NCBI GenBank assembly: GCA_934045905.1
Contig: OW203769.1
Span: forward strand, 17,887,705-17,951,704
Source of the DNA: Leuctra nigra
Lineage: Eukaryota; Arthropoda; Insecta; Plecoptera; Leuctridae
Direction: 5' to 3'
DNA length: 64,000 nt
The position numbers were made by a program, and so were the translations under genes. This document shows positions 1 through 64,000 of the stretch, piece by piece. Positions within the stretch are counted from its first letter, which is position 1; the number at the start of each line of letters is the position of its first letter. The notes beneath the pieces are model-generated. The model was not told the DNA's origin, did not search any database, and saw only the letters and a program-made list of their open reading frames with translations.

Positions 1-60
1 GACAAGCCAGCTGACCCTCAAATAACTCTGATTTGAATGTTGGCGGGGGAAGGAAGGATG
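1..60. repeat. Dispersed repeat fragment shared with 14690-14750
   Basis: The segment AACTCTGATTTGAATGTTGG followed by GAAGGAAGGATGTGA recurs at about 14695-14750 in the same orientation. The two copies lie outside opposite ends of the hAT element at 1452-14333. The family is not recognised. Confidence 0.6.
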
Positions 61-327
61 TGATGAAAGGAATATTAATTATTAAATCACTGCCATCTCA
101 TAGTTTATTACAGTAAATGGATTATTATCATAGACAAAATATCATTTGGTAGGTAGGTATGTGGAGAGAAAAACAAATGTGTACAAAATGGCATGTTGCT
201 AAAGTTGTAAATTTACGAATTTCGCATGATGGTGCGATGCACTAATGCATCAATGGCAATGCACCTATGGCTTAGTATTAAGTTGCTGATGATTTTTTTT
301 GCATAACTAGAAGATATGGCGCCATTT

Positions 328-834
328 TTATTTCTTCTTCTTGCCTGCGTCACCGCCGGCGCCGCCGCTGCTACCTTTCACCGATCCAATCGGTAGCGAT
401 CTCCTTCTTGCCACGCCATCCCTGCTGTCTGCACTGCTCCTGCTGCTGCTTGACCTCCTCCTCCTTTTCGCCTGACCCTTCGCCTTCCTGCCCTTGCTCC
501 GACCTTGCTTGCGATCTCGCCTGCTGCTGCTCCTCCTCCTTTTCGTCTGACCCTTCGACTTCCTGCTCATGCTCCGCCCTCGCTTCTTCACAACCTTCTT
601 GCCCTTGCTCCGACCCCGCTTGCTCTCTCGCCTGCTGCTGCTGCTGGGCCTTCTCCTTTTCGCCTGACCGATCGGCGTCCTGCTCTTGCTCTGCCCTCCC
701 TTTTTCACAACCTTCTTGCCCTTGCTCCAACCGCGCTTGCTCTCTCGCCTGCTGCTGCTCCTCCTCCTTTTCGTCTGACCGTTCAGCTTCCTGCTCTTGC
801 TCTGCTCTTGCTTCCTTACACTTTTAAGTGCCAT
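328..834 (-). CDS. Arg/Ser/Lys-rich basic protein (SR-like or sperm-protein-like), hypothetical
   Basis: An open frame of 168 codons starts at ATG 834 and stops with TAA at 328-330. The product is almost entirely Arg, Lys, Ser, Gly and Gln, with runs such as KRRRSSSRR repeated about four times. The DNA shows the same internal repetition (units of about 120-130 nt beginning near GCTTGCTCTCTCGCCTG). It ends in GGAGGDAGKKKK. Such composition fits an RS domain, a protamine-like sperm nuclear protein or a nucleolar basic tail; no folded domain is visible. The high GC content and codon-level conservation of the repeats, unlike the AT-rich flanks, favour real coding sequence. It may be the last exon of a longer gene, because the ATG context is weak and an acceptor-like AG lies just downstream. 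The function is unknown. Confidence 0.5.
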   Translation of the reverse strand: MALKSVRKQEQSKSRKLNGQTKRRRSSSRRESKRGWSKGKKVVKKGGQSKSRTPIGQAKRRRPSSSSRRESKRGRSKGKKVVKKRGRSMSRKSKGQTKRRRSSSRRDRKQGRSKGRKAKGQAKRRRRSSSSRSSADSRDGVARRRSLPIGSVKGSSGGAGGDAGKKKK

Positions 835-1029
835 AATACAGGTAATTTTGATAAGGTATGTACTAGAATTTTGAGATCAAGTCATCTAGTGGGACGTTTT
901 GAGTTGTTTACATTGTCATGGAGATAAACAATCACTTGGTTCAATAATAGAACACTTTTGAAATCACCGCCGTTTCCAAGCGGCCGTGACTCCATGGTCT
1001 CATAGTGCAGAATTTAGTAGAACGGTTGT

Positions 1030-1053
1030 TGCCCCCCCCCCCCCCCCCCCCCA
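1030..1053. repeat. Poly-C tract
   Basis: A run of more than 20 consecutive C residues. Apart from it, 850-1451 holds no convincing gene. Confidence 0.9.
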
Positions 1054-1443
1054 TGAATGGTCTGTTCGTTCGCTCTGCACTGGCTACACTTGAACTGTTC
1101 GACCGACAAAAATTGTGAGTGGTGTATAAACTTTCCACACTCGGCATAGGGCGAGTGTCGGCCAGTGTAATTCGGGTGTCACTATAGTGTAGAGCGAACG
1201 TCGACAGACAGCTACCAGAGAACGAAGTGACTGTCGAGAATGCTGTGTGAATGACAAACAGCCCGCTAATCTTCCTAACTTGCTTTTTCCCACAAAATGC
1301 GGAGGAATTGGCACCACTCCTCTAAGTTGTCAGCACTGACGGCGTTTCTTCCACAGGCTAGAGTGAAGGCGAATAACGTTATTTTAGCTAAAATGAGTAT
1401 TACAGTCTTCATTTAATGTGTAGGACTAGGAAGTCGAATTGAC

Positions 1444-1451
1444 CTTTCTTG
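1444..1451. other. Left target-site duplication of the hAT element (CTTTCTTG)
   Basis: Identical to the 8 bp at 14334-14341. Confidence 0.9.
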
Positions 1452-1861
1452 CAGTGGCGTGCCGAACCTCTACAAATTTTGGGGCATTTTGTTTTGGGTG
1501 GACCACCCACCCCGCCCAGGCACTAGGGTAAATAGGGAAAAGGGGCTGGGAAGGTAGTAAATATTCAATGAAAATGGTCAAGTCACCCAAAATACGATAT
1601 CGTAAGGAAAAGGTGCTGTTCAGGGCATCAATGGGGGGTCTGGGGGGAGGGCCCCCCAGCAACACGCGGGTTCGGGCCGCGCAGGCCCGGGAAAATTTTG
1701 AATTCAAGAATGAAATAGAGCCATTTCTATGCGTTTTGGACTTCAAATTTCAGCGATTTTGATCACCTAAAATTGCTAGTTCACGAGTGGAAATTTAGTT
1801 TCAAAGTATTGGTTTCCATATTGTATCACCAAAGTTTGCATTATGGACGGATATTGACAAT

Positions 1862-2230
1862 AAAATTGCCCCGCAGTGATAGTTTTGAAATTCAGCCCTC
1901 TCAGACAGACTTAAAATGATGTTGGGTCATAATTATTGAAAAGTGAAAAATAGTTAATTTTGTTAAAAATTATTACATTGAAAAATGCCGCGCAGCGATT
2001 TTTTAAATTGCAGCTCTCTTTGGCAAGTTCAAAATGATTTTGGTGGCGTACTTATTCATTAAAAACGTCATTGTCTATTTTATTTAAACACTGCCCACAG
2101 GAAAATGCCGCACAGCAAATGATTTGAAATTTCAGCTTTGTTTGGCAAGTTCAAAATGATTTTGGGGCATACTAATTGAGTAATTGATGAGAAACGTGAA
2201 TTATCCATTTTGTATCGAGAAAATCCAATA
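1862..2230. repeat. ~120-bp tandem repeat, about three units
   Basis: The core TGCC(C/G)CG/CACAG followed by a GCAAGTTCAAAATGATTTTG block recurs with GCC at 1868, 1987 and 2107 (spacing 119 and 120). It lies in the 3' non-coding part of the hAT element. From 2230 to 3016 I see only AT-rich non-coding sequence. Confidence 0.7.
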
Positions 2231-3016
2231 CACATTTCTATTTATTCATTTTTATTTAGTTAAATCATGAAATTATTGAATAAAAGATGAAATGTCAGTA
2301 ATTGAAATTTGTGTCAAATTAACAATTAAATGAAATACAATAATACTTATTGCACAAGCAGGTTATCAGAAAGGATTACCAGTTATTATTCTGCATGGAG
2401 GAAAGGAAAGTGTTAGATACAATTACTTATTAATTTGCAGCAACTGAGCAGAGTTTGTAATATTTTATTATATAATTTGAATATTTATTGAGCTTGAATA
2501 TCTATTTGCGATAAATTAGTGTGTTATTATAATATTATTATAAAAATTCATTGCGGTAACTGGTAAGTATTCTAAAGACTCATAAACACTATATTTTTTG
2601 TACATTATTATGTATAATTGTAAATATTATTGTAATTAAAGGTAGGTATAACATAATCATATAAGAGTAACATTCCAAAATATACTCTATACCTTTCAGG
2701 CGCATAGAAATAACTTTCATCGTGTGAGCGAAATTTCGACACTAAGAGGGAAAAGCCCGCCCCCCAGTTCTAGCCCCGCATGGCGATTTTTACAATTTAA
2801 AACATTTAAAAGTGGTTGGCTCTAAAATGTACCTACTAAGTACTAATTAAATCAAAGAACAATGTAATTGTTGTTCCCCAGAGTTAGTTTTTGTTTTCCG
2901 AATTTAAACAATGTAATAGTGATTCTGGGACGCTTCACGCTAAACTTCAAATTTTGTGTTCCAGATTGCTCAGGTTCTTCCTACGAGCCTACATGCTACT
3001 CTTTATTCCGTTAAAT

Positions 3017-3155
3017 TTACTTAAACATTAACATTTTTGTCAGTAAATTTGATGAGGCAGCATATTTGTCAATGGCATCCGAAAGATTAACTTCAATGTC
3101 ATTTTCACACGACAGTATCATCAGACTTTCAAGCCTTCCTTCTTGCATGGTCGAT
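3017..3155 (-). CDS. hAT transposase exon 4 (end of the hATC dimerisation domain)
   Basis: The main exon runs out at CTGAG followed by GTGAGT. On the minus strand an acceptor TTTGGTATTGCAG ends at 3156. Joining gives an uninterrupted 45-residue tail, RSTMQEGRLESLMILS..., ending with TAA at 3017-3019. It continues the conserved SAERSFSKLKLIKTRL motif exactly as in ZMYM1-like hAT proteins. The intron (3156-3235) is 80 nt, phase 2. This exon is easily missed because the unspliced frame stops at TGA 3232-3234. Confidence 0.85.
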
Positions 3156-3235
3156 CTGCAATACCAAACATATTAAATGTAATTATCATTTATCTTTATA
3201 TTTTGTAAATAAATCATTCTGTCGTCAAAACTCAC

Positions 3236-5513
3236 CTCAGCCGTGTCTTAATTAACTTCAATTTCGAGAATGATCTCTCGGCTGACGCAGAAGATGGAGG
3301 GATGGTACTCACAGCTTTGTATACCATGTACAAGTTTGGAAATGCATTTCCAAGACTGTAAGAACTTAATACTCTCAACACATTGGCCACAGTAGTGGTG
3401 ATGACGATGTCCTTGTCCTGCAAATATCCAGATTCATTCTCCGAATCGTTTGAATCATTCTCAGCCTCATCAGTCAAGTCGTCATTGTCTCCTGATGATT
3501 GACGTGGGTTTGATTTTGAAGATGTTGCTTGAAGTGAATCTGATAGTTTTTTATACGATACTCTAAAGAACGCGTACTCACGTTGTAATGATTCACTATC
3601 GACGCCGGGAATCCACTTAGCAATTGCATCAAAATCTTCGCTTACTACAACTGTGTTCTTGCTGAGTAGCCTGGAGGGAGACAGAATCGCAATGCTTTTC
3701 ATTATTTCACGGGATTGTGAAAAACGAGAATCAATCGCTGATAAACTGGTATCAATTACTTGATAGAACACCATATACTTATAGCGATCTTTAGCCGCTG
3801 CTGGGGTTTCATCCCTCGACGTTTCACCGGGCATAACCTTCTTTCTACGCACCCTTGTTTCTTGTAGTGCAGTTTCGCAATCATCAAATTGGTGATCCTT
3901 AGCGAATTTGCTGGCTTCTTCGTAAATCTCTTCAAACGTTTCTTCGGATCTCATAGCTTGCAGAGCTGTAACTGTGCTGTCTACCAGGTCAATGGCTTTT
4001 ACGAAATCTAAGTCAGGACATTGAAGATACTTTGATAGTGGTGTAGTAACGTTAAATAGTCTCTTCGTCAATGTCAATGCCAAGACAAACTTGAATGATG
4101 TCATTACCTTGAGCTTATCAGCTGCTGTGGCTGATGTCTCAGCATCATTGTCCTGTGAGAGTGTCTCCAAGGAGTCCAGTATTGCCTCGTATGTCCTCAT
4201 AATGGCGTCGATGCTGCGATCATGTGATGTCCAGCGGGTGGTTGACATCGCCTTCATGCGTCGAAGTCTCTGTCCTGGATATATTTCCTTTTGCTTCTTG
4301 ACGTACACTGCCGTCCTTTTTCGAAAGCTCATAAATGTGACAATAGTCTGCACATGGCCAAAGAAATTACGAATGTCTTCATTTTTACTTACAGCATCAA
4401 CAATGACTAGATTCACTATGTGGGCAAAACACCACACATATACAGCACGGGGGTTAATGTTTTGAATGTGTGTTCTTAAACCTGAATATTCCCCTTGCAT
4501 GTTGGCTGCACCGTCATACGCCTGAGCACATAGATTGTTTTCCCAGTCAAGTTTGTGTTTTTCACAAAGGGACTGAAACAACTCAAACATGCCTCGTCCT
4601 GTGGCATCTTCAGCAACGCCAAGAGCTACCAGGCGTTCGTGTATATCACCATTGGTATCGCAGTAGCGAACCACCAGAGAAAACTGATCGAGCTTAGCCA
4701 CATCTGTAGTTGTGTCGATGATGACCGCAAATAGACCAGCTTTACAAATATCGAGGAGAATCTTTTCACGAACGTGACAACAAAGCGCATCAATCATCGC
4801 ATTCTGACTTTTGTTCGATAAAAATGTAACGCGAGTAGTCTTGCTGGAAGACTCGATGTTCTGAAGGTGCCTATTCAGGTATGGATGATGTTTACTCATT
4901 GCTCTCACCCAGTCTAAAAATCTACCTCTATTTTTCAACGAATCGTGTTTTTCATTATGGCCTCTAAAAGCGTCGTTGTGTCTGGCCAAATTAAGAACAA
5001 TTTCCATTAACGCTCTCACAACTTCCCGATTCTCGGCGACTTTTGTATTATGTGCGCTTAAGACGGCATGATCTATACGACACGCCGAATTAAATAGGCA
5101 TTTCGCAATTTCCGAATGCAAATGCTCATCGCTAAGCTCGTGTTCTCTAAGGCGAGCATGTACATGTTTCCAGTTATTAAACCCTTTAACTAAGGGCAAT
5201 CGCTGAACAATAGGTGTTCCATGTAGTATACATGTAAGACAATACACTTTATCTTTAGATTTTGAATACGACAACCAGTCCCTAAATGCCACTTTGCTCG
5301 TGTTGCTACCACTAACAACCTTTTTAAAGTATAGAGCGTCTGTGAATGATCGTTTGCTATTTTGCACCAAAGTTTGAGGGAAGTGGCCTCCAGGCATTTC
5401 ATGGGCCTTAGGCTGAGAAGGCCCCACGTCCGATATCTTCTTTATTATCTCCACGGACAACGATTGTCCAGCAAAAAATGCTGGGTCCTTGTACTTTTCT
5501 TCGTTTAGGTCAT
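3236..5513 (-). CDS. hAT-family transposase, main exon 3 (ZMYM1/DUF4371-like)
   Basis: This exon encodes about 759 residues of a DNA-cutting transposase that would bind the hAT ends and move the element. In order it shows a TTF-type zinc finger (RDWLSYSKSKDKVYCLTC through H..H, about residues 80-140), then a DUF4371/RNase H-like core. The core has a likely first acidic residue in VIIDTTTD (about 271), a second in AYDGAANM (about 338) and the hAT CxxH motif CFAH (366-369). The hATC motif ASAERSFSKLKLIKTRL is at the end and contains the probable catalytic Glu region. The exon starts at acceptor TTTTCCTCAG before ATGACC, not at the upstream TTG. Phase 1 in, phase 2 out. No stop or frameshift is seen. 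It could alternatively be a domesticated ZMYM-like gene, but the flanking TIRs and 8-bp duplication argue for a transposon. Confidence 0.9.
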
Positions 5514-5918
5514 CTGAGGAAAACAATTAAACTACTATTTTTATACCATTATGTAACATCCTCGCATACACCCCACTAGAAAAAAAATGTGTGGGCTCAA
5601 TACTGTTCACATCACAAAACAAAAGATGTGATTGTGAAATGTGCAATGAAATGAACTGTGAATGTAAGAACTTCATTTAAAGTATTATTACGTTTTGATT
5701 GGTTTTAAGTGTTACTCCCCTCTCGAGTAAAAACTCATTTCGAATAATTTGTGGTTTTACTCTTCCGATAGTCCAAGCAGTAGTAGGCATACTTGGATCT
5801 GTTAAATTACATTGTAAATTACGTTGCATGTGCTTTACATAAGAGCAAAGCATTATGATGTAAAATGTTCATGTTTCCGTAGGCGTAAACTTTTTAAATA
5901 AAACAAAATTCTGTTTAC

Positions 5919-6191
5919 CTGAGATACTTTGCGTAAGGTTTTGAGCGGGTGTACTTGAACCAGGCTGCGGAGTCGCCTCATCTAAGATACCAATCTCCTC
6001 ATCACTCATTGTTAGACGAGTGTTCTCATCTGGGGTGACAGTGTCAGCAACAATATTTGATTTTGGGTTGACTGTCTCGTTAGCAATTATTGCTTCTGGA
6101 TTTTGCAATAATGTTTCCTCGTCAATTTCAGCAGCAGTAGTAATGGTTGCAGGCTTTTGACTCACACTACTCCCTCTGTTTGGTAACTCAT
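5919..6191 (-). CDS. hAT transposase exon 2 (acidic linker)
   Basis: 273 nt between acceptor AACCCCATAG (ending 6192) and donor CTCAG|GTAAAC (GT at 5918-5917). It encodes a Glu/Asp/Thr-rich, probably disordered linker that contains SQKPATITTAAEIDEE. Both boundaries are phase 1 and match the adjoining exons (SIS|DDLNEE). The intron to exon 3 is 405 nt (5514-5918). Confidence 0.75.
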
Positions 6192-6377
6192 CTATGGGGT
6201 TAAATAAAAACTACGTTTGACACATTCGTCAATAATTACGTGTATTGTCGATCTAATGTATAGGTATGATCAAAAACTTCCAGGGATTAACAGGGCTGTT
6301 AATAAGAAAAAAATATTTGTAAAGAATTATGACGTATGGATAACACGGCACAAAGACATTTGCGTAACTTCACATTT

Positions 6378-6396
6378 CGCCCCCCCCCCCCCCCCC
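6378..6396. repeat. Poly-C tract in hAT intron 1
   Basis: About 17 consecutive C residues after TTCG. A second run of similar length lies at 7475-7491. Confidence 0.9.
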
Positions 6397-6797
6397 CGCA
6401 GGATAATTTTAGGCCCCTACTTTTTTAATTAATATACTGTAATGATCTTTAAAAATATATGTATCTTTTGTTTTCATTCTTAAAACATATCACTTTTCAC
6501 AACATTTTTCAATTAATTGTTAATCCAAATGCGTTTTGTGGATTTACGTAGTAAAGGTAGGTAATAATAGAAGGTAAAATAATAACCACGAACGGCCTAT
6601 TCAGGTTTGAAAAAAGGCCTCTACAAGAATACTCGGCTGTGGGTCGCGTATGTATTCTTGTTCCTGTTGTGTTCTTGTTGGAGAGGTATCGAAATTTTTT
6701 GAATTTTGTACAAAATTGAGTGCATTTCAACGTGATTTACAGTTTACACACAAAATTTTGGTCAATTTGATTATCTAAATTCGATATTTTAACTTTT

Positions 6798-7442
6798 TGA
6801 GCGAGCGTAGCGAGCGTCTCCTTTCACTCATTTGGCACGGACCTCTGTTTTTTTGTTTTTTTTTCTGTCCGGGGCCGGTATACATGTCACACCGTTTCTC
6901 CGATTGGGCTAAAGAAATTTTGCACACATGTAGGGACCATTCCTGGTGTTTGCAGACCCAATGTTTGTTTAAATCATCTGATTAGTTCAAAAATCAAAAT
7001 GGCCTGTAGCTCACACCGTTTGACTTATCAACTCGAAATTTTTCACACTTTTTGAGACCGTCGTATAGTTTTATGGTTATAAATTTTATGTAATCCGTTG
7101 ATTGGTTGAAATTAAAATTAATTTCTCCTGATAAGGGGAAAATCAAAATGGTCAGATAAACTTCAAATTTGGCATGGTCATTAATAATACATAATAAACT
7201 TATTTTACACGTTTTCAACCCAACCAGAAGAATGTATGTACTTATAGACGTTTTAATATTTTTGAAAGAGCTGTCATGTGTGAATGTATCGAAATGGGAA
7301 ACCACGGCCACTGTAGTTGTATTTCTTCATCAGGGTTCATATATGACTATTCTTAGTTTCAATGAAATTACGAAATTCCGGTTCGTGTATTTGCACGTTT
7401 TCGTGCTCGCTCATCAACGCGTTACACTGAGCGTTTTCCTAG
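6798..7442 (+). mobile_element. Helentron-like non-autonomous element, copy A
   Basis: It begins at GAGCGAGCGTAGCGAGCGTC (6799-6818). It ends with the subterminal block GCTCGCTCATCAACGCG, a TGAGCG arm and TTTTCCTAG before T. The 5' GAGCGAGC and 3' GCTCGCTC are inverted repeats. CGCTCA/TGAGCG forms a terminal hairpin just before CTAG. No coding capacity. It lies in intron 1 of the hAT transposase. Confidence 0.7.
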
Positions 7443-7735
7443 TATGATACTCGTTCGATCCAAATTCCTCTCTTCCCCCCCCCCCCCCCCCAGACCAGGC
7501 CACCGCACCTGCGAGGGATGTGGCATCGAAGTTACGCCAGTGTATAAAATAACAATGATAGATACCTACGTTTTTCAGATTAAATAGATTTTAATTTTTC
7601 TCAATGCAAGTAGAGGAATGAAAAATTGGTATTACATTCTTATAGGCCATTGATGTTTGTCATCAAAATTACATCAATTTCCATTATATTAATAATTTTA
7701 TAATTAGTAGGTATACGTATACTTTATTTACTCAC

Positions 7736-7943
7736 TGCAACTGAAAGCGGGTTCCACTTCCACGCACCTCTTCTTAAAAAATGCACTAAATTTCGACGCT
7801 TGTAATTGCGAAGGAATTAGAGGAACGCCCTTTTTCATCTTGCATCCAGCTTTGTGACGATTCCAGTTAGCAATATTGAGACCACTCCTATATCTGCCAC
7901 AATGTTCACATTGTTCATCTTTATTTGCCACTTTAGAATACAT
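7736..7943 (-). CDS. hAT transposase exon 1 (N-terminal zinc finger)
   Basis: ATG at 7943-7941 begins MYSKVANKDEQCEHCGRYR, followed by NIANWNRHKAGC. This is a C-x2-C...H...C finger typical of the N-terminus of ZMYM-type transposases. The exon ends at TTGCA|GTGAGT in phase 1, matching exon 2. The four exons total 2898 nt, exactly 966 codons including the stop. A different upstream start is unlikely, since only 5 bp separate the ATG from the end of a TIR element inserted at 7949. Intron 1 (6192-7735) hosts a Helentron-like element. Confidence 0.75.
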
Positions 7944-7948
7944 TGTCT

Positions 7949-10900
7949 CCCTACAAACACTGGGCGGCCCGGGCTTCTGCCCATCTAGCGCCCAAGTGGG
8001 ACGTCCCGGGCGGGAACTACTAGGGCATGCCCTGGGCCTGCCCAACGGAGCCCAACCGATCCGTTTTATCTGGCTGTAAAATTTCTAGGAATGTCCCGTC
8101 TTGGTCCCGCCCGGGAATGGCTAGGGACGGCCCGCTCGGGCGCTACGACTGTTTGAATTTGAGCTGCTCTAATGACTTATTTTTTTCATATTTATAACTT
8201 CATTTCTATAATAATTACATCTACATTTCACATGGATATATTGATTTAAGAATAAATATGTTTACAATTCCAAAGCAAAGTATTCATACCATTTTAAACG
8301 TTATTAGTAAAGTTTCTTTTATGAACTCGGCAGTCGGCCATCTTCGTGAATCAACTTGTTTCCGTTCTCCCTTCTTCATTTCAAACGCGGCGTTTGACGT
8401 TTGTTGATATTTTACTGAGTGTAAAATATGCAAAGTAAAATTTCCAACTAGGAAGGACCTTAGGTATTTATAAAATAAATAAAGTAGGTAAACAGTTTGC
8501 TTGGCGTGGTAGTCTATACATATCAGTGGTAGTAGTCAGTAGGAACATTACCTGTAGGTAGGTACCTAGTACGTACCTCCGCCTATTTTGGGAATATTTT
8601 CACCTCTACATTAACCAATAACCATCCCACATACCTACCAAGGCACCTACTGCAGTTTTAATAATGTTACTTGTTAAAGGTGAATCTACTCTGGAAGAAA
8701 ATAGGCTATAAAGATATTGAACTCCAGAAACAAAGCGCATATTCGTCCTGCGAGCGAACCAAGCTGTATCGTCAAACCGAGCCGAAACATTAAGAACCGA
8801 ACCGAGCAGAGTGGTAAATATTTTCATTATATTTAATTATTTAACTTTATGAAGGATTTTAGATATATACAGCAATTATTTTTGTTTATGTAGGTACCTT
8901 ACAAGGCCAATAACAAACATTTTTGTTGTGATCCGAAAGTAAAAATTATGTTGCATGGAAATTACATTCTTGTCGGAGGTAGTAGATACATACATTGAAT
9001 GGTGGTCCCGCTTCATTCAAATACGTAGTAAAATTTTTGGGATTGAATGTTGTCATCCAAAAAAATAAACCGCACCTTTTGAATTTCCTCTAACGCGCCG
9101 GTGGTAAGAGAGCAGCCATTCCATGCGAATGCAGACATATGCCACATAATACATATGACTGCTGAATTATTAAATGTAAATAAATCAGCATGTTTTTATA
9201 TTATATTCATGGTATTTTCTTGCTGATTCCAAATATGTAATCAGTTTTGTGCTAAGTTTGAATAGTTATTTTGTTATCAGTAAAATTGTGGGACCTCATT
9301 TAAATTTAAATTTTGTGTCGAACCATGTAAATTACATAAAAAATTTAGAAGGCTGCACAATGATCCTAACTATTTTTATTTTGATGAATAAGATGCTGAA
9401 CATAGCATCTTACACCCGTACACCCGTAACACGGAATGGCTGAGAGGAAATTAATTTGAGTTGCTAACTTTCACCTTACTTTTTGTAGGTTCTACAGATT
9501 CACCGTGAACTTGCCCTGCTCTTATTCTAGAGTCGATTTAATTGCCTACCTACTTCAATTAAAAAGTAAATTTACTTCTTGGCAAATTAGCGAGAATTCT
9601 GAAGATGCACAGGACTTGGGACTTCATCGAGTTAATGGATTAAATGTTACCTACCCTACAGATGTAATGATTCAGAACTCTCTGATGGTAAGCCACATTT
9701 TAGTATTTTATATGTGTAGTATTTCCTCTAACCTTACCTATAAATCACATTTATGCAATATAGAATGTTTCAAATTTTTATTGGGGTTTTAAATAAATAG
9801 TGTACCTAATGGTACTAATTTTACCTCAAGTGATTATTGTGGCAGGTCACACAACACAAAAGCGATTTTTGTATTATTCATTGCCAAGAAGTTTATCCTA
9901 TCAATTTACAAATTCTTCATTGAATCTATCCTATTTTTTTAGGGATCACTCTGTGCCAAAAATTCAATTTTTAAATTTTTTGTAAAGACTGTTATTTGCA
10001 GCTATCTGCTATTGCAGTTATTTACATAAATAGTTCTTGTGTAGTAGGTAGAAACTATTTGCTAGGCAGCCTCATGCTCAAAAGAAGTTGCATCCACATA
10101 GATTGCGGATGTCAGTCCTCGACACCACAAGACCGTGTGCTAATAATTTATGGATGGAATCCAGTATCTGGCCATTAAATCGGAAAATTCTTTTGAGCAT
10201 AGCATAATAATAGTGTTAAATATTGACAAAATTAGCAAGATCTTATGATAACAAGATCTTGTAAATGTTGGACTTTCATTGGTCTGACCGAATAAAAATT
10301 TACACAAAAAATAAAAAAACACTTCTAACAATACGCTGCATGATCTTGCTAAACTTTTCAAGATCTTGTATAAATCTTGTTTAGGTTAGAATCTGTACCT
10401 ACAATAATAAATAATTGCAAATATCTTGCGAACATTATTAGTACTGTACAAGGTACATTACCTAAATACTTTGCAATTTTATTTTTTCAGATGAAAGAAA
10501 TACGTATTCAATAGCATTCATTTTCTTGAAAAACTGAAGATGAAAAATTGTGCCAACATATCCGTGAGTGAAGTAAAATCCGAATTGTGTCTTGTCGATA
10601 AAGAGACAGCGTGCCAGACTCACTGCCAGGTAGTACCTACCTCAGAATGTTTTGATACTATGTGACGTGTGAAGGTTGAAGGACATTTAAATTATGCTTT
10701 TTAGAAACTGCACTGAGAATATAACAATATGAAAGTAATCAGTATGGTCTTTATCATAGATACACTGTTAATAATGCATAGAAAATTATTTGCGCATGAT
10801 GATAACTGCAGATGTTAGGTACAAATATTTTTAGTTTGTTTATTGTCGACATATTTTGCTGCATACATATTTAAAGTTTTGTTTGTTACTTAATTGTCAT

Positions 10901-12569
10901 GCAAATGAAGCTATACCTACCTACTACCAGATAACGTACCTACTTAATTTGCAATTTTAAGTGATGTGGTAGTATAGTCTTTTACAATAATATACGTTTA
11001 TATTATATGAAACTGTTTTTTTTTTAATTTTCGTGTGTTTTCCTGCTCTTTATTATTCCTAAAATTCAATTGCAGTGAATCTCCTATGTGTAGCATTTTA
11101 TTTTTTGTAATTTATCAAAACAATATAGTTAGTAAGTAGGGAATACGTGAAAAAATTATTATTGAAACGATTCAATCGTCCTGTAAGAGATTATCAAAAA
11201 ATAATTGCTAATTTCAAAATCCAACAACCGATTCATATATAACCAAAAATTATGGACTTTTTATCCTTCTTCATTTTTTTATGAATAAGGTACCTAGGTA
11301 ATACTTAAGTCTCGTGAAATTTTGTTCCAGTAAGTTTTTAAATATCAACGCAAATAATTACTGACATTTGTCACCCGCGAAATGTAAAAAATTAATTCAT
11401 GCAAATGAAATTCAATTATAATGGGACTTTTGGCGGAAAAAACGACGTATTACAAGAATCCACTTACACTAATGTGTTACCATTGTGGATCATCTGTCAA
11501 TTTTCTGTAAATTTTCATGTTAAAAGTAATCAAACTTTGTAAATTCATTCCTTGAAAACTATTCATCCCACAGCAAAAATAAAATCACATCTGTGTTCAG
11601 CAACATAATCAACTTTCATAAAATAATGGTCTATTATTCTGAAATCTGAATTTCACGAGACTTCCCCATTATGTGACAGTCAAGTTGAGGATTTCAAATG
11701 ATCCCAAAATATTTCCTCCAAATAAAAATGCGTTAAAAATAAAAACAGTAGGAGGTACCTTAGGTAATGTGTCAAGTCAGTGGAACAGCTTTCAAACAAT
11801 AGGGAAACATGGCGAGATAAAATAACTTCCAATAACCACTGATTAACTTTATAATATACCGGCTATTTTTTTTTATTAATATTTGACCATTTAAATGCAT
11901 TTCTAATGTGTTTGAGTAGGTAGGTACCTAGTAACTACCTACTGTTCTTCTAGTTGACATAACAAATTACAACTGTTGTGAAATATTCCGTGAACTGTGA
12001 ACTAATACATTGACCCTGGAAGGAAATACCTGGATTATTTTTTTCGTATGGCAACGCCCACTCTCCGAAATTGTGAAAAAATCTCGTTTCTCGTGTCACT
12101 CACGTTTGCAATTAATTATGTCTTAATAAAACGTATTTTTTCCAGGTACATTCGCATTCAAAATTAGTGCCTATATGCACGTGTCTGGATCAGAGGCACG
12201 TTTTATAGGTAGGTACTGCATTTTGAATGAGAGTGTACCTAGCAAGCTAGCACGTGACCGTTATGGAATGTGCGGAGGGGGAGGGGGCTACAGAGCGAGC
12301 AGCTGCTCCCGCGCGGGCCGCCCGGGCGGGGGCCAGGGCCGGCCTATGCCTCCCGCGCGGGCCGCCCGGGAGGGTCCAGGGACGGCCCATACCTCCCGCG
12401 CGGGCGTCATGGGACGGCCCATGGCGCCGCCCGGGCTTATTCCCAGTGGCAGGCCCCGGGAGTCTCACTCCATGCTAATCACCCATAAGACGGGAGGTCC
12501 CTGGGCAGGCCCGTACGCCCATCTGGGACGGCCTAGGACGCGCCAAGGGACCTCCCAGTGTTTGTAGGG
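7949..12569. mobile_element. CCC-ended TIR element I (GC-rich subterminal repeats)
   Basis: The left end CCCTACAAACACTGGG (7949) is repeated perfectly in inverted orientation at the right end (12569). The flanking dinucleotide is CT on both sides (7947-7948, 12570-12571). Within the first ~200 bp and the last ~285 bp, GC-rich palindromic words built on GGGACGGCCC and CCGCCCGGGC are repeated in both orientations. The AT-rich middle (about 8150-12285) has no recognisable gene, only many short GTAGGTACC-type tracts. The element separates the hAT transposase ATG from its upstream region. Confidence 0.75.
12286..12550. repeat. Right subterminal GC-rich repeat cluster of element I
   Basis: Words such as CGCGGGCCGCCCGGG and GGGACGGCCC recur several times here and are mirrored at 7961-8150. 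Apparent open frames in this block are composition artefacts. Confidence 0.7.
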
Positions 12570-12963
12570 CTTAAGATTCAAAATATTGTTAAAAAATAAA
12601 TGCTAGTGGAACTTTCAAATGATATTATTCGATGGTATGAATTAGAACGAGACACAATTTCTTACGATCTGAACGCAATCACAACTTGAACTCTACAAGC
12701 TGACAAGACAACCGCTGACTTCACAAGTCACAACACGCACGCTGGTGACATGCTGACTCAGTAAAAACTTGCCAGAGCTACTAGAAACTGTCAACAGATA
12801 ATGTGGTACGCTTGTTTTAAAGTTGAAATGGCGCGAAATTTCATTGTCGAATTGTCGACTCCAAAGGGCCCTTTCTCTGTGGAGTCATATATCATAAGGA
12901 CCTATGTCCTTACAAACAAAACTTATTGACATTTTACCATTTTTAGATGTTGCGCGTATCCAT

Positions 12964-13001
12964 GCTCGCTCATCAACGCGTTACACTGAGCGTTTTCCTA
13001 G
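12964..13001 (+). repeat. Solo Helentron-like 3' end (family 1)
   Basis: GCTCGCTCATCAACGCG...TGAGCGTTTTCCTAG, matching the 3' end of the element at 6798-7442. No 5' end is found nearby. Confidence 0.7.
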
Positions 13002-13225
13002 TAAAATATATAAATTACTCGCCGAGGTTGATAGCGGTTTTTGCTTTTTGCAAAAGTCATTAATTTCGATGCTTGAAATTGCGACAAGTTTTTTTGTTTC
13101 TTTTATTCTTTCGTCGTAATTTAGTCTTGATGGCACAGTCTTCTAAGAAATTGGTTTATTAACCATGTTAGTATTACAATAGATATCGATATTCAAATCC
13201 TATTTCATTTAAAAATTTTCATGAT

Positions 13226-13246
13226 CTAGTGGAGCGGTCGCTCCAC
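13226..13246 (-). repeat. Solo 3' end of foldback family 2
   Basis: On the minus strand this reads GTGGAGCGACCGCTCCAC, a perfect 8-bp-stem hairpin, running into CTAGATC. The same end closes the copies at 36339 and 49746. From 13250 to 14230 I see no gene. Confidence 0.65.
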
Positions 13247-14333
13247 TCAGCCAAGTCGTACACTCGCACACTCTCACACAACATACCGTAAAACCCCTAA
13301 CTATAATGTAAAAAGGCTTAAAAAGATGTCAAGTTGTGTCCATGTACATCTGCAGGATTTGTACCGAAAGGTGTAACCCTGTGTAACTCCTCATCCTCAA
13401 CCCCCCAGCACGACCCCCAGCATGAGGGTTCGGGGCTTATCCCAAAAAATGTGTCTAAATTTAAACTTAGAAGAAATTTTCTGTGTCCTGGATATAATCT
13501 ATTTTAAAGTGTCAAGTTTATTGCTTTGTGTTCAAAGCAACAAAAATTCACTCAAGAAAGTAGTTTCTTCCAATTCGAACTGCAATTACCTACTTTTATG
13601 GATTTGTAAAGGAAAATAAAGCACTATGCTCATTAAAAACGTTCTCAAAGAATCAGATATGAAACGAAGAACTCACATTCCTGGAAAAATTGGACACACC
13701 AAACTTACTGTATTTATTTTTTTCACATTTGGTTTATTTTTTACGGTCTTTGTAGAGATTCAGTGGGAGGGAATGCGCCCGCTCTTGAGCGCAAAAATTA
13801 AGAGCTACTCCAGATCAGCTCTTTGGACTAGAAATGCGGAAAACATCGATATAAAATGTATAAAATGTCTTTTATAAAATGTATAAAATGTCTTTTATAA
13901 AATATAAAAGGTGAAATAATCTGTCCAGTATAGTAAAAGGAAAACGATTATGCCCTAAAGAAGAAAGTCATACACATTGGCCAATGGCCATACCAGTTTA
14001 GAGTACATAATACAATATACATACTTACAATTCAAAAAATAATTGTACCTACTACCTATAATGCATATCTTGCCGAATTCTCAGTCACCTCAGTCAGTTT
14101 TTAGTGTTTAATTCCTTTTAATGAGTGTTTAAAACATTATATCTGATTCAAGCATCAGGTATTCATTGTAAAATAACAACTGAATATGTTCATGGCTGTT
14201 AGTCAGTTTGTGATCCTCCAAATCACCAGCCGTTCCACCACCCTTAGGCCAGGTATTTTTGGGGGGTGGGTATACCCACCCCAAAAAAATCCGGGGCATT
14301 TGCCCCAAATTAACATAGGTCGGCACGCCACTG

Positions 14334-14341
14334 CTTTCTTG
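14334..14341. other. Right target-site duplication of the hAT element (CTTTCTTG)
   Basis: Identical to the 8 bp at 1444-1451. Confidence 0.9.
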
Positions 14342-14989
14342 GGACTAGGAAACAAATAAAATTACTGCACAGAGGTCCCTGACGCCTATCTGCATCGGGA
14401 ATGAAGAAAAAATCATACGTAGGTAACGCACAGTTTCGTGATGGGAAATGAGTAGAGTATTTTTGATGATAATAATATTATTTCCTAAGATGACAATGAA
14501 CAATCTGATCTCATCTAGTATTGCCTAATACAGAGCGTCATAAAGGCGTCGGGACGCTTGTCTGCATGGGGAAACTTTGTACAAAGGTAAACATAATAAT
14601 TCGTGAGGATTCAGCTCAAAATCCCTTTTAAGATTACAGCAGAGGGTGACAGTTGACCGAAACTATTCGTGATCAGCTGACACGTCATAATATCAACTCT
14701 GATTTGAATGTTGGCGGGAAGGATAATAGCAGCATGGGAAGGAAGGATGTGAGTAGTAAGTAATGTGGTTTTAGGATATGGGATATGGTTTATAGGAAAT
14801 TTAATTGCTTTTTTAATTGCTTTTCTCCCCTCTTTGACTCCCCTAAGTAGCAGGTGTTAGTACCAGGTGTTTATGAGTCATGCGATACTTACCCTTATGA
14901 AATAAAGATATTATAATCCAAAATAAAGATCTTCTTATAAAAATCTTATGAGAATAAATGGTTTAAATAAAAATCTTACAAAATAAATT

Positions 14990-15062
14990 GTCCCATGTGG
15001 GACTTGAACCCACGCCACTTGCGTGATCAGCACAACGCTCTTACCATCTGAGCTAATGGGCC
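14990..15062 (-). tRNA. tRNA-Ile-like sequence (anticodon GAT), possibly a SINE head
   Basis: The minus strand folds as a tRNA: acceptor GGCCCAT/ATGGGAC with one mismatch, D-arm GCTC...GAGC, anticodon stem TTGTG/CGCAA with loop CTGATCA, and T-arm GTGGG TTCAAGT CCCAC. A-box and B-box are present and a T-rich stretch follows. Anticodon GAT (Ile) is unusual for animal nuclear tRNA-Ile genes. The 3' flank also shares a tail with repeats at 15370-15610, so a tRNA-derived SINE or pseudogene is as likely as a functional gene. Confidence 0.5.
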
Positions 15063-15369
15063 CGTATAGGTATTGCATCTTAAAAAATGATCTTGAAGTG
15101 GATGTAAAATGACAGTATGGGATAAGCGTCTCGTTCTATGGGAAATTTAGTTGCATTTAATTGCTTTGCTCCCCTCTTTTGCGTCCTCCTCCCCCTCCCT
15201 TAAGTACCAGGTGTTTGTACCAGGTGTTAATAAAATGATTATCCATGTGGGGTTACTAACTATCATCTTAATCTCATCTTAATCTTAAGTTTAAAATACA
15301 TTTTTTTCTTGATATTTGTGTGGGTAGGTTTTCCTACCTCCTTTACCCATTGTATTTTGGAAAAGGATA

Positions 15370-15610
15370 ATAAAGATTATTATTATGAAAATAAATGGTT
15401 TATTAAAAATGAAATAAAAATCTTATTTTTATGAAATAAAATAAATGGTTTTGTCATCATCTAAAAAATAAAAATCTTCTTGAAAATGAAATAAATGGTT
15501 TTGCCATCATCTTAAAAATTAAATAAAAATCTTCTTCTTATGAAAATATAATAAATAGTTTTTCCATCATCTTAAGTTTGAAATAAAATTCTTCTTCTGT
15601 TCTTCTTCTT
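15370..15610. repeat. Degenerate ~65-bp AT-rich tandem repeat
   Basis: About four imperfect units of AAATAAATGGTTTT plus CCATCATCTT plus AAATAAAAATCTTCTT. Related sequence lies at 14905-14985 beside the tRNA-like segment. Confidence 0.65.
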
Positions 15611-15611
15611 G

Positions 15612-15740
15612 ATAGGGGTTGAACACCTCTGATGGTGTATGAAGGATGATTGGTGTATTGGTCAAGGTGCCTGGCTGGCTAGGATATGGCCAAGCGTGCC
15701 GGGTTCCTACCCCAATGGTTCTTATTTTTTTTTTATAAAA
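15612..15740 (+). repeat. tRNA-derived SINE-like repeat
   Basis: It begins with GAACACCTCTGATGGTGTA. It contains an A-box-like TATTGGTCAAGGTGCC and a B-box-like GGGTTCCTACCCC, then a T-rich tail. The 5' part (AACACCTCT..TGGTGTA) recurs at 30193-30212 with a similar body. Confidence 0.5.
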
Positions 15741-16196
15741 ATATGATTTTTGTGAAGGAGTTTGAAGGGAAAAATGATGATACATGAGATGAAATTAAAA
15801 AAATTAGGGAAATGATTAAACAGTAATTCCCCACAACCATTTTTATAAAGATAGAATTAGTAAAGAAACTATTATTTTTTATTTTTTATATACAAATTAC
15901 ACAAACTCTCTAATTATGTCTAATGTGTAACATGGGGAAAACTGTCATACTTCACAATCATTCTACGTTTTGGCTTTGATTTTCAATTGCTTTAAAATCT
16001 CTCGCTATTATGTCGACTCAGTTAAAATATTGCCCATGTGACGATCGTTTAATTGCTGTTGCACCCTCTCTTACTCCCCCCTCCCCATAATGTGCAGGTG
16101 TTTGTACCTACCCAGTGTTTAAGCATTTGAGTTCTTGTTTACTTACCTTTGGAATGATAGATAATAATTAAAATTAACAGGATATGAATAAGGGGG

Positions 16197-16650
16197 CCCT
16201 TATGAAAATGAACTATCATCATTTCATAGTTTTTTCAACATACTATGAATTTACTCTCAATATCAGAGAGTTTTTTGAATTTACTCTCAATATCTCATAG
16301 TTATTTGTGTTAACTCTCAAGTTAGTCAGAGTTATTCTGGTTCACTCTCAATCATTGATAGTATTTGTCATTAACTCTGAACATCTTGTGATAGTTTTTG
16401 AATATTGGCTGGTACACTCTCGCCCTTTGATAGTTTTTCTATTTTACTCTGAACATCATGTGATAGTTTTTGAGTAATGTCTGGTTAACTCTCGACCGTT
16501 GATAGTTTTGGAATAATATCTGGTTAACTCTTGGCCATTGATAGTTTTTGTATTTAACTCCGAATAGTGATAGTGATAGTGTGATAGTTTTTTAATCAAC
16601 TCAGTTTAGCTCTCGGGTATTGATAGTTTTTCTATTTTCCCTGAGCATCA
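16197..16650. repeat. Left subterminal array of element II
   Basis: Roughly ten alternations of CATAGTT/GATAGTTTTT with TTAACTCTC/TTTACTCTC, spaced 20-30 bp apart, often forming local inverted pairs such as ACTCTCAATATCAGAGAGT. Similar words in inverted orientation fill 29340-29660. Confidence 0.75.
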
Positions 16651-19489
16651 TGTGAAAAACCCATGGTTAAAATTCCAGTAAGAGCAAGACAGAAACAGCT
16701 AGAAATGGATGTTTCCTGGTGTTTGCTATAGCACTGAAAGCGAAGCTGGGATAAGCTGGAAGTAACTTATTAACTGTCTATAACATGCAAAGTTTTGGAA
16801 AGACTCTACTTCGTTAAAATCTTTGATTTGTTTACAGTTTCTATTCTATTGAATAACAATCGATTTGTTGGAAAAATATTCGATTATTAGACAGCTTCAA
16901 TTCAAAAAACTTTTGTTTAAAGGGGAAAAACTTTGATTATTGATAGTTTCGATCGAAAACACGTCGGTCTTTGTGCAATTCTTCGTTTTGTATGGATTAA
17001 AGTTCGATTATGGGATTGAATCTATGCTAACATCCTTGATTATTAACCAGTTCCTATTGAATAGCAATCGGTTTTTTGGAAAATATTTGAATAATAGATA
17101 GTTTCTATTGAGAAAACACCGATTATTTGGAAAAAATCTTCACTACACTTTAGACAGTTTGTGTGAAATATCGCAAATTGTGGAGCAAGGGAAAAAGATT
17201 TTGCAGTACCGTCTTTGAATTCTAAAACTACACGAAAAACTAAGTATTATTCCAGAAATCCAGGCCTCAAATCCAAAAATTGTACGAGTGTGCTACATTT
17301 TGATTTCTATGTGAATTCCGCAGCGCCCCCAGTACTCGGTAGATCCACTTGATCTTAGATGTATGTAAATTTGAAAAACTCGCCCCAATCTCTCAATTTG
17401 GCTTAATTACGTCGCAAATGGAAGATTTATATCGATAATGGCGTGGACAACAGCTTTTTCTCTTCGTAACATGCCAAAAATTTAAGTTTTAACGTAATTT
17501 TCGTAGCTATTTAAAAAACGACTTTTCGAGGTGAGAAATATTTATATTTTTGATCCCATCCCTTAACACAAGGCACCTGTCATATTCTCCACATTATTTT
17601 GCATCTTTTGAGTTCCCACTCGAAAATTTTGGATTGTTTTTTAACTCAATTTTCTAATAAAATCGTCGAAAAACCCGGAAAAGTCCATTTTTCCCCCATT
17701 TTCACGACTACATATTGCTTATTATCAATTATTACCCATTAATCAGGCTTAAAAAGGCATGATTTTGCTCACTTTGCCGTCTATGCAATGGGTTTTGAAA
17801 TATCGCGTTTGAAATATCCCGCGACTTTCCCACCTATCAGGAGGGGACAACCTCGCCCTGACAATGCAGAGTCAATCAGGCGAACTAATTCAGTGCTAAC
17901 GGATGTCTTTCGGAATCCCCCCTTCTCCTGCCCATTCATTTTCTGAGAAAATAGATTTGGTTACAGGATATGAACAACAATACTGGTTGAAGTCTAACAC
18001 CCCCCCTCAAGTACAAATGTTCATTTAATTAATATTTGCCAAAACAGAGAAAAATTATTCAAGCTTGCAGCACAGTGATTTTTCTCCAGTTTGGTCAAAT
18101 TTAAAAAAAAAAAAAAAAAATCAAACTGGAATTGTATTTGATTTAAATTTCGTGAAATAATACGACAATTATTAAATCATGACGACAAAAACACATTTTA
18201 AGGTGGATCTTACCGTTCAATGTGAGTTGAAATTAGTATTGATATCAGTTTATATGCACTTAGACTGAAAAATAAAATTAATGAAAAAAATCTAGTTTGA
18301 CAATTTTCCGGGAAATCTTTGGAAAATCGATTTTTAAAATACAGATAGTAATACACATGCAACTTTGTAACTATATTATAGAATTCGCTACGATTTTGTT
18401 GTTAGTATCTGTATACTGTCTACTTTGTTGAGGGTTGGTTTGTAACACCCTTTTATGTTCCCAAAAAATAAAAAATAAATGTTTTTTGTCCCCCTAAATC
18501 ACACATACATGATTGTCATTTTCTGTTGCCTACATATTAAAGAAGGGTATTTAAAATATATTGCAAACTAGTTCATTACACGCGTCAAACCATCTTGAAT
18601 CCAATGCCGAAAGTTTGACATTGATTGGACTTATATTAACGTCACCCTGTGTGTTTATGTGATGCTACTTATTTTGTTGTTTCTCTGGAAAAGTTGTGCG
18701 ATGTCTTGGGCCGGCTAGTCGCGCCACTAGCGGTGTGTATCTCACGTTCTGACACCCGCATGCCTGCGCGGGGGAGGGGGGTAGTCTGTTAGGTCTTGGC
18801 GAGGGTCTTGGTCGGTCTTCGTCGGCCTTTGTCTGGTCAGGTAGCGAGCATAAACTGTTTATGGCTGGGGGGATGTATTGGTTTACATTTCGCGGTAGCT
18901 GAATCTGATGAATGACTGACTTGCTCACGCGGCAAAGTGTGATTGGACTGTGTTGTACAAAACTAATTTTCTAATTAGTAGACAAGGAATGTCAATAATA
19001 ATAATAATAATATAAGGATTAAAGTATAAGGACACATGTTTTGTAAGTCTACAAACTTTTGTGGACATAATTATTTTTATTCTTCTTTTGAAAGAAATCA
19101 AGATTACCGTTTTATACTGTACAAGAGTAAGACATAATGTATGACATAAGACTGAACACGCGGCACGGTTTGATCATTGTTCATTGGGTTTGATTTGATA
19201 TTCACGCGGATTCGATGTTACGTCTCCCACCCACGCCCCCCGCGCCCCCTGCCAGGGAATAAAGTAGGATTGATTTGGTATCATCAGTCAAATTGCAATT
19301 GATTGAGTTTGATTACATAATTCCAAAAATGTTCAACGCAATGACGAGAAAATTGACTTACGGCCTTCTACCTCTGAACTACAGATTTGTACCCATGTAC
19401 CAATAATACAATTTCAATCTGTTACCATGGCGAAGACATTGTTGCCACGGCAGTATAGCTAAGACCATCGCTGAGTTCAAAGGTACACT

Positions 19490-19700
19490 TAGTAAAGAAA
19501 TACCTATCAGCCAAAAGTAAAAACGGCATCTGAACGAAGCGGATTGGCTGCTGGTCATTTTCTTTGACAATCAGTCCTTGTTATTATCAATGAAATCAGA
19601 GCTAACCTATACAGGCCTATACTACTAGAGTTAGATTCTTACCTCTATGGTTGACGAGTTAGCACATACTTCATTGGATGATCCATCAATTGAAAATCAA
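19490..19700 (+). repeat. Dispersed repeat, copy of 42150-42365
   Basis: AAAGTAAAAACGGCATCTGA and GGATTGGCTGCTGGTCA recur, slightly diverged, on the opposite strand at 42290-42365. Both continue through TTGACAATCA(G/A)TCCTTGTTAT. Confidence 0.65.
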
Positions 19701-19884
19701 ATGAAAATTTCCTGTTATAACTTTCGATTGCTTTGAAACTCATAGTCAAAAACTACTTGTCAGGGGCATTTGAGAGAACTGGGCATTTGAATGTAAAATT
19801 ATGCACGTTCTTATACACCATCGAAATATTATCAACTTGCACTAGGCGGGAACAACGGAGCGTAAAGTCGGATGTTTTTTTTGT

Positions 19885-20045
19885 CTGGGGTTTAACGTCG
19901 CACTGTTCTGAAGCGAGGCTAATGGCGACGGATTAATGATTATGATGATGATTGGGAGATGTTGGTGAAGATTAGGTAAGGATGGAAGGTGGGAAGGAGG
20001 CGGTCGTGGCCTATTAGTAGGGTACCTTCCCAGCATTTGCCTGTC
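19885..20045 (+). repeat. SINE-type repeat fragment (GTTTAACGTCGCACT type)
   Basis: It contains GTTTAACGTCGCACTG, then GGCGACGG and a GGAGGCGGTCGTGGCC block, ending CCCAGCATTTGCCTG. From memory this resembles a widespread insect SINE-like repeat; I cannot confirm the family without a search. Confidence 0.4.
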
Positions 20046-21435
20046 GACTGAGAGAATACCACGAAAAAAAAACAGTCAGGAAGTCGGATGCATTGGGCAA
20101 TAGATTACTGGGCATTTTACCTATTAGCTGATTTGTTTGTGATATTTTGTTATTTATTACGTTATATTTATGATTCATGTGACAATTTTTCTACTTTCAA
20201 TTTATGTTGAAGACAAATTACTTTTGAAAAATAAGAAACTTGGAGGTAGGCATCTAAAAGAGTGATCACTGTTTCGCGAGTTCACTTTTCGGGCTAGGGA
20301 TTCGTTTTACCAAATCAGTATTTTGTCTGACATTTCTTATTATTTGGAATCGTGGAAAACAGTATAAAACATTTCGGCATTGGGACAGTTATATTGCAAT
20401 GATATTATCACTATTATAGGCTTATAATGCGTAGTATATTTTATGTGTAATTATATTGTTATTTGTAATTGTGAACGAGCTGTAGTCGTTTGTAATGTAC
20501 AACGATTATTGATAAGCCAGTCGTAACAATGTTTGTACCGTTAAGTAATTTTCATTGCCCTATAAAGGGGCGATTGCAAATAAAAACATCGAATTATTGA
20601 GTCAGCGCATAGCTGAAATATTAATATTTTGCCGTGTTGATAATACATTTTCGAATAAAAGCGTATTTCTTTTATTGGAAACATTGTGTTAATTTCTTCT
20701 TTCATGTGGCCAGATTACTTAGGTACTTTTTTCCTCGATAAAACTCGGTAGAATCAATTAGTTTGGGTAACTGAACTAATTGTGTCAATAATTGATACAA
20801 AGGTTTCTATGTAAATTTGATATTTGATATTTTTTTTTTTTTTTTTTTTGATATTTTTTTTTTTTTATTAGGCATCTTACAGTTGTTTATGCACGGTGGT
20901 AAGGAATCCTACTACATGCTAATGTGCACTACATAATGGCACTTTGTTAATTATATTACAGTCGACATAATAATAATTCTTGGTAATGATAATTTCTTAA
21001 TGACTAACAATTCCATATCCAAGAATAGAATATGACAGTAATAATAAAAGTATTAATAATTCAGTAAAACATTTGACAGAGCAACAATAAACCTATGTGG
21101 ATATGCCACTCTATACAACAGTCTAGAATTCAGTTCATGAATACTTTCCATAATCAAGAGTCAAAGAACAGGAACATACATCTTAATAAGTTATAATAAT
21201 AATATAATAGTTATAATAATAATACCTTAATACCTACAAGTCATTTCAGCAAGTCAATAGTCAGGTCAATAAAAATTATAATAATATAAATTAATATCGC
21301 ATTAATAAATCAATTCAGCAATCATCAGCAATATCATCAAGTAACATTTCTTATGTACGCAATAAATTTAAATTTAACTATTTACAATAATTTTACCATC
21401 ATTCATACACAGATTAATACACAGATTTTCTACAT

Positions 21436-24357
21436 TCATTCATCAGTCTCTTCAGGAGGGCCGACCAGCATTCTGTGTATGGTGGCTCGGAATTCCTTGG
21501 TGGTCAGCCCTTTCGGAATCAGGCCGCAGTCCAGTTTGTTCCAGTCCCGAGCGGTGCGGGGAATGAAGGAATATTTACCGCAGTCTTTCTTCGTTCCCGG
21601 CTCGTGTAGGAGGCCACCTGTACCAGCTCTGCCCTCGTACCGTCGCGGGATGACCTGGCTGTTGATTTCCTGCCATCCCTGTACTCCCTCTCTTGCTCGG
21701 TACAGGTTACACAGGCGAGATTCAGTTCTTCTGAGCTCCAGCGAGTCCCATCCAAGCTCCTCCATCATATCGCTGGGGCTCTCCCACACCTTGCAGATCT
21801 CACCTTTCAAGTTCCTTTCTGTCCTCCATTTCCTTGTCCTACCGGTCACTCTCCTGGCTGCTATTCTCTGTGTTTTTTCTAGCGCCCTCTTCTCACCCTC
21901 CTTATGGGGATCCCAGACCGCTCCTCCATATTCCAGCAAGGGCCTGATGAGTGTTTTGTAGGCTTGGTTCTTTGTTTCAGATGATGTTCCGTGCAGGTTC
22001 CTCATGACGAAATTTGTGCATTTGATTCCTTTCGCAGAGACTCTACCGACTTGCTCTTTCCACTCCAATTTTCTATCTAGCCATACTCCCAGATATTTAT
22101 AACCCTCGCTGCATGTAAGGGTATGGTTGCTTATCTCGTAATGAACTATTCTAACTTCTCGCTTTCTGGAGAAGGTAACAACTTCACATTTTTCTAGGTT
22201 TAGGCACATTTTATTCGCTGTCATCCAGTGTTGAATGACATGCAAGTCGTCCTGCAGCTGCTTTACACTGTCATCCCCTTTGATGTTTGCGTAGACCACG
22301 CAGTCATCTGCAAAGAGCCGACCTTTCGATTTTATGTTCTTTGTCAGGTCGTTGATATATATCAGGAAGAGTTGCGGCCCGACTACGCTGCCTTGTGGAA
22401 CCCCCGAGGTGACGCTCGCACTTTCTGAGAGTTGGTCAGCTATCTTGACCCTTTGGGTTCGTCCCGTGAGGAAATCCTGCACCGTTCTCACCACCGCTTC
22501 GTCCTCAATGAGCGCAGCAAGCTTGGCAACGAGTATTCCATGGTCGACCTTATCGAATGCCTTTCGCATATCAAGAAAAATGGCATCAACCTCTTCATCA
22601 GCTTCAAGGGAGTTGGATAGATCTTGGACTAATCCTGTCAGTTGGGTCTCGCAAGAGTGCCCAGCCCTGAAACCGTGCTGTATGTTGGTAATTACCTCTT
22701 CAGCGTTCAACACTTGCCAGATATACCTCACCAGGAGTTTCTCAAAAACTTTGCAGACTGCTGAGGTGAGGCTTATCGGTCGATAGTTGGTGAGCCGACA
22801 TTTCTCGCCACCCTTGAAGACCGGAATTACGATGGCCTCTTTCCAGAGAAGGGGTACCCTTCCGTCTCTCAGTATGCGCTTGAATAAGTATTCCAGGTAG
22901 ATGGCAATGTCCAGGTCGCAGATTTTCAGCAGTGTGTTCGTTAGTCCGTCGCCTCCAGGCGCTTTACCGTTCTTTAGCTTCCTGATAACGTGTAGGATTC
23001 CCGTGGAATGCACTGCCATCGGAAACGATCCTCTTCTGGAACAGCACAGCGCTGGGGTCGCAGATGGAGCTGAAGATGACGTGTTAAAGACCTTGGCGTA
23101 AAATGAATTTAGAGCGTTTGCCTTGTCCTTGCTGGAAGCTATCTCATTTCCATCGGTGCCAATTAACGTGGGAATAACTCGGTCTCCTCCCTTCTGCTGT
23201 CGGATGTGCTTGTACAGTCTGGCCCAGCCCCCTCCATCATCTTCCTTGCTGAACATACTCCTCATGTAAAGATCCTTTGCCTTGGACTTGGCCCTGTTGA
23301 GCTCAGCTGTGGTCGAATACAGTTTTGCCCTCTGCGATCTGTTTCGTCTGCTTACGTTGAAAAGGACCCTGGCTTTCCTCTTCAGCTTCTTAATACTGGT
23401 GTTATAGTAGGGAGAGTCTTGGTTCGCCTTCACTCTCTTCTGCGGGATGTGCTTCTTCATCGCTGCGGACACTATGCATAGCATAGACTCCCACATCGAA
23501 TCAATGCTTGAGTGGTCAGCTAGGGCCCATGTCTGAAAGCTCGTCCAGAGCTCTTCCCTCAGACCCCTTATGTCAGCCTTCTTGTAGCACCACAGTGTAG
23601 CTTCTTCCTCTGTACTCTTCTGGAGTTTGTTCGCCGTTAGGATGTCCACTACCACTGCTCTATGGTCACTGAGCTCCAGGTCCAGGACCTCACTCCTACA
23701 GATAAGGTTGTGGGGCTTCACCAGGACCACGTCTAGAAGGTTGCTTCTGTCGGCTGTGATGGCTCTCGTACCCTCCGAGACAGCTTGTTCGTATCCCAAG
23801 TTCATGATCCTGGACACCATTTCTTGCTTGCCCGAGCCTGCGCCAGTTGTAACTCCCGGGATCCATTTCACATTTGGGAGATTCAGGTCTCCGGCAATGA
23901 TGCTCCGGTGTCGCGCTCCAAAACAACTTAGTTTCGTCTCGAGCTGTCGAAGGAATTCAGTGGCACCTTCCCCACTTCTGTACACCCCGATGATGTCGGT
24001 GACTTCACCTGTGGGGCGGGTGGCTCGTACACAGAGAATCTCCATTTCCTCGTCGGCCCACATTATCTTTCCAGCCTCGTCGGATGATGTGCCTATGAGT
24101 ACACCTCCCCCATGTCGATCTCTGTCCCTCCTGTGGACGGCAAAGCCCGGCACACTGACCTCACTGTCTTTTATGTCAGCACACAGCCATGTTTCGACTA
24201 CAACAAACACATTGGGGCTGCATGCCTCGACAATTGTTCTAAGCTTGTCGATTTTGTGGACAAGACTTCTTGCGTTGACAAGCAGGATGCGCAGTATGTG
24301 AGATGCAGATTTCGATGCTGGAGGGCAAACATATAGCACGTTCCCCATGTCCTTCAT
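21436..24357 (-). CDS. LINE ORF2: APE endonuclease and reverse transcriptase
   Basis: 973 residues counted from ATG at 24357-24355, which overlaps the ORF1 stop as ATGA. It would nick target DNA and copy the element's RNA there. The endonuclease domain (about 22-240) shows NARSL (N29), ETW (E55), HGGGV, GDLNLP (D157), LLDVVL and the SDH motif (230-232). The reverse transcriptase (about 500-760) shows NYRPISL, HGFRAGHSCETQL, FLDMRKAFDKVDH (D596), SGVPQGSVVGP and the catalytic FADD (682-685). A thumb with YLGVWLDRKLEW and a C-terminal region follow. The motif set fits the CR1/L2/Jockey group; CR1-like is preferred because ORF1 carries a PHD finger and an SGNH domain. A longer reading from TTG 24417 is possible but less likely. 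All catalytic residues seen are intact. Confidence 0.93.
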   Translation of the reverse strand: MKDMGNVLYVCPPASKSASHILRILLVNARSLVHKIDKLRTIVEACSPNVFVVVETWLCADIKDSEVSVPGFAVHRRDRDRHGGGVLIGTSSDEAGKIMWADEEMEILCVRATRPTGEVTDIIGVYRSGEGATEFLRQLETKLSCFGARHRSIIAGDLNLPNVKWIPGVTTGAGSGKQEMVSRIMNLGYEQAVSEGTRAITADRSNLLDVVLVKPHNLICRSEVLDLELSDHRAVVVDILTANKLQKSTEEEATLWCYKKADIRGLREELWTSFQTWALADHSSIDSMWESMLCIVSAAMKKHIPQKRVKANQDSPYYNTSIKKLKRKARVLFNVSRRNRSQRAKLYSTTAELNRAKSKAKDLYMRSMFSKEDDGGGWARLYKHIRQQKGGDRVIPTLIGTDGNEIASSKDKANALNSFYAKVFNTSSSAPSATPALCCSRRGSFPMAVHSTGILHVIRKLKNGKAPGGDGLTNTLLKICDLDIAIYLEYLFKRILRDGRVPLLWKEAIVIPVFKGGEKCRLTNYRPISLTSAVCKVFEKLLVRYIWQVLNAEEVITNIQHGFRAGHSCETQLTGLVQDLSNSLEADEEVDAIFLDMRKAFDKVDHGILVAKLAALIEDEAVVRTVQDFLTGRTQRVKIADQLSESASVTSGVPQGSVVGPQLFLIYINDLTKNIKSKGRLFADDCVVYANIKGDDSVKQLQDDLHVIQHWMTANKMCLNLEKCEVVTFSRKREVRIVHYEISNHTLTCSEGYKYLGVWLDRKLEWKEQVGRVSAKGIKCTNFVMRNLHGTSSETKNQAYKTLIRPLLEYGGAVWDPHKEGEKRALEKTQRIAARRVTGRTRKWRTERNLKGEICKVWESPSDMMEELGWDSLELRRTESRLCNLYRAREGVQGWQEINSQVIPRRYEGRAGTGGLLHEPGTKKDCGKYSFIPRTARDWNKLDCGLIPKGLTTKEFRATIHRMLVGPPEETDE
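24354..24357 (-). promoter_or_regulatory. ATGA stop-start overlap between LINE ORF1 and ORF2
   Basis: ORF1 ends GAA TGA and ORF2 begins ATG AAG within the same GAATGAAGG, sharing two bases. Overlaps of this kind are known in some LINEs to allow translation termination-reinitiation. That use here is inferred. Confidence 0.6.
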
Positions 24358-27050
24358 TCCCTCGTCCTCCACCAGTTTCCCGGGGAACTTGGTCTGTGGG
24401 TAAGCTGTTTGAAGCAAGTCAGCCAGTGGTGAACGCCTGCTTTGTTTAACTTAGAACGGTCCTGGCACCACATTTTTTCCTCCATAGAGAGGCCAGGGTC
24501 GAGGAATGAATGTCCCCTACTTCCTGACTCATCCCTGATTATGAAGTTGGAAATATTACACGCTTCTCTACCTAGGTCAGCCCGAGGGGGAAGCCCACTG
24601 GTGCATATTACGGCACCTCTGAATTTGTCTTCTACCATCCTTAAAAGATTGCGGTAATCATTGGCCAGGTTGGCTTCATCTATTCCTGCCAGTAGGTCAT
24701 GTGTTCCTACCTGTAGGAATACATTGTCATACGTCTGCCTGGGATCCAGTCCATTCAAGTGGGCCGTGATTTCACTGGTACGGATCCCGGGAAGGATCCA
24801 GGCTTCGTCTTCTTTCCATTGGTAAAAGTTATGTGTGTTGGAAATCGTATCATCCGAGATAATTATACTACGTTTCCTGTTGAGGATAGGCTTTGGAGTT
24901 GGTACTGGTGGGGCCGGGGGACCATACGGAGGGAATGGATTGGTATTGGAGGATGCTACTGGCTGTTGTGAGTGTAGCTGTGGTACTTGTGAAGGACTGG
25001 TTTGCGCCTGCTGAATAATCGGCATCCTGGGGCCCCAGGGGGGCGTTAGTGAGGTGAGAAGGTCCTCTTGTTGGTGGTGGTGATTTTTTACCAGCGTGGG
25101 CCACATTTGTCTTGCCGCACTTGTCAGCTGATGAATTGCTTGTGGCTGAGGGATGATGTTCCTAGATGGTATGAAGGTCCTTGTTTGTATAGGGGCTTCA
25201 CCAGGGCGGGGTCCCTTTTGAGTTGACCGCTTCTTTCTCCCGGGCTTGATCAACTGCGCTGTTCCACTATGCTGAGGTTGGAAGAGTGGTGACGTTCTCA
25301 GTGTCGTCTGCTGCTGCGTTGACTTGGGCTTCGGTGAACCTGGTGGTTGCTCCAGTGGTAAAGGCAGTGTTGTATGCTGAAGGGGCTCGGGCAGGGGTGA
25401 TGTTGTCGGCTGCCGCTGCTCAACTTCGGTGTTGCTTGCTAAGGAGTTGCCTACTTGAGAGGATCTGGCTGTCGGGATGTTGGTGACTTCCCCCACTGGG
25501 ACGTTCTGCAGCTGCTCCTGTCCCTGCTCCCTGTCCTCACCAGGGGGACGTGTTGGTGGAACCTGCATCTCTGATTGTAGCTGCGCAGCATGAATCGAGG
25601 GTTGTGGTAACGGCATCGACTGCTCAAGTATCCTACGCAGGAGTGACTGATGGGTAGGGACTGGGACTGGCTGCAGCAAGGGCATTGGCTGCGGCTGTGA
25701 AGACTGTGTAGCGAGGGGTCTGGTCGATGTATTTGTCTTCCTGTTCTTCCCTGCTGTCCAGTTGGTGCTCCTGCTTGTCTGCAGACCCAGTCCGGCTTCC
25801 ATGCTGTAGACTTGTATGTTTATGTCCTCGTCTGCAAAAACCTCTTCGATTGTGCTTTTCACCAGCGGCCAGCCCATTCTGTCAAGCCCACATCCTATTA
25901 ATGGTATGGCCAGTTTTCTGATGGATTTCTTCACGCACGTCTTTCTCAGGTTTTTTATTGCGTTAACAAAGTCGAAGAGATATGGTTTCTGATAGTATCG
26001 TGGTTTGGTGATCATATGGAGGATCGTCCTATTCTCAACCACTTGCACTGCTACCTCCCCCACAGTCTTCCGTTGTGTCCGCAGGGCATCAGTGCCTCCA
26101 TATTTGGTTTTAATTACCGCAGCAATACCCTCCGACATCTTAAAATCCGCCGATACACAGTGGGCCAGAGCGTAATCCTCATCTGAATCGAAAAGATTTC
26201 CAGCTATTTCCTCCAAATTCAGTTTACGCTTAGGGTCTGACTGCTTTATTGCATTGATGATTTTCGGGGTTGGTGATGCTATGTTCTTATGGGAAGGGGG
26301 TGTTGCAGTATCTTTAGGAGTATGTGATGTTACTTGTGATGTATGTGGTGTTGCAGTATCTTTAGGAGTATGTGATGTTACTTTGATATCACTGGTGGTA
26401 GCGGTGAAGTGAACCAGAGCGTTACGTAGGTCCCTTACTTCCATGGCTAGGGCTTGGAGGGTGCTCTTTGTACGCTCTTGTTCCTGACTGTTATTTTGGA
26501 GGATTCCTTCAAACTTTGATAAAGAACTCATCCACATACCTGAGGCGCCAGTTTCTGTTTTCTTATCACGATGGAGAACACTACATGGTTTACACCACCA
26601 CTGCGATTCTCTTATAGAGCTCAGCACGGCATACTGTTTGTCTGTGATGTTAATGCAGATTGAGTGAGCCCACTTGTTACAATAACCATCACAGCCTACT
26701 GCTTTATCGGATTCATTGACTTCTGTTTTACAAACAAGGCAATATGTAGACTGAGCGGAATTTGTATCTACATCCTTGGAAACTACTGTAGGTGCGCCTA
26801 TTGCATCAGTATTGATCTGTTCTGCAGTACTCTTCAGTGTCCTCCTAACAGCACCTCTACCATTCCCATTCCTAGGGTCTATGGTGTTTAGTTGTGGCTT
26901 GTTACCAACTATTTCTACTACTGGTTCTTCATTGGTCTTAGCTTCATTGTGATCGGCGTGTTTAACCCCACTTTCACTTTCCGTCACACGAGATTCTAAA
27001 CAGTCATTCGTACTCTGCTGTGTGTTATCTAATTCTACATTAGAATACAT
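24354..27050 (-). CDS. LINE ORF1: PHD finger, TARG1/OARD1-like macrodomain and degenerate SGNH domain
   Basis: 898 residues from ATG 27050-27048 to TGA 24354-24356. A PHD-type finger spans C104-C156 (CLVC, then GYCNKWAHSIC, then WWCKPC). A short helical stretch at 175-215 may be a coiled coil. Residues about 278-420 form a macrodomain of the TARG1/OARD1 type: NLF, LAHCVSADFKMSEGIA, KYGG, GEVA, HMITK and GCGLDRMGW. The two residues used by TARG1 to release ADP-ribose, Lys and Asp, are present as K349 and D390. Residues 430-720 are Pro/Gln-rich and disordered. Residues about 725-890 resemble the SGNH esterase of CR1 ORF1 (QVGTHDLL, KLNKAGVHHW), but the GDS serine and DxxH histidine appear replaced. 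As ORF1 protein it probably binds RNA or chromatin. The macrodomain role is inferred. Confidence 0.85.
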   Translation of the reverse strand: MYSNVELDNTQQSTNDCLESRVTESESGVKHADHNEAKTNEEPVVEIVGNKPQLNTIDPRNGNGRGAVRRTLKSTAEQINTDAIGAPTVVSKDVDTNSAQSTYCLVCKTEVNESDKAVGCDGYCNKWAHSICINITDKQYAVLSSIRESQWWCKPCSVLHRDKKTETGASGMWMSSLSKFEGILQNNSQEQERTKSTLQALAMEVRDLRNALVHFTATTSDIKVTSHTPKDTATPHTSQVTSHTPKDTATPPSHKNIASPTPKIINAIKQSDPKRKLNLEEIAGNLFDSDEDYALAHCVSADFKMSEGIAAVIKTKYGGTDALRTQRKTVGEVAVQVVENRTILHMITKPRYYQKPYLFDFVNAIKNLRKTCVKKSIRKLAIPLIGCGLDRMGWPLVKSTIEEVFADEDINIQVYSMEAGLGLQTSRSTNWTAGKNRKTNTSTRPLATQSSQPQPMPLLQPVPVPTHQSLLRRILEQSMPLPQPSIHAAQLQSEMQVPPTRPPGEDREQGQEQLQNVPVGEVTNIPTARSSQVGNSLASNTEVEQRQPTTSPLPEPLQHTTLPLPLEQPPGSPKPKSTQQQTTLRTSPLFQPQHSGTAQLIKPGRKKRSTQKGPRPGEAPIQTRTFIPSRNIIPQPQAIHQLTSAARQMWPTLVKNHHHQQEDLLTSLTPPWGPRMPIIQQAQTSPSQVPQLHSQQPVASSNTNPFPPYGPPAPPVPTPKPILNRKRSIIISDDTISNTHNFYQWKEDEAWILPGIRTSEITAHLNGLDPRQTYDNVFLQVGTHDLLAGIDEANLANDYRNLLRMVEDKFRGAVICTSGLPPRADLGREACNISNFIIRDESGSRGHSFLDPGLSMEEKMWCQDRSKLNKAGVHHWLTCFKQLTHRPSSPGNWWRTRE

Positions 27051-27059
27051 TTTAGTAAG

Positions 27060-28280
27060 AAGTAGGTACTTACAATGTAGTACACCTCAGAATTTACAAC
27101 TTAATTATGAAAGAACCTAGTAAAACTTGCTGGAGTGACAGGAGTCCAGTGTCAAGCCCAGTCATCTCTGGGCAGTCATTGGCTCCTCTCTTTTGTTCGG
27201 AAGATCCGATGATTGTTGTAAGACATGAATTATATGAATTGCAATTAATTTAGCACCTTTGGTGTAATTATTGCAAGATAAAGCATTCAAGTTGAATTCG
27301 GTACATGAGGAGCAGAATGCCGGTAGTCAATTAGGACTAAATAATTATTCAGCTCAAAAGCACTTCATCCCTCATTCATTGAACAATATTTGTAATGGTG
27401 TTGAATACGTTGTACCTCAATAAAACTAAATTTGTTAACATCAGTCAAACAAAAGGCAATGGTTAGATCTTGATTGCATCATTCCAGAAGGGTGCAAGGA
27501 CGAGACAATTGAGAAAATTGACTTCCGGCCTTCTACCTCTGAGTTACAGAAATATGAACAAATATGTATTATAATGTGCCTCTGCATCCAGAGTTGAATC
27601 ATTGTCCGGGCTCTTCCGAGATTCTTGAAATGTGAGATCACAGCTGCATGTTTGGGTTTACTGTCAACTACCTGCCTGTTTACGACCTGCCAGACCAGCC
27701 GTGACTGTTTATGAGTTTGTGAGACCGAGAGACAGAGATAGATACATCTCCCTCTCTCTCTCGCACTCACACAAAGAATGTTACAACCGGAGAAATAGGT
27801 TTGCTTATAAAAGCAATACATCCGTGCTCAACGAGCTCTCTGAGAGCACTGCGCTGATGGCGGTAGAACTTGGCATCATATAGGTAAAATCCGCCTTAAG
27901 TATAGGATTCTTAATATTTTTGCCTTCCTGGCTGCCAGGAATGGAATGTTGATGCAGAATAAAGGTCACTGTGTTGAGAGGGGGCCGCTACTACCTGCTC
28001 AGTCCATCCTTGTCTCTCTATTGTTCTTCTCCCTCACCGAGGGAGGTTTGGGTAGAGGGGTCTTGAATGTCTGCACTGCAACCCTACCCTCTCTTTCACT
28101 CGACTTTTAGCTTGGTCAGAAGCAACAACTCACAGAATTCATAGCCGTTGCAATGTGTTAGTAAAGATAATTGGATTGTTAATAATAAGTCAACACTTAT
28201 TTTAATTGTCTTTTTAAAGAAAATTAATACAATGTTTAATCCAGTGATAAGTTAATAACATTTAATTCATTATTATAAAC
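27060..28280. other. LINE 5' region and non-coding sequence
   Basis: 27505-27560 repeats the segment GAGAAAATTGACTT then CGGCCTTCTACCTCTGA found at 19345-19395. 27720-27770 is CT-rich. No gene is supported. Confidence 0.5.
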
Positions 28281-29205
28281 TGTGTCCTCTATCGCAACGT
28301 GTCCGTCTTCTAATGTAATTGCTGTTTGTCTTTACAGAAGAAGTTAAACTGTGTCCTCAATCGCAACGTGTCCGTCTTCTAATGTAATTGCTGTTTGTCT
28401 TTACAGAAGAAGTTAAACTGTGTCCTCAATCGCAACGTGTCCGTCTTCTATGTTATTGTGTTTGTATTTACAGAAGGAGTTAAACTGTGTCCTCTATCGC
28501 ACGTGTCCGTCTTCTAATGTGAAGTGTTTGTCTTTACAGAAGAAGTTAAACGGTGTCCTCAATCGCAACGTGTCCGTATTCTATGTTATTGTGTTTGTAT
28601 TTACAGAAGGAGTTAAACTGTGTCCTCTATCGCACGTGTCCGTCTTCTAATGTGAAGTGTTTGTCTTTATAGAAGAAGTTAAACGGTGTCCTCAATCGCA
28701 ACGTGTCCGTCTTCTTTGTGATTGTGTTTGTATTTACAGAAGGAGTTAAACTGTGTCCTCTATCGCACGTGTCCGTCTTCTAATGTGAAGTGTTTGTCTT
28801 TACAGAAGAAGTTAAACGGTGTCCTCTATCGCACGTGTCCGTCTTCTATGTTATTGTATTTGTCTTTACAGAAGGAGTTAAACGGTGTCCTCAATCGCAA
28901 CGTGTCCGTCTTCTTTGTGATTGTGTTTGTCTTTACAGAAGGAGTTTAACTGTATCCTCTATCGCACGTGTCCGTCTTCTCTGTGATTGCTGTTTGTCTT
29001 TACAGAAGAAGTTAAACGGTGTCCTCTATCGCACGTGTCCGTCTTCTATGTTACCTATTGTATTTGTCTTTATAGAAGAAGTTAAACGGTGTCCTCTATC
29101 GCAACGTGTCCGTCTTCTATGTGATTGTGCTTGTCTTAACAGAAGGAGTTAAACGGTGTCCTCTATCACAACGTGTCCGTCTTCTATGTGATTGTGTGTC
29201 CGTCT
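28281..29205 (+). repeat. 65-69-bp minisatellite, about 14 units, intron-3'-end-like
   Basis: The unit reads GTCCTCTATCGCAACGTG, TCCGTCTTCTAATGT, then TGTTTGTCTTTACAG, AAGAAGTTAAAC. Copies begin with GTCCGTCTTC at 28301, 28370, 28439 and 28504 and so on to about 29203. Each unit contains a CTAAT branch-point-like word, a pyrimidine tract and CAG, the order seen at intron 3' ends. The open frames through it are repeat artefacts. Confidence 0.85.
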
Positions 29206-29339
29206 AGTTAACTCATTACTGTGAATCTTTCATGACTGTTTTTTGTAATTAATTCATTAGAGTAAATTTGACCTCCAATAGGTAGTTGGGATAGATACTG
29301 GCTTTGTCAGAATATTTTTAAAGTGAATGCCACAGATTA

Positions 29340-29664
29340 GGATTTCTGAAATACTCTCAAGCCAACTGTGAGTAATTTAATTATTGTACAGAGTAAATGG
29401 TCATAGTTAATCACCCAGAGTAAATAGTCATAGTAATTAATCCATAGTAAAAGTCTCAAATAACTCTCACTTATGTTTAAGAGATTTGACAGAGTTAACC
29501 CAGAGTAAAATGGTCATAGTTAATCACCCAGAGTAAAATGGTCATAGTTAATCATGCAGAGTAAATAGTCATAGTAATTCATCCATAGTAAAAGTCTAAA
29601 AAAACTCTCAGTCTTACTGAGAGTTTTTTTTTGATAGTTTTTTGATAGTTATTTTTCATAAGGG
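29340..29664. repeat. Right subterminal array of element II
   Basis: Repeats of GAGTAAA(A)TGGTCATAGTTAATC (about 29393, 29505, 29533) and related AGTCATAGTAATTAATCC words, ending with ACTCTCAGTCTTACTGAGAGT and GATAGTT copies before ATAAGGG. They mirror 16197-16650. Confidence 0.75.
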
Positions 29665-32600
29665 GGTTATATTGAAAATATCTTCGTCTTATTGTTTGAG
29701 ACTGATAATTTAAAAAATCGATTGCGTTTTCATAGGTTGCATGTGATGTCATCTCATTGTTGCCGTCGCCATCTTAATGGCACGCAGAATAGCTGTGATT
29801 CTCTGCTTTTGACGATATTTTATAGTTAATAAGTACCTGGGAAATTGTATAGGTATCTTTAGTACGAAGAGAAATCACTCACATTACAAAAATACATCGG
29901 TTTGCCTCAATAAAGTTATAAATCTGACACGTCAACGTGGCAACATAATGGGTGGACAATTCCATGATTTAGCATTGCTGATATAAAACAAAAGAAGTTC
30001 GTGCAAGCTATGAATAGAATTAGTTGTTACATGTCTCGCTAGTCTTGCAGGTACCTACTTGGGGATTCTTGCCACCTTTTAGCATAGAGTTATTGGACTA
30101 CACGCTTTTAACATGGATAGAAAGTTATTATTGTATAGTATTCCCGTCGTATACTTGTTCAGCGGACTGATAATAATAATAATTTAAAGCGTAAACACCT
30201 CTCTTGGTGTACGATGCAAATTTGTATGTATTGGATTAAGTACCTTATGGCAGACATACGGTTCCCAGATTCGATTCCACCGAACATACTTATGTATGTT
30301 CCAACTTTATATTTCATAGTAGTATAGTACATTGTCTGTGAAGGAGTGGAAAAGGGTGAACATTTTTAATTTATTTTTTCTACCAACATCTTATTGAGTT
30401 GACGCTTATTGAATTGAGAGTTATAATTAAATGTTGTTTAATGCCGCTCATCGACGAGGTTATCAGCACAAAATTAATTAAAATGATAATTGTTAATGAA
30501 CGTTTGATAAAGAGCCATCTTTCTTCTTGGTGTAAATAAAGATTTGTGAGGATTATGTACATTATCGTTATTGTCCATGGCTTTCGGAAACAGACTTTTA
30601 TTATTTTTGAATCTTTTTTAAATTAGAAATGCATAAGGTACTTTAGCTTTAACGTCATTGTATTCCGATTTACATAAAATTTTAATGGCTTATTGATAAT
30701 CACAATCCCTAGAAAAATTATACATCCTCGTATCTAGTTTCTGAGATCAATTGAGTTTTCTCCCCCATATTTGATCTTATGGCAGGCAAGTAAAATCGTG
30801 TCATTTTTAGGCTTTTCGAAAAAACAAGAAACACGACTGCACTCTGGTGGCTATTGTGGTACTAGGTAAATGGCGGCTTTCAAGGGTGCATTTGCATAAA
30901 TATAAATATAAATATTTGCTATAGTTGTTTCTTATGGCTAAAAAAGTAAATTATAACTACATTTCAATTTCGATTCTTTCTCCTGAGTTTGAGTTGTGTG
31001 AAAAACTGCCATGAAAAACTGCACTATGGAAACACGAAATGTAAAATCAAAATAAATTAATATGTAGAATGACAGTAGCCATCTAGCCAGAAGTGGTTCC
31101 ATCACGTATTGCTTATTATGAATTATGGAGATTTAATTTTGATATGCCAAGCTTTGAACAAAACAAAAAAATCTTTTCTTGGTAGACATAGACTGTCAGG
31201 AAAAAATCTATAACAATGTCAACGTGTGCTTTTTTCTAAGTTAGAAACCAAATTCGAAGTTATTTTCCTATACCTCTAAGTTAAAGTTTTGTTCATTCTC
31301 TGATGACACAAAATTAACAACTCATAGTATTGTTGAATTAATTTTTTAATTGTAATTTCAAAAATATTTATTCACATTTTTGTGAAGAAGATGAAGGACA
31401 GAAGTGATTAAAAATTTAAAACAAATTCCCCGAATCACATTATTATTGAGAAACTGGTTCAGAATAAAAACTTGTAATTCATAGATCATATACCCACAAA
31501 AATTACACTACTAATTACAAATGTGTCATGTTTTTTGCATAATTTACATACATGGCAAACTTCATATAGTGTCCTATCATGACCAAAGTCCCATAGAAGT
31601 TCAGATGAAGTATCTTTGTTTATCTCATCTCCAATATCTTCCTCCTTTCATTGACTTGCCCTTACTCGCCATATTGCTGCTTCTTCTTGTCAGAAATTGT
31701 GATTTTACACCATATTCCTTATCGTATCTCCTCTGTCCATTTTTCTCTTAATAGGTAGGTCATCAGCTAAATGATTTTATCATTTGATTGATATCATTAG
31801 GTAATAATTTAAACTCCCCCATTTTATGCGCTGAATTGTCTTTCACCCTTACGATTTGTCTGCGTCTATTGACTCTCAATGGGGGGTGCACACAGTTATT
31901 AACTTGTTGCAGTCTTTTCTTCGATGGGAATATTTTCATATTTCGTGTGGCCTATAATAATGTTAGCAATTTATCCTACTCCATCAAATGTTTGGAAAGG
32001 TGCTTTAAATATAAAAAAGGTATGCAGTGATTAAAAAAAAATTACATACCCTTTCTTCATAAAGAAATCTTTCGCATAATTGTTTGTTTATCACAAACGA
32101 TAATATCGTTTTATTTACAGTAAGTTAAAACTTGTATACAGTCGTTCATCTAGAAATAAACCATACTTCTAAGGATAACATAGATACGTCTTCGTACAGG
32201 AGGTCACATTAATCTTATAAGTATATGGGATGTTCCCAGAACGCAACGAATTTTTTTGATCGTCTTTTTTCCTAACATGGATTTCCTGAAATGGCCTTGA
32301 CATACTCTTCAAAATTAATTGTTACTGTGCCAGTGATCCGACAATGATTGGTAGTACTTAGCTCATCTCTTAATTTAATTAAAGCCTGCGAGATATGGTT
32401 GGCAGAGACACATTTATTTTTTATTTTCAAATGATATATTTCATTTTATAATATTTTTATGATGGTTAAGGAGATGAAGGATTTTATTTGTTTTAACAGA
32501 AACAGATATTTCAATAATCGTTTATGTATTAAGGAAATACTGCAGAAAATGCCTGTTTACAAAATTTATAAATTAATAAAAATGTGAAAAAACTTGAATA

Positions 32601-32880
32601 ACAGTTATAAAAATGTGCAATGGTGTCTCATACTCGTTGGTCATTGTTCTCACTTGTCCGCATTTCTTATCAAAATAATTTTATGATTTACTAATTTAGC
32701 GTTTACAAATTTAAATTTGTTTTACAAAAGTACTAAGTGGTTCGTTCAAGTTTCAAACAGCTATTATTCGTGGATATTTCCGAAATTTTAATTTATCTTT
32801 TGAAGCTATTAAAATATATATTTATTTTTGAAGCGAGTGGTTTTTAAATAGACAGTTTTGATTTTGTGTTACAACTTTAT
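29665..32880. other. Stretch without recognised genes
   Basis: AT-rich, no exon-like sequence. The only structured item I see is the SINE-like segment at 30190-30300. Confidence 0.6.
30190..30300 (+). repeat. tRNA-derived SINE-like repeat, second copy
   Basis: AACACCTCTCTTGGTGTA at the start, GTATTGGATTAAGTACC as an A-box-like part and a B-box GATTCGATTCC. Same order of parts as 15612-15740. Confidence 0.45.
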
Positions 32881-32917
32881 AAAATTCTTACCACGGAGCC
32901 CGACTGTGTTCTGGCCC

Positions 32918-33385
32918 CTACAACGGAGCCTCCATTTCCAGGACCCTCTTGACAGCATCCGCATCCAGATCGCAAATCCCGCTTTCCATGATTCCTTCCA
33001 TCACGGCAGGATCGTCCAGAGCATTCTCCAGATGCATGACGACAATTTCCTCCATTTCCAGAGATTCTTCTCTCCTTTCCTCCTCCAGCATCGCAGGGGC
33101 CGCCACTCCCGGTGCTTCCGCCGCCTCCGCTGCTTCCTCTGCCGCTTTCCTGGCAACCGTTGCCGCCCCCCTACAAAAGCTCGGTCACCACCAGAGATTC
33201 CAATACCGCCTGCGCCGTGCCCAAGCCGGATTCCGGACTGCTTGACGAGCCTCAATCCTGTTGACCTTCTCCATGTTCTGCGTGTAGTACTGTTCCTGAC
33301 CCAATTCCCTCAGAGACATGGCTCCGACGCCTGCATGGACTTTTCACCGCCACTTCCGCCTCCTACAGCGCTATCTCCACCATCG
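32918..33385 (-). pseudogene. Possible coding remnant (Ala/Glu-rich), interrupted by element III
   Basis: The minus strand carries overlapping open frames of higher GC than the surroundings. One frame is Ala/Glu-rich: KAAEEAAEAAEAPGVAAPAM, continuing to a stop at 32918. Another frame upstream starts MSLRELGQEQYYTQNMEK. A third begins beyond the inserted element, at 36840 (MSIVPAFSTPSVDWMEAM), and stays open across the reconstructed empty site into 33385. The frames do not join cleanly, so this is either a decayed gene or exons whose splicing I cannot resolve. I do not recognise the protein. Confidence 0.35.
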
Positions 33386-33496
33386 CCCCCCCAAGTAACA
33401 CAAGATTTTGCTAAATCCATGGGCCATGAGTGGCTAACTGCTGGCCAGCCATGTGTGGCTAGCCGTTCATGGGCCATGCATGGGCCATGAGAGTTT

Positions 33497-34310
33497 CGCC
33501 ATCACAATTAAAATCTCATGGCTAGCCACTAGTGGGCCATGAGTGTCTTGCCTTCAATAAGCCATGCATGGCTAGCCACTAGTGTGCCGTGAGTGGGCCA
33601 TGACTGTGCAGCGTAGTGATGGAAATTCCATGGCTAGCCACTAGTGGGCCATGAGTGTCTTGCCTTCAATAAGCCATGCATGGCTAGCCACTAGTGTGCC
33701 GTGAGTGGGCCATGACTGTGCAGCGTAGTGATGGAAAACTCATGGCTAGCCACTAGTGGGCCATGAGTGTCTTGCCTTCAATAAGCCATGCATGGCTAGC
33801 CACTAGTGTGCCGTGAGTGGGCCATGACTGTGCAGCGTAGTGATGGAAATCCCATGGCTAGCCACTAGTGGGCCATGAGTGTCTTGCCTTCAATAAGCCA
33901 TGCATGGCTAGCCACTAGTGTGCCGTGAGTGGGCCATGACTGTGCAGCGTAGTGATGGAAAACTCATGGCTAGCCACTAGTGGGCCATGAGTGTCTTGCC
34001 TTCAATAAGCCATGCATGGCAAACCACTAGTGTGCCGTAAGTGGGCCATGACTGTGCAGCGTAGTGATGGAAATCCCATGGCTAGCCACTAGTGGGCCAT
34101 GAGTGTCTTGCCTTCAATAAGCCATGCATGGCTAGCCACTAGTGTGCCGTGAGTGGGCCATGACTGTGCAGCGTAGTGATGGAAAACTCATGGCTAGCCA
34201 CTAGTGGGCCATGAGTGTCTTGTCTTCAATAAGCCATGTATGGCTAGCCACTAGTGTGCCATGAGTGGGCCATGACTGTGCAGCGTAGTGATGGAAAACT
34301 TATGGCTAGC
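33497..34310. repeat. 112-bp satellite with dimeric higher-order structure
   Basis: GCAGCGTAGTGATGG occurs at 33608, 33720, 33832, 33944, 34056, 34168 and 34280, exactly 112 bp apart. Each unit holds CATGGCTAGCCACTAGTG twice. The bases after GGAAA alternate between ATTCC/ATCCC and ACTC in successive units, so a 224-bp dimer was the later unit of amplification. Confidence 0.9.
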
Positions 34311-34844
34311 TACTAGTGGGCCATGAGTGGGCCATGATTGTGCAAAAAACCGTTACACAAGTCGTCCCGAGGATTCGGCGCCAAATTTTAAGTTTGAATT
34401 TACCTATGTACAATTAACTTTTACTGATCTGAGATTATTCTTTGAAAAGCTTCGGATCAAAACGAAACTATATTGCAATTTTGTATACTGTTTTACTGTT
34501 TTTGTTTTACTGTTACTTGTTTGTTACTGGGGTTAATTACTTGTACCTTGTTTTACTGTTACTGTATTACTGTTTTTGTATACTGTGCGTATACTGTGAT
34601 TGTTTAACATTGGTCATATTTATTTTGCTTCAACACCTAAATTTCAACTTGTTGTCTTCAAAATAAGTATATCCAAAATACTACATCTACTCCACTATGT
34701 AAAAGACATCAAGCGTTTGGTAAAAACACAATCCTGATTGTAGTTCAACACCGGTTTGAAATATATTGCAAGAGGTAGCGGGAGGGAACCCAGGGCAAAC
34801 TGTAGGTATAGGCGTTTCAGCGCGCTAAATCACATCCGTCGCCG

Positions 34845-34880
34845 TGGCCGAGTGCGTTAGCCGCCTGATCGTCACCCCAG
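34845..34880 (+). repeat. Truncated tRNA-like (SINE) fragment
   Basis: CGCCGTGGCCGAGTGCGTTAG resembles the acceptor and D-arm of a Leu/Ser-type tRNA (A-box). No B-box follows. Confidence 0.4.
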
Positions 34881-35010
34881 AGATCGTCACCGAGAATCTT
34901 CATGACAGCAAAATAATTTAAATGCGCATGTTAATTGAAATTGTCCATTTCTCAACAGATATGTGGTCTAAAAATGCATGCGGATGTTAATTAAACTGTA
35001 GTAATTAATA

Positions 35011-35409
35011 ATCCCCATAAAAAACACTCCGTGTAAAAAAACAGCCAAGTCTCTTCAACTAAAAAAAAATAATTATGAAATCTAAAAATTCTGCACTGAA
35101 ACGTAGTGATATCAAAAAATGAGCCAAGTCAAAACTTTATTTGAAAATTAAAAAATACTTGGCGCATCGTGTATATAAATAGCTTAGAAGTATAGGCTAG
35201 ATATAAATACATATACTTATAGTACCTATACCTACAATGCCCTAAAAAAACGATGCGCCAAGTATTTTTTAATTTTCAAATAAAGTTTTGACTTGGCTCA
35301 TTTTTTGATATCACTACGTTTCAGTGCAGAATTTTTAGATTTCATAATTTTTTTTTTTAGTTTAAGAGACTTGGCTGTTTTTTTACACGGAGTGTTTTTT
35401 TATGGGGAT
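35011..35409. repeat. Long near-perfect hairpin (160-bp arms), copy 1
   Basis: The left arm contains GTCAAAACTTTATTTGAAAA and ACTTGGCGCATCGT; the right arm is its near-perfect reverse complement. A transcript would form a dsRNA stem long enough for Dicer. Confidence 0.9.
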
Positions 35410-36339
35410 ATCACTTATTTTTTTAGTTTATTTACACAATTTGTAAAACTTATTAGGGCAACAATGGCTAATTCCTTTAAAAAAATACGCCATTTCCGAA
35501 TTAGTTACTAAAAAAATATTGTTTGGAGCTAAATTTAAACTTAAAGTGATATGCCATGAAGAATTGCGAAAGCATCGTTCCAATAGGTCCAGCCGTTTTC
35601 GAGATATGGCATCACTTCCGGTTTTCACAATGGCGGCTGAAAGCTCTTACACATTGTAGGTATTAATATGTATATAAATACTAATATTTCATTATAAGCC
35701 TTCTGAATATATAGTTGGTTTTTATATAAAGGGAAGTGAATTTAAGCAGATTTCGCTAAACTATGACGTCATTTCCGGTTTCAGTAATTAGAAAACTTTA
35801 ATTAAACTATTGTTATTTCATAAAGAGGACCGTCTGAATCGATTGGCGCAAATTTCGTTCCGATCGGTTAAGCCGTTTTTGAGATAACACGTCACTTCCG
35901 GTTTCAAAATGGCGACTTCCGGTTTGATTTATAAAAAGGCACCTCAGACGCCAAAAGTGCACATGTGGTAAAAATTTCAGATCGATCGGCTAAGCCGTTT
36001 AGGCTGTGGCGGTGATAGCGGTGTTTCCTGATATCATCATCAGATAGGTTTTAAAAGGGGTGTAATTTCACTGTTTTCACGGCCCTCTAGCACGCAAATG
36101 GCATAACCTATTGTTCCCAAATTTAGTATATGGAGTGGGGTGGGCCATAGCTCGAAATTAAGATATTTCACAACAATGTGAGATTTTCCAATTTTATGAT
36201 CCAGTAGGCCGAAAATGCCATGTTGTTGCTTACAGTAAAAGTGTTTGGTCTGCTCCTCGGTTTATTAGGCATTTACGGTATGTTGAGTGACTGTGAGTGT
36301 ACGGTACGACTTGGCTGGGTGGAGTGACCGCTCCACTAG
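35011..36339 (+). mobile_element. Foldback element, family 2, copy 1
   Basis: It starts with a 160-bp inverted repeat (arms 35011-35170 and 35250-35409, 79-nt loop) bounded by ATCCCCATAAAAAACAC. It continues with ~150-bp modules carrying TCACTTCCGGTTT and ATGGCGGC. It ends in a hairpin, GTGGAGTGACCGCTCCAC, followed by CTAG(ATC). A second copy is at 47033-49746. No coding capacity. Confidence 0.75.
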
Positions 36340-36394
36340 ATCTTTTTGTATTTTCAAATTCCATCACAGTTTGTAACCGTCATTTTACCTGAAA

Positions 36395-36760
36395 AACAAT
36401 GCCCACTCGTGGGCCACTCATGGCCCATTGCCGGCCAGCCAGTGGTTTGCCATTCATGGCTCATTGCCGGCCAGCCGGTAGTTTGCCACTCGTGGAAAAC
36501 TCCCGGCCAGCCACTCATGGCCCACTGCCGGCCAGCCAGATGTTTGCCGTTGGTTCAGAGTCAATTCTCACTCAAGGAAAACTCCCGGCCAGCCACTAGT
36601 GGCCCTTGACTAGTTTCCCCCCGTCTAGCCACGACTCATGGCAAACTCATGGCAGCACTGTCAAATTCACTTGGTGAACCACTAGTGGCTGCCACTGATG
36701 GGCCATGACTTTAGTCATGGCTAGCCGGTAGTGGGCCATCAATGGGCCATGATTTTGTGC
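36395..36760. repeat. Right-end array of element III
   Basis: Irregular copies of GGCCCA(C/T)TGCCGGCCAGCCA, CCACTCATGG and GGGCCATGA. Related to, but less regular than, the 112-bp satellite. Confidence 0.7.
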
Positions 36761-36839
36761 TACTTGGGGGCCGCAGCCTGCTCCCATCGCCTCCATCCAA
36801 TCCACGGAGGGAGTAGAAAATGCAGGAACAATGCTCATG

Positions 36840-37980
36840 ATGACGATTGAATAGGTCGCATGATAGCTTCAGTGTCATACCTCCAACACACGCTATATTT
36901 CCAACTGCTTGCACAGTAATTAATTAAAATCAGATTTGACTCAGTTTCAGGTCGATTTAAATTCTGAATTTGACTCCAGATGTAAATCATCATCACTGGT
37001 GCAGCAATTAGAAAATGATTGTGGGGAGGATTTCCTCCAAAATTCAAGAATACAAATGCGAAAACATGAATGCAACTCAAAGAATAAAACATTTTTTGAT
37101 TTATATTTGCTTGGAAATAATTTACAACAGAAAGTGATTATAAAATATAAATTTGCTTGAAAAAAGTCCCTCTTACAAATAAAAAAAATGTGTTTCCAAA
37201 ACTTTCGTAATTTTGTTTGCTATAGTTTTGGTTTGTGTTTATAAAAAAATTACATTACAAAAAATAATTTTCCATGTTTTCAAAATACTTTTTTTTGATA
37301 CAATTTTCTTTCAATTGTTTTCGCATTTATACATTTTAGGTTTGTTTTTAAAATGAGTTGTGATGTTTCGAAAGTGATTATTTTCCATGTTTACAAAAGT
37401 TTTATAAAATTTATTTTACAACTTTCCCGTTTACACATAAGTTTGTTTTATCAATTGATTTGGCATTTTTTATTATAATTTAAACATACCTATATGTTTG
37501 TTTTATAAAATGAGTTTAGTTGTTCAGAAATAATTTGACAATTTGCATTAATCTTATTATTTTCTACAATTTGTTTTAGTATTTACACCTAAAGTTTTAT
37601 TTTTTATATGACTTGAGCTATTCAAAAATAGTTTTACAATTTTAAAGACTAGCTTATACATTTGGAGGAATAGAAAGTAAGTTCAATACGAATATTTGTA
37701 CGTTTATTTCCCAGAATTATATTCAAGACATTAGCTATTGCTTGGTAGAATCATGCGTTGTCCCAAATATCACACATGTCATTTTGGCTGTTTTCAAACC
37801 ATTTTACTTTTTTTTTCTCTTGCTGTTGTAATATTACAATCCAAGCTCTGTTATAATTAAAAAATATAAATACACTTTTTCAATTGAATTTTCTAAGTCG
37901 ACGATAAAAATATTGTACTTGGTCTAGCACTTGAGTTCTCCTCGTCCATTAGAAAACTTCACATTCATTTATCAGTAATC
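36840..37980. other. Stretch without recognised genes
   Basis: Strongly AT-rich, with repeated TTTGTTTTATAAAATGAGTT-like words between 37320 and 37620. No coding signal. Confidence 0.55.
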
Positions 37981-39073
37981 AAGCGAGCGTAGCGAGCGTC
38001 TCCACTTGAAACTTATGGCTCGAATCTCTGTTTTTGTGTGTATTTGTGCATTTGGCGTCTCCTGCCAAACGAAGTAATGGATCAGGCCAATTTTTTCACA
38101 CAACTTAAATTACTATTCTCGTTATGGTCAAAATGATTTTCAGCAAGTTCGCTCCATTGGTTGCATCGGAAACTTGATGTGTAGTTATAGTTAGCTTGGC
38201 AATGGGGATGAAGGAAACTCTGTGTATATAACTGCAATAGTTTGACCGATCATCACCAAATTTTGCAAGGTCATGTCTACCAGCATTATAAGTGATTTTT
38301 TACAAATCTGTAATGAGCTTCAAGTGTAATAGACATTTTACTGACATTTGTATACTTAATTTAAAACGGCCTATAGCCACACCACCATTTGACCTATCAA
38401 ATGGTCTTCGATTAATCTGATCAATCAAACTCATATTTTGCATGGTCGTTCAGACCAACATTGTCTCTTATTTTACGAATTTTCAGCCCTACCAGTCAAG
38501 AACATAGATGCACTTATTAACAGTTTCAATAACTGTCAGAAATGACATTTCAAAACAGAAATTCCACTGCATTCTGGGTTGCTCTATGTAGCAAAGCAAA
38601 GTTTATAGATGGCTTTTCTCAATATCAATGTAAGACAGATTCTTTTCTTAGTGAATCAACTTGCAATACATAATGTAGTCAAAATGTAATGTAGGTATTT
38701 CATATACATAGGTATAGGTAAACCTTATCTAAAATAATTTATTTTACGATATGGATTGTGTTTCACAGTTATGAAAACAACGTTTTGACTAGATAGCATA
38801 ATATTTTACACATTTCCAGCCCAATCGGTCAAGAATTTACAGACTTATTTCTGTTTTAAGTGTTTGAATATCTGTCCAAAGAGATTGATGGAAAAATATC
38901 AGTACAATAATCTGTTATTTAATTGATCCAGAGTGTTTATGAAAAGTTGCAAGGAAAATTGGTAATAAATAATGTATAGTTAGTTATCTTTGATTGAATG
39001 GATCGTGCTTGATTGACGATGTCGTGCGTGTCGGTGCTCGCTCATCAACGCGTTACACCGAGCGTTTTCCTAG
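37981..39073 (+). mobile_element. Helentron-like element, copy B
   Basis: 5' AAGCGAGCGTAGCGAGCGTC (37981), 3' GCTCGCTCATCAACGCG...CGAGCGTTTTCCTAG (39073) before T. The last ~730 bp are nearly identical to 57455-58185. No coding capacity. Confidence 0.75.
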
Positions 39074-39079
39074 TATAAA

Positions 39080-40390
39080 TTTAACAAACGGGTAAAAAAA
39101 AAAAAAAAAAAAAGCATTCAACCCTTACGATAATTATTTTTGATCTATGCGCAAGTATACAAAAAAGTACAAAAAAAGTATACAAATAGTTTTGATTTGC
39201 AAAACGTACAAAATAAAAACTCTTACAAACAAAGCGCATTTTGAAATAAAAATCATATAAGTTATTTTATACCATTTAAAGTTTTGAATATGAACTAATG
39301 ATATGTTATAAAGTGTTAACGTTAATTTATTATTTGATGCAAGTGTGGTTTAATCTGAAAATAATCTTATATTTTATTTGAGCTTAACCCTGTTTCCAAT
39401 ATATTTTGGGTCAGGGGGATAGACAATATATTTCTAACCAGTGTGTTCTAGGACTATATTTCTTAGCAGGGTAGCTGGGCCGGTTAAAATGTCTTCTTCA
39501 CTCTCTTCAACCTCCAGCTTTATAATCAAATCCATTCCAGATGTTTCTATCTTTCCACCACCATCCTCTTTAACCATCATCCAGTCTCCTCTCTCATCTT
39601 CCTCAATCTACTCTTCCATTGTGCTCTAGGCCTTCCACGCTTCTCTTTCTTTAAACATGCATTTCTTCAAGCTCTCGTCCAGACCATCTTTCCAATATAC
39701 ATCCTATAATTTAAAAAAAAAAAAAATGGTTGTTTGGCAGTTTTTTTTTCATTGCCCTTATAGAAAATATTCTCCATACACAGGTTTTCAATACTTCATA
39801 AAATTTGCAAGTTACATGACGGCCAGCACAGAGCAACAATTTTTTCTATTGAGGTACTAAAAATAGCGGTAGGTAGTCTAATAAGAATATTTGTGTTCAT
39901 ATATTCCGTTCGTGACATATAATGTTTCTTAGTTTAATATATTATTTCATACATTAAAATTCAAAACATATATGTACTTATGTTTGTACTTGTGTTAAAT
40001 TTATTATTTATTTTCCCTCCATCCATTAGATAAACCATTGACTATACCACTCTTTTAAAACCTAACTACCTATATTCATTATTCGATGTCCAAATCACAC
40101 ACAGGCATCCTGACGAGCTTCTGGGGGGTTGTTGTCCCGCAGGGCATTGTTTCGAATATAATAATTGTAAAATCGATTATGGGATGAGACCACTCAAATC
40201 ATATGATATTAGTGTGTAGTGTACACAATATCAGATCAATCTGATATTCAAACTCAAACTGCTCAAATTACAACAAATAACCCCCTATTCTTGCCTCGTA
40301 GGGTGTTTTTTTTAGAATTGAAACAATTTTTTGTGATTTTCGGACAAAAACTTAATTTTGCATGGGGAATGTGGGGGTCAGCCTGCTCGA
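39080..40390. other. Stretch without a supported gene
   Basis: A poly-A run at 39094-39113. 39480-39710 is CT-rich and might be a remnant of a LINE 3' end on the minus strand, too decayed to call. Confidence 0.45.
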
Positions 40391-40393
40391 GTA

Positions 40394-40432
40394 GGGGGGG
40401 GGGGATTATCCCCCCTTCCTACGCGCCTGCGT
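40394..40432. repeat. G-run and solo right end of the CAGGCGCGTAGGAA hAT-MITE family
   Basis: A run of G, then CCCCCCTTCCTACGCGCCTG, the same end that closes the element at 41496. No matching left end is seen upstream. Confidence 0.55.
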
Positions 40433-40459
40433 AACGTAAACACATCGTTACACAAATGG

Positions 40460-41579
40460 TTACATCGCCATTATATTACGTCCATAATCCTTACCATACT
40501 GCTCTACCAGTTTCTTGGCTTTGTCAGCATCCAAGTGCCAGTGTTCTACCAGAGCCCGGCACTCACTGGTGAAGACTTTGCTGGAGCATGCTTCAGGCGC
40601 GTAGGAAGGGGGGTTTGAGGTTAAATTCTCAAAATTTTCCCAAGTTTGACAACTAATTAAACTGATGTATTCCAATGAGACAATGACTCATTTGTCCAAC
40701 TTGATCATCCTCATGAATAAAATTTAATATTACTTATAAGTTAAACTAGGATACCAAAACACATACAGATGTATCTTATTGCTTATTGGTGTTGTTTATT
40801 GCAACCTTTTTCAAAGGAATTTCAAAATCGATTCATAATCGATTCTCCTTTACTAGAAATTCAAAAAATTCCCTGCGGGGCCAATGGGGATGTTATCAAA
40901 TAATAAAATTTACGGATTATAACGCATTTTATCTAAAGTTTCCCTAAGAATATTGCATATCACACATTTTAATTTTCGTTGAAAAGGATGCCAAAACAGC
41001 TTCAAATTCGATTCTGTTATGTGAAAAATTCAAAAAGTGCCCTGCGGGGCCATTGAGGATTTTATCAAATAAAGATATTTACATATTATAATGCATTTTG
41101 TCTAATGTTTCCCGAAGAATATTACAAATCACACACTTTAAATTTCTTTGAAATGGATGCCAAAATAGCTTCAAATACGATTATTTTAATCAAAAACTCA
41201 AAAAATTCCCTGCGGGGCCAATGGGGATTCCATAAAAACAAATAGATACAGATTATATACATTTGTCTAAAGTTTCCACAGAAAATTGCATATCACACAT
41301 TGTACATTTCTTTGAAAAGAATGCCAAAATAGCTTCAAATTCGATTATTTTGTATCAAAACTTCAAAAAGGCCCTGCAGGGCAAACTGGGTGGTGAGCCC
41401 CTCAGACCCCTTGAAACGGCGTACTACCTTTTCCTCACATTCATCGATCCCCGATAATTTTGACCCCCCACTCAAAATAAAGTTCCTACGCGCCTGGCAT
41501 GCTTGCTTGAAACTATCACAGACCGTTTCCTTTACATCAGTATCACTAACATTGCCCCCAGCAACCAATCCAACCAGCA
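40460..41579 (-). CDS. Exon of a small, possibly secreted protein, split by an hAT MITE
   Basis: On the minus strand, acceptor TTTGTTTTGTTCCTAG (ending 41580) precedes a frame reading LVGLVAGGNVSDTDVKETVC. The hydrophobic start suggests the end of a signal peptide begun in an upstream exon. After SFKQAC the frame is cut by the MITE at 40594-41496. Removing the MITE and one 8-bp duplication restores the frame with no lesion, into CSSKVFTSECRALVEHWHL and on to MAM and TAA at 40460-40462. It has three Cys and about 70 residues. I do not recognise the family. With the insertion the gene is probably broken, unless the MITE is spliced out. Confidence 0.55.
40594..41496. mobile_element. hAT MITE (903 bp) carrying a ~167-bp tandem array
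   Basis: The 14-bp TIR CAGGCGCGTAGGAA is inverted at 41483-41496. A perfect 8-bp target duplication GCATGCTT lies at 40586-40593 and 41497-41504. Length, TIR start CAG and the 8-bp duplication define a non-autonomous hAT element. It is inserted in an exon and so is probably recent or tolerated. Confidence 0.92.
40800..41400. repeat. ~167-bp tandem array inside the hAT MITE
   Basis: CCCTGCGGGGCCAATGGGGAT-type words start at 40871, 41040, 41208 and 41372 (spacing 169, 168, 164). Each is followed by a TCACACATTTTAA..TTTCTTTGAAA segment and ATGCCAAAATAGCTTCAAAT. Confidence 0.85.
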
Positions 41580-41599
41580 CTAGGAACAAAACAAATCAT

Positions 41600-44190
41600 T
41601 TGCGTGTATAGCACGGTCGTGTACAGTGTTGGGTTTTTGGGTAACGTTTAATGTTAAAGGAAGTTAGGTACGAAAAGGTTCCTTTTTGTAGGGAACTTAT
41701 GGGAACATATATTTCGATATTTCTTAGTCCCTTTCGAATAGACATGTAGTGTCTTATGAAATGATTTTCACAGAATTTATAATGAATAATGATGTATTTA
41801 TTGTGGCTACCTAAATTTACCTGATTTCTGAAAATATTGTTTGCTTTGCTCACTCAATTTAGGTAATTTAAAAAAAAATCCGGATGGTTTTTTGAGGGCA
41901 AAGAACTTAAAAAGAACTTACTTCCTTACTGGTAACTTTCCAGTTCCTTTATTGGAAAGGAACTAGGAACTGGAACTAGTTCCTTTTTTATCAAAAGATC
42001 TGGAACTGGAACTAGTTCCTTTTTTGTCGCACTTACTTACCCAACACTGGTCGTGTAAAGTTTCTTTTATAACTATAGGGATTAGGGAAACGCTGAGTGA
42101 AAGCGTTGATAAGATATGCATGGAAGTTTTCTGTTCGTCAGACCTTTTAAATTACTTGTACACTTGGCCAAAGTAAAATCGGCATTCAAAAGAAATTGAA
42201 TGGTTGATTAAGATTTGATGGCATCATCCGAAGTAGTATTATAACTCGTCAACTCTCTAGAAGGTAAGCCCTGATTTAAATGATGATAACAAGGATTGAT
42301 TGTCAATGAACCTGACCAGCAGCCAATCTGTTTCGTTCAAATACCGTTTTTACTTTGACCAAGTTTAATACCTAAAGTATCTTAAATCTTAAATCTTAAA
42401 ATCTTAAATCTAAAATCTAAAAATCTAAAATCTAAAATCTAAAATTTAAATCTTAAATCTTAAGAGTAAGATGCAGACGCCAGCGTATTCAAATTTGGTG
42501 GCATATTTTGCAACTACTTGAACAACAATAAGTCGGTAAAGAAGGTGGGTTGATTTCATTGCCCAAGCCGAGAATCGAAGAGTCAAATATCATATGGAGA
42601 TTTCATTACCTTTGTTATTGATATTTCCAACACATTACTGGTATCCACACTGATTGTTCTATTCTCCTGAGTTGCAAGAAGATTTATATACAATGCACTT
42701 ATAAATTGAATGCCCTCATATCAAATAATTTGCAATATTCTTCATGATTCAGACCTAACAATGAAATATTTTACAATCAGTCAGTGCCTTTCTAAACGAT
42801 CAAGAAGAGTCTATGTATTTATAAAATATTATATCTAAGGGCTTTGACTGTGTATTGACGTCATGGGTCGTCAAGGTGAAGGTTACCATGGCACTAGAAG
42901 TAGAGGAGGTGGGGGAGAAATCACATTTTACTTTCAAACTTGATTTTCAGTTTTGATGAAGTGACCATAAAAACAGTCAAATTTGGAACAAATCGTACGA
43001 GGTTTGTTTTTAACGTTTCTCATTCAGAAAAATTCGCTGATTACGCTCTGATAAAATCTAAAAACGTAATCTAATAGGAAATTGCTTAAAAATCATTTTG
43101 ATTTGAATTTATTTAAACTGTAATATTTTTATTTAAGAGACACCAATGCGATTTCACGCTTGTTTTTCAACAAATACGATGTATTAAATCATTGTTCAAC
43201 ATATTAAAAATTATTAAATGAAAATCTCTAATATTTTTGGACTTAATTAACAATTAATAAAAATTATATGATTAAATCAATTAGCCATAATGACGCATCT
43301 AATAAAGGTAGAATCATTATCTTTACGGGAAATTGATGGCCAAGAATGCATACATTATTGGTACAGATATGAAGATAAAGCTACGACAGGTTTACTGATT
43401 GTCATCAATGAAACTTTTGAGAACATTTATGTAAAATTATTAATTGTTTAATTCCCACAAAACAAATGTTTTAATTCATAATTTGCCAAATTTGTCAATA
43501 TTTTGTCTAAATCAAGCATATAGATTGTCGAGTTCTTAACCTAGTTTACACACCCCCATAACTCTCCACACCTCTATTAAAAATAGATGTGAATAATAAA
43601 TAAGTCAGTATTATTGATAATGTATGGAGGAAAAGTTAATACAATTGAAAAGAACTGATAATAAATACAAATTAGGTCGTATACATTATATTTAGGCGAT
43701 AGGCGATCAAGATATCGGCGCTTATAACCAAGCTGTTGAGCGCAATACAAACCATAATACTACTACAGCAAGATATCCCCTCCACTCACATAAATATATA
43801 ATTAGTTATACCGGATGGCGGTACCCAACTGTAACTTTAATGATTTATAGCTTTTTTCTATTCAATAAATATGTTTGAAACTTACACGTGTTAAATTCTG
43901 CTATATTTTCTAAAATATGTGTATATTTCAAAATCATATCTTTTACAGTTTTGATAGGTATTAGTGATCTCTTAAACAGGACGCCATCCATCCATGTTAC
44001 TTGCTTTTTCCAATACAAACGACAGCTCACCGGCCTTTTACTAAGCCAAGATAAGTGTACACTCCAACATTACACTAAATATAAAAATATTTGCTAAAAT
44101 GAATCACAGGCTAAGAAATTTGCAAAATTTAAGTAATCGTCTTGCACCCAACCTCCCACAGCACAACGAACTATAACGAGTATAGCCCTT
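41600..44190. other. Stretch without recognised genes
   Basis: 41930-42050 has repeated GGAACTAGTTCC-type words. 42380-42470 is a simple repeat of TAAATCTTAAAATC. 42150-42365 is a dispersed repeat shared with 19490-19700. The rest is AT-rich and featureless. Confidence 0.55.
42150..42365 (-). repeat. Dispersed repeat, copy of 19490-19700
   Basis: The minus strand reads AAAGTAAAAACGGTATTTGA then AGATTGGCTGCTGGTCA, colinear with the copy at 19490. Confidence 0.65.
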
Positions 44191-44290
44191 TAATCAGACT
44201 GAATCCAGAGGTAAAAGTATTGAAAAGGTGTCCGAGACAAAATTCCTAGGAATCTTAATAATGAAAATCTTAACTGGGCACCTCACATCC
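44190..44290 (+). pseudogene. LINE reverse-transcriptase fragment (thumb region), decayed
   Basis: Translation across two frames gives VSETKFLGI then NENLNWAPHI, the conserved LGI-D-NL-W-HI stretch of non-LTR reverse transcriptases. A frameshift breaks it and a Tc1-like MITE interrupts it at 44297. Confidence 0.55.
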
Positions 44291-44296
44291 TTAATA

Positions 44297-45112
44297 CTGG
44301 GTGACCCAAAAAATACGTCCAATGGGCGAGACACCGCTGTGAATACATACTGCAGATATATATCCAAAAATTTCATATGTTGTAACAAACATACCAATGT
44401 TTGATGTGTGAAAGTTTCAAAAACATTTCTTTTGTAGGAAAAAAGTTACATTGTCGAAAAATCGATTATACGGAGCTCACGAGCGCGCATTCAGAAAAAG
44501 TACACTGGCGGTGACACCTTTATTTTCAACAATGATATCAGACTGAAAATTTCAAATATTATTCACAACATATGACTATCTATTGTATACAAATTTCAAT
44601 ACATTTGAATAAGTGGAACGAATGTTATGGTATCTTGAAGTTGAGCTTAAAAACAGAAAATATTGGAGATAGTTTCACTTCTAAAATTAACATGTGAAAT
44701 AAAACTTGAGAAATTATCTCTGCGTGTATTCAACTTTTTAAGCGCATACTCTAGATAACATAACTTTCGTTACATTGATTCAAATGAATTAAATTTTTAC
44801 ACAATTGATAGTTATATATATTAAATAACATATGAAATTTTCAGCTTGATATCGTGAGCAGTTTTGAGTTAACAGCGTCCCGGGCATTTGACATTTTCTG
44901 GACGCATGAATTTTGAGCACCGTATAATCGATTTTTCGACAACGAAATTCGAACAGCTGTAACTTTTTTCTTATAATATGTATGATGTTAATACTTTCAC
45001 ATATTATACCTTACTACGTTTTGTATAATTGGTGTGATTATCAGCACGATATGTGCAGTAGTTTCGTCACAATGATGTCTCGCCCGTTGGACGTTTTTTT
45101 TGGGCTACCCGG
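44297..45112. mobile_element. Tc1/mariner-like foldback MITE (816 bp)
   Basis: TA flanks both ends (44295-44296, 45113-45114). The ends CTGGGTGACCCAAAAAATAC and the inverted CCGGGTAGCCCAAAAAAAAC continue into ACGTCCAA(T/C)GGGCGAGACA. The two halves (~400 bp each) remain recognisably inverted copies, e.g. GTCGAAAAATCGATTATACGG in each. No coding capacity. Confidence 0.8.
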
Positions 45113-45882
45113 TATAAAGTAGAATGTCTGTATGTATGTCTGCACACACATACACATAATATCTGTCTGCTCTTCATACTCCTACACCCTTTGAGCGTAG
45201 AGACATTCTACGAGACCCGGCGCATCGCACATCGTAGGGTATTTACCCCATATATCTGACGACCCCCCTTTACCCTAAACCAACCCTTAAACACTCCAAT
45301 TTTTTAACCCTCAAGCGCGTTCATTGAATTCCAAGAATTTGCTGACGCGAGTCTAAACAATTAGCTATAAACTAAAAAGACAATAAAATACAGATGTCAC
45401 ATTTGCCTGCGGGCGCAACTAGGGGAACAATTAGTCGACGCTGCAGCTCTACACTCGAAACTGGTTCATTGCATCATCATACCGTCATCTCGACGCCTGA
45501 CTGGGATGCAACACTACTTCTGTCAAATAATTTGCATTGCATATCTCAATAGCGTGCAGCATAGAACTTAGTTAACGACGCGTTTTTGGACACTACACCG
45601 CACGAGCAACGCCATCTTTGATTTACTGCTCACCATTATCTTAGTTCCCTTCTGCATGTCTTTGAAAGATAAGAGACTTGATTTCTTGATGGGATCGTTG
45701 AAAAGCTTTTTGCTGTTACTCTCCTCCTGGTGCGGCTCAAGTAGTGATTGAACAAACTCTTTAAGCATAGCTCTGCCTGTCTCGACACAGTATGACAAGG
45801 ATGTATTGACAACGTTTTCGGTGTCAAATGGATCGACCATGTTGTCTTGGATGTGTGATTTTATGATCTTCGTCACTTCTCT

Positions 45883-46578
45883 CTAATCTCGAGCTTTCCT
45901 GGAGGGTTTATCCTGATCGTGGACGAACGCTGAAGATGGTAGTCCTTTTCGTCGTTTCATTTCTTTGTCGTACGAGCCCAGCACGTGACATGTTAGCGTC
46001 CACCTCAGAACGGCGCTCTCCTTCAACGTGAAGCCGACAATGCCACTTCCAGTGTTTCCTCCCTTGGTGTCTCTGATGACTGACATTTCCACGGCCATGT
46101 TACTCCACACACCTCGGAAGCAACCGGGAGTGAAGTTGACAGAAAAGTGGCCATTGTCGAACTCGGTTTCTATCGCCGGAGGAAGGGATGTTAACATGTC
46201 AACGGCGTAGTACGTGGCCCAGCGAGCATAGTTCTGTCGGTTACATGCAAAGAAGTGTGGCAGAGTGTTAACTTGCGTCTGAACATGGAGTTTCTCCCTT
46301 TCTGCGCGAATGTTCAGAAGCATGATCTCCAAGGTTACGATGAGATTGTCCCAGAGAAATGTTGGGCTATTGGCTCGGCCGTATTGTCGATACTCTTTCA
46401 AGACAGGAACGAAGTGCTGGTCAATCTCTTCAACTAGCGCCTGAAGTGCCTCGAATCCTTGTTCCTTTTCATGTGTTGTGTGAGCATTTATAAGGCAGGC
46501 CACAAGTGCATCCAGTTCAGTGACATCTTTTCCAGTGCTCTCCATCCACTTCAAGCAATTTACGATCAGAATGTTCAT
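45883..46578 (-). pseudogene. DUF6589-type core segment, longest open part
   Basis: 231 codons including LPHFFACNRQNYARWATYYA and GIVGFTLKESAVLRWTLTCH. The segment upstream (46585-46938) and the one downstream (45568-45876) are in the same frame, separated only by single stops TAA and TAG. The gene was therefore intact until recently, or those codons are read through. Confidence 0.65.
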
Positions 46579-47032
46579 GAGGGTTTAGTACACTTGTGTT
46601 AACCCTAGGACAGCTCTGAAGAATTGCTTTCCTGACAGCATGGCGTTTACTGTGTGTGTCGCGTAACTGCCAGAGTCACTCAAGACGTCTGCCAAACCAG
46701 CATCGCCCCAAATCTTGCCAATACAAGCAATGAACGTGCAGAGATTATGGAAGCCACCAAAACGAACAATCAAGTTGGAGTACTCCTCCGAATTGCTCAT
46801 CTTGATCTGCTGCGCGACGGTCGTACAGTTGTTGGTCGAACGTGTGCACGTGAAACTGTTGACCACATTTCTTTGCAAACATCTCTCCTTGTTCCAATGT
46901 TGTATTGACAGTTGTGAAATCTGCTGGTTTGGCATCAATCGCTGGCTAGTACAGAGCTACGGTGTGGGTTTGACGAAATGTTCCGGTAGAGGTATTGAAG
47001 CCAGTCCAAAATGGTATTGTCTGGTAATCTGA

Positions 47033-47438
47033 ATCCCCATAAAAAAAACACTTCGTGTAAAAATACCAGCCAAGTCTCTTCTACTAAAAAAAATATATGA
47101 TATCTAAAAATTCTGCACTGAAAAGTAATGATATCAAAAAATTTGCCAAGTCAAAACTTTATTTGAAAATCAAAAAATACTTGGCGCATCGTGTATATTA
47201 ATAGCTTAGAAGTATAGGCCAGATATAAAATATACATAAAATATACAAACATATAGTATACCTAAAATGCCCTAAAAAATCGATGCGCCAAGTATTTTTT
47301 GATTTTCAAATAAAGTTTTGACTTGGCAAATTTTTTGATATCATTACTTTTCAGTGCAGAATTTTTAGATATCATATATTTTTTTTAGTAGAAGAGGCTT
47401 GGCCGGTATTTTTACACGAAGTGTTTTTTTATGGGGAT
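47033..47438. repeat. Long hairpin (160-bp arms), copy 2
   Basis: Arms nearly perfect with each other yet differing from copy 1 at the same positions in both arms (ATTTGCCAAG against ATGAGCCAAG; AAAAGTAATG against AAACGTAGTG). Confidence 0.9.
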
Positions 47439-48640
47439 ATCACTCCCTTTTTTAGTTTATTCTAACAACTTGTGACACATATGAAATGAACAATTACTAA
47501 ATTCTTTAAAAAAATCATCACCCTTTACAATTTGGTTACCACTAATGAATAGCAGCGTATGGTCCTAAATAATTGCTTTAAATGATCTTTCACGAAGAAT
47601 AGCAAAGGTTTCATTCCAATCAGTCAACCCAGTTCCGAGATATGGCAACACTTCGGTTTTCAAAATGGCTGCTGAACTTTCTGCAATGCCACATAGAATT
47701 TATTTCTATAAATGATGTGTATCATTTTAAGCTTTCTGAATATGTATTTATAATAGGAATAGGAATTATAATAATTTATACATTTGAATGACGTCATTTC
47801 CGGTCTCATAAATAGGAAAATTCTATTTGTACTGTTCATATTCCATAGAGATGGCCTTCCGAATCGTTTGGCGCTAGTTTCATACCGATTTGTCTACCAG
47901 TTTTTGAGATATAACGTTACTTCCGGTTTAAAAATGGCGGCTGAAATCTCTGACCCCTTAAAGTATATTTTAAACATGATTACAATTTTATAAGCTGTCT
48001 CAAATAGTATATTTATTGCATCAAAAAAAAAATTTGTGAGTTTATTAAAATGTGTGACGTCATTTCCGGTTTAGGTATGGGAAACTGCAAATATTATTGA
48101 TGATAATACATGAAGTTGACCGTCTCAATTGTTTTGCGCTGGTTTCGTTGAAATCTAATTAGCCGTTATTGAGATATGATGTCACTTCCGGTTTCAAAAT
48201 GGCGGCTTCCGGTTGGTTTTATAACAAGTCACATGAGACGTCAAAAGTACATACGTTTCATAAATATAAAAATAATCGGATCAACCTTTGTTGCCAAAAA
48301 GCCAATCGATGTATTTCAAATTTCATTACGTCATTTCCGGTTTCTTTAACATAATGTTTAGTCTTTTGCTACTTATCATGCATATAGATGACCGTCTGAA
48401 TCGTTTGGCGCAATTTTCGTTCCAATCGGTCCAGCCGTTGACGAGATATGACGTCACTTCCGGTTTCAAAATAGCGGCACAAAAAATTCATGGGGTGAAG
48501 GTTAAATCAGACGCCAAAAGTGCACACGTGGTAAAAATGTGAGATCAATCGGTACAGCCGTTTAGGCTGTGGCCTGTTTACCGGATTTGAATTCCAGGAG
48601 ACTACTACTACTACTACTGAGATTATTATTATTATTATTA

Positions 48641-49509
48641 CTAGGAAAACGCTCTGTGTAACGCGTTGATGAGCGAGCACGGACACGCGCAACACCTCGA
48701 ACCGAAATTATGTCTATCGAAAATATCATTAAAAGCCAATAATTCTTAAAATTCGTCAGACTTGTAGGTATAAAAATCACCAAATATTCCTGAAGTTAGT
48801 CCCAATAACCATGCAAAGGTTTAAGTTGATCGATTGAACCTCTTTGATTAAAACGTTCCTTGAATCATAGGACCTATTTTAAAAAAATATACCTGGGACC
48901 ACTCATATGATAAAAGTGGGTGTACTTACACAATATTAGACGATCTGTTGAACGGTCATATCAGTTTCAGACGTTTGAAAGTTGCTCAGATAACTACCTT
49001 GGAAAAAGAGTCGAAGTAGCCGTGATCAACATTTTTGAGTTATTTGACAGCCAACACGCAAAATGTCCGTAAAATGTCAAAAACGTGTGGATTTAAACAC
49101 AGATAAGTCTGAAAATTTTCAAAAATACAGATAATGTTGGTACCAATGACCACGCGAAGTTTTAAGTTGATCGCTCAATCGGTTCTAGTTTAAATTTCAA
49201 TAATCATATGAAAGATTTTTTTAAATTTTAACCAATGGGAGGATTTGGCTGAAACTTTGTATGATTGGGTACAATGTTGGTTGCAATGACTTTGCTAAAT
49301 TTCAAATTGATCGGAGCAACCAATCGAAAGATAATTTTTTTTAAACTTAACCAATCACAGGAGCCCGTTCAAAAACGATCCCAGGGACCGCATAGATTAC
49401 GTTAGCATATGTGCAAAGTTTCAGATCGATTGAATGTGCTGTTTAACCTGGGCTGTGCGGACAAAAAAAAAAAAACACACAGAGAAAGTGCCATAAGAGT
49501 ACCGTGGTG
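48641..49509 (-). mobile_element. Helentron-like element, copy E (5' end eroded)
   Basis: On the minus strand it ends GAGCGTTTTCCTAG at 48641. The inner 5' part CACCACGGTACTCTTATGGC...CTCTGTGTG (about 49480-49509) matches 56114-56145, but the GAGCGAGCG core is missing. Confidence 0.65.
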
Positions 49510-50304
49510 CCTCTAGCGCGCAAAGGGCGTAACCTATTGTTCCCAAATTTGGTATATGTTGTAGGGTGGGCCATAGCTCGAAATTAAGATATATCGCAAC
49601 AATGTGAGATTTTCCAATTTTAAGATCCAGTAGGCCGAAAATGCCACTTTGATGCTTACAGTAAAAGTGGGTTTGCTCCAGCCTTTTTAAATGAGTGTGT
49701 GCGCGCGCCGTACGACTTGGCTGGCGTGGAGCGACCGCTCCACTAGATCAACTTAAATTCTTTGAAAATTGGTCGGTGAACTTGTCGCAATAATATCAAG
49801 GCGATATCTTTGCTGTTGTTGTGAACACATGAATAATCCAGAAATGTATGCAACTTGTCATAGATGCCATGCATTCTCTGTGGTTCTGGTCGGATAGTTG
49901 GTTTCTGGAAGTGAATTAGTTTGTTCATTCTCTATTTTGGCACTTTTAATGTGGTTTCATAAGTCCATTTCATTCTAGTTGACACTACTTCATTCGTTAC
50001 AGTTTGATCTTGAAAGTTGCCACCCTCGTTTCTGTTTTATAGACCTGTGAGTACGTACATATCATCACTGTCTGACAACTGATCCTCAGCAATTGTTGTT
50101 AGGAAAGAGCGTAATTCATAATAACTCGCGCAGAGTCCATACCAAGGAGGTTGTAGTTATATTCTTCTGGAGGGGCCAACCCAAGGAAAGTACCGGCCTA
50201 CGCTACGGGCTTAAAACCACTCCCGGCTAGCTGCCACTCCTCCCGGGCGGAAAAATTCCAGGCAGAAAACGATTGCATTCGCACGCGCGCTTACGAGCGC
50301 CGGT

Positions 50305-50640
50305 CCAAGAGTTCCAGTAATGGTTTAATTGCGCGCCAATGAATACACTTAGAGAGACGCGGTTTGTAACATTTAACCGAGACTCCAAGGAATCACCTCC
50401 CAATTTTCGATTCACTTTTACACTTTGGGTGGCACGCAATTAGAATATGTCTGGGAACGTTTGGAAAATAATTCAGAATGCACAAAAAGTGATCTATTCA
50501 ACTTGCTGTAAGGTCGCGGAATCTAAAAATTGGAGGTGATTCCTTAGAGTCTCAGTTAAGCAATGTTACAAACCGCATCTCCTAAGTGTAATCATTGGCG
50601 CGCAATTAAAATATTCCTGGAACCAACTATTGGAACTGTG
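50305..50640. mobile_element. Foldback MITE in the DUF6589-type pseudogene
   Basis: Inverted arms at about 50310-50415 and 50525-50638 share AGTTCCA, TTTAATTGCGCGCCAATGA, TTTGTAACATT and AAGGAATCACCTCC. The centre is about 110 bp. No clear target duplication. Confidence 0.6.
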
Positions 50641-51142
50641 CGGGTTTGACCGCGTGCTACGTGACCCGTTGCTTGCCTGGTGTTTTTGGTGCGTGAGGCG
50701 AAATATGCCTGCAGAAAGTCGTAAACTCCTTGGTCCATACGAATGAAGAGTCTATATGAGATTACGATTTCCATACTCATGGTGTAATTGAGCCATCAGA
50801 CCCAAATTAAACGGAGGAACTACTTTTTTTTGTTAAAACGGCGTGAACTGTAAATTAAGCATTCTGCGATTGTCAAATATCGTCGTTTTATTGTTTCGTC
50901 TGATTCGAGTTCTGTGTCATCTTCTCTGTGTGCTCGCGGATCCATTATCAACTTCAATAATGTAGCCAAACGCTGTGGTACAAATTTTTCAGAAGCTTGA
51001 AGAGACACTTCGGATGGAAAATGATAATAATCGGCTGTTGGAATATTATTAATTTCTGTTTGGATGACTGCAGCGGCTTGTCTCAGTATCATGTCGGGTG
51101 ATTCGGATGTTATTGTCAAGTCTTCAGTGACAAGATCGTCGT

Positions 51143-51240
51143 CTAATTATACAGTTGACCCACACTCAATGTATTGGCACACATTATGCTAGGCAAATTT
51201 CCAGACTAAACGTGAAAGGAAACAAAACTGCCGAACTTAC
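51143..51240 (-). other. 98-nt intron of the DUF6589-type gene
   Basis: Donor A|GTAAGT (GT at 51240-51239) and acceptor AATTAG (ending 51143). Splicing joins KSKIL to NDDLVTEDLTITSESP in frame, phase 1. Confidence 0.65.
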
Positions 51241-51988
51241 TCAAAATCTTGCTCTTGATAAATGCAGTGCGGCACTGTTCTGCATCGATTGCTTCGGCAC
51301 CTTCTTGCACTAAAAATGCTCTGAATTTTTGGCACACTTGCGGAAGCGGAACTAAGACAATTTTTCCGTCGGCTATTTTATTTTTAAAACGATCAAACAC
51401 CAAATCAGCTGCTCTATCAAATTTAGAATTTTCTCTCTCCTCTCTGCTGCGTTGATGTTCTTCTCTGAGCAATACGTCTGGTGACATTGCCTATGGTAAC
51501 GTGCGTTCACAGCAAACAAATCTCTTTCAAACGTAAGCCGCTGGATTATTACATATTCGGATCGTTTTTGGGCATAGGACTGTTGAATGTAGTGAAGTAG
51601 GGTTCATATTTGCAAGGGAAAATTTGTTGCCTTTCTTTCGTTCATCTTTAACATTACCACAGATAAAACAATGCAAGTTCCAGCCAAAGAGTTTTGTCGA
51701 GTCCAGAGCAATGCGCTTGGATTGTGACACACCTCGGGATTATCACCGGAACTTTCCTGTGACTTTCGTTTCGCAGTTCGCGCTTGTTGGCGGCAATTTA
51801 AATGAAATCTAAATGGAAATATTGTGTGCTTCTTTCTTTGATAGGTTATAGTATTTTCCTTGAAATTTCATCGTTCCTGTCTTGGTATGCTTTGAAAAGT
51901 GTTTTAAGTCACTGCATCTGGAATATTTCTCTGTGGGTATTCAAGCAAGAGGGTGTGGAAAGCAGGTATAGGTATTGCGCGTATCAGT

Positions 51989-52025
51989 GCTCGCTCATAA
52001 ACGAGTTACACTGAGCGTTTTCCAA
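51989..52025 (+). repeat. Degenerate solo Helentron-like 3' end
   Basis: GCTCGCTCATAAACGAG...TGAGCGTTTTCC, diverged from the consensus and lacking CTAG. From 52030 to 53900 I see no gene, only AT-rich sequence. Confidence 0.55.
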
Positions 52026-54411
52026 TTGTACGATATAGTCTATAGACAATTTAAATAGTATGATCCCGACAAATAGACAGCAGGGGAGGGTGGCGAAATC
52101 TCATGTTATAGCTAACCAATGACAAACTGGGCAACGCACAAGTTCCTCATAACGAGCCAACCTGAATATTTGAATTAAACGCCTATAAGGAGAAAGGAGT
52201 ATCGTGCACTGTCAATCAGAAACTCAAGTAATGTTCAACATTCAAGCGCATCATAGTTCAAAAAATCAATACTTCATTCACTTTCCCTATTCAGAAAGAT
52301 TCGTTGATTACATTCATATAAAATCTGCAGTATGGATTATTTGTGGATCAGAGAATAATATTTGCTGAGTTGCGATGAGAAAAACAGGTCTACGGCGTCA
52401 TATAATGTTCCGTTCAACTTCTTGTTGCAGCAGAAAATTTGGACATGGGTTTTGGGCAAGTATACATGTAGTTTTCGTATGCCACAGCTTTTTAGGACTG
52501 TAGGTATTGGTCCTAAAAAGCACATTATTATAAATCCGCTTGTACTTCATTTGCTACTTCTTTATTTTCATGGTGGAAAATCCAGGCCGACAAATAATTG
52601 TAATCAATCAATAGTAATAAGTAAATAAGTAACTCAATTTCTATAAAATGGCAAAATAAATATTATTTAGTATAATTAGCTCCGCCTACAAATGCTTAAA
52701 TGCATGCAATAGATTCCGTTAATAACATAATTCTTATTCCAAAACGTCCATAATAATAGTTTTGTAACCTGACAAGTGCCACAGGTATCTGTTGAATATC
52801 AAAATTCTACTAAAAATATTGAAATTGATAAATATATTCATGAATAAATAGGTAACCATTGGAACGTAAGGAAACTTCTCAGAAAAGCAAGGTACTTATA
52901 TATCACTGCCCAGTGGAAAGTATCGAGTTGGCCGTGAATCAATCCTAGAAAAATTACTTGCGATAAAGCAGTTTCAACGATTTTCACTAGCATATTCTGT
53001 CAGGAAAGTGGTGAACTACTGGTGTAAAAACATTGTCAGATTATATAGATTTCGTGTGCTTTTTTGAGTGATAGTTTCTCAGTGGATTACCTTACTATTT
53101 CCGCGATAACCAAGCCCATTTTAATGCTAGGTCTTCCAAATTTCGTGTGTTCCTTGTCAAATAATCACGCTTTCCGTTGATACTAACCGTGATTTTCTTG
53201 ATAAAGCCATTCATTCTAAAGGTGGTTATACAAACTTGTGGTAAAGAAGTGTGACTGCAGCTGCCCGTGAGTCATTTTTAACATTTATTTAAGCGGAATG
53301 TAGTATTTCTTTCTAAGGGGACATCCATTTAACCCACTTAGACATGTCTTAACTAGCGCCATAAAATATTTCATTACAATCCATTACGATTTGTAGTAAA
53401 TACAACAGTAGTACTCACTCATGTTTGACAAGAGAAAAAACCCGTAATCGTGCATTAGCACTTCCATGCTCACAATCATATTTTAACTGCCACAATAAAG
53501 GAATTAATTTCGTAGATAGCCAATGACATTTCCAATGGGTTAAATGCATAAAACACTTCATTGTAGTAGTAGTATTTTCTCCTAGAGCTTTCAAAATACT
53601 GCAAAAACTGATCCCCACCCCTCGTTTAGAGTGGCATTTTTACAAATTATTTTGAGAGAAAATAAACGCCAGATTAAAATATCTTTTATGGCATTTTTGC
53701 GTGTATATCTAGTCTATTACTACAAAACTTTTCACTAATATTCATGGAGACTTGTAGAAACTAGAAGCAAAAGAGTATACCCTGTTTTGGGAAGAAAATT
53801 ATTGAAAAAAATTTCAAAATGGCAGCCATGCAACCGACTCTTAACTATTTTAATCTTAAACATTATGTTTCACTTCCCTTTTATAATTTTGATACCTACC
53901 TACCCAGCAAACACAAGAGTGCACGCCTTGTATCATTTTTGTACCTTCATGCGGTGTTGTATTTGTGTTGTACAGAAGTTACTGGGCCGGCAAAATCATG
54001 TCCCGAAAATATGCACATTTTCCATCATGTACAGCGTGCACCAACCCAGTTGCGGACCAGCATCTATCTTGCACAAAACCAACTGCCATGAAAAGATACC
54101 TCGCCGTCAACTTACTTGCACTAATCTTGCAGCCATGAAAGGCACACTCCCAAAACCGGGCGTGCATCGTCCGTGCGGATTGCGTGCACAAAATTTGCGC
54201 CAACGAAACGGCATCTTTCTTGCACTTGCTCTTTCGCATATAAAACGCTAGTTCCAAAATTAGCTACGGGGATCGCTACTAGTTCATGTTGCCGTATTTA
54301 AAACAAATATTATAGTATTCAAAATCGAAAAAATTATCTAGTTTTATACAAGGAGGTAGTTTGTACTGTGTGATAGAAGACATTGCAATTAGTACATGAA
54401 ATACAATTTTA

Positions 54412-54490
54412 TGAGACATACACTGGATTCGAACTCCGGTCGTCGATTTGCCGCGCTCCCGATGTATCCACTCCTCCACGGTGACGATGG
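54412..54490 (-). repeat. tRNA-derived SINE-like head
   Basis: On the minus strand, A-box-like CGTGGAGGAGTGGATACATC and B-box GGAGTTCGAATCC in tRNA spacing. The body following toward 54280 is AT-rich. Confidence 0.55.
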
Positions 54491-55214
54491 AGCTTCGAGG
54501 GTGAAATAAGACATTTGACCGGCGAGCGAGCGCGAGCGATCGTACGACACAATTCTGATACAAAACGGGTACCTACTGCTAGGGCACTCCACTACCGCGC
54601 AATTCAATTTGTTTAAAAGAATGCATTAAATATCATAGTATTCTCAATTTCCTCATCAATTTTAACATCAAATAATTTTTTTATGTTATTAATTTGTACA
54701 GTGCAAAGAAATTAATATAATAAGCATAACAAATAAAATGTGTTCATAATTAAAACATCCCGTTAAAATATTGATACATGAAATTATTATATACGTCATG
54801 AAAGTCCAATTCATACTTATATAATTAATTTTATATTTAAGTAACATTGAAATACTTGATTTCTTGTGGATGACTTTTCGTGCACTTTATATTTAAAATG
54901 CTCATTTTAAAGACTTATTGCGAGTATTAACTGAAAAAAACACACGGACATGTATTAGGATGTGAAATAATACAACTGATATAGATTAGAATTGATTTCG
55001 CATAGATATATTCATGTTTTCTTTATTTATATTTTCGCTTTAAATTATCTAAACACATCCATAGCGTGACTATACAGATTGGGTAGGCAAGAAAGTGGAA
55101 CGAATAACAGCGTTGTACAACACTGGGCCAGCAATGGTTTTGCATGTTTCCGATAGAGTTGTTTCGCAACGCAAGAAACATGCACTCCTGTTGATACCAG
55201 CCCAGCATTGTTGA

Positions 55215-55850
55215 GTGCACTCCTTGTGTGTATACAATAAACATGCACGTCGGTCAACACCGGCCCGGTGTCGTTGCGCGTGTAGTTTTTCGGTATACAA
55301 GAAACATACACGTCGGTCAACACTGGCCCGACATTGTTGCGCGTGTAGTTTTTGGTATACAAGAAACATGCACGTCGGTAGACACTGGCCCGGTATTGTT
55401 GCGCGTGCAGCTTCTGGTATGCAAGAAACATGCACGTCGGTAGACACTGGCCCGGCATTGTTGCGCGTGTAGTTTTTGGTATACAAGAAACATGCACGTC
55501 GGTAGACACTGGCCCGGTATTGTTGCGCGTGCAGCTTCTGGTATGCAAGAAACATGCACGTCGGTAGACACTGGCCCGGTATTGTTGCGCGTGCAGCTTC
55601 TGGTATGCAAGAAACATACACGTCGGTAGACACTGGCCCGGCATTGTTGCGCGTGTAGCTTTTGGTATACAAGAAACATGCATGTCGGTAGACACTGGCC
55701 CGGCATTGTTGCGCGTGCAGCTTCTGGTATGCAAGAAACATACACGTCGGTAGACACTGGCCCGGTATTGTTGCGCGTGCAGCTTTTGGTATGCAAGAAA
55801 CATACACGTCGGTCGACATTGGCCCGGTATTGTCGCGCGTGCAAATAAAT
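55215..55850. repeat. 62-bp satellite, about 10 units, in element IV
   Basis: CACGTCGGT recurs at 55246, 55309, 55371 and 55433 and on to about 55808. Each unit reads GACACTGGCCCGGTATTGTT, GCGCGTGCAGCTT, then GGTATGCAAGAAACATG. Because 62 is not divisible by three, long artefact frames run through all phases on both strands. Confidence 0.9.
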
Positions 55851-56096
55851 TGCAGTGTTGTACGCGGGTACAGGCCCAGCATACAAAAGGTACACTCTCT
55901 GAAGGTGCAATTTATGTGTGTAGACGAACAGATATCTTTCTTGTATTAACCGTACAACGCCCAACACTTTCCTTGCACATGATGCGTCGGGAAGGCACAA
56001 TTAATGTACAAAGCGTGCAGTGCTGTGTTTGCTGGGTATCTATTTTATTTGTTAGTATTAACTATTAAGTGATATTATTTGATGTATTAATTAATT

Positions 56097-58185
56097 GAGC
56101 GAGCGTAGCGAGCGTCACCACGGTACTCTTATGGCACTTTCTCTGTGTGTTTTTTTTTTTTTTTGTTTGTTTGTTTGTTTGTTTTTTTTTTTTTTTTTTT
56201 TGCCTGCACTGCCCAGGTCAAACCGCACAACTAATCGATCTGAAATTTTGTACACATACTAACGTATTCTATGCGATCCCTGGGATCTTTTCTGAACAAT
56301 ATCCTGTGATTGGTTCAAATTTTATAAAAATTATCTTTCGATTGGTTAGTTCGATCAATTTGAAATTTAGGAAAGTCATTGCAACCAACATTGTACCCAA
56401 TCAAAAAAAAATTCAGCCAAATCCTCCAATTGGTTCAAATTTGAAACCATTTTTCCTGTGATTTTTGAAATTTAAACTGGAACCGATTGACCGACCAACT
56501 AAAAACTTCGCATGGTCATTGGTACCAACATTTAAGGTATTTTTGCCAATTTTCACTCTAATCTGTCGTTATTTTCAAAAGTTTTTGTCATTTTAGGGAC
56601 TTTTTGCGTGTTGGCTGTCAAATTCACGGCGACTTCGAATCTACAAGGCAAGGTTGTTAGAGCAGAAAGTTTTAAACGATATGAAACTAATATTGACCCT
56701 TCAACAGATAGGGCACTAGCCAAACTTTTTCCCGCTATTGTGCTGCAGCGCTGCCATCGGGAGTGAGTAAGAAGTGTGAAGTAAGCTTTGAAGTAAGCTG
56801 TTCGTGCCACTCAAAATTAAAACTCGCGAAACTTTATTTTGACAGGCGTAAGAAGATGTACTTACTGTTTAGATACATAAATTTTTTACTCTAGTATAAT
56901 AAAACGTGTAAAAATAAGAAGATAGTGCAATATCTTAAGCAAATTCGATTTCAATCTGAAGCGACACCCTCTCAATTGTTTTAATAGAAAGTTACAAAAT
57001 TCCATTGTGCCGTGAGTCAGTTCAAGAAAGCACTGGAAACAAAAATATTTCTGTGAGCTGTCATTATATGATCAAAATATTGTTATTACACTATCATTTC
57101 TAATAATTATCCACTCTTTCGGTAAATAACCAAATATCAACATTAATTCTTATAATATAACATGAAAATACGGAGTGTGGGGTAAGAAATACGTTGATTT
57201 GAAAAGCACAGCCTCGACGCTAGCGCCAAAGTGGCCGATCCTGTCGTCCTAGCTTGGCATCGCCCCATTGATCTGATATTGTGTACACACTAATATCATA
57301 TCATATGAGTGGTCCCAGGTATATTTTTTGAACGAGATCCTGTGATTTTTGAAAATTAACAAGGAACCGTTCAATCATAAAGGTTTAATCGATCAACTTA
57401 AAACTTAGCAAGGATTGGCAACTTAAAACTTAGCAAGGATTGGCACCAATATTTTTCATTTGTATACTTAATTTAAAACGGCCTATAGCCACACCACCAT
57501 TTGACCTATCAAATGGTCTTCGATTAATCTGATCAATCAAACTCATATTTTGCATGGTCGTTCAGACCAACATTGTCTCTTATTTTACAAATTTTCAGCC
57601 CTACCAGTCAAGAACATAGATGCACTTATTGACAGTTTTAATAACTGTCAGAAATGACATTTCAAAACAGAAATTCCACTGCATTCTGGGTTGCTCTATG
57701 TAGCAAAGCAAAGTTTATAGATGGCTATTCTCAATATCAAGTAAGACAGATTCTTTTCTTAGTTGATCATATTGCAATACATAATGTAGTTAAAATGTAA
57801 TGTAGGTATTTCATATACATAGGTATAGGTATACCTTATCTAAAATAATTTATTTTACGATATGGATTGTGTTTCACAGTTATGAAAACGACGTTTTGAC
57901 TAGATAACATCATATTTTACACATTTCCAGCCCAATCGGTCAAGAATTTACAGACTTATTGCTGTTTTAAGTGTTTGAATATCTGTCCAAAGAGATTGAT
58001 GGAAAAATATCAGTACAATAATATGTTATTTAATTGATCCAGAGTGTTTATGAAAAGTTGCAGGGAAAATTGGTAATAAATAATGTATAGTTAGTTATCT
58101 TTGATTGAATGGATCGTGCTATGATTGGCGATGTCGTGCGTGTCGGTGCTCGCTCATCAACGCGTTACACCGAGCGTTTTCCTAG
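56097..58185 (+). mobile_element. Helentron-like element, copy C (chimeric)
   Basis: 5' GAGCGAGCGTAGCGAGCGTC at 56097, only 60 bp after element IV. 3' CGAGCGTTTTCCTAG at 58185. Its first ~550 bp match the 5' part of copy D, while its last ~730 bp match copy B, so two subfamilies are joined. 56150-56200 is T-rich. Confidence 0.7.
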
Positions 58186-59152
58186 TTATTTGTAGCTGGC
58201 AGTAGGGCACACAGTGTTACGGGGTTCACCCTACTCCTGCTGCCAGCAAATGCACAGTGTGTGTTTGAAAATAATAAATAAATAAATAATCATGGTACTT
58301 CGATATTTTAAGAACAATTCATGGAAGATTTCGTTGTATGATATTTCAATTAATTAACCTGTCAACCAAACATCTAATTTCATTTTCAAGCTATTAATCA
58401 ATTTTTTGGGGAAACCAAGGTACTGATATTGCGTAAGTCAAGACGTTTTACATTCAAACCTATTGCAAAATATAACATGTGCTATGTTTAAAACACAGTC
58501 CCAGAACAATATATTGTTCTGGGACTGATTTTTCAAGTTGTTGAGATCAACAGATTTAGTGGTCATTAGAAATGTCACGTTGGTTGTTGTTAACTTGCGC
58601 CATGGCAAAAGTTCTAATCAACAGTTTAAGTCTAGCAGATAATTAAAAACCGGTCCAAAAGTAGACAGACTCGAATTTGAAACTTACATATCGAGAGTAA
58701 ATCTTACCCAGAACAATAATAGTGATCTTCATTTTCTTGATGGTATATTTTCTTTTGTTTGTCAAATTAGTGAAGGACGACCTTTCAAAGTTCTTGTGCA
58801 CTCACTTACAATTTGGTTTCATTGTACCACTTGCATAATTGATATTTAATATATCATTGACGAGCGTTTCTCTCAAACTTTGAAAGGCGTCTCACTTCTG
58901 TTATTTACACGAATTATTATCACTCACACACTTCTAGGAGAATCAATGCTCCAAATTCTCGCGTCAGTGTACCTAATCTATCTATACTAACTAAGCCTGT
59001 AATGTTTCCAAATCAGCGTTCAGTATAGCAAGTTTATTACCGCTCTTAGCTCATTTCGTACTACTTATTAGTAGAATAATGGCTTATTAAAAGTGTAAAG
59101 TGCTGCAAGCACAGGCTCTTCTGGTGGTTGTTCTAGACACTTGGTTGGCAAC

Positions 59153-59609
59153 CAGTGTTGTAGTCGAGGGTATACGCGGGTATACGCCGTAGGACCTTAA
59201 AATTGTTTTCGACCTGTGCGTAGTAATCCTATAAATAATTGTAGGAGTAAACGCTGTTTTAAAAAATTGCCAGTTGAGGTGTAATAAATATGTTATTTGA
59301 TACATAAAACCAAACATTCTATTGATTTGCTAAAGTAAACGAAATATTTTAAAAATTTGAATTGTACTTGAAGCATGAATTAACTAATATTGAAGAAAAT
59401 CGCAAGAAATTTCTGGAAAAGTAAAGAAATAGAGAAAAATCAAGTTTTTTATTAGAGCAAAAAGTGTTTAAAGAAATCGTTACAATGCATCAAAACGAAT
59501 GAACTGAAGGAAAATTTTCTTGGGGGCTTGGCCCCTAAACCCCGTATATTTTCCTTTGCGTGTAATTTTTTTGCGTTTACCCATAAACGGTTTTAGAACT
59601 ACACCACTG
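59153..59609. mobile_element. hAT MITE (457 bp)
   Basis: Ends CAGTGTTGTAGT and the inverted CAGTGGTGTAGT. Perfect 8-bp duplication TTGGCAAC at 59145-59152 and 59610-59617. No coding capacity. 58200-59140 shows no gene. Confidence 0.88.
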
Positions 59610-59927
59610 TTGGCAACGATTGGACGAAATGAATTGAAAATGTGTAGGCTTACGTGTGTATAGTCACCTCTGTATGTCCTGATAAAACTTACGCTCTAAA
59701 TCGCGACTACCAGTCGTACACAGACGTAGTATAAGTTGCCTATACAGAGAGGGGATTTGCAAGACTGGTTTTATCAATAGCTTTTATCAGGTCATATAGA
59801 GGTGGCTGTACATGATAACTACGATTTCATTGGCTGATGGTCCACTTGACGGATTTCGATAGAATAATATGCGACAACTTTGATAAGAAAATAACATAAT
59901 ATCTAGCTGTAAAATATTAAAAATAAA

Positions 59928-62085
59928 CTAGGAAAACGCTCAGTGTAACGCGTTGATGAGCGAGCACGGAACATGCAACATCCCCAGTCACGATACACGA
60001 CAAAGCACACGATGATTTTCTCTGCAACTTTTCAATATCCACATAAATACTCTGGATGAATAACAGATCCATTGTGTCGTGAAGTCTTACCTACATACTT
60101 TCCCCAGAAATCTTTTGTGACATCCCATACTAAACTCGTAAAATTACAATTAATACTTGACTGATTGGGCTTACAATACGTAAGATTTAAGATTAAGTTG
60201 GTCTTGATCACCATGCAAAATTTGAACTTAATCGGAACATTTTGATTTTCGACCAATCAGAAGATATTATTTTAACTTAAAACCAATTGGAGGATTTGGC
60301 CTTCGTACTGCCAAAAATAATTAGTACTGCATCCGATTTGATATGCGCTAGTTTTACTGTAAATTGTGGACTGCTTGGCTGCTCTACAGGCCTTGGAGCG
60401 AAGCTTAAAGAAGGCAGCTGGGTTGAAAATGAAGTATACATCTGTCAAATATTTTAAGATTATCGAATAAAATGTCCCTAAAATGACAAAAACTTTTGAA
60501 AATAACGATAGAAGACTGAAAATTGGCAAAAATACCTCAAATGATTGCACCAATGACCATGCGAAGTTTTATGTTGATCGGTCAATCTGTTACGAGTTTA
60601 AATTTAAAAAATCACATGAAAAATGGCTTTTAATTTTAACCAATGGGAGGATTTGGATGAATTTTTGTATGATTGGGTAAAATGTTGGTTGCAATGTTTT
60701 TGCTAAATTTCAAATTGATCGGAGAAACCAATCGAAAGATAATTTTTTTAAAACTTGAACCAATCACAGGAGCCCATTCAAAAACGATCCCAGGGACCGC
60801 ATAGATTACGTTAGCATATGTGCAAAGTTTCAGATCGATTGAATGTGCGGTTTAACCTGGACTGTGTGGACAACCCCAGCAAACACAAGGTTGTACCTGG
60901 GACCTCCCCAGTCCCTCCTAATTAAGGATGTAGGATATCCCCAGTCCTTCCTAAAATGATCCTAAAAGCCTCCCCACAGCTTCCTAATGGGGATCCTAAA
61001 TGGCTCCCAGGTACATCCTGGGGAGGGAGGACCATCCTAAAAAAAGGAAGGTCTGCCTTTTTTTAGGAAGTATTCTGCCTTTTTTAGGAAGAATTCTGCC
61101 TTTTTTTAGGATATCCATCTCCTAAATTAGGACATAATTTCCTAGATTAGGTAGATCATTTTCCACGATATTACGATGAGTGCCTTTTCAAAATGCCTTA
61201 TTTAATATATGTAATACACGACAGAGCGATATAATATATAGATCGATAGATATACACTAACACTGACAGGACAGGGGTAGGCTTACTCCACCAAAAGAGT
61301 GAAGCATTTTTGCATCTCTCGCGGGACACCGACAACAAACACCAACATGACAGCGTCAGATCAGCTGCTATCATTCATTTCTTTGAAGGAATTTATTCAT
61401 TTATAGTTTGAATGCATCATACCTACAAATAATATGGATCGGAGTGCAGCGGACAACTTGCAGGGGACAACTACTAAAGAGAAAATACACATTTGTCCTA
61501 TCACGTAAATAACGTGTCTCATTTTGTTACAAATTATTATAATTTTTGCCAGATTTTGGTAATAATAAAACTTACCTACTTAAAACAAACAATAAAGATA
61601 TCTGAGTAAATCATAAATCTATATTGAAGTTGAAGGGCAGAGTACTCTGTTGACAGCTAACGAAACCTATATAAATATTTCAATAGCGGCCATTTTTAGT
61701 GTAATATATCCTAAAAAAAGGCAATTGCCTAATTTAGGGAGGACCGTCCTAAATAAAGGAAGGTCCGCCTTTTTTTAGGAGGTATTCTGCCTTTTTTAGG
61801 AAGAATTCTGCCTTTTTTTAGGATATTCCTCCCTAAATTAGGCAGTTGCCATTTTTAGAATAAGCCATCTTGAATTTGGAAGAGTCCTCCTTACTAGGAT
61901 GTACCAGGGAGGTCCCCAGTACATCCTTGTAAGGATATCCCTATTTAAGGAGCATCATCCTTATATTAGGACCTCCCAGGGAGCTCCTGTGTTTGCTGGG
62001 ACAAAACAAACAAACAAACAAACAAAAAACACACACAGAGAAAGTGTCATAAGAGTACTGTGGTGACGCTCGCTACGCTCGCTCA
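59928..62085 (-). mobile_element. Helentron-like element, copy D
   Basis: Minus strand: GAGCGAGCGTAGCGAGCGTC (62084-62065) to GAGCGTTTTCCTAG (ending 59928). It is split by TIR element V (60875-62000). Without that it is about 1.03 kb and closely matches copy E. Confidence 0.8.
60875..62000. mobile_element. CCC-ended TIR element V
   Basis: CCCAGCAAACACAAGG at 60875 and inverted CCCAGCAAACACAGG at 62000, flanked by AC on both sides, inside Helentron-like copy D. Both ends are packed with CCTAAA, GGATATCC, TTTTTTAGGA and GGGAGGTCC words in both orientations; GCCTTTTTTTAGGA alone recurs several times. No coding capacity. Confidence 0.82.
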
Positions 62086-62321
62086 ATAAAAATGATACCT
62101 TTACAACAAATGAATTACCTTCAGATTCATTGTCTTAAACTGTTAACGCTATGAGGGTCCTCAATGTGATGGAAGGAATTGATACAGGTGGGTTTAAAAC
62201 ATAGAAACTGAATTTCATTATAATTATTTCTTGGAATCAAGTACTTTAAAATAGTACGAGTTTTGATATTTATTTGAAAATAGTAGGAAAGAATCGTCTT
62301 CTTGTCAGGATGTTAGCACGA

Positions 62322-62480
62322 CTACATCGCGAGAAAGTTCGCCATCTGCCTGATCATCGTGTTGTAGAGAAGAACCTTCACGTCGATGGCCCAGGTGAAG
62401 TCGATGTGGTTGAAGGCGGGGAAGGGCACTAGGAACTTGCCGATAGTGTTGGGCAGTCGCGAGTACAACACGTTGATGTT
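62322..62480 (-). CDS. Acid lipase (lipase 3/LIPA-like), last exon
   Basis: 53 codons from acceptor TGCTCTTCCAG (ending 62481) to TAG at 62322-62324. It reads NINVLYSRLPNTIGKFLVPF then PAFNHIDFTWAIDVKVLLYN and ends LAM. The FNHxDF-WAID block is the C-terminal signature of the alpha/beta-hydrolase acid lipases, and the His is the catalytic-triad histidine. Phase 0, in frame with the exon at 63026. The family hydrolyses triglycerides or cholesteryl esters in the lysosome or gut lumen. Confidence 0.88.
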   Translation of the reverse strand, partial: NINVLYSRLPNTIGKFLVPFPAFNHIDFTWAIDVKVLLYNTMIRQMANFLAM

Positions 62481-63025
62481 CTGGAAGAGCAGAAATACAT
62501 TCTATTTGTTGACATACTGCAGCCCCTAGCTATACATTTTTCCTTGCGATCTGATTTTCAATTATCTCTATTTGTATTTAATAGTACAAATGGTGGCACA
62601 ATGTAGGTACCGGCTGACAACTCAGCGGCTCCCTACTGATACCATGAAAACCGGATATTTACAATCATATCCCGAAATAGGGTGTGACCCCGACCCCGCC
62701 CGTTGTGCGTTTTTTGGCTTTTGGACACTTCGAAATCAATTTTGGATCGTTATGAGGTTATTTTGTTGAAATAAGTATTCAATATTTTTTAAAATTTTAC
62801 ACTTTATATTTTTTTTATTTTTCACACTTTGAAATGACTATATTTCATGTTTTTTGTTTACAAAATGAAACTATACGGAAAACCCCACAAAAAATATGTT
62901 TTCCTGACCATGGTTACAATATTTATACAAAATATATCGGAAGGCCTTGTCAACCATAGTGTACGGAACACTGTAGGTCCAGCGACACTCGATCTACCGA
63001 CATGTGATGTGAATGAAGCACTGAC

Positions 63026-63250
63026 CTCCAGACTGGCCAGGTCATTGAGGCTGTAGTGGATTGCAACGGGAGTGGAGATGAGACTGAGGTCGTACTCTGG
63101 TGGCTCTTTGGTCCCGTAGATCTCCATGTTCTCCGCCTCGCCGTGGTCGTACTGACTGAACTTCTGACTGAGTGTGCCCTGAGTGTAGTGCAGCATTTGC
63201 TTAGTGGAGGAGCCGGCGGGAGTGTGCGCGAAGATCACCGGCAACATCGT
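63026..63250 (-). CDS. Acid lipase (lipase 3/LIPA-like), penultimate exon
   Basis: 75 codons between acceptor GCTTCCTCCAG (ending 63251) and donor CTGGAG|GTCAGT (GT at 63025-63024), phase 0 on both sides. It includes LPVIFAHTPAGSSTKQMLHY, QYDHGEAENMEIYGTKEPPE and YDLSLISTPVAIHYSLNDLA. These are the lipase 3 HTPAG(A/S)STKQ and PPEYDLS segments, with the ND of the triad aspartate region. The intron to the last exon is 545 nt (62481-63025). Confidence 0.9.
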
Positions 63251-63962
63251 CTGGAGGAAGCAAACACAGATTAGATTAGATTATTATGGTTCAACGGCGT
63301 GTCAACGACGAGGTTTGCGCACAATAATGTTTACTTTTTACTTTGTTGATCATAAGTGGAGGACATGGGGAGGGGTCAACCTAACGGGCCCGATCCGGGG
63401 GAGTCTGGTGGAAAACTGGTGGGAAAGCGAGTACAGAATGGAGATGGACCGCGGTGGGGGGGGGGGGGGGGGGGGGGGGAAGGCTTTGGGCCGATGAGAC
63501 CCGATTTCAGGAAGATCACCATCTCGAGCATGGGACTAGGTCGACCCTGGACTGCACTCAGTTGGGACCAACTCGTAATGTGAGGCGGCCCCTTAAGCCC
63601 CACTACCACGTCAAGGTAGCAGTCCATTGGTGAGGAAGCAAACATGTCAGAGAGCTTCACAGTGACGTTCTTTCCATTCAAGACACGATGTGGGGATGAT
63701 TTCTAACAGTTTGTTCTTCCCCTGATGACTTTAAGCTATATTGTAATGCAATCTATGAAGAACTCTCTTGTAATTAAACATTAATGTCGTGCAAAAAAAT
63801 AATAAAAATAATAAAAAAAAAATCACTTATATTATATTTGTAGTGTATATTGAGAATCAGAAGAAAGCGGTCGGAGTGCCCCGTGCACACTGCCTGGCAC
63901 AGGGGCACTACGACCGCTTTCTTCTGAATCTCACTGTACTTCTCTAATCATTCCCGGCTTAC
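63251..63962 (-). other. Lipase intron (712 nt) with G-run and hairpin
   Basis: It contains a run of more than 20 G (63456-63479), a GC-rich unassigned open stretch (63490-63681) and the hairpin at 63852-63932. The open stretch is not spliced-exon-like and I leave it uncalled. Confidence 0.6.
63852..63932. ncRNA. Intronic 81-nt hairpin, miRNA- or siRNA-like candidate
   Basis: Left arm GAGAATCAGAAGAAAGCGGT then CGGAGTGCCCCGTG; right arm is its inverse with three or four mismatches. Loop about 8-10 nt (CTGCCTGG). Stem about 34 bp. It could be a miRNA-type precursor or a tiny MITE. No family is recognised. Confidence 0.4.
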
Positions 63963-64000
63963 GTTCATGTCTGAAGAAGAATTCAAAATCTTTCTTGGCC
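63963..64000 (-). CDS. Acid lipase upstream exon, partial at window edge
   Basis: It reads PRKILNSSSDMN up to donor AAC|GTAAGC (GT at 63962-63961), phase 0, joining directly to TMLPVIFAHTPAG. The weakly conserved MN|T junction is as expected for this family. The exon continues beyond the window. Alternative frames do not join. Confidence 0.6.

Follow-up and report, generated by a model that had tools for sequence, protein, structure and literature searches.

At this locus a LINE retrotransposon encodes, in its ORF1 protein, a macrodomain resembling the host ADP-ribose hydrolase TARG1/OARD1, which raises the question of whether the domain truly belongs to the element and, if it does, what the element uses it for. 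A sequence-only reading of the window (the whole stretch of 64,000 nucleotides of Leuctra nigra DNA analyzed here) had proposed both the domain and a role in reversing host ADP-ribosylation. Our preferred reading, which we hold tentatively, is that the ORF1 protein of a CR1/L2-like LINE carries a captured TARG1-type macrodomain that is used on ADP-ribose marks. The features on which the argument draws are the following, in window coordinates.

20846..27164, minus strand: whole LINE element, with its 5' end near 27,164 and its 3' end near 20,846 in an A-rich/AAATATC-type tail; two near-identical copies (L045 and L046) share these ends
24354..27050, minus strand: ORF1 (898 aa, PHD-macro-SGNH), an uninterrupted frame from the ATG at 27,050 to the stop at 24,354
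26583..26741, minus strand: Pygopus-like PHD finger, residues 104-156 (Pfam PHD, E 1.9e-6, passing its cut-off)
25803..26219, minus strand: TARG1/OARD1-type macrodomain, residues 278-416 (phmmer, AlphaFold2, and Foldseek)
26004..26006, minus strand: codon of K349, equivalent of the TARG1 catalytic lysine (alignment to OARD1)
25881..25883, minus strand: codon of D390, equivalent of the TARG1 catalytic aspartate (alignment to OARD1)
24498..24782, minus strand: SGNH/GDSL-like domain, residues 757-851 (falling short of the Pfam cut-offs for GDSL, at E 0.0017, and for OSK, at E 0.013)
21436..24450, minus strand: ORF2 open frame with AP endonuclease and reverse transcriptase (RT), overlapping the 3' end of ORF1

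Searched with phmmer against PDB chains, residues 278-416 matched human OARD1/C6orf130 at an E value of 2e-28, far outside what chance would give; five OARD1 sequences fell between 2e-28 and 3.7e-28, and the next macrodomain chain, 5m31, reached only 0.0059. The Pfam Macro match in ORF1 was weak (E 0.0011, below its cut-off). An AlphaFold2 model built on a 34-row alignment had a mean pLDDT of 90.5 and a pTM of 0.86, and Foldseek ranked eight TARG1 chains ahead of the DarG macrodomain, with TARG1 4j5s_C as the top match (E 1.5e-15; rmsd 1.5; TM score of 0.87 by query length and 0.95 by target length). The structural comparison with OARD1 that the sequence-only reading had suggested therefore gives a predicted macro fold superposing on TARG1 4j5s. 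In the alignment to TARG1, K349 falls on the lysine of the ITK motif and D390 on the aspartate of GCGLD, positions that we take to be K84 and D125 of TARG1. In excerpts of a review (PMC7050489), Lys84 of TARG1 is named and residue 125 is printed as Glu. The motif layout proposed from the letters alone (NLF at 285, AHCVS at 296, MSEGIA at 305, KYGG at 316, ITK at 347, and GCGLDRMGW at 386) is present in full, and K349 and D390 had been numbered correctly as the catalytic equivalents; of the proposed placement at 25780..26220, the macrodomain itself stands and the bounds do not, as the matched part is 25,803-26,219. With OARD1 as its nearest solved macrodomain by sequence, a predicted macro fold, and both catalytic positions kept, the ORF1 macrodomain is of the TARG1 type. 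It shares with TARG1/OARD1 the fold (predicted here), 40% identity, and the equivalents of the catalytic Lys and Asp, and it differs in being fused into a LINE ORF1 protein, where PHD and SGNH-like domains flank it, whereas host TARG1 is small and free-standing.

The extent of the element was defined by its copies. L045 and L046, on contigs C3 and C4, are 99.86% and 99.94% identical to the window from 20,846 and 20,861, respectively, to 27,164; similarity ends beyond those bounds, and the flanking sequences of the window copy, L045, and L046 are all different. As the alignments end there, the LINE is ~6.3 kb long, begins with a leader of ~0.1 kb, and ends in an A-rich repeat tail. No clean target-site duplication was found at the window copy, and L046 shows a possible short one that is indistinguishable from the 5' sequence common to L045 and L046. 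A 67-bp tandem array at 28,276-29,197 was considered as a 5' UTR and rejected, since the copy alignment places it outside the element. Two other copies, L002 and L005, have a common repeat flank.

The window LINE is CR1/L2-like (Jockey superfamily), a clade name that rests on architecture. ORF2 matches Exo_endo_phos_2 (E 1.6e-9) and RVT_1 (E 5.9e-33) in Pfam, so that the AP endonuclease and RT of the Jockey type are present there, together with a PHD finger over its cut-off and a weak SGNH domain in ORF1; no RNase H family appeared among the Pfam matches to the element frames at E values up to 1. The PHD region matches Pygopus PDB chains from E 2.2e-8 (phmmer), and the SGNH-like domain has a weak match (E 0.017) to 4c1b, the ZfL2-1 ORF1 esterase. 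An N-terminal PHD, a C-terminal SGNH/esterase-like domain, an APE-RT ORF2, and a short A-rich repeat tail are thus what the element has in common with CR1/L2 ORF1 types of the Jockey superfamily. A survey of ORF1 proteins (PMC4120745, in excerpt) distinguishes PHD, RRM, CCHC, Tnp22, esterase, and zf/lz types and confines the esterase type to vertebrate groups; the text of that survey contains the word "macro" zero times, whereas the window ORF1 has a macrodomain.

A search of the genome (536 Mb in 144 contigs, nearly all of it in contigs C1-C13 of 26.8 to 68.1 Mb) with the ORF1 protein returned 81 matches. Six copies of the window's own family, family A, span the full 898 aa at 99 to 100% identity (four of them without stops, including the window's own), and a further copy covers residues 48-898, in addition to partial ones. 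Eight family A copies hold the macrodomain; seven of them, on seven contigs, encode exactly the same protein sequence for it, and we conclude that the family has been mobile recently with the domain on board. The remaining one, L008, is broken and has two macrodomain residues changed. K349 and D390 are unchanged in all eight, so the neutral substitution at these positions that would have spoken against the original proposal is not seen in family A. That proposal had also held that the domain is an integral part of an intact ORF, between the PHD finger and the SGNH-like domain, and had named its absence from all other copies as a refuting outcome; the domain does recur, in the LINE family itself and in sister families, in one frame and in the same order. 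At least four PHD-macro LINE families are present in the genome. The PHD-macro-SGNH order recurs in family B, whose ORF1 has ~803 aa, and in family C, with ~780 aa, and family D (874-905 aa) has PHD-macro; their ORF2 proteins are 46 to 56% identical to that of the window, and the macrodomains of families A to D are 46 to 58% identical to one another. In a tree of 61 domains, these macrodomains form one clade (support 100/93), which is consistent with a single acquisition before the four families split. L011 and L012 (ORF2 77% identical, ORF1 without a macrodomain) were considered as a sister family lacking the domain and were rejected, as they appear truncated: their mutual homology starts within the repeat linker.

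Judging from an alignment of families A, B, and C inspected by eye, the SGNH-like neighbor appears to have lost its catalytic activity in all three. A Ser-Asp-His triad and an oxyanion Asn are listed for the ZfL2-1 esterase in excerpts of PMC3905857; in these families, Lys or Arg stands in place of the His and His or Gln in place of the Asn, and family A has Asp where the Ser would be, so that the residues of an active esterase are not retained.

Within families, too few changes were found for a dN/dS check, which is uninformative because the copies are nearly identical. Between families A to D, pairwise macrodomain comparisons gave pS values of 0.70 to 0.93 (near saturation), pN values of 0.24 to 0.36, and pN/pS ratios of 0.30 to 0.51, with bootstrap upper bounds of 0.39 to 0.68; by these substitution ratios, the macrodomain is under purifying selection between the families. 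The lowest ratio, 0.30, belongs to the C-D pair, and it is in these two families that catalytic residues have gone: D390 is deleted in family C and is Gly in family D, K349 is Arg in family D, and the GCGLD ADP-ribose loop is altered in family C. Constraint despite the loss of dyad residues implies that hydrolysis is not required in all relatives and makes binding without hydrolysis a live alternative; no other result speaks as strongly against a reading based on enzyme activity alone. Among 39 sampled element macrodomains, 13 of which come from one Gypsy clade, the lysine is kept in 38, the aspartate in 36, and both in 36.

All 12 host PARP-domain matches exceed the cut-off; some are probably exons of a single gene, so the number of genes is lower than 12. 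In vertebrates, ADP-ribosylation serves as an antiviral mark. Serine-linked ADP-ribose, the main PARP1/2 mark made with HPF1, is not known to be a TARG1 substrate, which counts against the eraser reading. According to excerpts of PMC7050489, acidic residues and nucleic acid ends are the sites that TARG1 frees of ADP-ribose, and RNA ADP-ribosylation may, by way of speculation, aid the recognition of transposon-derived RNA. In the scheme that we favor, the ORF1 protein, as part of the LINE RNP, would carry an ADP-ribose-binding domain to the element RNA, to the element's proteins, and to the nicked target site. There the domain of families A and B would hydrolyze the mark, and that of families C and D would perhaps only read it. 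The macrodomain could then remove mono-ADP-ribose placed by host PARPs on acidic residues or on nucleic acid 5' or 3' phosphates, with the result that the RNP would not be marked for restriction or the integration intermediate would not be blocked; the hydrolase activity, the substrate, and the benefit to the element are what we infer here. Erasure of the mark could also harm the element, because in human cells L1 integration is aided by PARP1/2, which work at the integration sites (PMC8535693, in excerpt).

That last point also fits a different function, which we consider rather unlikely, in which the domain is a reader and not an eraser: it would tether the LINE RNP to chromatin or nicks that bear ADP-ribose, i.e., to PARP-marked repair sites, much as the ALC1 macrodomain does and alongside the PHD histone reader, with hydrolysis incidental or lost. 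Two sister families without the aspartate, one of them without the lysine as well, keep the domain under constraint, the adjoining PHD finger is of a chromatin-reader type, PARP1/2 at L1 nicks are described as favoring integration (PMC8535693), and the ALC1-like class to which TARG1 belongs contains both readers and erasers (excerpts of PMC7050489). However, families A and B retain the lysine and aspartate, as do nearly all of the other sampled element domains, which goes beyond what pure binding would demand, and in family C the ADP-ribose loop itself is altered.

The domain is widespread in other elements of this genome. Queries with two OARD1-like proteins (best 150 matches each) and with ORF1 yielded at least 189 distinct TARG1-like macrodomain places (150, 34, and 5 rows joined, a lower bound, with the best candidates scored), of which 182 lie inside open frames of at least 300 aa; among the 150 macrodomain matches listed, 143 have no internal stop. 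Same-strand macrodomains lie no more than 5 kb upstream of at least 30 of 46 LINE RT places (46 of 47 rows were used, the one dropped being a second piece of a copy) and of at least 10 of 37 Gypsy RT places (37 RT rows of 74, the other 37 being integrase-side pieces). Sixteen of the 46 LINE and 27 of the 37 Gypsy RT places have no nearby macrodomain among the matches listed, so the domain is not required by every element; within those 16, L015 and L019 do hold macrodomain pieces, and L011 and L012 are truncated. The frames at L047, L050, and L051 encode a retropepsin followed by a macrodomain. The L050 type (1638 aa) and the L051 type (2128 aa) have an RT downstream in a frame of equal length, and no RT was matched for the L047 type (2,265 aa). 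The L049 frame has a SAP-macro arrangement, and L048, L052, and L053 are repeat-rich frames with a macrodomain; repeat-rich macrodomain frames measure 799, 724, and 663 aa. No host OARD1 gene was recognized among the matches listed.

Similar proteins occur in other insects. In a protein database search, precomputed domain annotation shows RT, integrase, or both in all 13 matches besides the query. P0002 has its macrodomain after RNase H and ahead of the integrase zinc domain, and P0007 has it ahead of the integrase and after a stretch that, by eye, is the end of an RNase H, so that Gypsy-type elements have it in two places, after the protease in this genome versus after RNase H in the aphid type. 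Named sources of such element proteins are Cinara and Uroleucon, which are aphids, and Athalia, which is a sawfly. In P0012 from Planococcus, a mealybug, the macrodomain is at the C terminus of an RT protein with a LINE-like look, and P0003 is a macro-GDSL protein resembling a LINE ORF1 (both labels are inferred). The record of P0014 already bears an automatic label, "Integrase ... Macro domain". Another protein search gave 11 matches, of which at least three (P0004, P0006, and P0010, from thrips) look like host genes.

The number of captures was addressed with the 61-domain tree, in which 21 domains come from this genome (11 from longer loci, including that of the window, and 10 alone), the Mytilus protein P0026 was left out as partial, and "host" rows are labeled by their record names (OARD1, macro domain protein, or unnamed or uncharacterized protein). 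P0009, from Periplaneta and labeled host, pairs with a LINE-type protein, and its label is uncertain. AU tests rejected a single clade for the 18 Gypsy domains (p-AU 0.003) and for the six PHD/GDSL LINE domains (p-AU 0.007), both rejections being weakened by the choice of groups after the tree was seen and by the shortness of the domain. A single clade of all 39 element domains was not rejected (p-AU 0.052), and we therefore do not claim independent capture by every class. The two rejections, together with the two Gypsy positions, suggest that the domain was captured more than once or passed from element to element, as far as the domain sequences can tell.

This distribution bears on a further alternative, in which a captured host domain persists as a nucleic acid-binding or folding module with no role in ADP-ribose chemistry. 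The macro superfamily includes nucleotide and nucleic acid binders (excerpts of PMC7050489), the degenerate-looking SGNH neighbor could have been repurposed likewise, and catalytic residues are lost in families C and D. We nevertheless think this improbable: the same TARG1 subtype is common to LINE and Gypsy elements, which place it differently, and the presence of both catalytic residues in 36 of the 39 sampled domains is hard to explain without such chemistry. The occurrence of a TARG1 domain in several kinds of retrotransposons hints that ADP-ribose tagging is something that these elements must handle. It is possible, and we offer it with more reserve than the reading of the window element, that CR1-like LINEs, Gypsy elements (at two polyprotein positions), and other multicopy elements repeatedly captured or exchanged host TARG1 as a counterdefense, which would imply that insects and related animals restrict retrotransposons through ADP-ribosylation, in a way not yet described, and that TARG1 is the eraser the elements require.

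Very unlikely, in our view, is an antisilencing function, by which the hydrolase would reverse mono-ADP-ribosylation of corepressors at heterochromatin and so ease transcriptional silencing. The PHD finger adjoins the macrodomain, and SIRT6 silences L1 in mammals, including human L1, by ADP-ribosylating KAP1 (PMC4695847, in excerpt), but this basis is a review statement on mammals. That the domain is a host OARD1 exon inserted by chance into a single LINE copy, or an assembly artifact, has next to no probability and is refuted by copies on many contigs with the domain in one frame and with differing flanks and by other families with the macrodomain between PHD and SGNH, nothing having been found in its favor.

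Elements that carry, amplify, and constrain a TARG1 domain offer a direct way to ask if LINE RNPs or integration intermediates receive ADP-ribose marks, and the dyad-less sister families C and D offer a natural comparison for the payoff of erasing versus reading such marks. Whether hosts use ADP-ribosylation against their own retrotransposons is the question that these elements address. Among the matches listed from openly licensed papers, no description of a macrodomain in a LINE ORF1 or an insect Gypsy element was found. Fish epsilon-like endogenous retroviruses with macrodomain ORFs (Basta et al. 2009, cited in PMC4977317, in excerpt) are likewise retroelements with a macrodomain, and they differ in being vertebrate retroviruses that carry it in additional ORFs. 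Coronaviruses and alphaviruses resemble the window element as mobile parasites with an ADP-ribose eraser for which a counter-PARP role has been proposed; this parallel with viral anti-PARP macrodomains remains an analogy. The viral domains are of another subclass, the alphavirus ones (chikungunya, VEEV, and Mayaro) coming lower in the Foldseek ranking at 12 to 15% identity. The catalysis of viral macrodomains differs from that of the TARG1 type. Prior art thus consists of fish endogenous retroviruses and RNA viruses, and the domain is here unusually abundant and spread across more than one element class. The nearest other natural fold is the DarG macrodomain (5m31; Foldseek E 1.2e-9, 23% identity), which reverses DNA ADP-ribosylation (excerpts of PMC7050489) and differs in being bacterial and paired with the DarT toxin. 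Related macrodomains also occur in viral contigs, with 128 relatives in IMG/VR.

The catalytic His is missing from the SGNH-like domain of the LINE ORF1; in family A, to which the window copy belongs, the Ser is absent as well.

24498-24782, minus strand: SGNH-like domain of ORF1, with weak matches to the Pfam GDSL and OSK models

The match of the window copy to the OSK (Oskar) model is weak (E 0.013); in family C, a sister family of PHD-macrodomain LINEs, the same model (E 0.00084) matches better than the GDSL model. The missing residues, together with the weak OSK match, hint that the ORF1 domain, like that of Oskar, is non-catalytic and perhaps binds RNA.

TARG1-like macrodomains were also found elsewhere in the host genome. 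In three Gypsy-type frames (L047, L050, and L051), a retropepsin is followed by the macrodomain, after which L047 carries an array of approximately 10-residue repeats, and a further Gypsy-type frame of 1,746 aa (L062) has Asn at the position of the catalytic Asp. Three repeat-rich frames of 663 to 799 aa (L048, L052, and L053) each contain a macrodomain with the loop ACGxD, in contrast to GCGLD, and many places score the same as this type among the matches listed. A single frame at L049 combines a SAP domain with the macrodomain; at least 11 more places on many contigs share its macrodomain score among the matches listed, with frames mostly of 545 to 580 aa, and the SAP domain itself was observed only at L049. 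Beyond the host, 128 viral-contig stretches in IMG/VR (loci L064 to L143) encode relatives of the macrodomain, the top one having 43% identity to the query.

Tandem arrays were identified in the window.

28276-29197: 67-bp units, 13.7 copies (alternatively a 133-bp period)
33511-34329: 112-bp units, 7.3 copies, 96% matches
55230-55843: 62-bp units, 9.9 copies, 92% matches

The 67-bp array is located upstream of the LINE, beyond the limits of the element.
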